Of a DNA stretch of 64,000 nucleotides, positions 1 to 64,000 are shown piece by piece. Position 1 is the stretch's first letter; each line of letters begins with the position of its first letter. The notes beneath the pieces are model-generated. The model searched no databases and was not told the DNA's origin. It was given only the letters and a program-made list of their open reading frames with translations. Made by a program: the position numbers and the translations under genes. The stretch spans positions 1 through 64,000 of the forward strand of contig NZ_JAJLRA010000011.1 of the NCBI RefSeq assembly GCF_020991365.1, in the 5' to 3' direction. This stretch comes from Streptacidiphilus sp. ASG 303. GTDB lineage: Bacteria; Actinomycetota; Actinomycetes; Streptomycetales; Streptomycetaceae.

Positions 1-123
1 GGCGGCTGCACACGATCGAGGGGCGGTCCCATGAAGACCGCCCCTGATGAGACGTTCGCCCACTACACTCACGCGCGCAGGCCTCTGAACAGGCAAAACG
101 TCGAAGTCCTGCTGGAGTACTAG
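1..123 (+). other. Window edge: hairpin and possible end of an upstream reading frame
   Basis: A frame open from the window edge ends in TAG at 121-123. An ATG at 31 preceded by GAGGGG would give a 30-residue peptide ending in EVLLEY. Its codons (CCT, GAT, ACT, AGG, CAA, GAA) are not typical of the GC-rich genes around it, so it may be non-coding or foreign. A 10 bp perfect inverted repeat (19-28 with 36-45, loop of 7) sits in the same place and could be the terminator of a gene lying outside the window. Confidence 0.3.
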
Positions 124-355
124 GCGGACCGCCCGGCCGGGACGGCCCGGCGCGGAGCGGGGACCGCCGGTCGCCGGCCCTCCCCGCCGGACGCGTACGG
201 ACCGGCCTCGGGGGACGCGCGAACGGACCAGCCCGGATCGCGGCGGCCCGGCGCCCCGCCGATGCTGGGGACGTCGTCGGCACCCCCGGCACGGGTGCCC
301 CCGAGTCCTCCGCGGCCCAGTGCCGTCCGGGGAGTCCCGGAGGGGCGTGGTGCGC
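124..355. other. Intergenic, nothing recognised
   Basis: This GC-rich stretch lies upstream of the ammonia-lyase homologue. I see no convincing promoter hexamers, RNA gene or small ORF. Confidence 0.4.
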
Positions 356-2146
356 ATGGTGAGGTTCAGGATGTGGCCGGCCCCCGGGGCCCGGCGGACC
401 GGCCGCGGCGCCCGCCGGTCCGGCCGGCCGGCGGATCCCCGGACGTGGACCGCCGTGGCGGTCGTCGCCGCGCTGGTGTCGTCGTCCGTCGCGGGGGCGC
501 CGGCCCGTCCGGCCGCCGCGCCCGCCGCCGGCGTGCCGGGGCCTCGCGCCGGGGAGGCGGACCTGCTGCTGGACGGGGACTCGTTGACGCTCGGCCAGAT
601 GTTCGCGGTCCTGGACGCCTCCCGCGTCTCGGTACGGCTCACCGCAGGGGCGCGCGCGAGGATGCGGCGGAACCGGGCCGGGGCGCTCGGGGCCCTGCGC
701 TCCGGGGCGCGCGTCTACGGCTGGAACCAGGCGCTCGGCCCGCTCAAGGACCGCGAGCTCACCCAGGCCGAGCAGCGCCGTTTCCAGCGCAACATCCTGC
801 TGTCGAACGCGGCGGGCACCGGTGCGCCCTTCCCGCCGCAGGTGGCGCGGCTGGCGCTGGTGCTCCGCGCCAACCAGATGGCGCGCGGCCGGATGGGGGT
901 GCGCCCCCAGCTGGCGGAGCGGCTGCTGGACCTGGTGAACGCCGGGGTCACGCCCGAGATGCCGCAGGTCGGCTCGTTGGGGATCGGCGACCTCCAGCCC
1001 ATGGCCGAGGCCGGGCTGGTCGCGATCGGCGAGGAGGCGCCCGCCCGGTACCGCGGCGTGGTCGGCCCGGCTTCGCGGGTCCTGCCCAGAGCGGGCCTGG
1101 CGCGGTCCTTCACCCTGGAGCAGGGGGAGGCGCTGGCGGTGATCAGCGGCAGCACCGTGGTCGCCGCCGACTTCGTCCACGCCCTCCGGCGGGCCGAGCG
1201 GCTCGCCGGCCTGGCCGAGGGCGGCCTGGCGCTGTTCATGGACGCCACGGGGGCCGAGGCCGCCGCCCTGGACGCCCGGACGCACGCCGAGCGCCACATC
1301 CCCGGCGAGACCGGTGTCGCGGCCCGGTTGCGGGCCCTCGTGGCGGGCAGCGGCTGGATGACCGACGCCGGGCGCCGTCGGCGCGGGGAGACCCACGACC
1401 GGGTGCAGGACGCAGTGTCCGTGCGGGCGGCACCCCACATCCTGGGGGCGCTCCGCGAGGCGCTGGCCGACGACCGCACCGTCCTCGAACGCGAGGCCGG
1501 CTCGTCCACGTCCAACCCCCTGGTCTTCCCCGTGCCCGGCGGACCGGACGAGTTCCTGATGGGCGGCAACTACGACGGCGACCTGCTCGCCCACGAGATC
1601 GACCGGCTGAACGGCCACATCGCCGACGTCGGCGTGCTGTACGAGCAGCTCTCGGCCCGCCTGCTGTCCCCGGTGTGGAGCTACGGCCTTCCCGCGAGCC
1701 TCGCGGGCGGCAAGGTCGGGCTCAACTCCGGCATGGTCCAGGTGCAGACGGTGGCGACCGCGCTGGTGCCCGAGATGCAGGTGAGGGCGTACCCGCCGAG
1801 CGTGCTGTCACGCCCGGCGAAGACCGGGCAGGAGGACCACAACACCATGGCCATGGCCTCCGTCCGGGCGCTGCAGGAGAACCTGGACCGCCTGGAGGTC
1901 GTCATCGCCGTGGAGATGCTGATGTCCGCGCAGGGCATCGACCTGATCCGCGCGAGGATGGACGGACTCCCCCTGGGGGCGGGGACGGCGCTCCTGTGGC
2001 GCGCGATCCGCCGCCGCATCCCTCCCCTGGGGGACGACCGGTGGATGTCCCCGGACCTCGACGCGATGATCCGCCTGGTGGCCGGCGGGGAACTCCTGGA
2101 CGCCGTCCGCCGGGCCGACGCCGGGAGGCTCCGGCGGACCCCCTGA
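356..2146 (+). CDS. Secreted aromatic amino acid lyase (HAL/PAL) homologue lacking the MIO triad
   Basis: This 596-residue protein belongs to the histidine/phenylalanine ammonia-lyase superfamily. The C-terminal half has the family signatures SSTSNPLVFP (near residue 385), GGNYDGD, VGLNSGM and GQEDHNTM. The N-terminal tyrosine loop appears as YGWNQALG. Normal members carry GASGDL, whose Ala-Ser-Gly cyclises into the MIO electrophile. Here residues ~205-212 read GSLGIGDL, so the triad is missing and the loop is one residue short. The N-terminus is Arg-rich followed by a hydrophobic stretch (WTAVAVVAALVSSSVAG), like an export signal, which is unexpected for a cytosolic enzyme family. The start is uncertain: in-frame GTG at 320, 347 and 350 are alternatives. 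I chose ATG 356 because GGAGGGG lies about 10 bases upstream. Deaminase activity is doubtful; a binding or structural role is possible. Confidence 0.75.
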   Translation: MVRFRMWPAPGARRTGRGARRSGRPADPRTWTAVAVVAALVSSSVAGAPARPAAAPAAGVPGPRAGEADLLLDGDSLTLGQMFAVLDASRVSVRLTAGARARMRRNRAGALGALRSGARVYGWNQALGPLKDRELTQAEQRRFQRNILLSNAAGTGAPFPPQVARLALVLRANQMARGRMGVRPQLAERLLDLVNAGVTPEMPQVGSLGIGDLQPMAEAGLVAIGEEAPARYRGVVGPASRVLPRAGLARSFTLEQGEALAVISGSTVVAADFVHALRRAERLAGLAEGGLALFMDATGAEAAALDARTHAERHIPGETGVAARLRALVAGSGWMTDAGRRRRGETHDRVQDAVSVRAAPHILGALREALADDRTVLEREAGSSTSNPLVFPVPGGPDEFLMGGNYDGDLLAHEIDRLNGHIADVGVLYEQLSARLLSPVWSYGLPASLAGGKVGLNSGMVQVQTVATALVPEMQVRAYPPSVLSRPAKTGQEDHNTMAMASVRALQENLDRLEVVIAVEMLMSAQGIDLIRARMDGLPLGAGTALLWRAIRRRIPPLGDDRWMSPDLDAMIRLVAGGELLDAVRRADAGRLRRTP

Positions 2147-2638
2147 GGAGCCGCGGCGACCCCTGACGCCCCTCCCCCCGGCCGCCTCCGGAACGCACCG
2201 GACGGGCCGGGACCCGCGCGCCTTTCCTGCCCGGCAGGGTCGTCGGCGCCCGCCGGGCCGACGAGCGTCCGCCGAACGGCGACCTCTGCAGGGCCGGGGG
2301 CGAACCGGCCGCGCGGGGCCGATGGTTGCGGGGCGGTGGCCACGAGGCAAAAGGTCCCCCCTGTTTCGGTACGGGATTGTTCGAAAGCCGCTCTGCGGGC
2401 CGTCGGGGCGCCGGCGATGACGCATGCTGCCTGCCATGGGCACCAGCAGCATCCGTACCGGGGCGGCGGCCGCGGGCATCGGCCCCGGCGACGGGCGCCG
2501 CCCCCCGGACGTCCCCGGGGGCCGGTCGGGACCAGGGGTGTCCGCGCCCGGCAGCCGGGCGCGGTACCGGCGCGCGGCCGCGCCGTGCCGCTGCGCCGCC
2601 CGCCTCCCGTACGTCACCGACCGCGCCGAGGAAACACC
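2147..2638. other. Intergenic region with a weak hairpin
   Basis: About 490 bases without a convincing gene. An 8 bp inverted repeat TCGTCGGC/GCCGACGA (2240-2264) may terminate the lyase-like gene. A 72-codon frame at 2424-2642 lacks Streptomyces-like composition and overlaps the start of the next gene, so I treat it as a shadow. Confidence 0.4.
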
Positions 2639-3925
2639 GTGACCGTGGCACCCGGCATCCCCGCAGCCGACGAGGGGACCGCGTCCGGCGTACCGCCGGC
2701 CCGGCGGGTCCTCCCCGGGCGGATGCCCGGACGCCTGCGCCCCCGCCTCCCGCGCCTGCGTGCGGCGGTGCGCGACGCGGCACCGGCGCTGCTGGGCTTC
2801 GCCGCCGTGCGGGCGGTCGGCGTGGGTGTGCTCCTGGCCTGGGGGCACCGGCGCGGCCGCCCGGCCGTCGGGAGGCTCTCCACGCTGTGGGACGCGAAGT
2901 GGTACGCCGACATCGCGGCGCACGGGTACGACCGGGCGATACCCGCGCCCGACGCGCACGGGCACGCCTACACGAACCTGGCGTTCTTCCCCCTGTACCC
3001 GTGGCTGATCCGCGTGGTGCGGGCCCTGACGCCGCTGGCCACCGCGCACGCGGCGCTCCTGGTCGCCTGGGCGGCGTCGCTGGCCGCGGCCTGGGGGATC
3101 TTCGCGGTGACCGCCGGCCGCCACGGCCGCCGGGCGGGCGCGCTGGCCGCCGTGCTCTGGGGGGTGCTGCCGCACGCCGTGATCGAGAGCGCGGCGTACA
3201 CGGAGGCGCTCTTCACCGCCCTGGCCGCCTGGTCGCTGCACGCCGTGCTGGCCCGGCACTGGGTGCGGGCCGGTGCGCTCTGCTGCCTGGCGGGGCTCAC
3301 ACGGCCGAGCGCGGTGGCCCTGGTGGCGGCGATCGGGGCCGCGGCGGCCGCCGAACTCGTACGGATCCGCCGGGGGCGGCGCCCGGACGCCGCGGCGGAC
3401 GGGACGGTGCCCGGGGCGGCGTGGTGGCGGCCGTGCCTGGGGGCGCTGATCGCCCCGCTCGGCTGGCTCGGGTTCGTCGCCTGGGTCGGCGCCAGGCTCG
3501 GCCGGTGGGACGGCTACTTCGCCGTCCAGATGCTGTGGGACTCGCACGTCGACTGGGGGCGCTCCACCGCGCACAGCCTCAGGGGGCTCATCGTGCACGC
3601 GGCCCCGGTGCCGCTCGGGCGGGTGGTGGTCGTGCTCGTCCTCCTCGCCGCCCTGGTGCTCCTCGCCGTGTCGGTGGCGCAACGCCAGCCGCTCGCCCTG
3701 CTCGCGTACGGCGCGGGGGTGATGGCGATCGCCCTGGGGGACGCCGCCTACCTGAGCAGCCGGGCCCGCTTCCTGCTCCCCGCCTTCCCCCTGCTGCTCC
3801 CTCTGGCGACCGGCCTGGCCCGGGTCCGCTCCCGGAGCACCCGGGCCATCCTGGTCTGCTCGGCGGCCCTGCTCTCGGCCGCCTACGGCGGCTACCTCGT
3901 GTACGCCTCCCGCCTCACCCTCTGA
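2639..3925 (+). CDS. Polytopic membrane mannosyltransferase (PIG-V/GT-C-like)
   Basis: A 428-residue integral membrane protein with roughly eight to ten hydrophobic segments. The conserved WDAKWYADIAAHGY motif after the first membrane segment matches the W-D-x-x-W-Y-x-x-I-A-x-x-G-Y signature of PIG-V-like mannosyltransferases, which use a lipid-linked sugar donor. The Asp in this loop is the likely catalytic or metal-binding residue. Further loops contain NLAFFPLYPW and LTRPSA, typical of the family. The start is GTG 2639, with GAGGAA seven bases upstream; longer frames to 2336 are not supported. It stands alone, so its acceptor (glycoprotein or glycolipid) cannot be read from context. Confidence 0.7.
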   Translation: MTVAPGIPAADEGTASGVPPARRVLPGRMPGRLRPRLPRLRAAVRDAAPALLGFAAVRAVGVGVLLAWGHRRGRPAVGRLSTLWDAKWYADIAAHGYDRAIPAPDAHGHAYTNLAFFPLYPWLIRVVRALTPLATAHAALLVAWAASLAAAWGIFAVTAGRHGRRAGALAAVLWGVLPHAVIESAAYTEALFTALAAWSLHAVLARHWVRAGALCCLAGLTRPSAVALVAAIGAAAAAELVRIRRGRRPDAAADGTVPGAAWWRPCLGALIAPLGWLGFVAWVGARLGRWDGYFAVQMLWDSHVDWGRSTAHSLRGLIVHAAPVPLGRVVVVLVLLAALVLLAVSVAQRQPLALLAYGAGVMAIALGDAAYLSSRARFLLPAFPLLLPLATGLARVRSRSTRAILVCSAALLSAAYGGYLVYASRLTL

Positions 3926-4193
3926 GGCCGCCCGGCCGGTGCCCCGGAGCAGCGGTCCTCGGCGGCCGGGGCCCGGGCCCGCGCCCGGACCTCCTCGGGT
4001 CTCCCCCGCCGAGGGGGCGGGCACCTGCCGGCGGGGACGGGCCCCGGTGCGGCCGGCGGTGCGGCGGGGCTGCCGCGGTGCGGTCGGGGAGTCCGTGCGG
4101 CGGTGCCGTGCCCCCACGTCCGGTCGGGACCGACCGCCGGAGACCCGGCCGCGACCGGACGTGCGGGCGGGAGAGGCGCCCCGCGGGCGGCCG

Positions 4194-4802
4194 CTACGGG
4201 CTGACGGCGAGGAAGGCGGTGGTGCGGACGGTGTCGTCGCACTCCGCGATGTCGCTCCCGTCCTCCATGCCGAGCTGCAGCCTGCCGCCCGCGACGCCCA
4301 GCACGAGCGACGGGGCGGTGCGCGGGGTCGCGCCGGAGGGGCAGTAGCCGTCCCCCTCCCCCAGGACCTGGTGGAAGGTGAGCCGGACCCAGGCCCGGCC
4401 GCCGACGGCCAGCAGGACCGGCCGGGCCGTGCCCTCGGGGGTGGCTCTCAGCGGCCGGTTGCGCTGCGGCGCCCCCTGGCCGGCCAGGGCCACGAGGGCG
4501 GGGAAGCCCTTCAGGACGCACGGCCCGGGCCCCTTGTTGACGAGGGGGACCCGCGCCGACCAGGTGCCCTTCGGGGTGCCCGACGTGAGCCGCCGGGCTG
4601 CGGGGGCGGTGAGCCGGTCGTACCGGCAGGGGCCGGGCGCGGTGCCCGCGGGCGGTGCGGGGGCGGACGGGTCCAGGACCTGCCGGACGGCCCTCGGGGA
4701 CGGGCCCGGTGCCGGTCCGGCGGGGCCGCCGCAGCCCGCGAGGAGCGTCCCCGCCGCCGCCGCGAGCACCGCGGCCGCCCTGCCCCTCGACGCACAGCTC
4801 AT
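4194..4802 (-). CDS. DUF4232-type secreted lipoprotein
   Basis: A 202-residue exported protein. The N-terminus is a lipoprotein signal peptide ending in the lipobox LLAG-C (residue ~24), followed by a Pro/Gly/Ala-rich linker. The C-terminal ~130 residues have the pattern of DUF4232: a conserved N-terminal Cys (GPCRYDRLT), PLVNKGPGPCVLKGFPAL, and a late CPSG motif. This domain is abundant in actinobacterial lipoproteins and has no proven function. The start ATG has AGGAGGA seven bases upstream. It is a single gene; the region to the mannosyltransferase (3926-4193) is convergent. Confidence 0.8.
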   Translation of the reverse strand: MSCASRGRAAAVLAAAAGTLLAGCGGPAGPAPGPSPRAVRQVLDPSAPAPPAGTAPGPCRYDRLTAPAARRLTSGTPKGTWSARVPLVNKGPGPCVLKGFPALVALAGQGAPQRNRPLRATPEGTARPVLLAVGGRAWVRLTFHQVLGEGDGYCPSGATPRTAPSLVLGVAGGRLQLGMEDGSDIAECDDTVRTTAFLAVSP

Positions 4803-4975
4803 GGCCCGTCCTCCTGGTCCTCATCGCCGGACGGTGCCGGCCGACGGCCGCGGGACGGCGTGGCAGCCGCAGCCGCGGGCGGCGGCCGCCCGTCCCCTCA
4901 CACCGTGCCCGGGGAGGGGCGGGTCCGCCTGCCGGGCGGGCCGTACGGACGAGGTCCGGCGCGGCCGCCGGCGTC

Positions 4976-5335
4976 TCAGCCGGCGGCGGACGGGGCCGGG
5001 AGAGCCCGGACGGCGGCGGCCATGGCGGCGGCGGTGTGGCCCGGGGCGACGCCCTCGAAGAGGATCACGTCGCCGCTGATGTGGTCGGTCCGCAGCGGGA
5101 GGATCTCCTGGTAGGCGGGGGACGCGTACCAGGCGCGGGCGGCGGCGAGGTCGGGGAACTCGATGACCACGACCGTCCCGGGCCACTCCCCCTCCAGGAC
5201 CTCGACGTCGGGGCCGTGGACGAGGAAGCGGCCGGAGAAGGGGGCGAGGGTGGCGTCGACGCGGTCCAGGTAGTCGAGGACGTCGGGCTCGCGGGGGCTG
5301 GGATTGCGGAGGTGGGCGAGGGCGTAGGCGGTCAC
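4976..5335 (-). CDS. DUF1330 family protein
   Basis: A 119-residue cytosolic protein with a dimeric alpha-beta barrel pattern: VVVIEFPDLAAARAWYASP, followed by residues such as EILPLRTDHISGDVILFEG. These match DUF1330. Members are small ferredoxin-like-fold proteins without a settled function. The start is GTG, with AGGAGG four to five bases before it on the minus strand. It is not obviously in an operon with its neighbours. Confidence 0.75.
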   Translation of the reverse strand: MTAYALAHLRNPSPREPDVLDYLDRVDATLAPFSGRFLVHGPDVEVLEGEWPGTVVVIEFPDLAAARAWYASPAYQEILPLRTDHISGDVILFEGVAPGHTAAAMAAAVRALPAPSAAG

Positions 5336-5500
5336 GGTGCCTCCTGGTCGTGGAACGTGCCGGACGGACTGTCCCGATCATGCCGTCCGGACCGGGGGGC
5401 GTCCACGGCCTTTCGGGTCATCGACGGGCGGGCCGGGGTCCGGTACCGGCCGGGCGGCGCCGCGGGCGGCGGACGCCGCCGGACGGGAGGTGACGGCAGG

Positions 5501-6052
5501 TCAGGAGAGGCGCGCGGCGGGTGTTCCGGTGACGTCCCACAGGTGGTGGACGGGGTCGTGCAGGAGGTAGCGGGCGAAGGACTCCACGGTGAAGGAGGCG
5601 CCGTCGCTGCGGTCGCCGGTGCGCTGCCACCGGTCGCCGGCGACGCGGTCGAAGGCGGCGGCGAGGGACTCCGCGGCGGCGGCGAGGTCGGCGGCGACCG
5701 CGGCGGGGTCCTGCTCGCCGTAGCGCTCGGCCTCGGCGGTGGCGTCCTGGTCCCAGTTCGGGAAGAGCGGCCGCTCCCGGGTGAGCATCAGGTCGAGGCG
5801 GACGGCGAAGAGGCGGAAGACGTCCCGGACGTGGCAGGCGTACTCCAGGGGCGACCACGTGCCGGGGTCCGGGCGGCGGCGCAGCTCTCCGCCGTCGGCG
5901 GAGCCGGCGGCCAGGAGGCCGGTCCAGGCGGCGGCGTTGGCGCGGAGGAGGCCGGCGACGGCCTCGCGGGGGACGGAGGAGGCGTCGAGGCCGCAGTCGG
6001 GGCAGGGGCGGCTCAGGACCCAGGTCCAGTCCTTGGTGTCGGGCGTGATCAT
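5501..6052 (-). CDS. DinB-like four-helix protein
   Basis: A 183-residue protein. The RPDPGTWSPLEYACHVRD segment, followed by repeated helices with a late His-rich RYLLHDPVHHLWDV, matches the DinB/YfiT superfamily. In this family three His residues bind a metal, and the proteins often act as thiol (bacillithiol or mycothiol) dependent transferases. The extreme N-terminus carries CPDCGLD, a CxxC pair before the main fold. The longer frame to 6913 is antisense read-through; ATG 6052 begins the recognisable domain. The substrate is unknown. Confidence 0.75.
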   Translation of the reverse strand: MITPDTKDWTWVLSRPCPDCGLDASSVPREAVAGLLRANAAAWTGLLAAGSADGGELRRRPDPGTWSPLEYACHVRDVFRLFAVRLDLMLTRERPLFPNWDQDATAEAERYGEQDPAAVAADLAAAAESLAAAFDRVAGDRWQRTGDRSDGASFTVESFARYLLHDPVHHLWDVTGTPAARLS

Positions 6053-6209
6053 GGTTCGAGGATGGCGGGGCGGCGGGGCCGGCTCCAGGGGCGGGACGGC
6101 CAGGTTGCGGGGAGTTCCTGCCATCGGCCGTCCATCCGCCCGTGCGCCCGCCTGCCCGCCCGTGCGCCCGCCTGCCCGTGCGCCCGTCCCCCGGCGCCCG
6201 CGGGCGGGG

Positions 6210-6809
6210 TCAGGGCAGGAGGCCCGCCCGGATGCGCTCCTTGACGGCGGGCCACTCGGGGGCGAGCAGCGAGTGGACGACGGTGTCGCGCCAGGTGCCG
6301 TCGAGACGGCGGACATGGCGGCGCAGCGGCCCCTCGCGCAGGCCCCCGATGCGGGCCAGGACGCCCTGGGCGGTGTAGTCCTGGTGGTCGGTCTGCCACT
6401 GCACGCGGCCGAAGCCGAGGACCTCGAAGGCGTGGTAGAGCAGGAGGAGGTGGGCCTCGACGTCGAGGGCGGTCCCGCGGTAGGGGCGGGCGACCCAGTT
6501 CCAGCCGATGCCGAGGCGCTCGTCGGGCACGGAGATGTCGAGGTAGGCGGTCCAGCCGACGGGCCGGAAGGTGCCGCGGGGGACCACGGCGAAGAGCACG
6601 GCCTCGCCGGCCGCCTGCTGGGCGAGGCGCTGCTCGACGACGCGGTGCATCTCCGCCTCGGAGCGGGGGGTGAGGGCGGGGAGCCAGCGCCACACCTCGT
6701 CGTCGTTGCCGCCGGCCAGGTGCAGGTCGGGCACGTGCGCCGGGACGAGCGGCTCCAGCCGCAGGTTGCGGCCGTCCAGGACGACGGGGGCGGGCGGTTG
6801 CGAGGCCAT
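6210..6809 (-). CDS. GNAT (RimJ/RimL-like) N-acetyltransferase
   Basis: A 199-residue GNAT-fold acetyltransferase of the RimJ/RimL-like subgroup: VLDGRNLRLEPL at the N-terminus, a central VPDERLGIGWNWVARPYRGT segment corresponding to the acetyl-CoA binding region, and an FGRVQWQTDHQ strand. The target could be a protein N-terminus or a small amine. There is no ribosome binding site before ATG 6809, but a TAACGT hexamer lies exactly seven bases upstream, so the transcript is probably leaderless. An in-frame GTG at 6818 lies inside that promoter and is not favoured. Confidence 0.75.
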   Translation of the reverse strand: MASQPPAPVVLDGRNLRLEPLVPAHVPDLHLAGGNDDEVWRWLPALTPRSEAEMHRVVEQRLAQQAAGEAVLFAVVPRGTFRPVGWTAYLDISVPDERLGIGWNWVARPYRGTALDVEAHLLLLYHAFEVLGFGRVQWQTDHQDYTAQGVLARIGGLREGPLRRHVRRLDGTWRDTVVHSLLAPEWPAVKERIRAGLLP

Positions 6810-6816
6810 GGGTCGC

Positions 6817-6822
6817 ACGTTA
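6817..6822 (-). promoter_or_regulatory. -10 hexamer of leaderless GNAT gene
   Basis: TAACGT on the minus strand is separated from ATG 6809 by seven bases, placing the transcription start at the A of the start codon. Confidence 0.5.
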
Positions 6823-6938
6823 GTCCGGGTTCCGCCGGTCCGGGCGGTTTCCGCGGGGGCCGGTCCGCGCCCGGGAGGGCCGCCGTGCGCGGGGGCCGGA
6901 CCGGGGCGTGCACGGGCGGGTCCCGGGCCGGGCGGGGC

Positions 6939-8396
6939 TCAGAGCGAGCTGCCGGCCTTCCAGTCCGCCCAGGAGAGGTTCCAGCCGTTGAGGCCGTTGG
7001 CGGGCGCGACGGTGCGGTCCCCGGAGTGGACCACCTCGACCACGTCGCCGACCATCGAGCTGCCGTAGAACTCGGCGCCGGGGGTGTTCGGGTCCCTGCC
7101 GCCCTTGGTGTCGCGCAGGCCGATGCAGCCGTGGCTGACGTTCTCGTGGCCGAAGACGGAGGGCGGGGACCAGTAGTTGCCGTGGATGAAGGTGCCGGAG
7201 GTGGTGAGCCGCTGCGCGTGGGGGACGTCGGGGATGTCGTACTCGCCGCCGAGGCCGACGGTGCGGGAGTTCATCCGGGTCTGCGGGTACCGCTCGGAGA
7301 TCACCATCACCCCCTCCCAGGTGGGGTGCTGCGGGCTGCCGCCGGTGACCTCGTAGACCGCGCTCGTCCGTCCGTCGCGGCGGACGGTCATCCGCCCGGT
7401 GGCGAGGTCGACGGTGCTGACCTGGCTGCGGCCGATGGTGAAGTGCACGTCCTTGGACTGGACCCCGTACACGCCCTTCGCGCCCCGGACGTCCCTGAGC
7501 CGCAGCCGCAGGGTGATGCGGGTGCCGGCCGCCCAGTAGTGCCGGGGGCGGAAGTCGAGCCGGGTGGCGTCGAACCAGTGGCCGACGACCTCCACCGGCG
7601 GGTCGGCCTCCACGGTGACGGCCTGCTGCACGGCCCTGCGGTCGGTGATCGGCGTGTTGAAGACGATCGAGACCGGCATGCCGACGCCCGAGACGGAGCC
7701 GTCCTCGGGGGTGAAGAACCCCACGAAGGTGTGGTCGGGCGCCTTGGTGGTGAAGGAGGTGTTGGACACCGCCTGCAGCTTCGCGGCGTCGACGGCGGTC
7801 GCCGACACGGTGTAGCGGGTGGAGATGTGCAGGGGGCCGGTGGACCGCCAGCGGGTGGAGCCGGCCTCCAGGGTGCCCGCCACCTGCCGGTCGGCCTCGT
7901 CGGCGACCCGGACGGAGGTGAGGCGGCCGCCGGAGGCGGTGACGGTGACGCCCTGCTCGGAGTCGGCGTTGCGGGTGCCGTCCGGCGGGTCGACGGCGAT
8001 CCGGGCGGTGGAGACCCTGGGGGTGCTGCTGCTCGGGGAGGCGGACGGGGTCCCGGCGGGGGCGGCGGAACCCCGGGGGGAGCCGGCCGAGCCGGAGGCG
8101 CCGGGGCTCTGCCCGCCCTTGGCCCCGTCGGAGCCGTTGCTGCACGCGGCGGCCAGGGCGGCGGGGGCCACCGCGAGGCCGGCCAGGACGCTGCGGCGCG
8201 TCCAGTCGCGGGGGGCTGGCGGGGCGGCGGGCGGGAGCGGGCCCGCGGCGGCGGGCGGCCCGTCCGGCGGGGCCGCGCCGGGCGGAGCCGTGTCCGGCGG
8301 GCGGGCGGGGCGGTCCGGGGGACGTCCGGCGTCCGGCGGCTGCGGGGGTTCCGGACGCCGCGGGGTTTCCGGGGGCTGCCTGTCGGGTGCCGTCAC
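6939..8396 (-). CDS. Tat-exported L,D-transpeptidase lipoprotein (YkuD)
   Basis: A 485-residue peptidoglycan cross-linking enzyme. Domain order: about 65 Pro-rich residues, a twin-arginine signal TRRSVLAG with lipobox ALAAAC (Cys near residue 86), a Ser/Gly/Pro linker, two Ig-like domains (~130-330), and a C-terminal YkuD domain. The catalytic motif is seen as HGNYW and then SHGCIGL, whose Cys is the nucleophile making 3-3 cross-links from tetrapeptide donors. The Pro-rich region ahead of the Tat signal is odd. The GTG start has GGAGA six bases before it, but a later start may be the real one. Confidence 0.85.
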   Translation of the reverse strand: MTAPDRQPPETPRRPEPPQPPDAGRPPDRPARPPDTAPPGAAPPDGPPAAAGPLPPAAPPAPRDWTRRSVLAGLAVAPAALAAACSNGSDGAKGGQSPGASGSAGSPRGSAAPAGTPSASPSSSTPRVSTARIAVDPPDGTRNADSEQGVTVTASGGRLTSVRVADEADRQVAGTLEAGSTRWRSTGPLHISTRYTVSATAVDAAKLQAVSNTSFTTKAPDHTFVGFFTPEDGSVSGVGMPVSIVFNTPITDRRAVQQAVTVEADPPVEVVGHWFDATRLDFRPRHYWAAGTRITLRLRLRDVRGAKGVYGVQSKDVHFTIGRSQVSTVDLATGRMTVRRDGRTSAVYEVTGGSPQHPTWEGVMVISERYPQTRMNSRTVGLGGEYDIPDVPHAQRLTTSGTFIHGNYWSPPSVFGHENVSHGCIGLRDTKGGRDPNTPGAEFYGSSMVGDVVEVVHSGDRTVAPANGLNGWNLSWADWKAGSSL

Positions 8397-8545
8397 GTCG
8401 CCGTCTCCCTTGCTGCTCCTCGCGCCTGCCGCTCCTCGCGCGTGCTGCCGGTGGTGGGGGGCGTACCGTCCAACATATGCCCGTCGGGGAGGCCCCGCCG
8501 GGCGGGGCCCCCCCGACGGGAGGGGTCACTCGGGGACGGGAGGGG

Positions 8546-8890
8546 TCACTCCCGGGCGGCTCCGTCGCCGGTGTCGTAGAGGTCCCAGTCCTCGTTCTCG
8601 GGCTCGAACTCGGTGTGCGCGGACTCCCAGGTGGCCTGGGCGAGCTCCACACCGGGGACCTCGCCGAGCAGCTGCAGCGGGTCCACGAAGTGGGCGAGCG
8701 AACCGGACGGGTCCAGCTCGATGGCCTCCACCGCCTGGGCCCGCTCGTCGTCGTCCATGTACGTGTCGTGCTTCACCTGCTCCAGCGCGGCGGCCTTGAG
8801 GGCGGCCTCGTCGGTGATCTCGGCGACGAGTTCGATGTGCAGGCGGACGTAGCGGGGCTCGCCGCCGTCCTTGGTGTCGGTGCTGGTCAT
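8546..8890 (-). CDS. Conserved hypothetical acidic protein
   Basis: A 114-residue soluble protein I do not recognise as a named family. It is strongly acidic at the C-terminus (EPENEDWDLYDTGDGAARE) with alternating strands and helices (YVRLHIELVAEIT, EAIELDPSG). There is no signal peptide or membrane segment. ATG 8890 is supported by TACGCT seven bases upstream and by the lack of a ribosome binding site, so it is probably leaderless. The same hexamer precedes other leaderless genes in this window. Confidence 0.65.
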   Translation of the reverse strand: MTSTDTKDGGEPRYVRLHIELVAEITDEAALKAAALEQVKHDTYMDDDERAQAVEAIELDPSGSLAHFVDPLQLLGEVPGVELAQATWESAHTEFEPENEDWDLYDTGDGAARE

Positions 8891-8897
8891 GCCTGCG

Positions 8898-8903
8898 AGC
8901 GTA
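8898..8903 (-). promoter_or_regulatory. -10 hexamer of leaderless gene
   Basis: TACGCT on the minus strand lies seven bases before ATG 8890. Confidence 0.5.
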
Positions 8904-9063
8904 GGGCAGCGGGGGCTCCCGGCGCGGTACCGGCCCCGGCGGGCGCTACCCAAGCGGAGCCCCGCTCACTACGATCGTCCGGACGGCCCCGCCGGAGGAG
9001 CCCCCCGCAGCGGGGTCCCGGCCGGGTCCGGTGCGTGGACCGGGTACGGCACGAGGAGGTCCG

Positions 9064-9432
9064 GTGGGCAAGCGGAAGGCGGCCCAGCGCAGCCCGCTGG
9101 CGATCACGGCGGCCGCGGCCGGCGGCGCGGCGGCGCTCGCGCTGGTCCTGGGCCCGGTGGCGTCGGCCGCGTCCGCGGACGCCTCGGCGGAGGTGGCGGC
9201 CGCCCGGCAGGGCAGGGCCTCGGTGGCGGCGGCGCAGGCGGCGGAGCGGTCCCCCGCGGTGCGGTCGGCGGCGCGCACGGCGCGGGCGCAGGCGGCGGCC
9301 GGGGTGCGGCTGGCCGACACGGGCGGCGTGGACACCACCCCCTACCTGCTCGGCGGGACGGCGTTCCTGGGGATCGGGGCCGGGCTGCTGGTGGCGGCGC
9401 GGCGCAGGGGGACGCCGGTACAGGCGGGCTGA
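9064..9432 (+). CDS. Small LADTG sortase-anchored surface protein
   Basis: A 122-residue secreted protein. It has an N-terminal signal peptide (LAITAAAAGGAAALALVLG, cut near ASA), about 45 residues of low-complexity Ala-rich sequence, the sortase signal LADTGG (~residue 84), a hydrophobic segment (YLLGGTAFLGIGAGLLVA) and a basic tail ARRRG. LAXTG is the motif used by class E sortases of high-GC actinobacteria, so it is probably linked covalently to the cell wall. GTG 9064 has GAGGAGG just upstream. No sortase gene is nearby. Confidence 0.75.
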   Translation: MGKRKAAQRSPLAITAAAAGGAAALALVLGPVASAASADASAEVAAARQGRASVAAAQAAERSPAVRSAARTARAQAAAGVRLADTGGVDTTPYLLGGTAFLGIGAGLLVAARRRGTPVQAG

Positions 9433-9681
9433 CGCGGGGCCCGTCCGCGGCCGTCCACGGAGCCGGACGCCGGTCCGGTTGCAGGACCGGATGCAGGTCC
9501 GTGCGGCGGACCGTACGGCGGTGGCCGCGGCGGGGCTCCCGCGCGGCGGGGCCGGGTGCGGGAGCGGACGGATTCCGGTTCCGGCACGACGGCCCGGGAG
9601 GACCACGGCACCGGCGCACCACCGCACCGGAACACCACGACGCGCATCGGCGCGCCCCGGCGCCCGGCGGCGCACACGGCG

Positions 9682-9712
9682 AGGGCCGGTCCTGGATACC
9701 AGGACCGGCCCT
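9682..9712. terminator. Hairpin, 14 bp perfect stem
   Basis: AGGGCCGGTCCTGG (9682-9695) pairs exactly with 9699-9712 around a three-base loop. There is no T-run, as is usual for Streptomyces terminators. It could serve either strand. Confidence 0.55.
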
Positions 9713-9792
9713 GCCGTCTCCGTATCGCTCCCCCACCCGGGAGCACGGAGTGCGCGCCTTGCGGCGCGAGGGGTGCCGCAGGGGCCGCCGCA

Positions 9793-9820
9793 CCCTGGTG
9801 GCCGGTCGGGGCCACCAGGG
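9793..9820. terminator. Hairpin, 11 bp perfect stem
   Basis: CCCTGGTGGCC (9793-9803) pairs with 9810-9820 around a six-base loop. This second terminator-like structure lies in the same intergenic stretch. Confidence 0.45.
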
Positions 9821-10090
9821 GCGGGACGACGGCGCCCCCTGCGGACGGGACGCGGCCGGCCGGGTCAGGGCCGACCGACGCGTCCTCCTGGTGGCCTCGG
9901 AGCCGGGGAGCCGCTCCCGGTTTCCGCTGCCACCACGTTCGGCGTCTTGCCGTGACCCCTACGATGCCGGTCCCGTGTTAAGCCCGTGCTGCGCGGACGT
10001 GACACCGGTGTACCACTTCGGCGGCGGACGGGTGAGCCCCGCGCGGGCACGGGGGTGCGCCGCGCGGGGCGGGCGGGCCGTCCGGGGCCC

Positions 10091-10154
10091 GGGGCGCCCG
10101 CAGGACGGGCCCGGGGCGCCCGCAGGACGGGCCCGGGGCACCCGCGGGACGGGT
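10091..10154. repeat. 22-base tandem repeat, about 3 copies
   Basis: Two identical 22-base units (10091-10112, 10113-10134) and a third imperfect 20-base unit run up to the stop codon of the cystathionine beta-synthase gene. Confidence 0.8.
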
Positions 10155-11551
10155 CAGTGCGTCCGCTGGGCCAGGAAGGACAGCAGGTCCTGGCGGGTGA
10201 CGATGCCCTGCGGCTTGCCGTCGACCAGCACCACCACGGCGTCGGCCCGCTCCAGCACCCCCATCAGGCGGGTGACGGACTCGCCGGAGCCGACCACGGG
10301 CAGCGGCGCCGACATGTGCTTGTCCAGCGGGTCGTCGAGCTGCACGCGCCGCGCGAAGAGGCCGTCCAGCAGCTCCCGCTCGACGACGGAGCCGATGACC
10401 TCGCCCGCCATGACGTCGGGGTGGCCGGCGCCGGGCGAGACGACGGGCATCTGGGAGACGCCGTACTCGCGCAGCACGTGGACGGCCTCCCCGACGGTCT
10501 CGCCCGGGTGCATGTGGACGAACTGCGGGATGCCGCCGTGCTCGACGGCGTCCTTGCGGCCGAGCACGTCGCCGACGGTGGCCTCGTCGGTGGGCGAGGA
10601 GAGGAAGCCGTAGTCCGCCATCCATTCGTCGTTGAAGATCTTCGAGAGGTATCCCCGGCCGCCGTCCGGCAGCAGCACGACGACGACGTCGTCCGGTCCG
10701 GCCTTGCGGGCGACCTCCAGCGCGGCGACCACGGCCATGCCGCAGGAGCCGCCGACGAGCAGGCCCTCCTCCTTGGCGAGGCGGCGGGTCATCTGGAAGG
10801 AGTCCTTGTCGGAGACGGCCACGATCCCGTCGGCCACCGTGCGGTCGTAGGCGGTGGGCCAGAAGTCCTCGCCGACGCCCTCGACCAGGTACGGGCGGCC
10901 GGTGCCGCCGGAGTAGACGGAGCCCTCGGGGTCGGCGCCGATGACCTGGACCCGGCCCTCGGAGACGTCCTTGAGGTAGCGGCCGGTGCCGGAGATGGTG
11001 CCGCCGGTGCCGACGCCCGCGACGAAGTGGGTGATCCGGCCGTCGGTCTGCTTCCACAGCTCGGGGCCGGTGGAGTGGTAGTGGGAGGCCGGGTTCTCCG
11101 GGTTGGAGTACTGGTCGGGCTTCCACGCGCCGGGGGTCTCGCGGACCAGGCGGTCGGAGACGTTGTAGTAGGAGTCGGGGTGCTCGGGGGCGACCGCGGT
11201 CGGGCAGACCACGACCTCGGCGCCGTACGCCCGCAGCGTGTTGATCTTGTCGGTGGAGACCTTGTCCGGGCAGACGAAGATGCAGCGGTAGCCCTTCTGC
11301 TGCGCCACGATCGCCAGGCCGACGCCGGTGTTGCCGGAGGTGGGCTCCACGATGGTGCCGCCCGGCTTGAGCGCCCCGGACTTCTCGGCGGCCTCGATCA
11401 TCCGCATCGCGATGCGGTCCTTCACCGAGCCGCCGGGGTTGAAGTACTCCACCTTGGCGAGGACGGTGGCCTCGATCCCCTCGGTGACCTTGTTGAGCTT
11501 CACCAGGGGCGTGTCGCCGACCAGCTCGATGATCGAATCGTGGTACCGCAC
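10154..11551 (-). CDS. cbs: Cystathionine beta-synthase
   Basis: A 465-residue PLP enzyme condensing serine (or O-acetylserine) with homocysteine in transsulfuration. The fold-type II catalytic domain covers ~1-325, with the PLP lysine in NPGGSVKDR (near residue 43), the phosphate and substrate loop EPTSGNTG, and GVGTGGTISGTGRY. Two C-terminal CBS domains follow (~335-460), ending in VLVDGKPQGIVTRQDLL; these usually sense adenosyl ligands. The GTG start gives MRYHDSIIELVGDTPLV, and GGGAGGA lies about six bases before it. A longer frame reaching 12532 is antisense read-through. Confidence 0.93.
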   Translation of the reverse strand: MRYHDSIIELVGDTPLVKLNKVTEGIEATVLAKVEYFNPGGSVKDRIAMRMIEAAEKSGALKPGGTIVEPTSGNTGVGLAIVAQQKGYRCIFVCPDKVSTDKINTLRAYGAEVVVCPTAVAPEHPDSYYNVSDRLVRETPGAWKPDQYSNPENPASHYHSTGPELWKQTDGRITHFVAGVGTGGTISGTGRYLKDVSEGRVQVIGADPEGSVYSGGTGRPYLVEGVGEDFWPTAYDRTVADGIVAVSDKDSFQMTRRLAKEEGLLVGGSCGMAVVAALEVARKAGPDDVVVVLLPDGGRGYLSKIFNDEWMADYGFLSSPTDEATVGDVLGRKDAVEHGGIPQFVHMHPGETVGEAVHVLREYGVSQMPVVSPGAGHPDVMAGEVIGSVVERELLDGLFARRVQLDDPLDKHMSAPLPVVGSGESVTRLMGVLERADAVVVLVDGKPQGIVTRQDLLSFLAQRTH

Positions 11552-11834
11552 GGGGGTCCTCCCGAGAACGTGGAACAGGTGCGCACGGATGAGTGCCGCA
11601 GGAGTGTCTGTACCGGTCAGGGTAGAGGCCCGGGCCCCGGTGCGCGGATGCCCGGCCCGCCGGGGCGGTGATCGTGCACGGTCGGACGGGCGGTAGGCGG
11701 CGGGGGCCCCTGGGTATGGAGGCTCTGAGAGGCGGTCCCGCCACGAGCGGGGCCGCGGAGCAGGGCCCCGGACCGCGGGGCCCGCTGGATCGGGCTCCCA
11801 TGAGTCGGGAACGGACCGGGTGAGGGGGTCGCGG

Positions 11835-12995
11835 ATGTCGCGGGCACGGGTGGCGCGCCGGATCGCGGCGGCCGCCGCGTACGGCGGCGGAGGCATCGGG
11901 CTGCTCGGGGTCGGCGTCCTGGGGCTGCTGGTCACCGAGGCCAAGTTCGCGGAGCGCGCGGTGGGCGCGCTGGGGAGCGAGCCGCCCCGGGCGGACGGGG
12001 TGTACGGGGGCGCCTTCGCCGACGGCCCGCAGGCCGCGGCGCCGCCGCTGGTGCTGGCGTTCCTGGGCGACTCGACGGCGGCCGGGCTCGGGGTGCTGCG
12101 CGGGCACGAGACGCCGGGCGCGCTGCTGGCCGCCGGGCTGGCGTCGGTCGCCGAGCGGCGGGTGCGGCTGGTGAACGCCGCGCTGTCCGGGGCCCGCTCC
12201 GCCGACCTGGACCACCAGGTGGACCTGGTGCTGGAGGCCGTCCCGGACGTGGCCGTGGTCATCGTGGGCGCCAACGACGTCACCCACCGGGTGCCGGCGG
12301 TGGAGTCGGTGCGGCTGCTGGGCGACGCGGTGCGGCGGCTGCGGTCGGCGGGCTGCGAGGTCGTCGTGGGCACCTGCCCGGACCTCGGGACCATCGAGCC
12401 GGTGCGCCCGCCGCTGCGCTGGGTGGCGCGGCGGCTGAGCCGGCAGCTGGCGGCCGCGCAGACCATCGCGGTCGTGGAGGCGGGCGGGCGGACCGTGTCG
12501 CTGGGGTCGCTGCTGGGCCCGGAGTTCGCCATGCGCCGGGAGCTGTTCGCCGCCGACCGCTACCACCCGTCGGCGCAGGGGTACGGCACCGCCGCGATGG
12601 CCGTGCTGCCGTCGCTCTGCGCGGCCCTGGGCCTGTGGCCGGAGGACCGGCCGGACGCGGCCCGCGGGGAGGCCGTGCTGCCGGTGGCGGTGGCAGCCGC
12701 CGAGGCCGCCGGGCGGTCCGGCACGGAGGTCGCGGCGGCCGCGCCGGGCGGCTCCCCGGGCCGCTGGGCGCTGGTCCGGTACCGGCGGCGGCGCAGGCTG
12801 CCCGCAGTGGGGGACGGGGAGCCGGGGTCCGGCGGGGGCGGGGAGCCCGGGTCCGGCGGGGGCGGCGGCGCCCGCCGCGAGGGGTCCGGCGGGGGGAGCG
12901 GGGGAACGGCCGGGGAACGGCCCGGGGAGCAGTCCGGGGGAACGTCGTCCAGCTCACACGCAGCCCTGGGTGACGGCCGCGGTACTAAGCGGTAG
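11835..12995 (+). CDS. Membrane-anchored SGNH/GDSL hydrolase
   Basis: A 386-residue protein with an N-terminal hydrophobic anchor (GIGLLGVGVLGLLV, ~20-35) and an SGNH-hydrolase domain outside the membrane. Block I is FLGDSTAAG with the nucleophile Ser, block III is VGANDVTH, and block V is ADRYHPS with catalytic Asp and His. Substrates of such enzymes are acyl or acetyl esters. The last ~110 residues are low complexity with Gly/Ser repeats (EPGSGGGG). ATG 11835 is favoured over GTG 11820 because GAGGGGG lies seven bases before it. The end of the gene overlaps the thiolase promoter. Confidence 0.8.
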   Translation: MSRARVARRIAAAAAYGGGGIGLLGVGVLGLLVTEAKFAERAVGALGSEPPRADGVYGGAFADGPQAAAPPLVLAFLGDSTAAGLGVLRGHETPGALLAAGLASVAERRVRLVNAALSGARSADLDHQVDLVLEAVPDVAVVIVGANDVTHRVPAVESVRLLGDAVRRLRSAGCEVVVGTCPDLGTIEPVRPPLRWVARRLSRQLAAAQTIAVVEAGGRTVSLGSLLGPEFAMRRELFAADRYHPSAQGYGTAAMAVLPSLCAALGLWPEDRPDAARGEAVLPVAVAAAEAAGRSGTEVAAAAPGGSPGRWALVRYRRRRRLPAVGDGEPGSGGGGEPGSGGGGGARREGSGGGSGGTAGERPGEQSGGTSSSSHAALGDGRGTKR

Positions 12996-12999
12996 CTTA
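12971..12999 (+). promoter_or_regulatory. Thiolase promoter with embedded palindromic operator
   Basis: TGACGG (12971-12976), a 16-base spacer and TAGCTT (12993-12998) form a plausible promoter. The palindrome TAAGCGGTAGCTTA (12986-12999) covers the -10 box, the usual place for a TetR-type repressor. It lies inside the last codons of the SGNH hydrolase gene. Confidence 0.45.
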
Positions 13000-13036
13000 C
13001 GGCCGTAGCCGCCCACCCGTACGTCGAGGAGTCACC

Positions 13037-14257
13037 GTGCCCGAAGCCGTCATCGTCAGCGCCGCCCGTTCGCCGATCGGCCGGGCCTTCAAGGGCTCGC
13101 TCAAGGACGTCCGCCCGGACGACCTCACCGCCCACGTCATCCGCGCCGCCCTCGACAAGGTGCCCCAGCTCGACCCGCGCGAGATCGACGACCTGATGCT
13201 GGGCTGCGGACTGCCCGGCGGCGAGCAGGGCCACAACCTCGGCCGCATCGTCGCCGTGCAGATGGGCATGGACCACCTGCCCGGCTGCACGATCACCCGG
13301 TACTGCTCCTCCTCGCTGCAGACCACCCGCATGGCGCTGCACGCCATCAGGGCCGGCGAGGGCGACGTCTTCATCTCGGCCGGCGTCGAGACCGTCTCGC
13401 GCAGCGTCAAGGGCACCTCGGACGGCATGCCCGGCACCGAGAACCCGGTCTTCGACGAGGCGAAGGCCCGCACCGCGAAGCGCGCCGCCGAGGGCGGCGA
13501 CGAGTGGCACGACCCGCGCGAGGACGGCCTGCTGCCCGACGCCTACATCGCGATGGGCCAGACCGCCGAGAACCTGGCCCGGCTCAAGGGGATCACCCGT
13601 GCCGAGCAGGACGAGTTCGGCGTGCGCTCGCAGAACCTCGCCGAGAAGGCGATCAAGGACGGCTTCTGGGCCCGCGAGATCACCCCGGTCACCACGCCCG
13701 ACGGCACCGTGGTCTCCACCGACGACGGCCCGCGCGCCGGCGTCACCCTGGAGGGCGTCTCCGGCCTCAAGCCCGTCTTCCGCCCCGACGGCACCGTCAC
13801 GGCCGGCAACTGCTGCCCGCTGAACGACGGCGCCGCCGCGCTGGTCGTCATGTCCGACACGAAGGCGCGCGAGCTGGGCATCACCCCGCTGGCCCGGGTG
13901 GTCTCCACCGGGGTCTCCGGCCTCTCCCCCGAGATCATGGGCTATGGCCCGGTCGAGGCCTCCCGGCAGGCCCTGCAGCGGGCCGGCCTCACCATCGGCG
14001 ACATCGACCTGGTCGAGATCAACGAGGCCTTCGCCGCCCAGGTGATCCCCTCCTACCGCGACCTGGGGATCGACCTGGACCGCCTCAACGTCAACGGCGG
14101 CGCCATCGCCGTCGGACACCCGTTCGGCATGACCGGCGCCCGCATCACCACCACGCTGATCAACTCGCTGCAGTGGCACGACAAGCAGTTCGGCCTGGAG
14201 ACCATGTGCGTGGGCGGCGGGCAGGGCATGGCGATGGTGATCGAGCGGCTGAGCTGA
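13037..14257 (+). CDS. Acetyl-CoA C-acyltransferase (thiolase)
   Basis: A 406-residue thiolase, which cleaves 3-ketoacyl-CoA or condenses two acetyl-CoA. The acyl-accepting Cys is in TRYCSSSLQT (near residue 92), the catalytic His in NGGAIAVGHPFGMTGAR, and the second Cys in MCVGGGQGMA near the C-terminus; INEAFAAQ is also conserved. The start is GTG 13037 (MPEAVIVSAARSPIGRA), with GAGGAG upstream. The sequence looks closer to degradative FadA-type thiolases than to biosynthetic ones, but I cannot be sure. It stands alone, with no adjacent FadB-like partner. Confidence 0.9.
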   Translation: MPEAVIVSAARSPIGRAFKGSLKDVRPDDLTAHVIRAALDKVPQLDPREIDDLMLGCGLPGGEQGHNLGRIVAVQMGMDHLPGCTITRYCSSSLQTTRMALHAIRAGEGDVFISAGVETVSRSVKGTSDGMPGTENPVFDEAKARTAKRAAEGGDEWHDPREDGLLPDAYIAMGQTAENLARLKGITRAEQDEFGVRSQNLAEKAIKDGFWAREITPVTTPDGTVVSTDDGPRAGVTLEGVSGLKPVFRPDGTVTAGNCCPLNDGAAALVVMSDTKARELGITPLARVVSTGVSGLSPEIMGYGPVEASRQALQRAGLTIGDIDLVEINEAFAAQVIPSYRDLGIDLDRLNVNGGAIAVGHPFGMTGARITTTLINSLQWHDKQFGLETMCVGGGQGMAMVIERLS

Positions 14258-14634
14258 GCTGAGCCGGGCCGGGCCGGGCCGCGGCGGAGGGCGGGGCCGC
14301 CGGCCGAGGGACCGGGGGAGGCGGCAGCCTCCCGCGGCGGGGGCGGGCCCCGGTCGCGGCACGGTGGCCGGAATCACCCGTTCGGAGTGACCCTTCGTGT
14401 TTGAGGGCCGGATCACATGGAGAAGGTGATCCGGCCCTCCGCACACCCCCGGAGGGCCCCGCGGTCGACGGTCCGCAACCGGTCGACTCCCCCGCGTATA
14501 CCACGCCCACCTGCACCGACGTGGGCAAGGTCACAGCTCACTCACGAAGGGGGCCCCTTCCCCTGACGCCGCGCGCGGACATACGGCACTGTGGGGGTGA
14601 TCCCCCGTTCAGCTCCGCGCAAGGAGTACGTTCC
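14258..14634. other. Intergenic region with terminator and promoter-like spacing
   Basis: It contains the 14403-14439 hairpin and then about 190 bases upstream of the next gene. A smaller inverted repeat GCCCAC/GTGGGC lies near 14508-14528. No gene is seen. Confidence 0.4.
14403..14439. terminator. Terminator hairpin after thiolase, 14 bp stem
   Basis: GAGGGCCGGATCAC (14403-14416) pairs exactly with 14426-14439 across a nine-base loop. It lies about 145 bases after the thiolase stop codon and before the next gene on the same strand. Confidence 0.7.
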
Positions 14635-15516
14635 GTGAACGCCGTGTACACCGTTCTTCTGCTGCTCCTGCTCGTCCTCACGGCAGGGGTGCTGGTCCAC
14701 GTGCGCGGGCTGTCGCGCCGCCTGGAGGCGGCTGCGGCCACGGCCCCGGACGACGCGGCGATACGCCGGGCGGTCGCCGCCGCCCTGGCCGAGGACCGCG
14801 AGCGGGAGGTCGCGGAGGCGCGCGCGTTCTGGGCGGAGCAGGAGGCCCGGTCGGCGGAGGACGCCCCGCTCTTCGACACCCCGTTCGACGGCGCCGACCC
14901 GGTGGACGGCTGGCCGCTGTACTTCCCCCGGCCCACCGGCCCGCAGGAGGCCGCGGAGAGCGCCGAGGACTTCCCGCGCCCGGCGGGCGGGCGGATGGAC
15001 CCGGAGTTCACGGACGCGCTGCGCACGGCCCTGGAGGAGCTGATCGCCGAGGGCAACGGGCTGCGGTCCGGCCACCCGGTGCAGGGCGGCGCCGGGTCCC
15101 CGGCCGTCCAGGCCGACAACGGGGTGCAGGCCGACGTGGAGGTGCAGGCGGGGCCGGCCGCCGGCCCCGACCCCCGCCGCCACCCCTCCCACCCGGACTT
15201 CGTACCGGCCCAGGCGCCGTCCCGGGAGTGGACGGACTCCACCCTCAACCGCCTCGCCGACGACGGCACGGCCCTCACCGACGTCCGCCCCGGCCCGCTG
15301 GGCACCCTGGACGTGTACGCCTTCGCCGACGGCACCACGCTGTGCGTCGCCCCGGGCGACCGGGAGGCGGCGGAGCGGCTGATCGAGGCGGTCCGCTGCG
15401 GCGACGCGGTGCGGCTGCTCGGCGGCTCGCGCTTCTCCGGCTCCTACTCGCTGACCTTCGCCACCGGCGAGGGCACGGTGTACGTGCTCGCCGACCGGGT
15501 GGTCGCCAGCCTCTGA
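14635..15516 (+). CDS. Membrane-anchored hypothetical protein
   Basis: A 293-residue protein that I do not recognise. It has one N-terminal membrane segment (AVYTVLLLLLLVLTAGVLVHV), then an acidic, Ala/Glu-rich helix (~25-75), a low-complexity linker, and a C-terminal domain (~195-290) with alternating strands (LGTLDVYAFADGTTLCVAP, VRLLGGSRFSGSYSLTF). The C-terminal part faces the cytosol if the N-terminus is outside. GTG 14635 has AAGGAG eight bases before it; the frame extending to 14401 runs through the hairpin and is rejected. Confidence 0.65.
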   Translation: MNAVYTVLLLLLLVLTAGVLVHVRGLSRRLEAAAATAPDDAAIRRAVAAALAEDREREVAEARAFWAEQEARSAEDAPLFDTPFDGADPVDGWPLYFPRPTGPQEAAESAEDFPRPAGGRMDPEFTDALRTALEELIAEGNGLRSGHPVQGGAGSPAVQADNGVQADVEVQAGPAAGPDPRRHPSHPDFVPAQAPSREWTDSTLNRLADDGTALTDVRPGPLGTLDVYAFADGTTLCVAPGDREAAERLIEAVRCGDAVRLLGGSRFSGSYSLTFATGEGTVYVLADRVVASL

Positions 15517-15567
15517 CCCGCGGGCCCGCCGAGGCCCTCCCGGCCCTCCCGGGGCCGGGCCCGCCGC

Positions 15568-15957
15568 CTACCCGCCCACCAGCTCCGCCACGGCGCCCAC
15601 CGCCGCGACCGCGTCCGCGAGGACCGCGTCCGCCGCGGACCGGACGCCGTCGCGCGTGGCGACGGGGGCGTCCGGCGCCAGCGGCGCCAGCGCCGCGGCG
15701 AGGTCGTGGCCGGCCACGGCGAGCTGGTCGCCGGCGGCGAAGGGGCCCGCGTCCGGCATCCCCCCCGGGGCGCCGCCGGGGGCCGCCGCGCCCTCCACCG
15801 CGAGGGCGTCCGCGGCGAGCCGGCGGGCGAGGGCGAGGGCGGCCGCCGCGCGGGAGGGGTGGCCGGGCACGGGGGCGGTGAGCCTGCTCTGCGGCATCGA
15901 GCGGAAGCGGTCGGCCAGGCGGTCGACGGCGGTGAGCAGCGGGGCGGGATCGGGCAT
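15568..15957 (-). CDS. Conserved hypothetical small protein
   Basis: A 129-residue, Ala-rich, mostly helical protein with no signal peptide or membrane segment; no family recognised. ATG 15957 (MPDPAPLLTAVDRLADRFRS) has no ribosome binding site but carries TACGCT six bases upstream, so it is probably leaderless. The frame running to 16110 adds a low-complexity N-terminus and overlaps the divergent gene's promoter. Confidence 0.55.
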   Translation of the reverse strand: MPDPAPLLTAVDRLADRFRSMPQSRLTAPVPGHPSRAAAALALARRLAADALAVEGAAAPGGAPGGMPDAGPFAAGDQLAVAGHDLAAALAPLAPDAPVATRDGVRSAADAVLADAVAAVGAVAELVGG

Positions 15958-15963
15958 GGGGCG

Positions 15964-15969
15964 AGCGTA
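15964..15969 (-). promoter_or_regulatory. -10 hexamer of leaderless gene
   Basis: TACGCT on the minus strand is six bases from ATG 15957. Confidence 0.45.
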
Positions 15970-16144
15970 TCCGGGCGCGGACGGGTGACCGTGCGACCGG
16001 CAGGCGTCAACGGGGTGGAGGGTGGGTAAGGAGGCGGCAACGAGGACCGACCGCCCCCACCTCGCACCGCCCCCGTGGCGGGTGTTGCCAACGGTTACGA
16101 CCTCAGGCACGGTGGGAGGACGGACCGCTCAACCGGAGGCGCCC

Positions 16145-16375
16145 ATGTCCCTGATGTACTCCGCAGCGACCCACCAGAACCTCCTCTCCAGGATCCCGGC
16201 CGTCACCGGCCGCGAGATCAGCGACTGGCTCAAGGCCGTCGACGACGGGCCCGGCCTCACGCGGTGCGAGGAGAAGATCGACTGGCTCCGCCGCGAGTAC
16301 GACATCTCGTACGGCTACGCCAAGGCCATCGTGCACGAGCACGACCTGCGGAGGGCCGCGCGCAAGCTCGCCTGA
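16145..16375 (+). CDS. DUF4287-type small protein
   Basis: A 76-residue soluble helical protein. The pattern TGREISDWLKAVDD, then EEKIDWLRREYDISYGYAKAIV and a basic C-terminus match DUF4287, a short domain often found alone in actinobacteria or joined to DUF5655. Its function is unknown. ATG 16145 has GGAGG about six bases upstream. Confidence 0.75.
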   Translation: MSLMYSAATHQNLLSRIPAVTGREISDWLKAVDDGPGLTRCEEKIDWLRREYDISYGYAKAIVHEHDLRRAARKLA

Positions 16376-16431
16376 GCGGCGCCCCCGTCCGAGTCCCGAC
16401 CCCCCTCCGACCCACCCTCCCCCATACGCCC

Positions 16432-16464
16432 GAGGGCCCGGGAGCCGACGGCTCCCAGGCCCTC
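16432..16464. terminator. Bidirectional terminator hairpin
   Basis: A 15 bp stem with one mismatch (16432-16446 with 16450-16464) around a three-base loop lies between convergent genes. Confidence 0.6.
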
Positions 16465-16481
16465 CGAGGTGTCCGGCACCG

Positions 16482-16506
16482 CCCGGACCCCGCGACGGGG
16501 TCCGGG
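16482..16506 (-). terminator. Second terminator hairpin, 11 bp stem
   Basis: CCCGGACCCCG (16482-16492) pairs exactly with 16496-16506, loop of three. It lies just past the stop codon of the Bax-inhibitor-1 gene. Confidence 0.6.
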
Positions 16507-16517
16507 GCCGGGGCGGA

Positions 16518-17435
16518 TCAGTCGTCTCCGCGCAGGATGGCGATCAGGCGCAGCATCTCCAGGTAGATCCAGACCAGCGAGAGGGTCAGGCCGAAGGCGG
16601 CCCGCCACGCCTCGCGCTCCGGGGCGCCGCCCCGGACGCCCTGCTCGATCTCGTGGAAGTCCAGCGAGAGGAAGAAGGCGCCGAGGCAGATGCCGAGGAC
16701 GCCCACCAGGATGCCCACGGGACCGGAGCGCAGGCCCAGGTCGGCGCCGAAGAGGGCGGCGACCACGTTGACCACCAGCAGCAGGACGAAGCCCATGGCG
16801 ACGGCCAGGCCGATCCGCTGGTAGCGGGCGGTCACCCGGATGCGTCCGGAGCGGTAGGCCACGAGCATGCCGGCGAAGACCGCCGCGGTGCCCAGCACGG
16901 CCTGGACGGCGATGCCGGAGAAGTAGACGTCGAGCGCCTTGCTGATCGCGCCGAGGAAGACGCCCTCCAGCGCCGCGTAGGCCAGCACCAGGGCGGGGCT
17001 GACGGTGCGGCGGAAGCTCACGACCATGGCGACGGCGAAGGCCGCCAGGGCGGCGACCATGGGGATGCCGAAGGCGCCCGCCGGGACGGCGAACCAGGCG
17101 AGGGCGCCGCCCGCCACCAGGGTCAGCAGCGTCATGGCGGTGCGGGCGACCACGTCGTCCATGGTCATCCGGCCGGTGTCGAGCGGTCCGGCCGCGGGCG
17201 CGCCGTACATCTGCTGCAGCTGCTCGGCGGAGAGGGGCTGCTGGTCGTACGGGTTGTTCGCGTACGGGCCGCCCGCCTGCGGGGCGGCGGCGTACGGGCC
17301 GCCCGCGTAGGGGCCGCCGGGCGGCGGGGACTGCGGCGCGTGCGGCCCGGCGGACTGCGACGGACCGAACCCCGCGTAACCGGTGTCGCGGGTGAAGGCT
17401 CCCTGCCGCGAGAAGACCGGGTTGCTGCTCCTCAT
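16518..17435 (-). CDS. Bax inhibitor-1 / YccA family membrane protein
   Basis: A 305-residue protein with a Pro/Gly/Ala/Tyr-rich cytosolic N-terminus (~1-85, short PYAGGPYA-like repeats) followed by seven hydrophobic segments. The first begins at MTLLTLVAGGALAWF and the last pair surrounds FFLSLDFHEIEQGV, which contains the acidic residues of the BI-1/YbhL calcium-leak pore. Bacterial members are inner-membrane proteins of uncertain role; YccA binds FtsH. ATG 17435 has GGGAGGA upstream. Confidence 0.85.
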   Translation of the reverse strand: MRSSNPVFSRQGAFTRDTGYAGFGPSQSAGPHAPQSPPPGGPYAGGPYAAAPQAGGPYANNPYDQQPLSAEQLQQMYGAPAAGPLDTGRMTMDDVVARTAMTLLTLVAGGALAWFAVPAGAFGIPMVAALAAFAVAMVVSFRRTVSPALVLAYAALEGVFLGAISKALDVYFSGIAVQAVLGTAAVFAGMLVAYRSGRIRVTARYQRIGLAVAMGFVLLLVVNVVAALFGADLGLRSGPVGILVGVLGICLGAFFLSLDFHEIEQGVRGGAPEREAWRAAFGLTLSLVWIYLEMLRLIAILRGDD

Positions 17436-17676
17436 GTGCTTCCTCCCGGGGCCGCACGGTGCAGCCCTCACGCCAATGGTAATGCCCGGGTAAAGGAAAG
17501 CCATGCGTCCCGGGGCGCGCCGACCGGAGCCGCGGGCGGCGGCAGCGGGGGAACGGCGGCACCGGCGGGGCGGAAGGCACCGCGGGGCGGGGCGGCGGGG
17601 CGGCGGGCGGAGCTGCGGGGACGGCGGGGCGGACGGCGCCGCGGCGGCCGGGCCGGGGGGTCCGGCGGAGGGGGAG

Positions 17677-17758
17677 TGCCCGGAGCCGGATTCGAACCGG
17701 CACGGCCTCACGGCCAAGCAGTTTTAAGCTGCCCGTGTCTGCATTCCACCATCCGGGC
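17677..17758 (-). tRNA. bldA: tRNA-Leu (anticodon UAA), bldA type
   Basis: An 82-base tRNA read on the minus strand. Acceptor GCCCGGA pairs with TCCGGGC, and the discriminator is A. The D stem is GTG/CAC. The anticodon stem GGCAG pairs with CTGCT around loop CTTAAAA, giving anticodon TAA (plus-strand 17724-17726). The long variable arm GGCC/GGCC is the class II leucine type, and the T arm is GCCGG-TTCGAAT-CCGGC. CCA is not encoded. Anticodon UAA reads UUA, the rarest codon in Streptomyces; the sole tRNA for it is bldA, needed for aerial growth and antibiotic regulators. I saw no in-frame TTA in the annotated genes here, by eye. Confidence 0.95.
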
Positions 17759-18067
17759 GCGCACCCCACTCCCCCTCGCGGGGTCAGCCCCGAGCCTAGT
17801 GGCGGACGGCACGGCCTGCATGCCCCAGGCCGGGGAAGTTGTCTTGTTTTCATGTGATCTGACGCATCATGAGGTTCTCTTGAGCCTCCCTTGACCCGGA
17901 GACCGCCCGTCCGCCGTCTCAGGGGCCCCGTCATACCCCGGGAGGAGACGGCGTCCTCCCCGTACGACCCGCGGCGGTACGCCCAACCGTCCGCCGGGCC
18001 GACGGTCCGCCGCCACCGCGTGGCCGAGCATGGAGTGACCCCGCAGACCCGGCCCCCAGGAGCCCCC
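17759..18067. other. Divergent regulatory region between bldA and the ABC exporter
   Basis: About 310 bases. TAGGCT on the minus strand (17795-17800), 37 bases before the tRNA 5' end, is a possible bldA -10 box. A low-GC island at 17837-17890, rare in this genome, contains TGTGATCTGACGCATCA, an imperfect inverted repeat that may be an operator for the exporter. No gene is seen. Confidence 0.4.
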
Positions 18068-18838
18068 GTGACCACGACCGCCGACCCCGTCCTCACCGGC
18101 CGCGCCGCCGCCCGCGCCACCGACCTCAGCAAGGTGTACGGCGAGGGCGAGACCCGCGTCGTCGCCCTGGACCGGGTGAGCGTGGAGTTCCGCCGCGGCG
18201 AGTTCACCGCGATCATGGGCCCCTCCGGCTCGGGCAAGTCCACGCTGATGCACTGCATGGCCGGGCTGGACACGGTGAGCTCGGGCTCCGCCACCATCGG
18301 CGCCACCGAGCTGGTCGGACTGAAGGACAAGGAGCTGACCCGGCTGCGCCGCGACCACGTCGGCTTCGTCTTCCAGTCCTTCAACCTGCTGCCCACGCTC
18401 ACCGCCCTGGAGAACATCACCCTCCCCATGGACATCGCCGGCCGGAAGGCCGACCGGGAGTGGCTGGACCGGGTCATCGCCACGGTCGGCCTGTCCGGGC
18501 GGCTCTCCCACCGCCCCGCCCAGCTCTCCGGCGGCCAGCAGCAGCGGGTGGCCTGCGCCCGCGCCCTGGCCGGGCGGCCCGAGATCGTCTTCGCCGACGA
18601 GCCGACCGGCAACCTGGACTCCCGGTCCGGCGCGGAGATCCTCTCCTTCCTGCGGAACTCGGTGCGCGAACTGGGCCAGACCGTGGTCATGGTGACGCAC
18701 GACCCGGTCGCCGCCTCCTACGCGGACCGGGTCGTCTTCCTCGCCGACGGCCGGATCGTCGACGAGCTGCACGGCCCCACGGCCGACGGGGTGCTCGACC
18801 GCATGCGGCGGTTCGACGCCAAGGGCCGCACCAGCTGA
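18068..18838 (+). CDS. ABC exporter ATP-binding protein (MacB/LolD type)
   Basis: A 256-residue ATPase. Walker A is GPSGSGKST (near residue 58), the Q loop FVFQSFNLLPTLT, the signature LSGGQQQRVACARA, Walker B IVFADEPTGNLDS, and the switch His VTHDP. The DEPTGNLDSRSGAE form and Q-loop text place it in the MacB/LolD/FtsE family, which works with FtsX-type permeases in mechanotransmission rather than classic import. GTG 18068 has CAGGAG five bases upstream. The permease gene follows 151 bases later on the same strand. Confidence 0.92.
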   Translation: MTTTADPVLTGRAAARATDLSKVYGEGETRVVALDRVSVEFRRGEFTAIMGPSGSGKSTLMHCMAGLDTVSSGSATIGATELVGLKDKELTRLRRDHVGFVFQSFNLLPTLTALENITLPMDIAGRKADREWLDRVIATVGLSGRLSHRPAQLSGGQQQRVACARALAGRPEIVFADEPTGNLDSRSGAEILSFLRNSVRELGQTVVMVTHDPVAASYADRVVFLADGRIVDELHGPTADGVLDRMRRFDAKGRTS

Positions 18839-18989
18839 CCGGACGCCACCCCGGCCGAGCACGCGCCCGGCCCCCGCGTCCCGGGCCCGCACCTCCGCAC
18901 GCCCGCACCCCCGCACCCCCGGGCCGCGCCGCCGACCGGCGCGGCGGCCCCCGCCATCCGTTCCGCACCGATCCCAGGACACCCCACCC

Positions 18990-21545
18990 ATGTTCCGCAC
19001 CGCCCTGCGCAACGTCCTCGCGCACAAGGCCCGGCTGCTGATGACGACGCTCGCCGTCCTCCTCGGCACCGCCTTCGTCGCCGGCACCCTGGTCTTCACC
19101 GACACCCTCGGCGAGGCCCTGAAGAACAGCTCCGCCCGGTCCTTCTCCGACATCTCCGTCGCCGTCACCGACCCGGCCGCCGACGCCTACGCGGGCGCCG
19201 CGCAGCGCAACCGCCGCGGCCCCGCCCTCACCGAGGACGTCCTGCGCCGGATCTCCGCGGCCGACGGTGTCGCCGGGGCCCGCGGCGTCGTGACCGGCTT
19301 CGCCGGCGTCGCCGACCGCGCGGGCGCGCTGATCGGCGACGGCTGGTCCACCACCGGCACCAACTTCGCCCCCGGCGCGGGCGGACGCGACCCGCGCTAC
19401 CCGATGGCCGAGGGCCGCGGCCCGTCCGGGCCGGGCGAGGCCGCCCTGGACGCGGCGACCGCCGCCAAGGGCGGCCTCCGGGTCGGCGACACCGTGCGGG
19501 TGGCCGTCAACGGCCCGGTGATGCGGCTGCGGCTGACCGGCGTCTTCCGCACGGACGACCCCCGGGTCTCCTCCGGCGGCTCCCTCGTCCTCTTCGACAC
19601 CCCCACCGCCCAGCGGCTCTACCTCACCCCCGGCCGGTACAGCGAGATCGACGCCGCCGCCGCGCCCGGCACCTCCGAGACGGCGCTGCTCGGGCGGATC
19701 GAGGGACTGCTGCCGAAGGGCGGCGCGCTGAAGGCCGAGACCGGGCGCCGGCTCGCCGACGACCAGGCCGCGCAGATCGCCCGCGCCACCGACAACCTGT
19801 CCACCGCCCTGCTGGCCTTCGCCGGGATCGCCCTCTTCGTCGGCGTCTTCCTCATCGCCAACACCTTCACCATGCTGGTCGCCCAGCGCACCCGGGAGCT
19901 GGCGCTGCTGCGGGCGGTCGGCGCGAGCCGCCGCCAGGTGACCCGTTCCGTGCTGGCCGAGGCCCTCGCCGTGGGCGTCGCCGCCTCGCTGGGGGGCCTG
20001 GCCGCGGGCGTCGGCATCGCGGTCGGCATGCGGGCGGTCATGGGCGCGACGGGCGTGGACCTGCCGGACGGCCCGCTGGTCGTCACCCCGTCCACGGTGC
20101 TGGTCTCGCTGGCCGTCGGCACCCTGGTGACCGTGCTCGCCGCCTGGCTGCCGGCGCGCCGCGCCGCGACGATCCCGCCGGTCGCGGCGATGAGCAGCGC
20201 CGAGCTGCCCGCCTCGCAGCGGAGCCTGCGGGTGCGGAACTCCCTCGGTGCGGCCCTGGCCGTGCTGGGCGCCGCCGCCGTCGTGTACGGGGCGTCCACG
20301 GGCGGCAGCGCCGGCCGGATGCCGGTCGCCGTCGGCGCCGTCCTCGTCCTGGTGGGCGTCTTCGTCCTCACCCCGCTGCTCTCCCGGCCGGTGATCGCGC
20401 TGGCGGGCCCGCTGCTGGGCGGCGCCTTCGGCGTCTCCGGGCGGCTCGCCCGGCGGAACGCGGTGCGCAACCCGCGCCGCACCGCCGCCACCGCCTCCGC
20501 GCTCACCGTCGGCGTGACCCTGATCAGTGCGCTGTCGGTGATCGGCGCCTCGGTGGGCGCGGCGGTGGACCGGGCCGTCACCGACGGCATGAAGGCCGAC
20601 TACATGGTCTCGATGGCCAACTACGCCTCGCTCTCCCCCGAGGTCGCCCGCGGGATCGCGAAGGTGCCGGGCGTCTCCGCGGTCAGCCCCGTGGAGTCCG
20701 TCCCCCTGCGCCTGGGCGGCCGCAGCCAGGAGGTCTCCGGCGTGGACGCCGCGGCCCTGGGCGAGCTGGTCGAGGTGCGGATGCGGAGCGGCTCCGCCGG
20801 GGCCCTGGCGCAGGGCCGGCTGCTGGTGCGGGCCGACGTGGCACGGGAGCGGGGCTGGCGCACCGGCTCGGCGGTGCGGGCGGCGTACCCCGACGGAAGC
20901 CGGGCCCGGCTGGTGGTCGGCGGCGTCTTCGAGGAGAACGCCCTGCTCTCGGAGGCGGTCCTCGCCGGCCGGGTGCTCGACCCGCACGTGCGGCAGCCCT
21001 ACGTCAGGCAGGTCCTGGTGAAGGGCGCGGACGGGGCGGGCCCCGCCCTGCAGCGCGCCCTGCGGGACGCCACCGGCGACAACCCGCTGATCAAGGTGGA
21101 GGACCGGGACGGCGTCCGCGCCTCCTTCAGCGGGAAGATCGGCTTCCTGCTGAACCTGCTGTACGGGCTGCTGGCCATGGCCGTGCTGATCGCCGTGCTC
21201 GGCGTGGTCAACACCCTGGCGATGTCGGTCTTCGAGCGCCGCCGCGAGATCGGGATGCTGCGCGCGGTGGGCCTGGACCGGTCCGGGGTGAAGCGGATGG
21301 TGCGGCTGGAGTCGCTGGTGATCTCGCTCTTCGGCGCGGTGCTGGGCATCGGCCTCGGCACCTTCCTCGCCTGGGCGGTCAACGGGACCCTGAGGGCGGA
21401 GCTGGACGGGCTGACCACCGTCGTCCCGCCGGCCACGGTGGGGTACCTGCTGGCGGGCGCCGCGGTGATCGGCCTGCTGGCCGCCCTCTGGCCGGCCCGC
21501 CGCGCCTCCCGGCTCGACGTGCTGGAGTCGATCAAGGCCGCGTGA
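18990..21545 (+). CDS. ABC exporter permease with two FtsX domains
   Basis: An 851-residue membrane protein, partner of the ATPase upstream. It has an N-terminal membrane segment, a large extracellular MacB-like periplasmic domain (~40-250), a three-helix FtsX block (~265-400, including MLVAQRTRELALLRAVGAS), a second central membrane segment, a second outer domain (~510-690), and a C-terminal FtsX block (~720-845, with FERRREIGMLRAVGLDRSGV). The duplicated arrangement is typical of actinobacterial exporters with unknown cargo (peptide, lipid or antibiotic). ATG 18990. Confidence 0.88.
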   Translation: MFRTALRNVLAHKARLLMTTLAVLLGTAFVAGTLVFTDTLGEALKNSSARSFSDISVAVTDPAADAYAGAAQRNRRGPALTEDVLRRISAADGVAGARGVVTGFAGVADRAGALIGDGWSTTGTNFAPGAGGRDPRYPMAEGRGPSGPGEAALDAATAAKGGLRVGDTVRVAVNGPVMRLRLTGVFRTDDPRVSSGGSLVLFDTPTAQRLYLTPGRYSEIDAAAAPGTSETALLGRIEGLLPKGGALKAETGRRLADDQAAQIARATDNLSTALLAFAGIALFVGVFLIANTFTMLVAQRTRELALLRAVGASRRQVTRSVLAEALAVGVAASLGGLAAGVGIAVGMRAVMGATGVDLPDGPLVVTPSTVLVSLAVGTLVTVLAAWLPARRAATIPPVAAMSSAELPASQRSLRVRNSLGAALAVLGAAAVVYGASTGGSAGRMPVAVGAVLVLVGVFVLTPLLSRPVIALAGPLLGGAFGVSGRLARRNAVRNPRRTAATASALTVGVTLISALSVIGASVGAAVDRAVTDGMKADYMVSMANYASLSPEVARGIAKVPGVSAVSPVESVPLRLGGRSQEVSGVDAAALGELVEVRMRSGSAGALAQGRLLVRADVARERGWRTGSAVRAAYPDGSRARLVVGGVFEENALLSEAVLAGRVLDPHVRQPYVRQVLVKGADGAGPALQRALRDATGDNPLIKVEDRDGVRASFSGKIGFLLNLLYGLLAMAVLIAVLGVVNTLAMSVFERRREIGMLRAVGLDRSGVKRMVRLESLVISLFGAVLGIGLGTFLAWAVNGTLRAELDGLTTVVPPATVGYLLAGAAVIGLLAALWPARRASRLDVLESIKAA

Positions 21546-21575
21546 CGGCGGCACCCCCCTCGCGGGGCGGCAACG

Positions 21576-21617
21576 CGCAGGCCCCCCGGTCGACGGATGT
21601 CGACCGGGGGGCCTGCG
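21576..21617. terminator. Bidirectional terminator, 19 bp stem
   Basis: The 18-base arm GCAGGCCCCCCGGTCGAC (21577-21594) pairs exactly with 21599-21616 across loop GGAT; one more pair extends it. It lies between the convergent exporter and ndh genes. Confidence 0.85.
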
Positions 21618-21729
21618 TCACACCTGCGATGCGCGGTGCGGCTCCGCCCGGCACCGGGGCCGGCTGAGCACCACGGAGGTCGTGGTCCGGCGACGCTGCC
21701 GGGCGGAGGGCCTCCGGACTACCGCGAGG

Positions 21730-23088
21730 TCAGGACGCCTTCTCGGCGAGGGCCTTCTCGCTGCGGGGGGCGGGGACGGGGGCGGCCGCCTCGAAGAACG
21801 CCTCGCGCGGCTTCTCCATCTCGGAGAGGCCAACGGTCTCGCGCTTGAGGAACATCGCCAGCGTCCAGTCGGTGAAGACCCGGACCTTGCGGTTCATGGT
21901 CGGCACCCGGCTGCCGTGGTACAGGCGGTGGAACCACCAGGCCGGACGGCCCTTCAGCTTGTACTTGCCGAAGAGGATCGCCACGCCCTTGTGCAGGCCG
22001 AGGCCGGCGACCGCACCGAGGTTCTTGTGCTTGTACTCGGCCTGCGGGAAGCCGCGCATGCCGGACACGACGTTGTCGCCGAGGACGAGCGCCTGGCGGA
22101 CGGCGTGCTGGGCGTTCGGCGGGCACCAGGCGCCCTCGCCGACCGCGAGGTCCGGCACCTGGGCGTTGTCGCCGGCGGCCCAGACGTAGTCGAAGCCCTT
22201 GACCTGGAGGGTGGGGGCGGTGTCGACGTGGCCGCGCGGGCCCAGCGGCAGGCCGAACGCGGAGAGCACCGGGTTGGGCTTGACGCCGGCGGTCCACACG
22301 ATGGTGGAGGCGTCGACCTCGACGCCGTTCTTCAGCACGACGTGCTTGTCGACGCACGACTCCATGGAGGTCTCCAGGAAGACCTCGATGCCGCGCTCCT
22401 CGAGCTTCTCCTTGGTCCAGACGCCGAGGTCCGGGCCCATCTCGGGGAGGATGCGGTTGGCCGCCTCGACGAGGATGAAGCGCATGTCCTCGCGGCTGAC
22501 GGTGTTGTAGATCTTCGCCGCGTCGCGGGCCATGTCCTCGACCTCGGCGATGGTCTCGACGCCGGCGAAGCCGCCGCCGACGAAGACGAAGGTGAGGGCC
22601 TGGCGGCGGACGTCCTTGTCCGTGGTCGACTCGGCCTTGTCGAGCTGCGCCATCACGTGGTTGCGCAGGCCGATGGCCTCCTCCACGGTCTTCATGCCGA
22701 TGCCGTGCTCGGCCAGACCGGGGATCGGGAAGGTGCGGGAGACCGAGCCGGCCGCCACCACCAGGTAGTCGAAGGGCAGCTCGTACGCGTCGCCGGCCAG
22801 CGGGGTGACCGTGGCGACCTTGCGGCCGTGGTCGATCCCGGTGACGTGACCGGTCAGCACCTCGGCCTTCTTCAGGACGCGGCGCAGCGGCGCGACGAGG
22901 TTGCGGGGGGCGACGTTGCCGCCCGCGGCCTCCGGGAGGAAGGGCAGGTACGTCATGTACGACCGCGGGTCGACGACCGTGACGGTCGCCTCGCCGTAGC
23001 GCATCTTCTTGAGGATGCGCATCGCGGCATACAGGCCGACGTAACCACCGCCGACGATGAGGATGCGAGGACGCTCCGTGGTGCTCAT
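21730..23088 (-). CDS. ndh: Type II NADH dehydrogenase (NDH-2)
   Basis: A 452-residue membrane-associated flavoprotein moving electrons from NADH to menaquinone without pumping protons. The FAD dinucleotide motif is GGGYVGLYAA (near residue 15), with VVAAGSVSRTFPIPGL. The NADH motif is FVGGGFAGVE (~170), and the second FAD contact is WAAGDNAQVPDL. The C-terminus has an amphipathic WWFHRLYHGSRVP region for membrane contact. No ribosome binding site precedes ATG 23088, and GATACT lies seven bases upstream, so the transcript is probably leaderless. A Rex-like palindrome sits just before this promoter, consistent with NADH/NAD control. Confidence 0.92.
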   Translation of the reverse strand: MSTTERPRILIVGGGYVGLYAAMRILKKMRYGEATVTVVDPRSYMTYLPFLPEAAGGNVAPRNLVAPLRRVLKKAEVLTGHVTGIDHGRKVATVTPLAGDAYELPFDYLVVAAGSVSRTFPIPGLAEHGIGMKTVEEAIGLRNHVMAQLDKAESTTDKDVRRQALTFVFVGGGFAGVETIAEVEDMARDAAKIYNTVSREDMRFILVEAANRILPEMGPDLGVWTKEKLEERGIEVFLETSMESCVDKHVVLKNGVEVDASTIVWTAGVKPNPVLSAFGLPLGPRGHVDTAPTLQVKGFDYVWAAGDNAQVPDLAVGEGAWCPPNAQHAVRQALVLGDNVVSGMRGFPQAEYKHKNLGAVAGLGLHKGVAILFGKYKLKGRPAWWFHRLYHGSRVPTMNRKVRVFTDWTLAMFLKRETVGLSEMEKPREAFFEAAAPVPAPRSEKALAEKAS

Positions 23089-23095
23089 ATCGGAA

Positions 23096-23101
23096 AGTAT
23101 C
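23096..23101 (-). promoter_or_regulatory. -10 hexamer of ndh
   Basis: GATACT on the minus strand lies seven bases before ATG 23088; TACTTT two bases nearer is an alternative reading. Confidence 0.4.
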
Positions 23102-23123
23102 CAGCACGCCCCGAGGGGCCCCT

Positions 23124-23139
23124 CGTGAGCCCGGTCACA
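23124..23139. promoter_or_regulatory. Rex operator-like palindrome at ndh
   Basis: CGTGAGCCCGGTCACA matches the Streptomyces Rex operator consensus TGTGAACGCNTTCACA at most outer positions. It is 36 bases before the ndh start, at about -36 to -51 if ndh is leaderless. Confidence 0.55.
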
Positions 23140-23425
23140 CACCCCTGGACACGGTGTGCTATATTTCGCGGCCCTCTCTCCGGGGCCGCCCGGACGCCCG
23201 GGAGGGGCGCCGGCCGTCCGCGCGGGGGCCCCGGCGGAGCGGCGGCGGGACCACGGCCGTGAGCAGCAACGATCGCCGGAGGCGTACGGTTCCCGGCCCC
23301 GCCTTTCGAAACTGCGCGCGAATCCGCGGCCGCGCCTGCGATCCCCACGCCGAGGCGTCCGGACGCCTTCGTCCCACATGGCGGACAGCGCGCCCCGGAA
23401 GGAGGCACGCGGGCCAGGAACTCCA

Positions 23426-23441
23426 TGTGAAGAAATTCACG
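23426..23441. promoter_or_regulatory. Second Rex operator-like palindrome
   Basis: TGTGAAGAAATTCACG has perfect half-sites GTGAA/TTCAC at Rex spacing, 338 bases upstream of ndh. It may mark a second ndh promoter or another regulator. Confidence 0.4.
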
Positions 23442-23663
23442 AAGTTCGTCGCGGCGCTCCGCCGCCAGACGCCGGACGGGCCCTTCCGGAGGGCCGGAGC
23501 GCCCTTCCCGGGGGCCCGGACGGCCCCGCCGCTACCCCGCCGCTACCCCGCCGCGACCCCGCGGCGGCACCGCGCGGGGCCGCCGCGGACCCTCGGGACA
23601 GAGCGGCGCGGAGGCGCCCCGGCACGGCGGCCGGAGCGCCTCCGCACGCCCCCGCGGCACCCC

Positions 23664-24614
23664 TCAGCGCCCGGCGACGCTCCAGGCGATGCCGTCCAGG
23701 ATGTCGTGCTCGCTGACGACCACCTCGGCGGCGCCCGTCCGCTCCACCAGGGCCTGCAGCACCAGGGCGCCGGCGCCGATCACGTCCACCCGGCCGGGGT
23801 GGATCACCGGGATCGCGGCGCGCTCCTCGTGGGTCGCCCCCAGCAGCCGCTCCGCGACCGCGTGGACCTGCGCCGCCGGGATGCGCGCGTGGTGGATGCG
23901 CGCCGAGTCGTACGCGGTCAGCCCCAGTGCCACGGCCGCGACGGTGGTGACCGAGCCGGCCAGCCCGACCAGGGTGCGGGCCTCGCCCAGCGGCACCTCC
24001 TCGGCCGCCAGGTCCAGGGCCCGCTCGATGTCCGCGCGGGCGGCCGCCACCTGCGCCGGGGTGACCGGGTCCGCCCCGGCGAAGTGGCGCTCCGTCATCC
24101 GCACGCAGCCCACGTCCACCGAGCGGGCGGCGCGCACCGACGCGTCGCCCAGCACGAACTCGGTCGACCCCCCGCCGATGTCCACCACCAGGTACGGCTC
24201 CGCCAGCCGCAGCCCGGCCGCGGCCAGCTCGCGGGTGGCGCCGGTGAAGGAGAGCTGCGCCTCCTCGTCGCCGGTGACCACCTCGGGCCGCACGCCCAGG
24301 ATGTCCACCACGCCGCGGACGAAGTCGTCGCGGTTCTCCGCGTCGCGGGAGGCGCTGGTGGCCACGAACCGGGTGTGCGCCGGGTCGACGCCGAGGCCCC
24401 GGACGGCCTCCGCGTACTCCCGGCAGGCGGCGAAGGTCCGCTCCAGCGCCTCCGGGGCGAGGCGGCCGGTGCGGTCGACGCCCTGGCCGAGCCGGACGAT
24501 GGTCATCCGGCGGTCGAGGTCCTTCAGCTCGCCCGTCTCCGGGTCGAGGTCGGCGACCAGCAGGCGGATGGAGTTGGTGCCGCAGTCGACGGCGGCGACG
24601 CGCGTCCCGGTCAC
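23664..24614 (-). CDS. ppx: Exopolyphosphatase / pppGpp phosphohydrolase (Ppx/GppA)
   Basis: A 316-residue member of the ASKHA fold. The N-terminal phosphate loop is VAAVDCGTNSIRLLVAD, followed by TSASRDAENRDDF, catalytic ...TGDEEAQLSFTGA (Glu), and the second phosphate motif LVVDIGGGSTEFVLG (~140). It lacks the C-terminal HD domain, so it is the short actinobacterial form, removing terminal phosphate from polyphosphate. The GTG start overlaps the stop codon of the DUF501 gene by four bases (GTGA), so the two are translationally coupled. Confidence 0.88.
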   Translation of the reverse strand: MTGTRVAAVDCGTNSIRLLVADLDPETGELKDLDRRMTIVRLGQGVDRTGRLAPEALERTFAACREYAEAVRGLGVDPAHTRFVATSASRDAENRDDFVRGVVDILGVRPEVVTGDEEAQLSFTGATRELAAAGLRLAEPYLVVDIGGGSTEFVLGDASVRAARSVDVGCVRMTERHFAGADPVTPAQVAAARADIERALDLAAEEVPLGEARTLVGLAGSVTTVAAVALGLTAYDSARIHHARIPAAQVHAVAERLLGATHEERAAIPVIHPGRVDVIGAGALVLQALVERTGAAEVVVSEHDILDGIAWSVAGR

Positions 24615-25216
24615 TGGTCGTCCCCTTCCTCGGAGCTCTTCCCGGCGCCCTCGGCGTCCCCGCCGTCGGCGCAGACGCAGGGGCCCTTGCGCCACCACTC
24701 GGGCAGCATGTCCAGCGCCTCGTCGCCGAGCGGGTTGACACCGCGGCCGGCCGCCAGCGAGTGGCCGACCAGCACGTGGAGGCACTTCACCCGGTCCGGC
24801 ATGCCGCCCGCGCTGGGGAAGCCCTCCAGGACCTCCACGGCGTCGCGGCGGGCGAGGTAGTCCTCGTGGGCGGCGCGGTAGCCGGCGGCGAGCCCCTCGT
24901 CCTCGCCGAGGCGCGCCGTCATCTCCTTCATCACGCCGTCGGCCTCCAGGGTGCCGATCAGCGAGGCGGCCCGGGGGCAGGTCAGGTAGTACAGGGTGGG
25001 GAACGGCGTGCCGTCCTCCAGCCGCGGCGCGGTCTCCACCACGTCGGGCAGGCCGCAGGGGCAGCGGTGGGCGACGGCGCGCAGGCCGCGCGGCACGCGG
25101 CCGAGCTGGGCGGCGACGGCGGCGACGTCGGCGGGGGCGACGGGCTCCGCGGGCGCGGCGGCCCCGGAGGGGGAGGCCGGGGCGGCGGAGTCGGCGGGGT
25201 TCTCGGGAGAGGTCAT
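24611..25216 (-). CDS. DUF501 protein
   Basis: A 201-residue soluble protein. Its ~40-residue N-terminus is Ala/Pro-rich; the DUF501 core follows: LGRVPRGLRAVAHRCPCGLPDVVETAPRL, TLYYLTCPR, and RVKCLHVLVGHSLAAGRG with NPLGDEAL, then CVC near the end (motifs quoted in pieces). The conserved Cys and His residues suggest metal binding, but the function is unknown. It is coupled to Ppx by a four-base overlap and lies behind FtsB/DivIC and enolase, a conserved actinobacterial order. Confidence 0.85.
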   Translation of the reverse strand: MTSPENPADSAAPASPSGAAAPAEPVAPADVAAVAAQLGRVPRGLRAVAHRCPCGLPDVVETAPRLEDGTPFPTLYYLTCPRAASLIGTLEADGVMKEMTARLGEDEGLAAGYRAAHEDYLARRDAVEVLEGFPSAGGMPDRVKCLHVLVGHSLAAGRGVNPLGDEALDMLPEWWRKGPCVCADGGDAEGAGKSSEEGDDQ

Positions 25217-25302
25217 GGGATGCGCTGTCTCGTGCGGGGGCGGTGGGCGGGGGTGCGGCGGGCCGGGGTGCGGCGCGCGGGGACCGGGAGGGGCGGCCGG
25301 GG

Positions 25303-25767
25303 TCAGGAGCGGGGTGCGGGGCGGTCGGGGTGGTCGGCGGCGTCCACGGAGTCCCAGACCCCGGTGTACCAGGGCGGCCGGGCGGCGCCGCGCGAGGACG
25401 CCGCACCGCCGGGGTCCTCCCCCGCCCCGGCGGTCCCGCCCGCGTCCGGGTCCACGGAGACGTACGGGGTCTCCCCCGGCAGCGCGTAGTGCAGCCGGGC
25501 GCGGGCCTGCGCCCGGACGTACGCCGGGTCCTGCCAGCGGGCCTTCTCGCGGCGCAGCTCGTCGACCCGCTCGCGGGCCTGCGCGGCGGCGGCCCGCCGG
25601 GCGGCGATGTCGGCGCGCTGGGCGATGAACTGCCGGGTGGGGTAGGCCAGGATCGCGACCAGCGAGCAGAGGACCAGCGCGAGCACCGCGGCCCGGCCGG
25701 TGAAGCGGGGCCGGGCCCCGGCCGCGCCGGGGCCGCGTCCGGGTGCGGCCGCCTTCCGGATCGCCAT
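25303..25767 (-). CDS. Septum formation initiator (FtsB/DivIC)
   Basis: A 154-residue bitopic protein. A short basic cytosolic N-terminus is followed by one membrane helix (AAVLALVLCSLVAILAYP, ~27-45), a coiled coil (~50-78, with RVDELRREKARWQDP) and the family motif YVRAQARARLHYALPGE. FtsB/DivIC joins FtsL and FtsQ/DivIB in the divisome, here at sporulation septa. The Pro/Gly-rich tail ends in DHPDRPAPRS. ATG 25767. It lies 86 bases downstream of enolase and is probably in the same transcript. Confidence 0.85.
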   Translation of the reverse strand: MAIRKAAAPGRGPGAAGARPRFTGRAAVLALVLCSLVAILAYPTRQFIAQRADIAARRAAAAQARERVDELRREKARWQDPAYVRAQARARLHYALPGETPYVSVDPDAGGTAGAGEDPGGAASSRGAARPPWYTGVWDSVDAADHPDRPAPRS

Positions 25768-25853
25768 GTGGTCCGTCCCCTCCGTGGTCGTGCGGGTGCC
25801 CCGCCGCCCACCCTAGAGGGTGAACGGCGGGGCACCGGGAACGCGGCGGGGTG

Positions 25854-27245
<1,392 letters not shown>

Positions 27246-27357
27246 CTACCCGCCGGTAGTCCACCGGGCGTTCCCGGGGCGTTCCCCGGATGCGGCCCGG
27301 CGGCCCGGCACGGCGGCGTCCGTGCCGGGCCGCCGGGCGGGGCCGCGGCGGCCGGGG

Positions 27358-28415
<1,058 letters not shown>

Positions 28416-28483
28416 GCGGTCCGGACGCACGGCGGACAGGACTCGGCGTCCCGCGCGTCGGGTCCGCAGCAGCGGACGCCCGG

Positions 28484-28513
28484 AGCCTAGACAGATCATC
28501 CGACTGATAACAA
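28484..28513 (-). promoter_or_regulatory. rpfA promoter
   Basis: TTGTTA (28508-28513), an 18-base spacer, and TAGGCT (28484-28489) on the minus strand. Transcription would begin near 28477, giving a leader of about 215 bases that includes the riboswitch. A repeated TGTGATG just upstream lies in unusually AT-rich sequence. Confidence 0.6.
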
Positions 28514-28698
28514 CCCGGCATCACAAACATCACACAGGCGCAAACCCAGGGTCGCGATACGCCTACTGCGGGTCGCTTCACGACCGGTCCCCGGCCGCTC
28601 CGCCCCGGCTCGTCAGCCATGTCCGGAATGCACTTGATGCCCTTTTGGCGGGGCTGCCGCCCGGCCGGTCCGCCCGCTCCGGCCGGTCCGACGGGCCG

Positions 28699-29952
28699 TC
28701 ACTCCGGGGTGAAGCGGACCGGCAGCTCGCGCAGGCCGCGCATGATGAGGCCGCCGCGCCAGCGCAGGTCCTCCGGTGCGGCGGCGAGCCCCAGGTCGGG
28801 GAGGCGGGTGAGCAGGGTCGCCAGGGCGGCCTGCGCCTCCAGGCGGGCCAGGGGCGCCCCCAGGCAGTAGTGGATGCCGTGGCCGAAGCCGAGGTGGGGG
28901 TTGTCGCGGCGGGCGAGGTCCAGGGTGTCGGGGCCGTCGAAGCGGGCCGGGTCGCGGTCGGCGGCGGCGAGGACCACCAGCACCGGGTCGCCCGCCGGGA
29001 TCGCGGTGCCGCCGATGGTGAGCGGTGTGGTGGCGAACCGCCAGGTGGCCAGCTCCACCGGGCCGTCGTAGCGCAGCAGCTCCTCCACCGCGCCGGCCAG
29101 CAGGGCGGTGTCGCCCGCCCGGAGCGACGCCTGGAGGAGGGCGCGCTGGCCGGGGTTCCGCAGCAGGGCGTAGGTGCCGTTGCCGATGAGGTTGACGGTG
29201 GTCTCGAAGCCGGCGAAGAGCAGGATGAAGGCCATGGCGGCGGCCTCGTTCTCGGTGAGGTGCTCGCCGTGGTCGCTCGCCCGGATCAGGCCGGAGATCA
29301 GGTCCTCGCCCGGCTGCGGCTCCGCGGTCAGCGCGGCCCGCTTGCGGTGGATGAGCTCCGCCAGGTAGGTCCGCATCCGCTTCACGGCGCGGGCGACGCC
29401 GCCGCGCGGGCCGCCGCCGTGGCGGATCATCATGCCCGCCCAGTCGCGGAAGTCGTCCTGGTCCTCGGCCGGCACGCCCAGCAGGTCGCAGATGGCGTGG
29501 ATGGGCAGCGGGAAGGCGAACTCGTGGATGAGGTCGGCGCTGCCGCGCGCCGCGAAGGAGTCGATCAGCCGGTCGGTGAGCTGCTGCACCCGCGGCTCGA
29601 ACTCGGCCACCCGGCGCGGGGTGAACGCCTTGGAGACCAGCCGCCGCAGCCGGGTGTGGTCCGGCGGGTCGATGTTGAGCAGGTGCGTCATCAGGTCCGC
29701 GCTGCGCTCGCCGGGGATGCCGACCCGGCCGGAGCGGTGGGCCTGCTCGCTGTGGTGCGCCGGGTCCTTGGAGAGCCGGGCGTCGGCGAGCGCCTGCCGG
29801 GCGTCCGCGTACCGGGTGACGAGCCAGGCGTCGACCCCGCTGGGCAGGGTGGTGCGGTGCACCGGGGCGTGCTCGCGCAGCCACGCGTACGCGGGGTACG
29901 GGTCGGCGGCGAACTCGAAGGTGAACAGGGCGGGGGCGTGCGGTGCCGGCAT
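28699..29952 (-). CDS. Cytochrome P450
   Basis: A 417-residue class I bacterial P450. The I-helix oxygen-activating motif is AGFETTVN (~245), the K-helix ExxR is EELLRYDGPVE, and the heme loop is FGHGIHYCLGAPLARLE with Cys near residue 360. The early HLLNIDPPDHTRLRRLVSKAF is typical of CYP107-like families from Streptomyces. The substrate is unknown, and no ferredoxin is adjacent. ATG 29952 has TAGGTT six bases upstream and no ribosome binding site, so it is probably leaderless. Confidence 0.93.
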   Translation of the reverse strand: MPAPHAPALFTFEFAADPYPAYAWLREHAPVHRTTLPSGVDAWLVTRYADARQALADARLSKDPAHHSEQAHRSGRVGIPGERSADLMTHLLNIDPPDHTRLRRLVSKAFTPRRVAEFEPRVQQLTDRLIDSFAARGSADLIHEFAFPLPIHAICDLLGVPAEDQDDFRDWAGMMIRHGGGPRGGVARAVKRMRTYLAELIHRKRAALTAEPQPGEDLISGLIRASDHGEHLTENEAAAMAFILLFAGFETTVNLIGNGTYALLRNPGQRALLQASLRAGDTALLAGAVEELLRYDGPVELATWRFATTPLTIGGTAIPAGDPVLVVLAAADRDPARFDGPDTLDLARRDNPHLGFGHGIHYCLGAPLARLEAQAALATLLTRLPDLGLAAAPEDLRWRGGLIMRGLRELPVRFTPE

Positions 29953-29958
29953 CCCCCG

Positions 29959-29964
29959 AACCTA
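29959..29964 (-). promoter_or_regulatory. -10 hexamer of leaderless P450
   Basis: TAGGTT on the minus strand is six bases from ATG 29952. Confidence 0.5.
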
Positions 29965-30028
29965 ACGCCTCCGGCGGGGCCGGACCGCACGCCTCCGGCG
30001 GGGTGGCGGCGCACGCATCCGGCGGGCG

Positions 30029-30044
30029 CGTGAGCCTGGTCACC
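30029..30044. promoter_or_regulatory. Palindrome between divergent P450 and SDR genes
   Basis: CGTGAGCCTGGTCACC has half-sites GTGA/TCAC like the ndh Rex-like site. It lies in the 196-base divergent region and is a possible operator. Confidence 0.3.
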
Positions 30045-30060
30045 TGCCGGAAAGGGCCTG

Positions 30061-30088
30061 TTGCGGCGGGTGGTGGTGCGCCTACGAT
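30061..30088 (+). promoter_or_regulatory. SDR promoter
   Basis: TTGCGG (30061-30066), a 16-base spacer, and TACGAT (30083-30088) precede the SDR start by about 60 bases. Confidence 0.45.
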
Positions 30089-30148
30089 CCCCGGCAGTGC
30101 GATGCAGCGGCCGGACAGGGCGACGCCGGCCGCAGGGAGGAGCGTTCC

Positions 30149-31024
30149 ATGCAGGTACGCGGTGCGGTGGCGGTCGTCACCGGGGCGGCGGGCGGGATCG
30201 GCGCGGCGCTCGCGCGGCGCTTCGCGGCGGAGGGCGCGGCCGGGCTGCTGCTCGCCGACCTGGACGCGGACGCGGTGGAGGACCTCGCCGGCGAGCTGGA
30301 CCGGGACGGCTGCCGCGCGGTCGGCGTCGGCAGCGACGTCTCCCGCGAGAGCGACGTGAAGGCCCTCGTGGACACGGCCGAGAAGCACCTCGGGCCGATC
30401 GACCTGTTCTGCAGCAACGCGGGCGTCGGCACCGCGCGCGGGATCGACGCGCCCGACGCCCTCTGGCAGGCCGCGTGGGACGTCAACGTGATGTCCCACG
30501 TGTACGCGGCGCGCGCCGTCGTCCCCGGCATGCTCGCCCGGGGCCGGGGCTGGCTGCTGAACACCGCCTCGGCGGCCGGCCTGCTGACCATGCCGGGGGA
30601 CGCGCCGTACAGCGTCACCAAGCACGCGGCGGTGGCGTTCGCCGAGTGGCTGTCGATGACGTACGGCGGGCGGGGCGTCGGGGTGAGCGTGCTGTGCCCG
30701 CAGGGCGTGCGGACCGGGATGACCGCCGACCCCGGCGTGGAGGCCGTGCTGAAGGCGTTCGGCCCGATGCTGGAGCCGGACGACGTGGCCGCGGCCGTCG
30801 TCGCCGGGCTGGCCGAGGAGCGGTTCCTGATCCTGCCGCACCCCGAGGTGGCCCGCTACGAGCAGGGCCGCGTCGCGGACCGCGACGCCTGGCTGGCGGG
30901 CATGCGGGAGGCCGTGGGCGGCGTCGTGCTGCGTCCGGGGGCGGACGCCGCGGACGCGGCCCCGGCCGGCGGGGATGCTGCCGCCACCGAGCGGCGCGAC
31001 GGCGTGGCCGAGCCCGTCCTCTGA
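30149..31024 (+). CDS. Short-chain dehydrogenase/reductase
   Basis: A 291-residue classical SDR. The NAD(P) motif is TGAAGGIG (near residue 11), followed by LLADLDADAVE (acidic residue favouring NAD), NAG in CSNAGVG, the catalytic Ser in NTASAAG, and the Tyr-Lys pair YSVTKHAA. The C-terminal extension is Ala-rich (GADAADAAPAGGDAA). ATG 30149 has GGGAGGAG upstream. It is divergent from the P450 and may work on a related substrate, but that is inference. Confidence 0.88.
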   Translation: MQVRGAVAVVTGAAGGIGAALARRFAAEGAAGLLLADLDADAVEDLAGELDRDGCRAVGVGSDVSRESDVKALVDTAEKHLGPIDLFCSNAGVGTARGIDAPDALWQAAWDVNVMSHVYAARAVVPGMLARGRGWLLNTASAAGLLTMPGDAPYSVTKHAAVAFAEWLSMTYGGRGVGVSVLCPQGVRTGMTADPGVEAVLKAFGPMLEPDDVAAAVVAGLAEERFLILPHPEVARYEQGRVADRDAWLAGMREAVGGVVLRPGADAADAAPAGGDAAATERRDGVAEPVL

Positions 31025-31128
31025 TCCGGGCCGCCGGGCCGCCGGGCGCGGGGGCCCGGCGCCCGGCCCGGCAGCGGTTCCCCGGCGGCCCGGCCCTCAG
31101 CCGGCCGGGCCCTCAGCCGGCCGGGCCC

Positions 31129-32331
31129 TCAGCCGGTCCGGCGCTCCGCCGCCCGCACGGCGTCGCGGTAGCGGCGGGCCGCCGCGCGCAGCGCCGCCTC
31201 GGGGTCGACCCCCTCGGACTGGGCCAGGGCGGCCAGGCCCAGCAGGGCGTCGCCGAGGTCCTCCTCCGCCGCGCCCGCGGGGAGCGCGGCGGAGGAGCCC
31301 GCCGGCACGTCCAGACCGGCCTTGCGGGCCCGGGAGACCAGCTTGGCGGCGAGGGCGAGGGCGGGCTGGGCCAGCGGCACGCCGTCCACGGCGGAGTCGC
31401 GCTGCTTCTCGGCCGCCTTGAGCCGGTCCCAGTTGGCCTCGACCTCGGCGGGCGTCTCCGCGTCGGCGCCGCCGAAGACGTGGGGGTGCCGGTACATCAG
31501 CTTCTCGACCAGCCCGGCGGCGACGTCGTCGATGCCGAACGGCTCGTCGGGGTCCTCCTCGGCGATCCGGGCGTGGAAGAGGACCTGGAGGAGCACGTCG
31601 CCCAACTCCTCGCGGAGCAGTCCGCGGTCGCCCTCCTCGATGGCCTCGACGAGCTCGAAGGCCTCCTCGACCAGGAACCTCACGAGCGAGCCGTGGGTCT
31701 GCCCGGCGTCCCACGGGCAGCCGCCGGGCGAGCGCAGCCGGTCCATCACCGCGACCAGGTCCAGCAGGCGGGCGCCGGGCAGGTCGTAGGAGCCGGGCAG
31801 GAGCTCGATCTCGGGCACCGCGTCGAGGCCGCCCTCGACCGCGAGGCGGGCGAGGGCGTCGGTGAGGCCGGGGTCGCCGTCGGAGCCGCCGATCCAGACG
31901 ACGGTGCGGCCGGGCGCCGCGGCCGCCTCGGCGAGGCCGCGGGCGAGGGCGGGCACGGAGGCGGGGGCGTACTGGCCGACCCGCACGCCCGCCTGCCGCA
32001 CGGCGGGGAGCTGGGGGTGGGCGGGGTCGCCGGCCAGGACGAGGTCGGCGCCGCGCAGGGCCTCCCAGGCGGGCCAGGAGAGCAGGCCGGGGGCGACGCG
32101 GTGGGTGGTGGTCAGCAGGACGAGCCGGCCTGCGGCAGCGGGCGCGGGTCCGTCGCGGACGTCGAGGGCCCCCGGCGCGGGCGCGGGGGGCCGGGGAGGC
32201 TGCGCGGAGGGGGCCGGGTGCTCGGAGGCGTGCGGGTGCGGGCCGCCGGGCCGTTCGCCGGCCCGGGCATCGGTCCGGTCGCTCGCCTGGTCACTCGTCC
32301 GGTCGCTCGTCTGGTCGCTCGTCTGGGCCAC
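31129..32331 (-). CDS. mazG: MazG nucleoside triphosphate pyrophosphohydrolase
   Basis: A 400-residue protein. The N-terminus (~1-20) repeats Ser-Asp pairs (QTSDRTSDQASDRTD), followed by a Pro-rich linker and a tetrapyrrole-methylase-like remnant (~70-175). MazG begins at VMDRLRSPGGCPWDAGQTH, with the metal motif EEAFELVEAIEEGD and EELGDVLLQVLFHA (EExxE...ExxD), and ends near YRHPHVFGG. MazG cleaves non-canonical and regulatory nucleoside triphosphates to monophosphate and PPi. GTG 32331 is preceded by TAGGTT at six bases, so it is probably leaderless. Confidence 0.9.
   Translation of the reverse strand: MAQTSDQTSDRTSDQASDRTDARAGERPGGPHPHASEHPAPSAQPPRPPAPAPGALDVRDGPAPAAAGRLVLLTTTHRVAPGLLSWPAWEALRGADLVLAGDPAHPQLPAVRQAGVRVGQYAPASVPALARGLAEAAAAPGRTVVWIGGSDGDPGLTDALARLAVEGGLDAVPEIELLPGSYDLPGARLLDLVAVMDRLRSPGGCPWDAGQTHGSLVRFLVEEAFELVEAIEEGDRGLLREELGDVLLQVLFHARIAEEDPDEPFGIDDVAAGLVEKLMYRHPHVFGGADAETPAEVEANWDRLKAAEKQRDSAVDGVPLAQPALALAAKLVSRARKAGLDVPAGSSAALPAGAAEEDLGDALLGLAALAQSEGVDPEAALRAAARRYRDAVRAAERRTG
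32265..32328. repeat. Tandem repeat at the MazG N-terminus
   Basis: A degenerate unit of about 12 bases (TCGCTCGTCTGG and variants), encoding Ser-Asp repeats, runs through the first ~20 codons. Confidence 0.6.
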
Positions 32332-32337
32332 CCCACG

Positions 32338-32343
32338 AACCTA
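32338..32343 (-). promoter_or_regulatory. -10 hexamer of leaderless mazG
   Basis: TAGGTT on the minus strand is six bases from GTG 32331. Confidence 0.5.
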
Positions 32344-32402
32344 CCGCCCGGCGGCGCCGAGGCGCCGCCGGGCGCGGCGGTGCGGCCCGCGGCCGACCGG
32401 CG

Positions 32403-32687
32403 TCAGTGCGCCGGGCCGTCGTGCTCCCGGCGGCGTCCCCGGCCCTGCTCACGGCCGGCGGGGGCGCCGGGCTGCTGCGCCCCGCGCCGGTGCCGCTCGT
32501 GCTCCTCCGGGGTCTCCCACGACTCGCTGCCCGGCCCGTGCGAGACCGGCGGCGGGGGCTCCTCCTGCTTGCGGCGGTACCCGGCGATGAAGGCCGCGAC
32601 CAGGGCCACGACGATCAGGACGCCAATCACGATGATCACCACGACCGCGGGCTTCACGTCGCTGACCACTGCTGCTTCCATCGGCAT
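32403..32687 (-). CDS. Small single-pass membrane protein
   Basis: A 94-residue protein with one N-terminal membrane helix (AVVVIIVIGVLIVVALVAAF, ~14-33) and a charged, Pro-rich cytosolic tail rich in Glu, Arg and His. No family recognised; it resembles the DUF6479-type short actinobacterial membrane proteins. The start is ATG 32687, with ATG 32681 possible; GGGGATC is a weak ribosome site. It lies between mazG and the SurA-like gene on the same strand. Confidence 0.65.
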   Translation of the reverse strand: MPMEAAVVSDVKPAVVVIIVIGVLIVVALVAAFIAGYRRKQEEPPPPVSHGPGSESWETPEEHERHRRGAQQPGAPAGREQGRGRRREHDGPAH

Positions 32688-32758
32688 GATCCCCGCCTAC
32701 CCGGGGCGGACCCGTGCACACGGGGCGGACCCGCCCGATGCGCACGGGTCCGACCGGG

Positions 32759-33418
32759 TCAGGAGGGCAGGGAGCCCTGGTCGTGGATCCAGTCCTCGGA
32801 GACGTCCGTGAAGGCCGCCTTCCGCGGGTCCCAGGCGCCGTAGCGGGGGTTGACCCGCACCCCGAGGCTGCGGGCGGTGCCGGACAGCTCCCGGCGGACC
32901 GCCTCGGCGCCCTGCTGGGTGCCGATGTCCTGGCCGGACAGTCCGGCGAGCTTCCGCATGCCGAGGACCTGCCGGTAGAAGTCGTCCGCCGCCTCCGGGG
33001 CGATGCCCTTCTGCTCCAGCAGGGCGCGCTGCAGGGCCGCCTCGCCGCCGAGCTGGCGTGCGTCGGCGGTGCGGGCCTGCTCGACCTCGCCGGGGGTGAC
33101 GGTGAGCCCGTGCCGCTCCAGGGCGGCGGCGACCAGGTCGGAGAGGACCATGTCGCTCACGGTGTTGCGGGCCAGGCCGCCGTTCTCGGCCTGGGCGCTG
33201 CCGTGGTTCTCCCGGGCGGCGGCGTCCCGCCACTGCACGATCCGGGCCTGGACGGCGGAGGTGGTGATCCGGTGGTCGCCGACCACGGCGGCCGTGCCGG
33301 GGTTCGCGGTGCCGCCGCAGGCGGTGAGCGCGGCGGCGGCGAGCACCGCACCGGCGACGGCGGTGGCCCGGCGGCGCGCGGGCGCCGCGGGGCGGTCGGG
33401 GACGGGGATGCGGATCAC
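32759..33418 (-). CDS. SurA N-terminal-like lipoprotein
   Basis: A 219-residue exported lipoprotein. The signal peptide ends at LTAC (Cys near residue 34). The rest matches the SurA/PrsA chaperone N-terminal domain: AAVVGDHRITTSAVQARIVQW, then DMVLSDLVAAALERHGLTVTPGEVEQ, and the C-terminal NPRYGAWD segment. There is no PPIase (rotamase) domain, so it would act as a chaperone only. GTG 33418 has GGGAGG four bases before it; the frame to 33646 is not needed. Confidence 0.82.
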   Translation of the reverse strand: MIRIPVPDRPAAPARRRATAVAGAVLAAAALTACGGTANPGTAAVVGDHRITTSAVQARIVQWRDAAARENHGSAQAENGGLARNTVSDMVLSDLVAAALERHGLTVTPGEVEQARTADARQLGGEAALQRALLEQKGIAPEAADDFYRQVLGMRKLAGLSGQDIGTQQGAEAVRRELSGTARSLGVRVNPRYGAWDPRKAAFTDVSEDWIHDQGSLPS

Positions 33419-33735
33419 GGAGCCTCCCGGCGGTGGCGTGCGGTGTGTCCTGCGGTCGTGTCCTGCGTGCGCGTGGTGCGGTCGTGCGGTGCGGCCGTCC
33501 GCCCGGTCCGGCGCGGTCCCGGGGCGGTCCCGGGGCGGTCGTGCGGTCGTCGTGCGGGTGGGGCGGGTCGTGCCGGCGGGGCGTGCGGTGCGCACGGCGC
33601 CGGGAGGAAGGATAGGTACGGCGGGGTGCGAAGGCCATGCATTCACCCGATCGCGGCGCCGCGGCCCCCGGACGGCGGCCCGTCCGGGGGCCGGTCCGGC
33701 CGTTCAGGGCCGCCGGACGGCGGGGGCGCGCGGCC
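33419..33735. other. Intergenic region with terminator and direct repeats
   Basis: Short direct repeats of GGTCCCGGGGC and TCGTGCGG lie at 33480-33560. TACCTA-like boxes upstream of the lipoprotein gene are weak. The terminator of the kinase gene is at 33662-33693. Confidence 0.4.
33662..33693 (-). terminator. Terminator of the kinase operon, 14 bp stem
   Basis: CGGCCCCCGGACGG (33662-33675) pairs exactly with 33680-33693 around a four-base loop, 43 bases past the kinase stop codon. Confidence 0.75.
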
Positions 33736-35514
33736 TCACGGGCCGGACCGGCCCCCGTCGGAGGCGTACGGGTTGCCGGGGACGGGCCCCGGCCGCACGG
33801 CGGGCCAGGACCCGCTGCGCGGGTCGGGGCGCGGGTCGGGCACCGGCGGGGCGGACGCGGGGGCCCGCAGCCCGCGCTGCACCCACTCCAGCCCCTCGCG
33901 CAGCCGCACCACGCCGGGGTGGTGCGGGCCGTGGCGGCGCTCCTCGTCGAGCAGCAGCTGCAGCAGGACCTCGCGGGCCCCGCGCGGGTCCCCCTCGGCG
34001 GCGAGCAGCCTGCCGACGCGCTCGCGCAGGTCGAGGACGCGGCCGGGGTCGTGGTCGAGGCCGCGGTCCAGCCGGGCCTGGAGGAGCGGCAGCAGCTCCC
34101 GGTACTCGGCCAGCGCCGCGGCGTTCTCCCCCAGCTGCTCCAGGCATACCGCGGCCTGGCGGCGGCACTCCAGCGCCTCGGCGTCGTCCGGCCCGCGCTC
34201 GGCGGCGGCCGCGCGGGCCAGCAGCCGCCACTCGGGCAGCGCCGTCCGGTACCGGCGCTCCACCAGCAGGGTGCGGGCGTACACGCGGCGCAGCGTGCGC
34301 ACCAGGGGCGCCTCGTCGCCGTGCCGCTTCCCGGCGGCGGGCAGGACGCGGGCGGCCAGGTCGATGACCTCGCTGAGGCGTCCGGCGTCGAGCAGCTCGG
34401 GCACCCGGCGGCAGGCGTCGGCGAGGCCCGTGCCGGTCCCGTCGCGGGACGCGGCGCCGTCGGCGTACGGGGAGGGCGCGGGCCGGCCGGGCCCGGGGGG
34501 ACGCGGCGCGGACGGTCCGGCGGCGGACGGTCCGGCGGGCTGCGGGGCTGCGGGCCGGGGGGCGACCGGCTGGGGGGCCAGCGGGTGGCGGTACGGGCGG
34601 GAGGGGTCCGGGAGCGGCCCGTACGGGCGCAGCGCCGCCGCCGGGTCGGCCTCGGCGGCCGGGAGCAGCGGCAGCAGCAGGCGGTAGACCTCCTGGGCGT
34701 CGGCGGGCCGGTCGCGGGGCTGCTTGGCGAGCAGCGCCAGCACCAGCGCCTCCAGGGCGGCGGGGACCTCGGGGCGGAGCTCGCGCAGCGGCACGGGCGG
34801 GTCGTCGGCGTGCCGGTGGAGCACCCCGAGCGCGGTGGGCGCGCGGAACGGCGGCTCGCCGCAGAGCATCTCGTGCAGCATGCAGCCGAGGGCGTAGAGG
34901 TCGCTGCGCGGGTCGGCGGTGGCGGACAGGGCCTGCTCGGGTGCCATGTACGGGGGGCTGCCGACCAGGCCGCCGGTGCGGGTGAGGCGGGTGGCGTCCG
35001 GTTCGAGGACGGCGGCGATGCCCAGGTCGAGCACGACGACGCGGCCGTCGTCGCGGACCATCACGTTGCTGGGCTTGAGGTCGCGGTGGACCACCGGCAC
35101 GGCGTGCACGGCGGCCAGCGCGGCGCAGACCTGGGCGGCGACGGCGACCGCGCGCGCCACGGGCAGCGGGCCGTCCTCGGCGACGAGGTCGGCGAGGCTG
35201 AGCCCGGGGACGCGCTGCATGACCAGGTAGAGGTCGTCGCCGTCCTCGCCGGCGTCGTAGACGGTGACCAGGCCGGGGTGGTCGAGGCCGGCCGTCACCC
35301 GGCACTCCCGGCGGAACCGCTCGCGCAGCTCGGTGCGGGCGGTCCCGGTGCCGCGGCCGTCGTCGGCGAGGGCGAGGTCGGTGCGGAGGAGCTTGACCGC
35401 GACCCGGCGGTCGAGCTGTTCGTCGTAGGCCGCCCACACCTGGCCCATCCCGCCGTGGCCGATCTTCTCGGCGAGGCGGTAGCGGCCGCCCACCAGCCGG
35501 TCGCGGGCGGTCAC
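33736..35514 (-). CDS. Ser/Thr protein kinase with C-terminal TPR-like region
   Basis: A 592-residue Hanks-type kinase. Catalytic domain ~1-285: glycine loop IGHGGMGQVW, Lys in VAVKLLRTD, catalytic loop VVHRDLKPSNVMV, and metal motif DLG (in place of DFG) in VVLDLGIA, then MAPEQAL and RPADAQEV. A Pro-rich linker (~290-360) follows, then helical TPR-like repeats (~365-560). There is no membrane helix. The GTG start overlaps the stop of the upstream membrane protein by four bases, so the two are coupled and the membrane protein may tether or regulate it. Confidence 0.9.
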   Translation of the reverse strand: MTARDRLVGGRYRLAEKIGHGGMGQVWAAYDEQLDRRVAVKLLRTDLALADDGRGTGTARTELRERFRRECRVTAGLDHPGLVTVYDAGEDGDDLYLVMQRVPGLSLADLVAEDGPLPVARAVAVAAQVCAALAAVHAVPVVHRDLKPSNVMVRDDGRVVVLDLGIAAVLEPDATRLTRTGGLVGSPPYMAPEQALSATADPRSDLYALGCMLHEMLCGEPPFRAPTALGVLHRHADDPPVPLRELRPEVPAALEALVLALLAKQPRDRPADAQEVYRLLLPLLPAAEADPAAALRPYGPLPDPSRPYRHPLAPQPVAPRPAAPQPAGPSAAGPSAPRPPGPGRPAPSPYADGAASRDGTGTGLADACRRVPELLDAGRLSEVIDLAARVLPAAGKRHGDEAPLVRTLRRVYARTLLVERRYRTALPEWRLLARAAAAERGPDDAEALECRRQAAVCLEQLGENAAALAEYRELLPLLQARLDRGLDHDPGRVLDLRERVGRLLAAEGDPRGAREVLLQLLLDEERRHGPHHPGVVRLREGLEWVQRGLRAPASAPPVPDPRPDPRSGSWPAVRPGPVPGNPYASDGGRSGP

Positions 35515-36248
35515 CGGGGTCCGTCCCGCCAGGGGGCGGGGGCCGGGCCGGGCCCGGGGTCGCCGTCGGCGGCCTGGCGGCGCAGCAGCTCGCCCAGTTC
35601 GCGCAGCTCGGCGCGGGCGGCCGCGTCGCCGTCGTCGGCGACGGGCGCGGGTGGGGGGCCGGATGCGGGTGCGAGGCCCGGTGCGGGTGCGGGTGCGGCC
35701 GGGGGATGCGGTGCGGCGGGGCCGGAGTACGGCAGGGGCCCGGCGTACGGCAGGGGCCCGGAGTACGGCTGCGGCTGCGGCCGGTGGGCGGTGGGCGTGT
35801 ACGGCGGGGGGACCTGCGGGTACCCGTAGCCGGGCTGCGGCAGGGGCGGGTACGGCGCCGGACCGCCCGCCCAGGGGGCGGGGCGCGGGGCGGCGGCCTG
35901 CCACTCCCGGGGCCGGTCCATGACGAGGAAGTGCACCGGTGCCAGGAGGAGTCCGACGACCATCATGGTGATGCCGGTGTAGTCGGCGGGGCCGTACGCG
36001 GCGCCCTTGGGCTTGGAGCCGCCGATGGCCGCGCACAGGCAGAGGGTGACGGCGGTGGCCGTGAAGAAGGCCGCCCCGGCCCAGTCGCGGAGGCGGCCGC
36101 GCCGCACGGCCAGGTACAGGGCGGGGCCGAAGGCCAGCACGCCGCAGGTGAGCACCGCCAGGAGGACCCAGAGCACCCTGACCGCGGGGCGGGACGGCCC
36201 GGGCGGGGCCGGGTACGGCGCGCTCGTGCCGGGCTGCGGGCCGTACAT
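35511..36248 (-). CDS. Integral membrane protein coupled to the kinase
   Basis: A 245-residue protein with about four membrane helices (~28-130: VLWVLLAVLTCGVLAFGPAL, then AFFTATAVTLCLCAAI, and ITMMVVGLLLAPVHFLV). The cytosolic C-terminus is rich in Pro/Tyr/Gly (PYSGP/PYAGP repeats) and ends with a short helix AELRELGELLRRQA. No family recognised. ATG 36248 has AGGAGC five bases upstream; the stop overlaps the kinase GTG (GTGA). The C-terminal helix could bind the kinase. Confidence 0.75.
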   Translation of the reverse strand: MYGPQPGTSAPYPAPPGPSRPAVRVLWVLLAVLTCGVLAFGPALYLAVRRGRLRDWAGAAFFTATAVTLCLCAAIGGSKPKGAAYGPADYTGITMMVVGLLLAPVHFLVMDRPREWQAAAPRPAPWAGGPAPYPPLPQPGYGYPQVPPPYTPTAHRPQPQPYSGPLPYAGPLPYSGPAAPHPPAAPAPAPGLAPASGPPPAPVADDGDAAARAELRELGELLRRQAADGDPGPGPAPAPWRDGPR

Positions 36249-36389
36249 GGCTGCTCCTGGGCGGGGACGGGCGGGGCGGCGGGGCGGTGCCGGGGAAACC
36301 GTACCGCTCCGGGCACGCACGGACGCGGTTCCGCGGAGGTCCGAGGCCGATCCGCAATCGCGTGTACGCGCCCCGCCTCCGAGATTCTG

Positions 36390-36418
36390 TTGACGAAGTT
36401 CACATGCTCTGCTGTCAT
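36390..36418 (+). promoter_or_regulatory. Promoter of the DUF4352 lipoprotein
   Basis: TTGACG (36390-36395), a 17-base spacer and TGTCAT (36413-36418). The -35 is close to consensus and the -10 is weak. Confidence 0.5.
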
Positions 36419-36468
36419 TGACTCATCGCTCGAACGGAAGAGTCCTCACTCGAACCGGGGGTCCCACC

Positions 36469-37050
36469 ATGCTCCGCACCGCCCGCACCGCCGCCGTCGT
36501 CCTCTCCGCCGCCCTCGTCGCCCTCGGCGCGACCGCGTGCAACGCGGACACCGGGGAGTCCGTCTCCACCGCCCCCAAGGCGGCCGCCGCCGACAGGGCC
36601 CAGGGCAACGGCGCCTCCCGCAAGGCCGCCCCGAGGAAGGCCGCGAAGGTCGGCGACACCATCTCCCTCAAGGGCATGGAGACCACGGCCGACGTCACCG
36701 TGCTCAAGGTCGTCGACAGGGCGAAGGGGGCGGACGAGTTCAACACCCCCGACGCCGGGAAGCGCTTCGTCGCCGTGCAGTTCCGGATCAGGAACACCGG
36801 CCGCAAGGCCTACAGCGACTCCCCGTCGAACGGCGCGAAGGTCGTCGACGCCGAGGGCCAGGGCTTCGACTCCTGGATCGCCGACACCGCCGCCGGCCCG
36901 GGCTTCCCCGCCGACGTGCACATCGCCCCCGGCGGCACCGCGAAGGGCTTCATCACCTTCCAGGTCCCGAAGGGCGCCCGGATCGACAAGGTCCAGTTCG
37001 GCATGGACAGCGGCTTCGCCGACCAGACCGGCCAGTGGGACGTCCGCTGA
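36469..37050 (+). CDS. DUF4352 lipoprotein
   Basis: A 193-residue exported lipoprotein. The signal peptide ends in LGATAC (Cys near residue 24), with a Lys/Ala-rich linker next. The DUF4352 immunoglobulin-like domain (~60-190) shows RFVAVQFRIRNTGRKAYSD, followed by PGGTAKGFITFQVPKGARID; these motifs match the telokin-like group. ATG 36469 was chosen because the signal peptide begins there. Its use of Lys is higher than in neighbouring genes. Confidence 0.82.
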   Translation: MLRTARTAAVVLSAALVALGATACNADTGESVSTAPKAAAADRAQGNGASRKAAPRKAAKVGDTISLKGMETTADVTVLKVVDRAKGADEFNTPDAGKRFVAVQFRIRNTGRKAYSDSPSNGAKVVDAEGQGFDSWIADTAAGPGFPADVHIAPGGTAKGFITFQVPKGARIDKVQFGMDSGFADQTGQWDVR

Positions 37051-37063
37051 CGCGGCACGGCTC

Positions 37064-37954
37064 TCAGGACGGCTCCGGGACCGAGGACGGCTCCGGGCCG
37101 TCCACCTCGCCGAAGCGGGCCAGCGCCAGCGCGCCCGCCACGGCGAGGGCGAAGCCCGCCACGGCGGGGGGCACCATGCCGTGGCGGGTCGTGTCGCCCA
37201 GCAGCAGGACGCCCAGCAGGGCCGGCACGGCGGTCTCGCCCAGCACCATCCCCGCCGTCGCCGCGGTCACCGAGCCGCCCCGCACCGCCTCGGTGAGCAG
37301 CAGGAAGGCCGCCGCGCCGCCGCCGAGGAGGGCGTACAGCGCCGGGTCGCGCAGGAGCGGCAGCACGTCGGGCGGCGCGACGTCCGGCAGCACCCGGACC
37401 GCCAGGCCCACCAGGCCGAAGCCGAACCCGCAGAGCGTGCCCAGCGCCCCCGCCCGGACCGGCCCCCGCAGCCGCCAGGCGGCGGCGCCCAGCGCGGCCA
37501 GCACGGCCACGGCGGCCAGCAGCACCCAGTGGAACGCCCCGCCCGGCTGCCGGTGGCCCTCCGCGCCGGCCGTCGCGCCGAGCAGCGCCAGACCGCCGCA
37601 GACCCCCGCCACCCCGAGCCACTCCGCGCGGCCCGGCCGCACGCCCAGCAGCAGCGCGCCCGCCACGGCGGTCACCGCCAGCGAGCCCGCGAGGGCGGCC
37701 TGCACCAGGTACAGCGGCAGCGTCCGCAGCGCCACCAGCTGCGCGACGAAGCCGAGCCCGTCGAGCGCCAGGCCGGCCGCGAAGGGCGCGTTGGCCATCG
37801 CCCGCACCGTGCCGCCCACGCCCGTGCCGCCCGCCCCGGCGCCGGCCGCCCCCGTGCCGGCCGTGGCCGCCCGGCGGGCGCCCAGCGCCTGGAGGACCGT
37901 CGCGACCCCGAAGCAGAACGCGGCGGCCAGCGCCGCCGCAAGACCCGTGAACAC
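37064..37954 (-). CDS. DMT/EamA-type membrane transporter
   Basis: A 296-residue polytopic protein with about nine or ten membrane helices, starting FTGLAAALAAAFCFGVATVLQ. The two-fold repeat, with GLALDGLGFVAQLVALRTLPLYLVQAAL and later ETAVPALLGVLLLGDTTRHG, fits the drug/metabolite transporter superfamily. A Gly/Ala-rich loop (~32-48) is an unusual insertion. The GTG start 37954 has TACGCT six bases upstream and no ribosome site, so it is probably leaderless. It is convergent with the DUF4352 gene, 13 bases away. Confidence 0.75.
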   Translation of the reverse strand: MFTGLAAALAAAFCFGVATVLQALGARRAATAGTGAAGAGAGGTGVGGTVRAMANAPFAAGLALDGLGFVAQLVALRTLPLYLVQAALAGSLAVTAVAGALLLGVRPGRAEWLGVAGVCGGLALLGATAGAEGHRQPGGAFHWVLLAAVAVLAALGAAAWRLRGPVRAGALGTLCGFGFGLVGLAVRVLPDVAPPDVLPLLRDPALYALLGGGAAAFLLLTEAVRGGSVTAATAGMVLGETAVPALLGVLLLGDTTRHGMVPPAVAGFALAVAGALALARFGEVDGPEPSSVPEPS

Positions 37955-37960
37955 CCGTAG

Positions 37961-37966
37961 AGCGTA
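37961..37966 (-). promoter_or_regulatory. -10 hexamer of leaderless transporter gene
   Basis: TACGCT on the minus strand is six bases from GTG 37954. Confidence 0.5.
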
Positions 37967-38048
37967 GGCGACCGCGCCGCCCGCCCGGTCCGTGCGGCCC
38001 TGCGTCCGGCCGCCCGGCCGCGGGTGCCCCGCCCGCGGCGGCGCCCCG

Positions 38049-38564
38049 TCAGCGGGAGGCGGCGGCGTGGAGGGGGAGCCAGGCCGCGTCCGGGCAGCGC
38101 AGCGGGACCTCGGCGCGCGGGACCCAGGCGGCCTCGGCGCACTCGGAGGCGGGGTGGGGGCGGGTCGGTGCGCCCGGCCCGTCCAGGCGGAGCGTGTAGA
38201 ACGCCATGAACGCCCGCGCCGGGTAGGCGTAGTCGGCGGGCGGGGTGCCGAGGAGGGTGATCCGCTGGCCGCCGAGGAGGGCGAGCCGGGCCGGGTCCGC
38301 CTCCAGGCCGGTCTCCTCCGCGAGCTCGCGGGCCGCCGCCGCGTGCGGGGGCTCCCCCGGGTCCAGGTGGCCGCCGGGCACCTCCCAGGAGCGGCCGGGC
38401 CGGTCGACCCGGGTGAGCAGGGTGCGGCCGGCGCCGTCCAGGGCGAGGACGAAGGCCGTGGTGACGGTGTGCCCGGCGGGCAGGGCGCCGGAGAGGAGGA
38501 GGTCCATCCGGTGCGGCGGGCGGATCCACGGCACGGTCGTCGTGCCGATCACGGTGGGGTCCAT
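38049..38564 (-). CDS. Nudix hydrolase
   Basis: A 171-residue Nudix-fold protein. The catalytic box GX5EX7REVXEEXG is complete: GGHLDPGEPPHAAAARELAE followed by ETGLE (~70-93). The N-terminus MDPTVIGTTTVPWIRPPHR has a Trp-rich start. The substrate cannot be inferred from the box alone; candidates include nucleoside diphosphates linked to other groups. ATG 38564. The neighbouring mfd begins far upstream on the same strand and ends 127 bases before this gene's start. Confidence 0.87.
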   Translation of the reverse strand: MDPTVIGTTTVPWIRPPHRMDLLLSGALPAGHTVTTAFVLALDGAGRTLLTRVDRPGRSWEVPGGHLDPGEPPHAAAARELAEETGLEADPARLALLGGQRITLLGTPPADYAYPARAFMAFYTLRLDGPGAPTRPHPASECAEAAWVPRAEVPLRCPDAAWLPLHAAASR

Positions 38565-38691
38565 GGCCCCATCCTTCCCGCGGCGCGGCCCGGGCCGCGC
38601 CCCCGGACCGGGACCCGCGGATCGCGGGCCCGGTCCGGGGGCGGCGGACGGCGGACGGCGGACGACAGCCGACGGCCGGCAGTCGGCGGCG

Positions 38692-42309
<3,618 letters not shown>

Positions 42310-42600
42310 GGGGTCTTCTTGTCCCGTGCTTCCGGTCAGTGGCGGTCTGGGGTGGTGGGGCTGGGTGCGGAGTGCTGGGTGCGGGGCCGTCGGCGGTCCG
42401 GTGCCCCGGCGGCCCGGGCCGGGTGGGGACGGGCGCCGCGGGGCGCCGGGACGCCCAACGCGAACCGCCCGGCACGCGGTGCGGGCCGGGGGTCCCAGGG
42501 TACGCCCGGGGCGGGCGGCCCGCCGTGCGGCGGGGGCGGGGCGGGCCCGGCTCCGCCGGAAACGGCCCCGCCGGACCGCGCCGCTCTCTACGCTGATTCT
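42310..42600. other. Divergent intergenic region upstream of mfd
   Basis: Imperfect GGGTGCGG repeats at 42360-42390; no convincing mfd promoter is seen. The -10 box of the plus-strand transcript lies at 42589-42594. Confidence 0.4.
42589..42594 (+). promoter_or_regulatory. -10 hexamer of dehydrogenase transcript
   Basis: TACGCT lies six bases before GTG 42601, the spacing used by the leaderless genes in this window. Confidence 0.45.
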
Positions 42601-42663
42601 GTGAAGGCGGCGTGGGGATGGCGCCGTCACGAGGGGGGTGCTGTTCCACGATGCGCGTCGTGA
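42601..42663 (+). CDS. Possible leaderless upstream ORF (20 codons)
   Basis: If transcription begins at 42601, the 5' end GTG would start a 20-residue peptide, MKAAWGWRRHEGGAVPRCAS. Its stop TGA at 42661-42663 lies 10 bases inside the dehydrogenase frame (different frame), so the uORF overlaps the dehydrogenase start and could couple or limit its translation. This is a sequence inference, and the peptide resembles no known leader. Confidence 0.3.
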   Translation: MKAAWGWRRHEGGAVPRCAS

Positions 42664-43982
42664 TCGCAGGCCAGGGGTACGTGGGGCTGCCGCTGGCGGT
42701 CCGGGCCGCCGAGGTGGGGCACGAGGTCGTCGGCTACGACGTCGACGAGCGGCGGGTCAAGCGGCTCGCCGTGGGCGAGTCGTACGTGGAGGACATCCCG
42801 GCGGAGCGGCTGCGGCCCCTGCTGGACGCGGGCTCGTACCTGCCGTCCACGGACCCGCGGGACGCGGCCGGGTTCGACGTCGCGGTGATCACCGTGCCGA
42901 CGCCGCTGCGCGACGGCGCGCCGGACCTGTCGTACATCGAGTCCTCCGCCCGGATGCTGGCCCGCTTCCTGCGGCCGGGGGCGACGGTGGTGCTGGAGTC
43001 GACGACGTACCCGGGGACGACGGAGGAGCTGCTGGCCCCGCTGCTGGAGGAGGGCTCCGGGCTCGCCGCGGGCCGCGACTTCCACCTCGGGTACAGCCCC
43101 GAGCGGATCGACCCGGGCAACCCGGTGTGGCGGCTGGAGAACACGCCGAAGGTCGTCTCCGGCCTGGACGCGGCGTCGCTGGCGGCGGTCGACGGCTTCT
43201 ACGGGCAGCTGGTGGAGCGCACCGTGCCCGTCTCCTCCTGCAAGGAGGCGGAGCTGACCAAGCTGCTGGAGAACACCTTCCGCCACGTGAACATCGCGCT
43301 GGTCAACGAGCTGGCGATGTTCGCCCACGACCTGGGGATCGACGTGTGGGAGGCCATCGACGCCGCCTCCACCAAGCCCTTCGGCTACCTGCGGTTCACG
43401 CCGGGGCCGGGCGTGGGCGGGCACTGCCTGCCCATCGACCCGTCGTACCTGTCGTGGCGGGTGGAGCGGGCGCTGGGGCACCCCTTCCGGTTCGTGGAGC
43501 TGGCCAACGACGTCAACAGCCACATGCCGGACTACGTGGTGCGGCGGCTGGTGGAGGCCCTCAACGAGCGGCAGCGCTCGGTGAAGGGCTCCCGGGTGCT
43601 GCTGCTGGGCCTGGCCTACAAGAAGAACACCGGCGATGCCCGGGAGACCCCGGCCGCCCGGGTCGCCGGGCTGCTGACCCGGATGGGCGCCGAGGTCCGC
43701 GCCGCCGACCCGCACGTGGTCGCCGGGGTGCACGTCGACGAGCCCCGCCTGTCCGGCGAGCCGCGGGTGCCCGGCCCCCGCGCCGCGGCGGACGCCGGGC
43801 ACGGGGACGCGCTCGCCGCGGTGCGGCGGGTGGAGGCCACGGCGGAGGAGCTGGCGGCGGCCGACGCCGTGGTCCTGCTCGCGGACCACGACGAGTTCGA
43901 CTACGCGGCCGTCACGCAGCACGCCCGCTACGTGCTGGACTGCCGCCGCCGCCTGAGCGGGGCGGCGGTGGAGGTCCTCTAG
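42651..43982 (+). CDS. UDP-N-acetyl-D-mannosamine/glucosamine-type nucleotide sugar dehydrogenase
   Basis: A 443-residue NAD-dependent dehydrogenase oxidising a UDP-hexose C6 to the uronic acid. N-terminal Rossmann motif GQGYVGLPLAV (near residue 8), then TVPTPLRDGAPDLSYI, the STTYPGTTEEL segment and GYSPERIDPGN. The catalytic Cys is in GPGVGGHCLPIDP (~263), followed by SRVLLLGLAYKKNTGDARETPA. The wording of the motifs fits WecC/WbpA-type enzymes better than UDP-glucose dehydrogenase. ATG 42651; GAGGGGGG is ~13 bases upstream. It could feed the amino-sugar operon at 49.7-54.6 kb. Confidence 0.88.
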   Translation: MRVVIAGQGYVGLPLAVRAAEVGHEVVGYDVDERRVKRLAVGESYVEDIPAERLRPLLDAGSYLPSTDPRDAAGFDVAVITVPTPLRDGAPDLSYIESSARMLARFLRPGATVVLESTTYPGTTEELLAPLLEEGSGLAAGRDFHLGYSPERIDPGNPVWRLENTPKVVSGLDAASLAAVDGFYGQLVERTVPVSSCKEAELTKLLENTFRHVNIALVNELAMFAHDLGIDVWEAIDAASTKPFGYLRFTPGPGVGGHCLPIDPSYLSWRVERALGHPFRFVELANDVNSHMPDYVVRRLVEALNERQRSVKGSRVLLLGLAYKKNTGDARETPAARVAGLLTRMGAEVRAADPHVVAGVHVDEPRLSGEPRVPGPRAAADAGHGDALAAVRRVEATAEELAAADAVVLLADHDEFDYAAVTQHARYVLDCRRRLSGAAVEVL

Positions 43983-44016
43983 GGCCGCGCCGGCCCCGCC
44001 GGGGGTGCGGCGCCGG

Positions 44017-45120
44017 TCAGCCCGCCCGGCGCTCCTCCCCGGCGGAGCCGGTGCGCTGGGCCGGGGGCGGCGGGGCGGCCGGGAGCGGGATCTCGGCGGT
44101 GTCCGAGTCGGGGTCGTGCGCGGGGTCGTGCGGCACGCCGTCGACGGCGCCCACGCTCCGCACCGGCCGGACGGCGGCGGCGGCGACCGGCAGGGCCTCC
44201 GCGGCCGGCGCCGGGACGGAGAACGCGGCCGTGCCCGCGCCCGCCGCGGTGGGCATGTTGGTCAGCGCCGACAGGGTCTGCCGGATGTGGTCCAGGTGCA
44301 CCTGCACCAGTTCCTGGCGCTCCTCGTACGTCCGCTGCTCGCGCTCGGAGGCGGCGGTGATCCGCTCGGCCTCCTGGCGGGCCCGGTCCAGGATGCGCTC
44401 GGCGCGGACCCGGGCCTCCTCGTCGATCTCGGAGACGCGGGCCAGGACGGACTGGCGGTGGCGGGCGGACTCCTGGTCGCGGCGCTCGGCGACGGCGTTG
44501 ATCCGCTCCTCCAGCTCCTCCTCGCGGGCGAGCGAGGCGGCGGCCTCCTCGTCGGCGGCCTTCTGCCGGGCGGCGAGCTCGGACCGGGACCGCTCGGCCT
44601 CCTGCTCGGCGCGCCCGCGCACCGCGGCGGCGTCCCGCTCGGCGGCCGCGAGCAGTTCCCCGCTCTCCTGCGCGGCCTCCTCGCGGAGCTTCGCGGCGGC
44701 GGCGCGGGCCTGCTCCAGGAGCTGCTCGGCGTCGGCGTCCGCCCCGGCGCGGGCGGCGCCCGCCGCCTCGGCGGCGTGGCCGGACTGCCGCTGGGCCTCC
44801 TGGACGGCGAGGCGGTGCAGCTGGGCGGCGGCGCGCTCGGCCTCCTGCACCACGGTCTCCGCCTCGGCCTCGGCACCGGAGAGCAGGCCGGCGGCCCGCG
44901 CGCTCAGCTGCGAGAAGTCGGGCGGCGGGGCCTCCTCGGCGGCCTGCACCGCGGCGGCCAGCTCCGCCTCCATCTCGCGGATGCGGGCCCCCAGGATGCT
45001 GAGGCGCTCCCAGGCCTCGTCCCGCTGGGTGACCAGCGCCGTGACCGCACGCGCCACCTGTTCCGGCGCGTAGCCGCGCCGGGCCGTGGTGAAGTCGTAC
45101 GCAGAGACGGCGTCGCTCAT
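44017..45120 (-). CDS. DivIVA-like coiled-coil cytoskeletal protein
   Basis: A 367-residue protein. The N-terminus is SAYDFTTARRGYAPEQVARAV, a DivIVA-like membrane-tip motif, followed by long alanine- and glutamate-rich coiled coils (~30-290; EAERAAAQLHRLAVQEAQ type heptads) and a Pro/Ala-rich C-terminal tail. Proteins of this form are often called cellulose-binding in Streptomyces but act as filament or polarity proteins like FilP and Scy. ATG 45120 has GGGGAG eight bases upstream. Confidence 0.78.
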   Translation of the reverse strand: MSDAVSAYDFTTARRGYAPEQVARAVTALVTQRDEAWERLSILGARIREMEAELAAAVQAAEEAPPPDFSQLSARAAGLLSGAEAEAETVVQEAERAAAQLHRLAVQEAQRQSGHAAEAAGAARAGADADAEQLLEQARAAAAKLREEAAQESGELLAAAERDAAAVRGRAEQEAERSRSELAARQKAADEEAAASLAREEELEERINAVAERRDQESARHRQSVLARVSEIDEEARVRAERILDRARQEAERITAASEREQRTYEERQELVQVHLDHIRQTLSALTNMPTAAGAGTAAFSVPAPAAEALPVAAAAVRPVRSVGAVDGVPHDPAHDPDSDTAEIPLPAAPPPPAQRTGSAGEERRAG

Positions 45121-45316
45121 CGGTGCTGCTCCCCTCGTCGCCAGCGACCAGGAAGCAACCTGATCACTTTTGATCCGTTTTGACCCCCAAGTTACCTGCT
45201 CCGAAGGCACTCGTACCCGAACCACCGCCCGCGACCCGCGCGGGAACACGTGGGAAACACGACAGCGAGGGGCGCCCCGGATGTCCGGAACGCCCCTCCC
45301 GCCGTACCGCGCCGCC
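45121..45316. promoter_or_regulatory. Low-GC upstream region of the coiled-coil gene
   Basis: The stretch 45150-45195 is AT-rich for this genome and contains GATCACTTTTGATC, an inverted repeat with 5-base arms (45160-45173), then a second TTTTGATCC-like repeat. This is a likely promoter or operator for the minus-strand gene. Confidence 0.35.
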
Positions 45317-47839
45317 CTACAGCAGGCCGTCCCAGAACTGCTCCAGGACCACCGCCCACCACGTGTCCTGCGACTGCAGCGCCGCGGGGTCGACCGCGGC
45401 GAGCTGCGCCTGGAAGTCCGTGGTCCAGCGCCCGGCCTGCTCGGGCGTCAGGCCGTACCGCAGCCGCCACATCCGGCCGAGGAGCGCCATGCAGCGCACG
45501 AACTCCGGGACGCCGGAGTTCACGAACCGCGGCCGGTTCTGCTCGGGCCCGCCCTCCAGGTCAACCGCGACCACGGCGGCCGTGCCGTACTGCACGCACA
45601 GCTGGCGGCCGTAGTCGTTGCCCAGCACCAGGTACCCGCCCGCGTCCGGCGCCGCCGCACGCCCGCGCTCGGCCGCCAGCTCCGCCAGCGTCGGGATCGG
45701 CCGGCCCGGCTGCGCCTGCGCCCAGAAGAACGGGCCGAACTCCACCGGCAGGCCCGCCCAGGTCAGCGTCTGCGCCACCGCCTCCGGCACGCCCTGCCGG
45801 GCCACCGCGCGCTGCTCGTAGCGGAACACCGCCGGGCCGAAGGCCTGCGCCAGCTCCCCCGCCAGCTGCTGCGGGGCGAGCGGCGGCAGCTTCGGCACCG
45901 CGCCCGGGTCGGGCAGCGGCACCCGCACCGGCCGGGGCCGGGCCGGGCCCGACGCCAGGGCGTGCAGCTCGTCCAGGTGCTCCAGCAGGTGGCGCATGCC
46001 GGACTGCCGCGCGGCGTGGTCGCGGCCGTAGGCGGCGGTGTGGCTGATCCTGACGTTCGGCCAGGCCTCCTTGACCATGCGGGCGCAGTAGCCGGCCGGC
46101 AGGTCGCAGCACTCCAGCTCGGTGTGGAGCTCCAGGACCTGGTCCGGCGGCACGTTCAGCCGCCGCAGCTCCTGGAGGATCTTCCACTCCGGGTGCGGGG
46201 TGCCCGGCTCGCTGCGGTGCATCACCTTCTGCTCGGAGCCGTCGGGACCCCGGTAGCTGAGCACCGCCAGGTAGCCGGGGCCGACCGTGGGCACGCCGGG
46301 GGCGCCGGGCATGCCGGGCATGCCGGGGACGGGCGGCACGCCCGGACCGCCGGCCGGGCCGGGCGGCGGGGGCGGCGGCTGCTGCGGGAAGGGGCCGCCG
46401 AGCGGGCCGGGCGGCGGGGCGGCGGGGTAGCCGTAGGCCGCACCGGCGCCCGGCGGGGGCGGCAGTGGAGCACCCGGCATCCCCGGCGGCGGGGGCAGTG
46501 GAGCACCCGGCATCCCCGGCGGCGGGGGCAGCGGGGCGCCCGGCATCCCCGGCGGGGGCGGGGGCGGCGGACCGGGAGGCGTGCCCGGACCCGGCACGGC
46601 GAACGCACCCGGGGGCGGGGGCGGGGGCGGCGGCACGGCGGACCGTCCGGCGCCCCGGCCGGGGCCGCGGCCCAGGTCGACGGCCGGGGAGAGCTGGGTG
46701 GCCGCGTGGTCGAGGTCGGCCGCGGCGGGGGACGGGGACGCCGGGGCGCCGCCCGCTCCCGGCCCGCCGCCTCCCAGCAGGCCGGGCGGCGGCGGGGGCG
46801 GCGGGGCGCCGCCCGCGGCACGGCCGGCGCCGCCCGAGGGTGTGCCGGGGCCGCCGCCCAGCAGGCCGGGGGGCGGCGGCGGGGGTGTGCCGCCCGCGCC
46901 GCGGCCCGCGCCGGACGGGCCTCCGGACGGGCCGGGCACGACGGGCATGCCGGGGCCGCCCGGCGACGCGAGCATCGTCGGGGCGTGGTCGAGCTCGGGG
47001 GGCGACGGCACCGGGCCGCCGGGACGTGCGCCCGGGCCGGACGGCGCCGCGCCGCGCAGGCCCGGCGGCGGGGGCGGCGGAGGCCCGAGGGGGGCGGGCG
47101 GCGGGGCCACGGGCGGCGGCGGGTACACGCCCCGCGGCAGGCCGTCGGCGGGGTACGCCGGCGGCGGCGGGGAGGCCGGGCCACCCGGCGGCGGCGCGGG
47201 GTGGCCGTGGCCGACGGGAGGCACTGCGGGCCCGCCGGTGCCGAAGGGGTCGGACGGCGGCGGGGTCGGCCCGCCGCCGGTGCCGCCGGGCCGCGGCGGG
47301 GGCGTGTGCCCGGGCGGCGCGAGCATGGTCGGCACGTCCCCCGGCGGCCCGTCGGGCACCGGCGGCGCGGTCAGGACGGCGGGCGGCGGGTCGGCGGGCG
47401 CGGGAGCCGGCCGGGCGGGCCCGGCGGGGCCGCCGGAGGTGCCGAGCTCCGCCGCCTCGGCGGCGATCGCGGCCGCACCGGCCTCCTGCAGCCACTGCGG
47501 CGGGCTGAGCAGGAAAGAGGTGGCCTCCACCGAGTCGCGGGCGGGCGGCGCCGGGGTGCCCGCGGGCGCGGCCCCCGCGGGCCGCCCGTAGACCTCCTCG
47601 TAGCGGCGGACCACCTCGTGGACGGGCAGCGGCGGCCACATCGTGGCCGCCCCGCTGTCGCGGGCGATGACCAGCCGCACCTCGCCGCCGTCCGAGGTCG
47701 GCCCGTCGGCCCGGTCCGCGGCCCAGCAGACGAAGCCCAGGTCGAACTCCCGCACCCGCACCTCGCGGCGCTGGAAGTGCGGCACCCCGCCGTTGACCCA
47801 GTCCTCGGCGGTCTCCTGGGCCTGCGCGTACGTCACCAC
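45317..47839 (-). CDS. Imm35-like / deaminase / SUKH-4 fusion protein
   Basis: An 840-residue soluble protein. (a) ~1-95 resembles immunity domain Imm35/YrhB: YAQAQETAEDWVNGG, then EVRVREFDLGFVCWA. (b) ~96-515 is Pro/Gly-rich disorder with 11-residue repeats PPPPGMPGAPL. (c) ~520-630 looks like a toxin-type nucleic acid deaminase, with zinc and catalytic motifs HPEWKIL (~547) and ELECCDLPAGYC (~575-585), i.e. HxE plus Cys-x6-Cys. (d) ~640-840 matches SUKH-4 (GGYLVLGNDYGRQLCVQYGT and RYGLTPEQAG). There is no export signal. GTG 47839; the upstream gene's stop is eight bases before. It pairs with the WHH-SUKH gene as an operon. Confidence 0.75.
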   Translation of the reverse strand: MVTYAQAQETAEDWVNGGVPHFQRREVRVREFDLGFVCWAADRADGPTSDGGEVRLVIARDSGAATMWPPLPVHEVVRRYEEVYGRPAGAAPAGTPAPPARDSVEATSFLLSPPQWLQEAGAAAIAAEAAELGTSGGPAGPARPAPAPADPPPAVLTAPPVPDGPPGDVPTMLAPPGHTPPPRPGGTGGGPTPPPSDPFGTGGPAVPPVGHGHPAPPPGGPASPPPPAYPADGLPRGVYPPPPVAPPPAPLGPPPPPPPGLRGAAPSGPGARPGGPVPSPPELDHAPTMLASPGGPGMPVVPGPSGGPSGAGRGAGGTPPPPPPGLLGGGPGTPSGGAGRAAGGAPPPPPPPGLLGGGGPGAGGAPASPSPAAADLDHAATQLSPAVDLGRGPGRGAGRSAVPPPPPPPPGAFAVPGPGTPPGPPPPPPPGMPGAPLPPPPGMPGAPLPPPPGMPGAPLPPPPGAGAAYGYPAAPPPGPLGGPFPQQPPPPPPGPAGGPGVPPVPGMPGMPGAPGVPTVGPGYLAVLSYRGPDGSEQKVMHRSEPGTPHPEWKILQELRRLNVPPDQVLELHTELECCDLPAGYCARMVKEAWPNVRISHTAAYGRDHAARQSGMRHLLEHLDELHALASGPARPRPVRVPLPDPGAVPKLPPLAPQQLAGELAQAFGPAVFRYEQRAVARQGVPEAVAQTLTWAGLPVEFGPFFWAQAQPGRPIPTLAELAAERGRAAAPDAGGYLVLGNDYGRQLCVQYGTAAVVAVDLEGGPEQNRPRFVNSGVPEFVRCMALLGRMWRLRYGLTPEQAGRWTTDFQAQLAAVDPAALQSQDTWWAVVLEQFWDGLL
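46463..46561. repeat. 33-base tandem repeat within the Pro-rich linker
   Basis: Three units with a 33-base period (start points 46463, 46496, 46529) encode PPPPGMPGAPL copies. The unit length keeps frame. Confidence 0.75.
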
Positions 47840-47846
47840 GGCCGGA

Positions 47847-48875
47847 TCACCCCTGCCCCTTCACCGGGACGGCGCGGGCGAACCCGCCGTCCACCATCAG
47901 CTCGGCCACCGTCTCCAGCTCCGGCGGGCTGCCGGCCAGCCGCAGCAGGAACGCGTCGAAGTCGTCCCCGCAGGGCAGCAGCAGCCGCTCGCACCGCAGG
48001 TCCGGCGGCTCCTCAGCGCCGGTGTCGCGGGCGTCGTCGTACGGGCAGAACCAGACCGACCCGGTGCGCGGGCCGCGGACCTTCAGCGCCAGCAGGCCGC
48101 CCTGGACGTAGGCGACGGCCAGGTAGTCCTTGGTGAGGTGGTCGCGGACGCACTTGTTGACGTAGACCAGGTCGTCCAGCGCGTACGTGTCGCGGACGGT
48201 GAGGAACGGCTGGTCGAGCAGCAGGCCCAGCCCGGGGTCGAGGGCCACTCCGACGGGCGCGCGGCCGCCGGCGAGCTTGAGGAAGCCGCGGTAGGCGCCG
48301 GGCAGCCGGTAGCCGAGCCGCTCCTCCACCCGCTGGACCTGGTCCTCCGTCACCGCGAGGGGGTCGCCGCCGTCCTTCGTGAGGGAGAAGTGCGCGGGGC
48401 GGTGCTCCTGGAGGGGGCGGGTGCCGCGGCGGGAGTGGTCGGCGGTGGACAGGGCGAGGCCGCCGTGGTGCCGCAGCAGCGCCTTCACCTCCACCGGGAC
48501 CAGCTCCAGGCGGCGGCTGCCGGGGGCCGCCGGGCCGACGGCGTGGTGCCAGGTCCAGCCGTGGGGGGTGGCGACGGCGCAGTCGAGGTCGGCCCAGAGC
48601 TCGTGGCCCTGGGTGTAGAGGGCGGCGTTGGCCGACACGTGGTCGGTGAGCCGCAGCTCGTCGACGCCGAAGCCCTCCGGCGGGTCCGCGACCTCGGCGG
48701 CCGCGGCGGCGAACGCCCCGAGGTCGGGGTACCCGCGCTCGTCCACCGGCACCCCCGCGGGGTACCGCTCCGCGCGCAGCGGGTCGGGGAAGCGCACCGC
48801 CTGCCCCGCGTAGGCGGCGCCGGGCGCCTGCGCTCTCCCGGGTCCGGCGGGCGCGCCGGGCCGACCTGTCGTCAT
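47847..48875 (-). CDS. WHH nuclease-type domain fused to SUKH-1 (SMI1/KNR4)
   Basis: A 342-residue soluble protein. Residues ~35-150 follow the WHH family of HNH/Endo VII-type toxin nucleases: GYPDLGAFAAAAAEV at the start, the hallmark GWTWHH near residue 108, LVPVEVKALLRHHGG after it; the two His of WHH and the late HHGG are retained. Residues ~165-342 match SUKH-1: VTEDQVQRVEERLGYRLPG, YRGFLKLAGGR, and PGLGLLLDQPFLTVRD. In polymorphic toxin systems these parts are separate toxin and immunity genes. There is no signal or trafficking domain. ATG 48875; its stop is eight bases before the next gene. Confidence 0.8.
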   Translation of the reverse strand: MTTGRPGAPAGPGRAQAPGAAYAGQAVRFPDPLRAERYPAGVPVDERGYPDLGAFAAAAAEVADPPEGFGVDELRLTDHVSANAALYTQGHELWADLDCAVATPHGWTWHHAVGPAAPGSRRLELVPVEVKALLRHHGGLALSTADHSRRGTRPLQEHRPAHFSLTKDGGDPLAVTEDQVQRVEERLGYRLPGAYRGFLKLAGGRAPVGVALDPGLGLLLDQPFLTVRDTYALDDLVYVNKCVRDHLTKDYLAVAYVQGGLLALKVRGPRTGSVWFCPYDDARDTGAEEPPDLRCERLLLPCGDDFDAFLLRLAGSPPELETVAELMVDGGFARAVPVKGQG

Positions 48876-49052
48876 CGAGTTCGTCCCCCACTGGCTCGGC
48901 TCGTACGTCTGCGCCCCCAGCGTAGGGGGTGGCCGGGCGGCGGTGCTCCCCCGGTGGCGGGCCCCTCTGGCGCACCGCGCCGCCGCCGGGAAGGATGGGG
49001 GGCGGCCGCCCGGTCCCGGACACCGTGCGGCCGTCGGGGAGGTGACGCCGCC

Positions 49053-49694
49053 GTGGCGGGACCTGCGGAGCCGGACGCCGGGGGGCACACCATCCAGGGC
49101 CTGATGATCGCACTCGCGGAGGAGGGGCCGCCGGGCGGCTCCTGGAGCATCGACGGCGGGACGCTCACCATGACGGCCGCGCCGCGCAGCGACCTGTTCG
49201 CGGACCCGGCGGGACGGGAGGGCGAGCAGCTGCCGGACGCCGCACGGCTGGTGGGCGTGCCGCCGGAGGGCGACTTCACGTTCGCGGCGCGGGTGGAGGT
49301 GGGCTTCCGCTCCACCTACGACGCCGGGGTGCTGCTCCTGCACGCCGGCGAGCGGCTGTGGGCGAAGCTCTGCCTCGAGTACTCCCCGCAGGCGCGGCCG
49401 ACCGCCGTGACGGTGGTGACCCGCGGCACCTCCGACGACGCCAACGCGCACGAGGCGGCGGGCGGGCGGCTGTGGCTGCGGATCGCCCGCACCGGCGGCG
49501 CCTTCGCCTTCCACTCCTCCGCGGACGGCCGCTGGTGGCGGCTGCTGCGCTACTTCACGCTGGGGCCGGAGGCGGCGGGCCGGGTGCGGATCGGGTTCAT
49601 GGCGCAGTCGCCGCTCGGCGAGGGCTGCACCGCCGTCTTCGACCGGATCTCCCTCCTGCGCGAGGCCCCGAAGGACCTGCGCGACGGGAGCTGA
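49053..49694 (+). CDS. DUF1349 family protein
   Basis: A 213-residue soluble protein with a concanavalin-like jelly-roll pattern: WSIDGGTLTMTAAPRSDLF, FTFAARVEVGFRSTYDAGVLLL and WLRIARTGGAFAFHSSADG, then RVRIGFMAQSPLGEGC. This matches DUF1349, found alone in many bacteria with unknown ligand. GTG 49053 begins the frame with GGGGAGG about ten bases upstream; ATG 49105 is a shorter option. It sits divergently from the WHH-SUKH gene and convergent with the aminotransferase. Confidence 0.8.
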   Translation: MAGPAEPDAGGHTIQGLMIALAEEGPPGGSWSIDGGTLTMTAAPRSDLFADPAGREGEQLPDAARLVGVPPEGDFTFAARVEVGFRSTYDAGVLLLHAGERLWAKLCLEYSPQARPTAVTVVTRGTSDDANAHEAAGGRLWLRIARTGGAFAFHSSADGRWWRLLRYFTLGPEAAGRVRIGFMAQSPLGEGCTAVFDRISLLREAPKDLRDGS

Positions 49695-49720
49695 CCCGCC
49701 GCCCCCTCCGCGACGGCGCG

Positions 49721-50965
49721 TCAGGCCCGGGCGAGGGCCCCGGCCAGCGTCTCGGCGACGCGGACCTGCTGGGCCTCGGTGATCTGCGGGAAGAGCGGCA
49801 GGGTGAGCAGTTCGCGGGCGGCCCGCTCGGCGACCGGGAAGGCCCCCTCCCCGTGGCCGAGCCACCGGAACGCGGGCTGGAGGTGGACGGGCACCGGGTA
49901 GTGCACGCCCGCGCCGATCCCCGCCGCGTGCAGCGCCTCCAGCACCGCGTCGCGGGAGCGGCCGGGCAGGACGCGGACCGCGTACAGGTGCCAGACGTGC
50001 ACGTTTCCGGGCGCGGTGCGCGGCAGGGCGACGCCGTCGAGGCCGGCGAGCAGGGCGTCGTACCGGGCGGCGGCGGCGCGGCGGGCGGCGTTCCAGGCGG
50101 GCAGGCGGCGGAGCTTGGCGCGCAGCACCACGGCCTGGAGGGTGTCCAGGCGGGAGTTGAAGCCGAAGCGGTCGTGGACGTACTTGCGGGACGAGCCGTG
50201 GTCGCCGGTCAGGCGCACCGCCTCGGCGAGGGCGTCGTGGGAGGTGGTGACGGCGCCCGCGTCGCCGTAGGCGCCGAGGTTCTTGCCGGGGTAGAAGCTG
50301 GTCGCCGCGATCCGGCCCCAGGAGCCGGCGGGCCGGCCGTCCTGGGTGGCGCCCTGCGCCTGGGCGGCGTCCTCGGCCACCGGCAGGCCGTAGGCGGCGG
50401 CCAGGTCGAGCAGCGGCCGCATCGGGGCGACCTGGCCGTTGAGGTGGACGGGCAGCAGGGCGGCGATCCGGCCGGGCCGGGGGTCGGTGCCCGCGGCGGC
50501 CGCGGCGGCCACCGCCCCGCCGTCGGCCTCCAGCACCTCGGCGACCCGGGCGGGGTCGGTGAGCAGGTGCTCGGGGTCGGCGTCGACGAGGACGGGCCGC
50601 AGCCCGGCGCGCACCACGGCCTCGGCGGTGGCGACGAAGGTGTTGGCGGGCAGCACCACGCCGCCCCCGGGGGGCAGCTCCAGCGCGCGCAGGGCCAGTT
50701 CGACGGCGTCGGTGCCGTTGGCGGTGCCCACGCAGTGGCGGGTGCCGCACAGGGCGGCGTACTCCTCCTCGAAGGCGGCGACGTCGGGGCCCTTGACGTA
50801 GGCGCCCGCGGCGAGGACCCGGTCGAAGCCCTCCCGGACCTCGTCGGCGACCTCGGCGTGGGCCGCCTGCAGGTCCACCAGCGGCACCGGCGGGGCGGCG
50901 GCCGGCGGGGCGGCCGGGCCCCCGGCGGGCGGGGTCGTGGCGTCGGCGGCCGTGCTCGCGGTCAT
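49721..50965 (-). CDS. DegT/DnrJ/EryC1/StrS aminotransferase (1)
   Basis: A 414-residue PLP sugar aminotransferase that adds an amino group to a keto-sugar nucleotide. The N-terminus is Pro/Ala-rich. Core motifs are GTRHCVGTANGTDAVELAL, VVLPANTFVATAEAV, VAEDAAQAQGAT and the PLP Lys in SFYPGKNLGAYGDAGA, then FGFNSRLDTLQAVVL. Its sequence style fits 3-amino transferases such as QdtB/DesV. ATG 50965 has AGGGGGACC upstream. It is the last gene of the operon beginning at 54567, with a 34-base gap to the second aminotransferase. Confidence 0.88.
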   Translation of the reverse strand: MTASTAADATTPPAGGPAAPPAAAPPVPLVDLQAAHAEVADEVREGFDRVLAAGAYVKGPDVAAFEEEYAALCGTRHCVGTANGTDAVELALRALELPPGGGVVLPANTFVATAEAVVRAGLRPVLVDADPEHLLTDPARVAEVLEADGGAVAAAAAAGTDPRPGRIAALLPVHLNGQVAPMRPLLDLAAAYGLPVAEDAAQAQGATQDGRPAGSWGRIAATSFYPGKNLGAYGDAGAVTTSHDALAEAVRLTGDHGSSRKYVHDRFGFNSRLDTLQAVVLRAKLRRLPAWNAARRAAAARYDALLAGLDGVALPRTAPGNVHVWHLYAVRVLPGRSRDAVLEALHAAGIGAGVHYPVPVHLQPAFRWLGHGEGAFPVAERAARELLTLPLFPQITEAQQVRVAETLAGALARA

Positions 50966-50999
50966 GGTGCGGTCCCCCTGGGTCCGGGTGTGGGCGTGC

Positions 51000-52142
51000 T
51001 CAGCAGGCCGCGGCCAGCAGGGCGGCGGCGACCTGGTCCTGCTGCTCCTCCGTCAGGAAGTGGTGCAGCGGCAGGACGAGGGAGTTGCGGGTGAGGTGCT
51101 CGGTGGCGGGCAGCGGCACCCGGGCGGTGCCCGCGTACGGGGCCTCCAGGTGGGCGGCCATGATGCCGCGCCGGGCGGAGATCCCGGCGGCGGCGAGCCG
51201 GCCCAGCAGGTCGTCGCGGCCGACGGGGAAGGCGTCGGGCAGCAGCAGCCAGCAGGACTGGAAGTTCGTGGTGCCGTGGGGCGGGTCGGCGACCAGCCGC
51301 CCGCCGTCCTCGCCGAGCAGCGGCGCCAGCAGCGCGCGGTAGCGCCCGGCGAGGGCGCGGCGGCGCTCCACCAGGGCCGGCAGCCTGCCCAGCTGGACCA
51401 GGCCGACCGCGGCCTGGATGTCGGTCATCCGGTGGTTGAAGCCGATCTCGTCGTACGTCTCCAGCAGGGCGGCGCCGCCGGGCGCCGCGTGCCGGTCGGC
51501 GGCGGAGACGCTCATGCCGTGCTCGCGCAGCCGCCGCAGCCGGGCGGCGACGGCCCCGTCGCGGCAGGTCACCATGCCGCCCTCGCCGGTGGTGAGGAGC
51601 TTGCGGGGGTGGAAGGAGAAGGCGGCCAGCTCGGCGCCGCGGCCCGCCGGGGCGCCCCGGTACACGCTGCCCGCGGCGCAGGCGGCGTCCTCGACCACGG
51701 TGGTCCCGCGCGGGTCGAGCAGGGCGCGCAGGGCGTCGAGGTCGACGGGGACGCCGCCCTGGTCGACGGCGACCACGGCCCGGGTGCGGGCGGTGAGCAG
51801 CGGCTCCACGGTCGCGGGGGTGAGGTTGCCGGTGGCGGGGTCGACGTCGGCGAAGACGGGCACGGCGCCGACGTAGGTGACGGCGTTGGCGGTGGCGACG
51901 AAGGAGAAGGAGGGGACGACGACCTCGTCCCCCGGGCCCACCCCAGCGCCGATCAGGGCGAGGTGGAGGGCCGTGGTGCAGGAGGAGACGGCGACGGCGT
52001 GCTCCACGCCGAGGTGGTCGGCGAAGGCCCGCTCGAAGGCCGCGGTGCGCGGCCCCTGGGCGATCCAGCCGGAGCGGACGGCCTCGGCGGCGGCCTCGGC
52101 CTCCTCCTCGCCGAGCCAGGGGACCATGACGGGGATGGTCAC
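51000..52142 (-). CDS. DegT/DnrJ/EryC1/StrS aminotransferase (2)
   Basis: A 380-residue enzyme of the same superfamily but a different clade. Core motifs are SGWIAQGPRTAAFE, HAVAVSSCTTALHLAL, VVVPSFSFVATANAV and VVEDAACAAGSVYRG, with the PLP Lys in FSFHPRKLLTTGEGGM; GFNHRMTDIQAAVG follows. This form is common in perosamine/GDP-4-keto type enzymes (RfbE-like), but the actual donor is unknown. The GTG start overlaps the epimerase stop by four bases. Two aminotransferases in one operon suggest a diamino-sugar or two substrates. Confidence 0.88.
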   Translation of the reverse strand: MTIPVMVPWLGEEEAEAAAEAVRSGWIAQGPRTAAFERAFADHLGVEHAVAVSSCTTALHLALIGAGVGPGDEVVVPSFSFVATANAVTYVGAVPVFADVDPATGNLTPATVEPLLTARTRAVVAVDQGGVPVDLDALRALLDPRGTTVVEDAACAAGSVYRGAPAGRGAELAAFSFHPRKLLTTGEGGMVTCRDGAVAARLRRLREHGMSVSAADRHAAPGGAALLETYDEIGFNHRMTDIQAAVGLVQLGRLPALVERRRALAGRYRALLAPLLGEDGGRLVADPPHGTTNFQSCWLLLPDAFPVGRDDLLGRLAAAGISARRGIMAAHLEAPYAGTARVPLPATEHLTRNSLVLPLHHFLTEEQQDQVAAALLAAAC

Positions 52143-53338
52143 GCGGCACCCCCGGGCGCGGCGGCGCCCTCGGACGTCCCCTCGGACGCCTCCTCGGCGG
52201 CGGTCCCCCGCCACCAGTCGACCAGGCGGCGCAGGCCCTCCTCCAGGCCCAGCTCCGGCTTCCAGCCCAGGTCGCGCTCGGCGGCGGAGATGTCGGCGAG
52301 GCGGCGGACCACGCCGCCCGCGGTGTCGCGGGCCGGCCCGTGCTCCACGCCGAGGCCGGGGCTGTCCATCGCGGCGAGCAGCGCCTCGGCCAGGCCCCGC
52401 AGCGAGACCTCGCTCGCGGAGGCGATGTTGTAGACGCGGTCGGTGGCGGGTGCCCGCGCGGCGAGCAGGTTGGCGCGGGCGATGTCCTCGGTGTAGACGA
52501 AGTCCATGGTCTGCGCGCCGTCGCCGAAGATCAGCGGCGGGCGACCCGCGGCGATCCGCTCCATCCAGCGGATGAAGACCTCGGTGTAGCGGCCGTGGAC
52601 GTCCATCCGGGGCCCGTAGACGTTGAAGTAGCGCAGGGCCACGTAGTCCAGGCCGTACATGGCGTGGAAGCTGCGCAGCAGGCCCTCGTTGAAGGCCTTG
52701 GCGGCGCCGTAGAGGGTGTCGTTGTTGTAGGGGTGCTGGGTCTCGGGCGTGGGGAAGGTGTCGGCCAGGCCGTACACCGACGCCGAGGAGGACGCGACGA
52801 CCTTGCGCACGCCGGTCTCGGCGGCGGCCTCCAGCACGTCGAAGGTGCCGTCGACCAGGACCTCCAGGGCGAGCCGGGGCTCGGTGGCGCACTGGGTGAT
52901 GCGGAGGGCGGCGAGGTGGAAGACGACGTCGGTGGCGGGCCGCAGCAGCTCCCGCAGCAGGGCGCGGTCGCGGATGTCGCCGTCGACGACGCGGAGCCGG
53001 GCGGGGTCGGCGGCGGCGAGGCCGCGGGCGCGGGCGAGGTTGGCGGCGCGGCCGCGGACGAAGTTGTCGAGGACGACGACCTCGCCGGCGCCGGCCTCCA
53101 GCAGCTGGTCGACGACGGCGGAGCCGATGGTGCCCGCCCCGCCGGTGACCAGGCACCGGGCGCCGTGCAGGTCGACGGCGGGACCGGTGCGGGCGGTCCC
53201 GGCGGCCCTGGCGGCGGCGGCCAGGGCGGTGCCGCACACGGGCCCGGGCGGGGCGGCGGGCGGGGTGCTGCCGGGCGGGACGGTTCCGGGCGGGGTGGGG
53301 CCGGACGGGGTGGGGCCGGACGGGGTGGTGGCGGTCAT
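52139..53338 (-). CDS. NAD-dependent nucleotide-sugar epimerase/dehydratase
   Basis: A 399-residue extended SDR. After ~60 residues of Pro/Thr-rich repeats (TPSGPTPSGPTPPG) comes the Rossmann motif CLVTGGAGTIGSAVV, VVLDNFVRGRAANL, and VVDGDIRDRALL. The catalytic residues are Ser in SSSASVYG and Tyr/Lys in YGAAKAFNEG, followed by ALRYFNVYGPRMDVHG and DFVYTEDIARANLL. The exact sugar is not clear. It is coupled to the genes on both sides by 4-base overlaps. Confidence 0.88.
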   Translation of the reverse strand: MTATTPSGPTPSGPTPPGTVPPGSTPPAAPPGPVCGTALAAAARAAGTARTGPAVDLHGARCLVTGGAGTIGSAVVDQLLEAGAGEVVVLDNFVRGRAANLARARGLAAADPARLRVVDGDIRDRALLRELLRPATDVVFHLAALRITQCATEPRLALEVLVDGTFDVLEAAAETGVRKVVASSSASVYGLADTFPTPETQHPYNNDTLYGAAKAFNEGLLRSFHAMYGLDYVALRYFNVYGPRMDVHGRYTEVFIRWMERIAAGRPPLIFGDGAQTMDFVYTEDIARANLLAARAPATDRVYNIASASEVSLRGLAEALLAAMDSPGLGVEHGPARDTAGGVVRRLADISAAERDLGWKPELGLEEGLRRLVDWWRGTAAEEASEGTSEGAAAPGGAA

Positions 53339-54567
53339 CGGGCGGCGGCCCCTTCGGTGAGCGTGTCGGTGAGGGCGTCGGCGGCGAGGGGGCCCGCGGC
53401 GAGGCCGGACGCGGCCGGGCCCGCCCCCGCGGCGCCGACCGGGACGGTGGCCCCGCCCAGCTCCAGGCTGCGGGAGGCGGCATGCAGCAGCCGCAGCACC
53501 CGCACCCCGGCACGGCCGTCGGTGAGGGGGGCGCGCCCCTCGGTGACCGCGGCGGCGAACTCCGCCATCACGTTGCGCAGGGCCTCCTGCTCCACCAGCG
53601 CGGGGGCGACCATCTCGCCCACCCGGTAGGAGATCAGCGCCTGGTGGCGGATGGCGTCGGTGAGCTCGTCGGGCGGTGTGAGGTCCACGCCGCGGTCGTA
53701 CACCGACAGGCGGGCCTGCGGGTTGAGGTCGTCCCAGACCAGGGTGCGCCGCGAGCCGCCGATCATGGTGGTGCGGACCTTGGTCGGCGACAGCCAGTTG
53801 ACGTGGCAGTGGGCGAGCGCCCCGCTGCTCAGGTGGACCGTCAGGTACGCCACGCAGGCGCGGCCCGCGCCGATCGGGTCGGCGCCCTGCGCGGAGACCC
53901 CCACCGGCTCGACGCCCGGCGGCAGCACGAAGTCGAGGATGGACAGGTCGTGCGGCGCGAGGTCCCACAGCACGTCGACGTCGGGCTGGACCAGCCCGAG
54001 GTTGATCCGCACCGAGTCGAAGAACTGCACCTCGCCCAGGTCGCCGCGGTGCACCATCTCGCGGATGCGGCGCACCACCGGCGTGTAGCAGAAGGTGTGG
54101 TCGCACATCAGCACCCGGCCGTGCCGCTCGGCGACCGCGACCAGCTCCTCCGCCTCGTCGGCGTCGGTGGTGATCGGCTTCTCCACCAGCACGTGCCTGC
54201 CCGCCTCCAGCGCCGCCCGCACCAGCCGGTAGTGGCTGGCGGCGGGGGTGGCGACGGCGACGGCCTGCACCCGGTCGTCGGCGAGGACCTCCTCGAAGGA
54301 CGTGGTGGTGCGCACCGTGCTGTACCCGCCGAGCACCCGCCGCGCGCGGGACTCGTCCAGGTCGCAGAGCCACCGCAGCCGCAGCCCGGGCGTCTGCTGG
54401 GCGTTGCGGACCAGGTTGGGCCCCCAGTAGCCGGCGCCGACGACGGCGATGCCGACCGGCCCGCCCTCCGGAACCGCGGGCGGCCCGGGGGCGGGCACGT
54501 GCTCGCCGGGTGCCTCGTGGGCCTCCTCGGGCCCGGTTGCGCCGCTCGTCCGCTGCGAATGCGTCAT
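53335..54567 (-). CDS. Gfo/Idh/MocA family oxidoreductase
   Basis: A 410-residue NAD(P)-dependent sugar oxidoreductase. The Rossmann motif is GIAVVGAGYWGPNLVRN (near residue 40), the dehydrogenase motif is HVLVEKPITTDADEA (Lys in EKP), and DHTFCYTPVVRRIREM follows. The GYWGPNLVRN form is typical of WbpB/MviM-like members that oxidise C3 of a sugar nucleotide before transamination. The N-terminus has ~35 low-complexity residues. ATG 54567 (frames to 54879 are not favoured). It is the first gene of the four-gene operon. Confidence 0.87.
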   Translation of the reverse strand: MTHSQRTSGATGPEEAHEAPGEHVPAPGPPAVPEGGPVGIAVVGAGYWGPNLVRNAQQTPGLRLRWLCDLDESRARRVLGGYSTVRTTTSFEEVLADDRVQAVAVATPAASHYRLVRAALEAGRHVLVEKPITTDADEAEELVAVAERHGRVLMCDHTFCYTPVVRRIREMVHRGDLGEVQFFDSVRINLGLVQPDVDVLWDLAPHDLSILDFVLPPGVEPVGVSAQGADPIGAGRACVAYLTVHLSSGALAHCHVNWLSPTKVRTTMIGGSRRTLVWDDLNPQARLSVYDRGVDLTPPDELTDAIRHQALISYRVGEMVAPALVEQEALRNVMAEFAAAVTEGRAPLTDGRAGVRVLRLLHAASRSLELGGATVPVGAAGAGPAASGLAAGPLAADALTDTLTEGAAAR

Positions 54568-55001
54568 GGCATCGACCCCCCTGCGTGCCGCGCGGCGCCT
54601 CGGCCGGCGCGGCTGACACCCTCGGACGCACGGCCGGACACCGGGGCGGCCCGGCCGCTCTCCCCTGCGGTGCCGGAGCCGCGCACACCGCCTCCGGCTG
54701 CGCTGCAGGAACGCTACCGCCGCCCTCCGGCGCGAGGGGGCCGAATGCGCAAACCCCGCCCGCGGGTTGTGGACGACCTGTGATGATCCGGGTGGGGCGC
54801 ACGGACCCGCGAACGCGCGCCTGCGCGCACGCCCCGACGGCCGGGAGACGCAGGCCACGACCGGCAAAGCGGGACACAAGATGGCGAAACACCCCGCGGA
54901 ACACGCCCCGGATTAGTGATCACCTGAAGTATTTGGCAGTCTGACCCTCTGCACTTCGCCGACGAACGTGTCGGCCGGACGGAGGGACGGGAGGAGCGGC
55001 C
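54568..55001. other. Divergent regulatory region
   Basis: A 434-base gap between the sugar operon and the deaminase gene. 54905-54945 is AT-rich and includes TGATCACCTGAAGTATTTGG, with AGTATT as a possible plus-strand box and TACTTC as a possible minus-strand box. No gene is recognised. Confidence 0.35.
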
Positions 55002-55574
55002 ATGGCCATCGGCGACCGAATAGCGGCCACCGCCACGCCCCCGGCGGCCCCCGCCCCGTCAGGTCCGCAGCCGTCAGGACCAGGTCCCGGCCCCGGCCCC
55101 GACGCCGCACCCGCCGCTCCGCGGCCGCCCGCCGGCGCCCCGGTCCTGCGCCAGCACCGCGACAGCCTGCTGCCCGCCGTGGCCGCGGCCCTGTCCGCGC
55201 GCGACGGCACCCGCACCCACCCCGGCCACCGGGACGACGCCCCGCCCGCACTGCACCCGCTGGTCGCCGCGTTCCTCGCCGGCCTGCCGCCGGAGAGCCG
55301 CGAACGGTTCACCGGCCGCTGCGCCGAGGCGATCCTGCTGTCCCAGTACCTGGCGACCGCCGAGGCCAACCGCTCGCGGCGCGCCTCCCGCAAGCCGCTG
55401 GGCCTCTCCGACGCCCGCAAGGCCCTCAAGGGGGCCCGCATGACGACGGTGCGGATCCGCGAGGAGGGCGACCCGGCCCACGGCACCCACCAGCCGCCGT
55501 GCCGCTCCTGCGCGCCGATGCTGGAGCACTTCGGCGTCCGCAGCGTCGCGGTGGCGCCGGCAGCCGCCGGCTGA
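55002..55574 (+). CDS. YwqJ-like toxin deaminase
   Basis: A 190-residue soluble protein. After ~45 Pro/Ala-rich residues, the fold matches YwqJ-type nucleic acid deaminases: zinc motif RCAEAILLSQYL (CAE, near residue 106) and the second motif HQPPCRSCAPMLEHFG (PCxxC, ~165). ALKGARMTTVRIREEGD precedes it. All three catalytic/zinc-binding elements are present. ATG 55002 has GGGAGGAG upstream. No export signal is seen. The immunity-like SUKH-3 gene follows at 55620. Confidence 0.8.
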   Translation: MAIGDRIAATATPPAAPAPSGPQPSGPGPGPGPDAAPAAPRPPAGAPVLRQHRDSLLPAVAAALSARDGTRTHPGHRDDAPPALHPLVAAFLAGLPPESRERFTGRCAEAILLSQYLATAEANRSRRASRKPLGLSDARKALKGARMTTVRIREEGDPAHGTHQPPCRSCAPMLEHFGVRSVAVAPAAAG

Positions 55575-55619
55575 GCCGCGGCCGCACCCGCCCCGGCCCC
55601 CGACCCGAGGAGCCCCCTC

Positions 55620-56108
55620 CTGAACGCCCGATTCCCCGCCGACGTCGCCTCCGCGCTCAAACACGCCGGGTGGCACCCCGGCCGCTGGCAGATCCGCCAG
55701 GCCGAGGCCTGGGCGGACGCCCTGACGGCGTACGACTCCCCCGACGGCCACCGCCACAGCGTCTTCCCCGCCGCCGTGGAGGCCTGGGCGGAGTTCGGCG
55801 GCATCGGCGTCGACCTGGCCGGCGCCGGCGAGCAGATCGCCCGCACCCCCTTCCTGATCGACCCGCTGCGCGGCCTCCACCAGCCCCGCACCCTCGCCGA
55901 CCTCGGCCGGGCCCTGGACACCCCCCTCGCCCCCCTCGGCGAGGAGAACGGCGGCCTCGGCCTCCTCGCCGTCGACGCCGCCGGGCGCGTCTACAGCCTC
56001 GACCACACCGGCGAGTGGTACCTGGGGGACACCGTCGACCGGGCGGTGACGACCCTGGTCACCGGCGCCCTCCCCGAACGGCTGCGGACCGCCGTCCAGC
56101 CGCTCTGA
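55620..56108 (+). CDS. SUKH-3 family immunity-type protein (CTG start)
   Basis: A 162-residue soluble protein matching SUKH-3: FPADVASALKHAGWHPGR, HRHSVFPAAVEAWAEFGG, then EQIARTPFLIDPLRGL and ENGGLGLLAVDAAGRVYSLD. No ATG, GTG or TTG lies in frame before the conserved N-terminus. The codon at 55620 is CTG, with GAGGAG seven bases upstream, so CTG is the likely start; the in-frame GTG 55776 would delete a third of the domain. It lies 45 bases after the deaminase stop, as a cognate immunity gene would. Confidence 0.8.
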   Translation: MNARFPADVASALKHAGWHPGRWQIRQAEAWADALTAYDSPDGHRHSVFPAAVEAWAEFGGIGVDLAGAGEQIARTPFLIDPLRGLHQPRTLADLGRALDTPLAPLGEENGGLGLLAVDAAGRVYSLDHTGEWYLGDTVDRAVTTLVTGALPERLRTAVQPL

Positions 56109-56298
56109 GCCGCGCCCGCCCTCCCCGGCCCGCACGGCCCGCGGCCCCGTCCTCGTCCTCGTCCCCGGGGCCCCTCCCCGGCCCCCGCGTCCGGCGGGCG
56201 TCCGGCGGACCGGGCCGCTGAACCGCCCCGCGCCCCCCGGCGTACAGACCGGCGGACAGCACCGGCCCCGCAGCACACCGCCCCGGGAGGGAACCCCC

Positions 56299-56838
56299 AT
56301 GACCGATCCGACCGCCTCGCGCCGCACGTCCGCCCTCCACCCGCGGGCCGCAGCCGGTGCAGTCGCCGCCGTCGCCGTCCTGCTCAGCTCCGCCGTCGCC
56401 TGCAGCGCCAGCAACCACGTGGGCAGCCCCAGCCAGGCCGACCCGGGCGCCGCCCAGGCCGCGCCCGCCCAGCAGTTCCCCGCCGGGATGCAGACCATGG
56501 CCGGCGCCCCCGGCGCGCCCGCCGGGCAGCAGCAGGCCGCCGCCCAGCCCCAGCCGGGCAGGCCGCCGGTGGCGCTGAACGCGTTCGGCGCGGCCACCGG
56601 CTGCTCCCTCACCCCGCCCGACGCCGGGCAGCAGCTCAAGCAGACCACCTGCACCGACAAGCAGGGCGCCCGCTTCGCGGTCACCTCCTTCGCCAGCCGG
56701 TCCGACCAGCAGCAGTGGCTGCAGGCGACCCTCGGCGGCGGCAGCTTCCTGGTCGGCGACCGCTGGGCCGTCGGCGCCGACGGCACCACCCTGCAGACGC
56801 TGCAGCAGACCGTCGGCGGCACCATCACCAGCGCCTGA
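56299..56838 (+). CDS. Small secreted or lipid-linked protein
   Basis: A 179-residue exported protein I do not recognise. The signal peptide (~17-36) ends at SAVAC, a weak lipobox, followed by a Gln/Pro/Ala-rich linker (~40-90) and a small C-terminal domain (~95-179) with two Cys (GCSLTP and TTCTDKQG) that could form a disulphide. ATG 56299 has GGGAGG seven bases before it. Possibly co-transcribed with the SUKH-3 gene, but 190 bases apart. Confidence 0.6.
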   Translation: MTDPTASRRTSALHPRAAAGAVAAVAVLLSSAVACSASNHVGSPSQADPGAAQAAPAQQFPAGMQTMAGAPGAPAGQQQAAAQPQPGRPPVALNAFGAATGCSLTPPDAGQQLKQTTCTDKQGARFAVTSFASRSDQQQWLQATLGGGSFLVGDRWAVGADGTTLQTLQQTVGGTITSA

Positions 56839-56866
56839 CGGCGCGCAGGCGGCGGCGGGGGGACGG

Positions 56867-56909
56867 GACGGGCCCCTCACCCGTCCCGGACGGGCCCCTC
56901 ACCCGTCCC
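56867..56909. terminator. Duplicated terminator hairpin
   Basis: A 22-base unit is repeated (56867-56888, 56889-56909). Each copy contains an inverted repeat GGACGGG/CCCGTCC around CCCCTCA. The pair lies between convergent genes and could end both transcripts. Confidence 0.65.
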
Positions 56910-56998
56910 ACCGCCCGCGTGCGGACCCCGCAGGCCGCAGCGGTCCGGTACGCGCGGGCCGCTCCCCCGCCGCAGGCCGGCGGACGGATCCCTCGGCC

Positions 56999-58513
56999 CT
57001 AGGGCGGCGGCCCGGCGGACCCCCGCCGCAGGGGCACCGCGCTCACCGCGAGCCGCGACGGCAGCACCGCCTCCACCCGGAAGCCGCCCCCGTCCACCGG
57101 CCCCGCCGCGAAGCTGCCGCCCAGCGCCGCGACCCGCTCCCGCATCCCCACCAGCCCGTTGCCGCCGCTCGGCAGCGGACGCCCGCCGTCCGCCGCGTCC
57201 TGCTCGCAGGGCGCGGTGTTCACCACCACGACCCGCACCCCGTTCGGCACGTACGCCACCGTGACGAGCGCCTCCGCACCACGGGCGTGCTTGTGCGCGT
57301 TGGTCAGCGCCTCCTGCACCACCCGGTACGCCGTGCGCTCGGCCTCCGCCGTGAACGCCCGCCGGGCCCCGCCGACCTCCAGCCGGGCCGGCAGCCCCGC
57401 CGCCCGGGACTGCTCCACCAGCCGCGGCACGTCCGCCAGCCCCGGACCGCCGTCAGCACCGGAACCGCACCCACCGGAACCGCCCGCACCCGCACCACCC
57501 GCACCTGAGGCGTCCGTACCGCCCCGGCCCCCGGCGTCCGGGCCGTCCGGGCCCTCCGGGGCGTCCCCCGCAGCCGCCCCGGCCCGGACCGCCGCGGGCG
57601 GCGCCCCGGCCCCGGCCGCCTCGCCCTCGGCCATCCGCAGCACCCCCAGGATCTGCCGCAGCTCGTCCAGCGCCTGACGGCCCACCTCCCCCATCAGCCG
57701 CGCACTCTCCGCCGCCCGCTGCGGATCACGCGCCACCACCCGCTCCAGCGCCCCCGCGTGCACCACCATCAGGCTCACCCGGTGCGCCACCACGTCGTGC
57801 ATCTCCCGCGCGATCCGGGTCCGCTCCTCCATCCGCGCCCGCCGCGCCCGCTCGCGCGCCTGCTCCGCCAGCAGCCCCAGCTCCGCCTCCAGGCCCTCCG
57901 CCCGGTCCCGCAGCGACTCCACCAGCCGCCGCCGCGCCCCCACGTACAGCCCCAGCACCATCGGCGGCACCGTCAGCCCCACCGACACCAGCACCGCCAG
58001 CACCACCAACAGCCACCGCGGCGGCACCTCCCGCGCCTGCGGGTCGGAGAGGAACGCCACCAGCACCATGCCCAGCGTCTCCGCGAACGCCAGCGCCGAC
58101 AGCGCCGCCACCGTCCACCGGCGCGCCCGCCAGTCCCGGCACGCCGCCAGCGTGTACAGCGACACCACCAGCAGCACCACCCCCACCATGCCGGGGACGA
58201 ACACCAGCGCCGCCGCCACCGGCACCACCGGCCACCGCCGCCGCACCACCAACGACGCCCCCGCCAGCGCCCCCAGCACGAACGCCACCGCCGGCACCGG
58301 GGCGTGCCAGTGCAGCCGGTCCCCGGCGAAGCCCGCCGCCCCCCACCCGCACTCCAGCGCAGCCACCACGGCCAGCAGCACGTCCAGCACCAGCCCGCGC
58401 GGCCGCGCCCACCACCACGGGCCGCCCGCGGTCCGCCGCCCGCCCGACGGCGCACCGGCCGCCCCCGCCGCCACCCCGCCGCCCGGTATCCCGTCCCCCG
58501 TCGCCATGCTCAT
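56999..58513 (-). CDS. Two-component sensor histidine kinase (HisKA_3 type)
   Basis: A 504-residue membrane kinase. An N-terminal Gly-rich start is followed by about six membrane helices (~35-190), then the phosphoacceptor His in [22 protein letters not shown] (quoted in part; near residue 250). A Gly/Ala/Pro-rich insertion (~310-370) separates it from the ATPase domain, which ends with [17 protein letters not shown] (G box). The N box is [16 protein letters not shown]. No response regulator gene is adjacent. Start ATG 58513 has TAGTCT seven bases upstream, so it is probably leaderless. Confidence 0.88.
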
Positions 58514-58906
58514 GGGCACCAGACTAGGCGCCGCCCCCGGCCCGCCCCTCCCCCCTTCCGCAAGCGGACCCGGGCCCGCCGCCCCCGCCCGGCCACCGCC
58601 CGCCCGGGCACCCCGGCGGGTCACCAGCCGCGATGCCCCGCCCCGGCACGCCGTGTCCGCCATACGGCCGCCTCGACCTGCGCCGGCACTCGGACACCTA
58701 TGCTGGGACACGTCGGACAGCGCGGTCCGCACCGGCTGCGGCGGAGCACCGCTCCCGCCCAGCCCGCACCCCCCGGGCACCGCCGAGGACAACCCGCGCC
58801 GGGCGGGCGCCGCCCCCACCGGGCCGGCCCCGCCGCCCTCCGCGCGGGACGGCGGCCGAGCCCCCCACCGTCCCGTAGCCGTATCCGTGAGCAAAGGGAG
58901 CCAGCC
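58514..58906. other. Divergent region between sensor kinase and ppc
   Basis: Besides the kinase -10 box it contains TATGCT (58699-58704), a possible ppc -10 box; the best -35-like sequence, TCGACC at 58673-58678, is 20 bases away, so the call is weak. No other gene is seen. Confidence 0.35.
58521..58526 (-). promoter_or_regulatory. -10 hexamer of leaderless sensor kinase
   Basis: TAGTCT on the minus strand is seven bases from ATG 58513. Confidence 0.5.
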
Positions 58907-61729
<2,823 letters not shown>

Positions 61730-61736
61730 CCGGACC

Positions 61737-61768
61737 GGCCGGTCCGGGGCCCGGGCCCCGGACCGGCC
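61737..61768 (+). terminator. Perfect 32-base palindrome after ppc
   Basis: GGCCGGTCCGGGGCCC (61737-61752) is followed directly by its exact reverse complement (61753-61768), starting eight bases after the ppc stop codon. Confidence 0.65.
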
Positions 61769-61780
61769 GCAGGGCCGCGC

Positions 61781-61838
61781 CACGACGGAGGGCCCGCCCG
61801 CACCCGCTCGAAGCGGTGCGGACGGGCCCTCCGTCGTG
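61781..61838. terminator. Second terminator hairpin between ppc and LADTG gene
   Basis: A 16 bp outer stem, CACGACGGAGGGCCCG (61781-61796) with 61823-61838, encloses a further inner inverted repeat around CGAA. It lies between convergent genes. Confidence 0.8.
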
Positions 61839-61879
61839 TCCGACGCGCCGGGGACACCCCCGCGGCCGGAGCCCGCGGC

Positions 61880-62164
61880 TCAGTGCACGGCCGGCTCCTC
61901 GCGGCGCCGCAGCGCCCACAGCGCGCCGCCGCCCGCCGCCACCAGGAGCCCCGCGTACACCACCAGCAGGCCCGTGTCCTCACTGCCGGTGTCCGCGAGC
62001 AGCGGCGCCACCGGCGCGGACGCGGGCGCCACCCGCGGACCCGGCGAGGCGGCGGCCCCGGCCGACTCGGCGTGCGCCGCGCCGGCGCCGCCCATCACCG
62101 CGGTGGTCGTCAGTGCCGCGGCGCCGAGGAACCGGGCCGCGCGGGTGCGTCGCGAGAAGGACAC
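61880..62164 (-). CDS. Small LADTG sortase-anchored surface protein
   Basis: A 94-residue secreted protein. The signal peptide (~1-32) ends at GAGAAHA, followed by a short Ala/Pro-rich section, the LADTGS sortase motif (~residue 56), a hydrophobic helix (GLLVVYAGLLVAAGGGALWAL) and a basic tail ALRRREE. This architecture repeats that of 9064-9432. The start is GTG 62164, with AAGGGG about five bases before it. Class E sortase (LAXTG) would link it to peptidoglycan. Confidence 0.75.
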   Translation of the reverse strand: MSFSRRTRAARFLGAAALTTTAVMGGAGAAHAESAGAAASPGPRVAPASAPVAPLLADTGSEDTGLLVVYAGLLVAAGGGALWALRRREEPAVH

Positions 62165-62676
62165 ACGTACCCCTTAGGTCTGGTCGCACGGGGCCCGGAC
62201 GGGATGGTCAGGCGGCGTCCGGCAGCGAGGAGGCCGGAGGAGGGGAGGCACTGAGCACGCCGGGCCCAGGAACACCACCCATCGTCATCCGCCACGGGGG
62301 GTGAAATCAATTCGCCGCAGACACGTCAAACCTGTCCGGATCGGACACCCCGTCATCCACGAACCCCACCGAACCGGGACACAACCCACCCCCCGTCCGG
62401 CGGGTAACACTTCGGCCACGCACCCTCACAAGCCCTGCACCTCCAAGCACCGGCGCCAGGAAGTGAACTGAGCAACCGTCAGAAAGAGCAGGCCCCGGAG
62501 GACCGCGGAGACCCGAGCGCCCGGCCGCACCCGGGCCCCCACCGGGACACCCCCGCCGCCCCGCGACGGCCCGCACGGACCAGCGCCGACCCGCACCGAC
62601 CTGCGGCGACCCGCACCCCGGGACCCCCGCACCCCGGCACCGCAGCACCGCAGCACCGCAGCACCGGCCGCCCGGA
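62165..62676. other. 512-base region upstream of the LADTG gene
   Basis: There is an AT-rich spot at 62304-62330 on the minus strand with TTGACG (62325-62330) and TTGATT as promoter-like elements for the LADTG gene. Low-complexity short repeats of GCAGCACC run at 62640-62670. Frames there look like shadows. No RNA gene is seen. Confidence 0.4.
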
Positions 62677-63306
62677 TCAGGACGACGACACCGCGAACGC
62701 CCCGCCCAGCACCGCCGCCCCCAGCACCGCACCCGCCCACGCCGTGCGCCGCCACCGCAGCACCGCCCCCACCAGCGCCGCCCCCAGCAGCAGCGCACCC
62801 CCGAACGGGATCCACGCGTGCAGCACCCCCGCCCAGCCCGTCCGCACCGCCTCCGACGTCCCCGGCCGCAGCGCCACCGCCAGCCGCACCCCCGCACGGC
62901 CCCCCGCCCCCGGACGGCCCCCCGCCGGCACCTCCGACCGCGCCACCGACACCAGCCGCGACGCCCCGTCCGCACCGTCCGGCACGAACGACCCCCGGCA
63001 CACCCCCGGATCGCACGACCGCACCGTCAGCACCCCCCGCTCCCGGCCCCCCAGCACCGCGTCCCGGCACCCCTGCCAGCTCGACCAGGCCGCCGCCCCC
63101 AGGAGCACCAGCACCACCGCCCACACCGCCAGCAGCCGCAGCAGCAGCGCCATCCCCACCGCCCGCTCACCGGCCCGGCGTATCCGGCTGCGCCGCCCCT
63201 TGAACCGCGGCGCCGCCTCCGGCCGCCGCGCCCCGGACCCCGACGCCGTCCGCTCCGCGGACCCGGCCGCCCCGGCCTTCCGCTCCGCCGTCCTCGCCAC
63301 CGCCAC
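62677..63306 (-). CDS. Membrane protein, function unknown
   Basis: A 209-residue protein with a basic N-terminus, one helix at ~52-72 (ALLLRLLAVWAVVLVLLGAA), an extracellular domain with paired Cys (CRDAVLGG and CDPGVCRG), and two C-terminal helices (IPFGGALLLGAALVGAVL, WAGAVLGAAVLGGAFAV). No family recognised. GTG 63306 has GGGAG at six bases; GTG 63309 and ATG 63156 are alternatives. It is located between ppc and pth. Confidence 0.6.
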   Translation of the reverse strand: MAVARTAERKAGAAGSAERTASGSGARRPEAAPRFKGRRSRIRRAGERAVGMALLLRLLAVWAVVLVLLGAAAWSSWQGCRDAVLGGRERGVLTVRSCDPGVCRGSFVPDGADGASRLVSVARSEVPAGGRPGAGGRAGVRLAVALRPGTSEAVRTGWAGVLHAWIPFGGALLLGAALVGAVLRWRRTAWAGAVLGAAVLGGAFAVSSS

Positions 63307-63674
63307 CACGCACTCCCGGGACTCGACACACGGGGTCCGGCCTTCCACCGCCCCCGCCTCCGGCCCGTCGGCGCCGCACGCTACCCCCCGCGACCCGCAC
63401 CGCACCAGCGCCGACCGGCGGCAGGCCGACCGCAGCCCCGCACCCGGCCGCACGGAAGGCGGCCCGCCGACCACGCCCGGGGACTCCGCGGGACCCCGCA
63501 GGGCACCGCCGCACCCGGGGCCGCGCACCCGTCTCCGCACCCGCCCGCGGACGGCAGCACGGGCACCCCGGCGCAGGCCTCCCGGCGGCCCGGCGGGACA
63601 CGGGCCGACCGGACCCGCCGCCTCACTTCGGCAGGCGACTGGGCGGCAGACGGCAGGCCACCCGGTCCGCGCCG
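63307..63674. other. Intergenic region, pth to membrane protein
   Basis: About 370 bases of GC-rich sequence. A continuing frame to 63540 is Arg/Gly-rich and not protein-like. No clear terminator of pth or promoter is seen. Confidence 0.35.
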
Positions 63675-64000
63675 CTACGTGTTGTACGACTGCTGCGCCC
63701 GCTCCAGCCCCTCCGACACCAGCGCCTCCACCGCGTCCGCCGCCCGGTCCACGAACCAGTCCAGCTCCTTGCGCTCCGCCGCCGAGAAGTCCTTCAGCAC
63801 GAAGTCCGCCACCTGCATCCGCCCCGGCGGCCGCCCCACCCCGAACCGCACCCGGTGGTAGTCCGGCCCCTGCGACTTCGTGATCGACTTCAGCCCGTTG
63901 TGGCCGTTGTCGCCCCCGCCCAGCTTCAGCCGCAGCACCCCGAAGTCGATGTCCAGCTCGTCGTGCACCACCACCAGCGCCGACGCCGGAGCCTTGTAGA
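63675..64000 (-). CDS. pth: Peptidyl-tRNA hydrolase (C-terminal part, cut by window end)
   Basis: The last ~108 residues of Pth, which frees tRNA from prematurely released peptidyl-tRNA. [12 protein letters not shown] contains the conserved catalytic Asp (HDELD), followed by [13 protein letters not shown] with the conserved Asn and His, then [14 protein letters not shown] and [12 protein letters not shown]. The missing N-terminus lies beyond position 64000 on the minus strand; the catalytic His of the N-terminal part is outside. Confidence 0.93.

Follow-up and report, generated by a model that had tools for sequence, protein, structure and literature searches.

A predicted exported protein of the aromatic amino acid lyase fold, lacking the MIO triad, belongs to a conserved clade of Streptomycetaceae and Streptosporangiales

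The stretch of DNA analysed (the window: 64,000 nucleotides of Streptacidiphilus sp. ASG 303) carried, close to its first letter, a gene on the forward strand for a protein of 596 amino acids; the translation of 356-2146 is QVGSLGIGDLQPMA. The candidates for the start codon were ATG 356 and the in-frame GTG 347 or 350, near GGAGGGG. An earlier note, made from the letters of this DNA, had given the reading frame, its coordinates and several motifs, all of which were correct on translation. The features of the gene were as follows (HAL, histidine ammonia-lyase):

356-2146, forward strand: coding sequence of the predicted exported, MIO-less PF00221 protein (596 amino acids; translation and PF00221 match, E 7e-114)
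446-496, forward strand: hydrophobic core of the predicted export signal, residues 31-47, behind an Arg-rich N-terminus (sequence and hydrophobicity)
584-2011, forward strand: aromatic amino acid lyase domain, residues 77-552 (PF00221 match and AlphaFold model)
716-748, forward strand: YGWNQALGPLK, with Tyr121 (HAL Tyr53) and Lys131 (Lys of ergothionase WNKD), both invariant in the 11 members aligned (alignment)
971-1000, forward strand: GSLGIGDLQP at the Ala-Ser-Gly site of MIO enzymes, triad absent and one residue shorter (alignment)
1145-1147, forward strand: Ser264, replacing HAL Asn195 (alignment)
1406-1426, forward strand: QDAVSVR, with Gln351 and Arg357 kept and Val354 replacing HAL Tyr280 (alignment)
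1562-1576, forward strand: GGNYD, with Tyr/Trp406 replacing Phe329 and Asp407 replacing His330 (alignment)
1748-1750, forward strand: Thr465, at the second Lys of T. denticola ergothionase (TIQKTF) (alignment)
1829-1843, forward strand: QEDHN, with Glu493 (HAL Glu414) kept (alignment)

The contig begins with the first base of the window, and the genes upstream are therefore out of view. No conserved operon was found when the flanks of 12 loci were compared: there was no common neighbour, and the flanking genes differed in every genome. An L,D-transpeptidase with Big_10 and YkuD domains, an ordinary actinobacterial cell-wall enzyme, was encoded at 6942-8396 of the window (reverse strand), and a cofilin/ADF actin-binding domain protein (PF00241, E 1.6e-41), unexpected in a bacterium, was encoded near the clade gene of a Streptomycetaceae genome (L018:11513-11926, reverse strand).

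The protein matched the PF00221 profile from position 1 to 465 of 466, with 381 bits vs. a cut-off of 27.3. With TIGR01225, the hutH equivalog, it scored 332 bits, below the curated cut-off of 539.15, and it was also far under the curated cut-offs for tyrosine aminomutase and phenylalanine ammonia-lyase (PAL). The closest solved structures were HALs (about 30% identity), and phmmer gave 203-214 bits to HALs vs. 108 bits to ergothionase. Confidence in the AlphaFold model (mean pLDDT 75, pTM 0.78) was low for the signal and for several active-site loops, such loops being completed in HAL from neighbouring subunits. Comparison of the model with HAL, which the earlier note had proposed, gave a match of fold, the TM-score against HAL and ergothionase folds being 0.85-0.89 by target length. 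HutH proteins (P. putida 1b8f, T. cruzi 6v6h and the genome's own) share the Pfam family and fold with the window protein at about 30% identity, and all keep Tyr53, Gln277, Arg283 and Glu414 (HAL numbering); unlike them, the window protein has no Ala/Cys-Ser-Gly triad, no Asn195 and no Tyr280, and is predicted to be exported. The window gene was rejected as the true HutH of the genome, which has a separate HutH on another contig (L007) with a Cys-Ser-Gly, not an Ala-Ser-Gly, triad.

Alignment with intact HALs set the loop of the window protein, GSLG-I-GDLQP, against GSVGASGDLAP of HAL. Neither Ala142 nor Ser143 was left and the loop was one residue short, which confirmed the first reading of this site (Ala and Ser gone, one residue deleted). 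The placement of the gap was arbitrary: when it was moved one place earlier, Ile aligned with Ser143, and X-Ser-Gly resulted from neither placement. The X-Ser-Gly triad was missing from the window protein and from 12 of 12 relatives, all of which carried the loop GSLG[I/T]GDLQP. The Ile-type loop was found in the window protein, L001, L002 and L006 (Streptomyces sp. Tue 6430); it has no hydroxyl, so a serine-like precursor is ruled out there under either gap placement, and formation of MIO from a shifted triad was rejected for the window protein, in which Ile occupies that place.

These relatives, from a search for homologues such as the earlier note had advised, came from Streptomycetaceae and Streptosporangiales and were 54-81% identical to the window protein; S. 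naganishii was probably entered twice among them (L001 and L020). Six were given by a peptide-pattern search of 84,980 species genomes and two by a plasmid collection. A pattern search within Streptomycetaceae matched in 6 of 396 genomes and 5 of 17 genera, the window's genome included, and a class-wide search in 1 of 395 genomes, the window's own. The MIO-less window protein belongs to a conserved clade, and since the loop motif is common to 13 genomes a sequencing error is excluded. In Streptomyces sp. Tue 6430 the copy (L006:10001-11644) was frameshifted in its 3' half, by decay or by an assembly error.

Conservation in the clade was concentrated at the catalytic sites: 61% of the positions within 5 residues of them were invariant vs. 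35% elsewhere, a contrast as high in only 1 of 5000 random block sets, and dN/dS was about 0.17-0.20 in six pairs of members. HAL Tyr53, Gln277, Arg283 and Glu414 were invariant as Tyr121, Gln351, Arg357 and Glu493. Asn195 was replaced by Ser264 and Tyr280 by Val354 in every aligned member, and Phe329 by Tyr or Trp and the next His by Asp (Tyr406 and Asp407 in the window protein); the claim that the other active-site segments remain thus stood for the first four residues and failed for N195, Y280 and F329/H330. Fourteen positions were invariant in the clade yet uniformly held a different residue in six MIO-containing proteins, among them Q125, S264, V354, H361, D407 and N496 at the pocket. Lys131 was found in no aligned MIO-containing protein except that of A. 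vitis. The conservation around the catalytic sites and the low dN/dS form the pattern to be expected of a working, specific pocket and not that of decay. The earlier note had left a choice between new chemistry, a binding role and structural repurposing, which was too open: a conserved, re-tuned pocket argues against structural repurposing alone.

A basic and then hydrophobic N-terminus was present in each of the 11 aligned members whose N-terminus is complete. Judged by hydrophobicity, on which the export call is based, their best 12-residue stretch reached 2.2-3.2 (Kyte-Doolittle) vs. 0.7-1.6 in the other aligned PF00221 proteins, with one exception, S. meliloti (2.1), which was also export-like. 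This supports the view that the N-terminus looks like an export signal, and extends the predicted combination of secretion and MIO loss from one protein to a clade with 12 relatives. L006 carried a possible lipobox (LTSC), and L001 and L002 a cysteine at a similar place, which may make lipoproteins of some members; this cysteine is absent from the window protein.

The absence of MIO in this fold is not unique to the clade, as the first reading of the DNA had implied. Ergothionase, of the same fold, was reported to be without MIO and to release trimethylamine (PMC13405746), and other proteins also lacked the triad, so that MIO absence had precedents, to which the window clade adds one more variant. 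Loops shorter by one residue were seen in R. johnstonii (GSIGA-ADL), S. meliloti (GSVGQ-ADM), Deinococcus (TSLGE-SDL) and T. denticola ergothionase (SSIGE-GDI, which aligns with GSLGI-GD), and loops shorter by three (GSxGY---L) in Klebsiella, Agrobacterium, Aminobacter, Rhizobium and Priestia. The Tyr280 position was Leu or Val in every aligned triad-less protein and Tyr in every aligned intact protein from a genome; the P. putida 1gkj row of the first tree is a Y280F mutant. Several triad-less proteins carry the hutH label, some of them on plasmids, and others the label “aromatic amino acid ammonia-lyase”.

T. denticola ergothionase (PDB 6s7j/6s7q) was 23% identical to the window protein, with a Foldseek TM-score of 0.74 by query and 0.88 by target. 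The two share the absence of MIO, the shorter loop, the loss of Asn195 and Tyr280, and the Tyr, Lys63 and Glu411 positions, but no export signal was seen in the 6s7j chain. Lys63 and Lys383 of ergothionase (6s7j chain numbering), which we take to be its catalytic lysines, correspond to Lys131 and Thr465 of the window protein, and the second position was Thr in all aligned clade members. The S. meliloti pSymA protein (L032:1501-2964), about 28% identical to the window protein, has an apparent signal peptide, a one-residue-shorter loop and the Lys63 position, and the apparently exported MIO-less type is therefore not unique either; unlike the window protein, it groups firmly with ergothionase (100/99). 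The A. vitis “histidine ammonia-lyase” (WP_174113554, L023) shares with the clade LKD after the Tyr loop and YGLPxNLAG, but has an intact GASGDL, Asn and Tyr and no export signal, and its gene lies within an ABC transporter/amidohydrolase operon.

Some further triad-less proteins deserve mention. The Klebsiella plasmid “aromatic amino acid ammonia-lyase” (L026:2833-4365; GSVGY---LIATAHI) has as encoded neighbours an ABC transporter, hutC, HutD and formimidoylglutamate deiminase, and is perhaps a lyase that acts on a methylated histidine and so supplies the hut pathway; an Agrobacterium plasmid (L029) encodes a similar protein. The hutH-labelled proteins of Priestia (L037:1333-2871) and R. johnstonii (L031:3830-5335) have neither the MIO triad nor Tyr280; the best solved relative of the latter is ergothionase, and its gene adjoins one for a glycine-betaine-type binding protein.

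The window clade was monophyletic (100/100), and its stem was long, at 1.5-1.8 changes per site. Its nearest MIO-containing neighbour was the A. vitis protein, at 83/82 in the first tree, which was built without the Priestia row (L037), and at 80/58 with the trait columns removed. The best tree split the clade from T. denticola ergothionase, with this weak placement (80/58) beside the A. vitis protein. Forcing the rows with a one-residue deletion into one clade, ergothionase among them, cost 0.49 log units (p-AU 0.45), so that the test neither established nor rejected such a clade, and forcing all triad-less rows together cost 15 log units (p-AU 0.063).

Read from its sequence, the window protein is without a triad, has an export-type N-terminus and a conserved, specifically altered pocket, and is under purifying selection. 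Our preferred reading, held at somewhat less than an even chance, is an exported or surface-anchored protein of the aromatic amino acid lyase fold which would work without MIO, likely by C-N/C-X elimination. Ergothionase manages without MIO because trimethylamine leaves readily. In the window protein, Arg357 would hold the substrate carboxylate, and Tyr121 and Glu493 would act as acid-base residues at the beta-carbon; with the electrophile gone there is nothing to activate an amine, so that the leaving group would have to depart unaided, like trimethylamine in ergothionase. The reaction, beyond the cell membrane, would break a C-N (or other C-X) bond by elimination in an amino-acid derivative that is betaine-like or activated in some other way, and release of ammonia from His, Phe or Tyr would not be expected. 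The substrate would carry a self-sufficient leaving group; the simplest candidate would be a betaine that is not ergothioneine. A bolder reading, possible but rather doubtful, is that exported MIO-free lyases arose independently in filamentous actinomycetes as a clade of their own, which would free trimethylamine or some other readily departing group from a betaine outside the cell, ergothioneine excepted (hercynine, for example, or a betaine among the natural products).

Several points count against the lyase reading: the flanking genes differ from genome to genome, the trees place the clade, weakly, next to an MIO-containing protein, the second ergothionase lysine is Thr465, and a kept tyrosine is no guarantee of catalysis. 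By the established mechanism, MIO enzymes use their electrophile to activate the amine and a tyrosine to abstract the beta-proton (cf. PMC12535398). A PAL engineered to be without MIO (S154A) no longer catalysed hydroamination (PMC12535398), and the literature is divided on a MIO-independent reaction of ordinary PALs (PMC7247363 vs. PMC12535398). A literature search found no description of such a reaction and location for this fold, and no paper on the window clade.

The strongest competitor is a pure binding role, and no gene neighbourhood favours it or the lyase reading: the proteins could be non-catalytic exported receptors, scavengers or sensors for a carboxylate-bearing aromatic or imidazole ligand. 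The combined loss of MIO, Asn195 and Tyr280, a gene standing alone with no pathway partners, the conservation of Arg357 and other pocket residues, and the possible lipobox cysteines all agree with this; the acid-base residues Tyr121 and Glu493, however, are invariant and unneeded for plain binding, and ergothionase, with the same losses, is an enzyme, so that we regard a binding protein as unlikely, though a serious contender. Chemistry other than beta-elimination on the same pocket (an isomerase, hydratase, hydrolase or mutase) appears less probable again: the 14 switched positions, several of them in the active site, suggest that the ligand or the reaction differs markedly, and the long stem fits with this, but nothing positive pointed to a metal site, a nucleophile or a cofactor site. 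To our knowledge, the precedents in the PF00221 fold are lyases and aminomutases, which also counts against it.

A true ergothionase, exported and releasing trimethylamine from ergothioneine, would account for the loop shortening (GxGD), the loss of Asn195 and Tyr280 and the shared Tyr, Lys63 and Glu411 equivalents, but is improbable given the low phmmer score relative to HALs, the Thr at the second lysine in all aligned members, and no firm grouping with ergothionase in the trees. Cyclisation of the loop to a MIO-like group could be imagined for most members, since with the gap upstream the T-type loops give Gly-Thr-Gly at the triad position; it is very improbable, however, because the window protein, L001, L002 and L006 have Ile there, and because Asn195 and Tyr280, both present in all genome-derived MIO-containing enzymes aligned, are lost. 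A decaying pseudogene or sequence error, suggested by the frameshifted relative, is scarcely credible, and for the window copy the pattern of conservation refutes it: the same motif in 13 genomes, the low dN/dS and an open frame of 596 codons.

The first observation on this gene was hence confirmed and strengthened and its interpretation supported in part, the window clade looking like a new exported type of a known, rare MIO-free kind. Labels of “histidine ammonia-lyase” are unreliable where the triad is missing. If active, the clade would be a further, exported family of MIO-free lyases, and the loss of MIO would come with a repeatable package of changes: a shorter loop, Tyr280 replaced, usually Asn195 too, and Tyr53 kept. 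This package would provide a sequence rule to spot MIO-free enzymes now filed as hutH.

Follow-up and report, generated by a model that had tools for sequence, protein, structure and literature searches.

Introduction

Toxin/immunity pairs are usually patchy in distribution and fast-evolving. Three described pairs come closest to the locus considered here. The deaminase family XOO_2897 (PF14440) and the immunity family SUKH-4 (PF14435) belong to WXG100/T7SS polymorphic toxins and occur as adjacent genes on Streptomyces plasmids, WHH toxins (PF14414) are found with SUKH immunity, for example in the Rhs C-termini 8bd1 and 8h8a, and YwqJ-type deaminases are paired with SUKH-3. In the parts of Zhang et al. 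2012 available to us (PMC3482391), SUKH domains are fused to other immunity domains and occasionally to toxins, Tox-GHH is named, and the WHH family motif is given as WHH, L, H, HxG; deaminase and WHH fusions as fixed core genes are not described in those parts.

We analyzed a stretch of 64,000 nucleotides from Streptacidiphilus sp. ASG 303, referred to as the window. By domain assignment, it holds candidates for all three pairs, that is, three toxin-class nucleic-acid domains, each with a SUKH domain: WHH and SUKH-1 fused in gene A, XOO_2897 and SUKH-4 fused in gene B, and YwqJ and SUKH-3 in adjacent genes. Every one of these domain families is already known; the fixed core island that they form and its derivation appear to be new within the literature searched. 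The initial annotation of the window had placed A and B correctly as two adjacent genes; the core status of the pair, the third pair and the atypical nuclease site of A were absent from it.

Architecture of Gene B

Gene B (positions 45317–47839, minus strand) encodes a protein of 840 aa in which an N-terminal domain, a Pro/Gly/Ala linker, an XOO_2897-type deaminase and a SUKH-4 domain were delineated by Pfam and by AF2 modeling with Foldseek. The deaminase (residues 521–621; 45977–46279, minus strand) carries the HPE and Cys-x6-Cys motifs that had been read from the sequence at the outset, and its match to XOO_2897-deam (E 5e-35, 120 bits) lies well above the cut-off of 27. The zinc-binding/catalytic His-x-Glu and the two Cys residues (H40, E42, C69 and C76 in B core numbering) are invariant in 81/81 sequences. 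The SUKH-4 domain (residues 660–834; 45338–45862, minus strand), likewise recognized by the initial annotation, matches PF14435 with E 5e-51 and 173.7 bits against a cut-off of 25.5. All four Pfam domain matches on A and B exceed the curated cut-offs.

Structure prediction, which the initial annotation had suggested as a check, gave for residues 510–840 an AF2 model with a mean pLDDT of 75 and a pTM of 0.70. In this model, the B core has a deaminase fold: Foldseek matched the deaminase region to APOBEC3H (probability 1.00, E 1.6e-3), APOBEC3A and DddA (probability 0.97), and the SMI1/KNR4 structure 3d5p was matched weakly. It should be noted that the PDB fold matches combine high probability with modest E-values, of which 1.6e-3 is the best. 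The deaminase and SUKH-4 domains are conserved alike, each with a mean pairwise identity of 0.80, which is not the pattern of a fast-evolving immunity domain.

The N-terminal domain (residues 1–90; 47570–47839, minus strand) was found by tblastn in all orthologues, with an identity of 0.74, and is possibly related to Imm35/YrhB. A likeness to Imm35 had been proposed, but profile–profile comparison with hhalign gives it only a 34% probability (unrelated controls below 0.3%), and Pfam gave no match to Imm35 (PF15567) at E ≤ 10. By eye, the C-terminal stretch of the SUKH-3 protein of locus L276, described below, resembles this domain.

The linker (residues 91–509; 46313–47569, minus strand) consists of 36% Pro and 21% Gly in the window; among the loci examined it remains rich in Pro, Gly and Ala while its length ranges from ~290 to 600 aa. 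It contains repeated (A/P)-T-(M/Q/V/S)-(L/F) motifs, which are found in 58/58 linkers at 4.8 per linker versus 0.09 in shuffled linkers, and a related, stricter motif occurs at least twice in 0/479 other neighboring proteins. Our guess is that these ATML-type repeats dock partners.

Gene A and Its Altered Nuclease Site

Gene A (47847–48875, minus strand; 342 aa) fuses a WHH-type HNH region (residues ~36–142) to SUKH-1 (residues 175–310), as indicated by Pfam and by matches to Rhs toxins. The Pfam matches are to WHH (PF14414) at residues 102–142 (E 4e-12, 46.1 bits, cut-off 25.1) and to SMI1_KNR4/SUKH-1 (PF09346) at residues 175–310 (E 1e-12, 48.9 bits, cut-off 25.4), the latter domain as originally annotated. 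The WHH domain also matches the solved Rhs toxin C-termini 8bd1 and 8h8a, and has the DxxGxPDFxPY and WHH...L.P...GG elements in common with them; A differs from such toxins in its fusion to SUKH-1, in a Lys at position 131 in place of the helix His and in having no carrier domain. Mean pairwise identity in the WHH segment is 0.87, and the AF2 model of gene A has a pLDDT of 44.

The first reading of A as a WHH-type HNH nuclease holds for the motif itself, since residues W109, H110, H111, H136, H137 and G139 are invariant in 53/53 sequences, but not for the complete site: in a gap-free alignment, an invariant Lys131 stands where the family has its helix His. The same position is occupied by His in 8bd1 and in the toxin of genus g5. 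Homologues of A in a sister family of the same taxonomic order, with 36–39% identity over the full length, read WAH, WTH or WVH in place of WHH, and their helix position carries His or Asn. Thus, at least one metal-ligand-type His is lost in every branch seen of the A lineage; what remains throughout is the second His of WHH and the HHGG. The absence of the helix His makes nuclease activity of A doubtful, and, given the altered metal site, A may serve as a subunit for binding or regulation, or may be a nuclease whose metal site is modified. Lys131 also argues against a simple scheme of two self-inhibited nucleases, one of the options raised at the outset, and we dropped this scheme for A on that ground.

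Distribution, Gene Order and Selection

Of the 299 genomes of the window's family, 294 gave a match to B and 292 a match to A. Both belong to the Streptomycetaceae core as single-copy genes and are not toxin genes of the variable kind. Genera g2 and g5, together with a few fragmented or incomplete assemblies, account for the exceptions and for very weak matches. In a scan of GTDB genomes, the carriers were Streptomyces, Kitasatospora, Streptacidiphilus, Wenjunlia, Actinacidiphila, Streptantibioticus and Peterkaempfera, the last with 94% identity to the window. The initial annotation had recommended searching for the same gene pair across Streptomyces; A adjoins B in fixed order in all 55 named loci longer than 15 kb (hereafter, long loci), and the pair extends beyond Streptomyces. 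A and the N-terminal domain of B share the strand of the B core in 55/55 of them. A class-wide sample beyond Streptomycetaceae yielded just distant B paralogues, in one other family, and a plasmid collection yielded distant deaminase matches only.

The YwqJ-type deaminase gene (55002–55574, plus strand; 190 aa, Pfam E 6e-31) is present in 55/55 long loci and lies on the strand opposite A–B in every one; its C-x-E and CxxC motifs are intact in the window and invariant in 57/57 sequences. The adjoining SUKH-3 immunity-type gene (55578–56108, plus strand, start approximate; Pfam E 2e-49) was found in 53/55 long loci, the two misses being shorter, contig-cut loci. As in the known YwqJ/SUKH-3 pair, the two genes are separate and adjacent, and both match their Pfam families above the cut-off; they differ from it in having no carrier domain, in being core genes and in being divergent from A–B.

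Pairwise distances of the island genes track those of mfd, with r = 0.95 for A, 0.90 for the B core, 0.92 for YwqJ and 0.91 for SUKH-3 (Mantel p 0.001). Median dN/dS values, obtained by a simple counting method whose model does not include compositional bias, were 0.195 for A, 0.185 for the B core, 0.23 for YwqJ, 0.29 for SUKH-3 and 0.18 for mfd. The island genes have descended vertically under purifying selection, which for A and B is close to that on mfd. Whereas polymorphic toxins are patchy and diversify rapidly, A and B are core genes with dN/dS ~0.19 and a correlation with mfd of at least 0.9.

Split Forms, Origin and Paralogues

Toxin and immunity domains, which the initial annotation described as normally split, are indeed found apart on the Streptomyces plasmids NZ_CP054921 and NZ_CP108606, where a WXG100–XOO_2897 toxin gene is followed by a separate SUKH-4 gene; close to this split, ancestral-type pair lies a SUKH-4–deaminase fusion with the domain order reversed. 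Compared with the WXG100/T7SS toxins, B is fused, has no WXG100 domain, belongs to the chromosomal core and is vertically inherited, and the Cys-x6-Cys spacing of B differs from theirs. In locus L276, from genus g5 of the same family, an EspC/WXG100-like gene accompanies a WXG100 toxin of 2238 aa with a WHH end; SUKH-1 comes after the toxin, and further genes encode a WHH–SUKH1 fusion (40% to A), YwqJ and SUKH-3. With the two-gene form on plasmids and this T7SS-type toxin locus, the island resembles a toxin/immunity cassette that has been domesticated.

Five sister-family genomes were examined, and each has one A homologue, adjoining mfd; in three of them, the other flank is a gene that by eye resembles PEP carboxylase, like the window's gene at 58907–61729. 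The sister family yielded no full B. From this we infer that A stood at the site before B joined it, or that B was lost there.

The genome of the window has a B paralogue at C111 that is compact (433 aa, no long linker), keeps the catalytic residues and adjoins two P-loop ATPase-like genes. In B paralogues of loci L115, L118 and L121, the His and both Cys are lost. The L121 paralogue adjoins an EccC-like gene. A non-catalytic use of the architecture therefore exists, and, since catalysis can be lost in it, the strict conservation of the site in core B is meaningful.

Proposed Role and Alternative Explanations

The near-universal, fixed cluster of toxin-type enzymes and antidote domains suggests an old weapon tamed for intracellular use. 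We put forward, as a reading with somewhat less than an even chance, that the core island of Streptomycetaceae is a domesticated T7SS-type locus in which B is an intracellular deaminase restrained in cis and A is its WHH-derived partner. With the same reserve, the family-wide three-pair cassette may act inside the cell as a core module for modifying nucleic acids, made up of two deaminases and a WHH-derived partner, each kept in check by a matching SUKH domain, and may serve development or genome maintenance. B would work in the cytosol as a catalytically competent deaminase of nucleic acids, and its SUKH-4 domain would restrain or gate the activity in cis; the long flexible linker and the N-terminal domain would tether B to gating partners, and A, with its altered metal site, would be a WHH-derived partner. 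The system would act on the nucleic acids of the very cell that makes it, and its role would be a conserved one, such as a developmental or damage-triggered switch.

The main rival to a cis-restrained B is a constitutive editing or repair enzyme, i.e., a housekeeping nucleic-acid or nucleotide deaminase that SUKH-4 targets or assembles and does not inhibit. The core distribution, the mfd-like constraint, the deaminase site intact in 81/81 sequences and the position of A beside mfd in the sister family too would all suit such an enzyme. However, deaminases of this class are also found in a WXG100 toxin, next to which SUKH-4 takes the place of the immunity gene, and no toxin-class domain here is without an accompanying SUKH domain, which favors restraint over mere targeting; we regard the housekeeping explanation as unlikely, though worth serious attention. 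Fused polyimmunity or decoy proteins, which would mop up foreign toxins with toxin-like parts mimicking the target, had been suggested in the initial annotation. Polyimmunity proteins with SUKH are described in the available parts of PMC3482391, the WHH site of A is altered, and HxE and both Cys are gone from certain B paralogues, including the one beside the EccC-like gene; yet the catalytic residues of core B (81/81) and YwqJ (57/57) are invariant, and SUKH-4 is conserved as much as the deaminase and is not diversifying. We consider the decoy explanation improbable overall and dropped it for core B; it fits some of the B paralogues.

Release on phage infection had also been suggested, and nuclease and deaminase effectors are common in defense; the C111 paralogue beside the P-loop ATPase-like genes points the same way. 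But PADLOC models gave no match to A or B at E ≤ 1, no relatives were found in viral and phage collections, and the genes are single-copy, syntenic and near-universal, neither patchy nor mobile, so that an abortive-infection function for A and B seems very improbable. Least probable of all is that they leave the cell as antibacterial effectors with an immunity domain of their own. The relatives of A and B are T7SS-type toxins, but neither WXG100 nor any other trafficking domain was matched in A or B by Pfam or NCBIfam (the NCBIfam scan gave no match), no secretion genes were recognized in the conserved A–B neighborhood, and both genes are conserved, not polymorphic. The early description of joined toxin-class and immunity-class domains is upheld, and no export domain was found; of the features of polymorphic toxin systems, a trafficking domain is missing from A and B, and a separate immunity gene is present for YwqJ/SUKH-3 only. 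The decoy, export and phage-defense explanations match the conservation pattern less well than a resident deaminase does.

A toxin/immunity set fixed in the core of nearly all sampled Streptomycetaceae, constrained at the level of mfd and with its deaminase sites intact, would stand as a clear example of a bacterial weapon that has become a resident function of the cell. Because the genes are expected in nearly all Streptomyces, this can be tested in any laboratory Streptomyces. The island is also a source of compact deaminases that come coupled to a domain of the inhibitor type.

Additional Features of the Locus

Downstream of B lies a coiled-coil gene (44017–45120, minus strand), present on the same strand in 54/55 long loci, which we take, from gene order, to be probably the orthologue of SCO3114. 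The SCO3114 product is a coiled-coil protein studied as FilP-like, with a diffuse signal (PMC2680258). No mention of the flanking genes SCO3115–SCO3118 was found in the literature searched. In the window, a sugar-biosynthesis operon stands between A and the YwqJ/SUKH-3 genes, and loci L067 and L075 show an insertion of the same kind.

The gap between the stop codon of A and the GTG start of B is 7 nt, one less than the eight bases first given, and A, just upstream, is probably co-transcribed with B. In the region upstream of A (48876–48950, minus strand), alignment of 58 upstream regions gave a conserved −10-like TAnGCT element, defined by consensus only, which reads CCCTACGCTGG in the window.

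Deaminase–SUKH-4 Paralogues and Linker

The genome of the window's strain carries, at locus L083 (10776–15888), a compact, 433-aa paralogue of B, the deaminase–SUKH-4 protein, which retains the catalytic residues and is adjoined by two P-loop ATPase-like proteins. The first of these also occurs together with paralogues in loci L119–L122, and the compact paralogue with its ATPase-like genes looks like a separate conserved system. In the deaminase–SUKH-4 paralogues of L115, L118, and L121, the deaminase has lost the His and both Cys; these are natural pseudo-deaminases.

The linker of B (46313–47569) contains repeated threonine motifs, EATSFLL, APTMLAPP, and ATQLA, which occur far more often than expected by chance, are kept in every linker tested, and could possibly serve as docking or phosphorylation sites.

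Gene Neighborhood

In an alignment of 58 regions, the stretch preceding the WHH–SUKH-1 gene A (upstream region, 48876–48950) shows conservation of a −10-like element, TAnGCT. Divergent from A is a short DUF1349-like gene (about 49107–49694, forward strand), recognized by eye; a similar gene is present in L063.

A sugar-biosynthesis operon (49721–54567; DegT-type aminotransferases, epimerase, oxidoreductase) separates A from the YwqJ deaminase gene. L067 and L075 carry the same genes at the same spot, so this spot either acquired the operon more than once or frequently lost it.

The T7SS-type locus of L276 (2063–11809), from the window's family, encodes a WXG100/Gln_amidase/WHH toxin of 2238 aa; after it come SUKH-1, WHH–SUKH-1, YwqJ, and SUKH-3 genes, in what is likely an ancestral arrangement.
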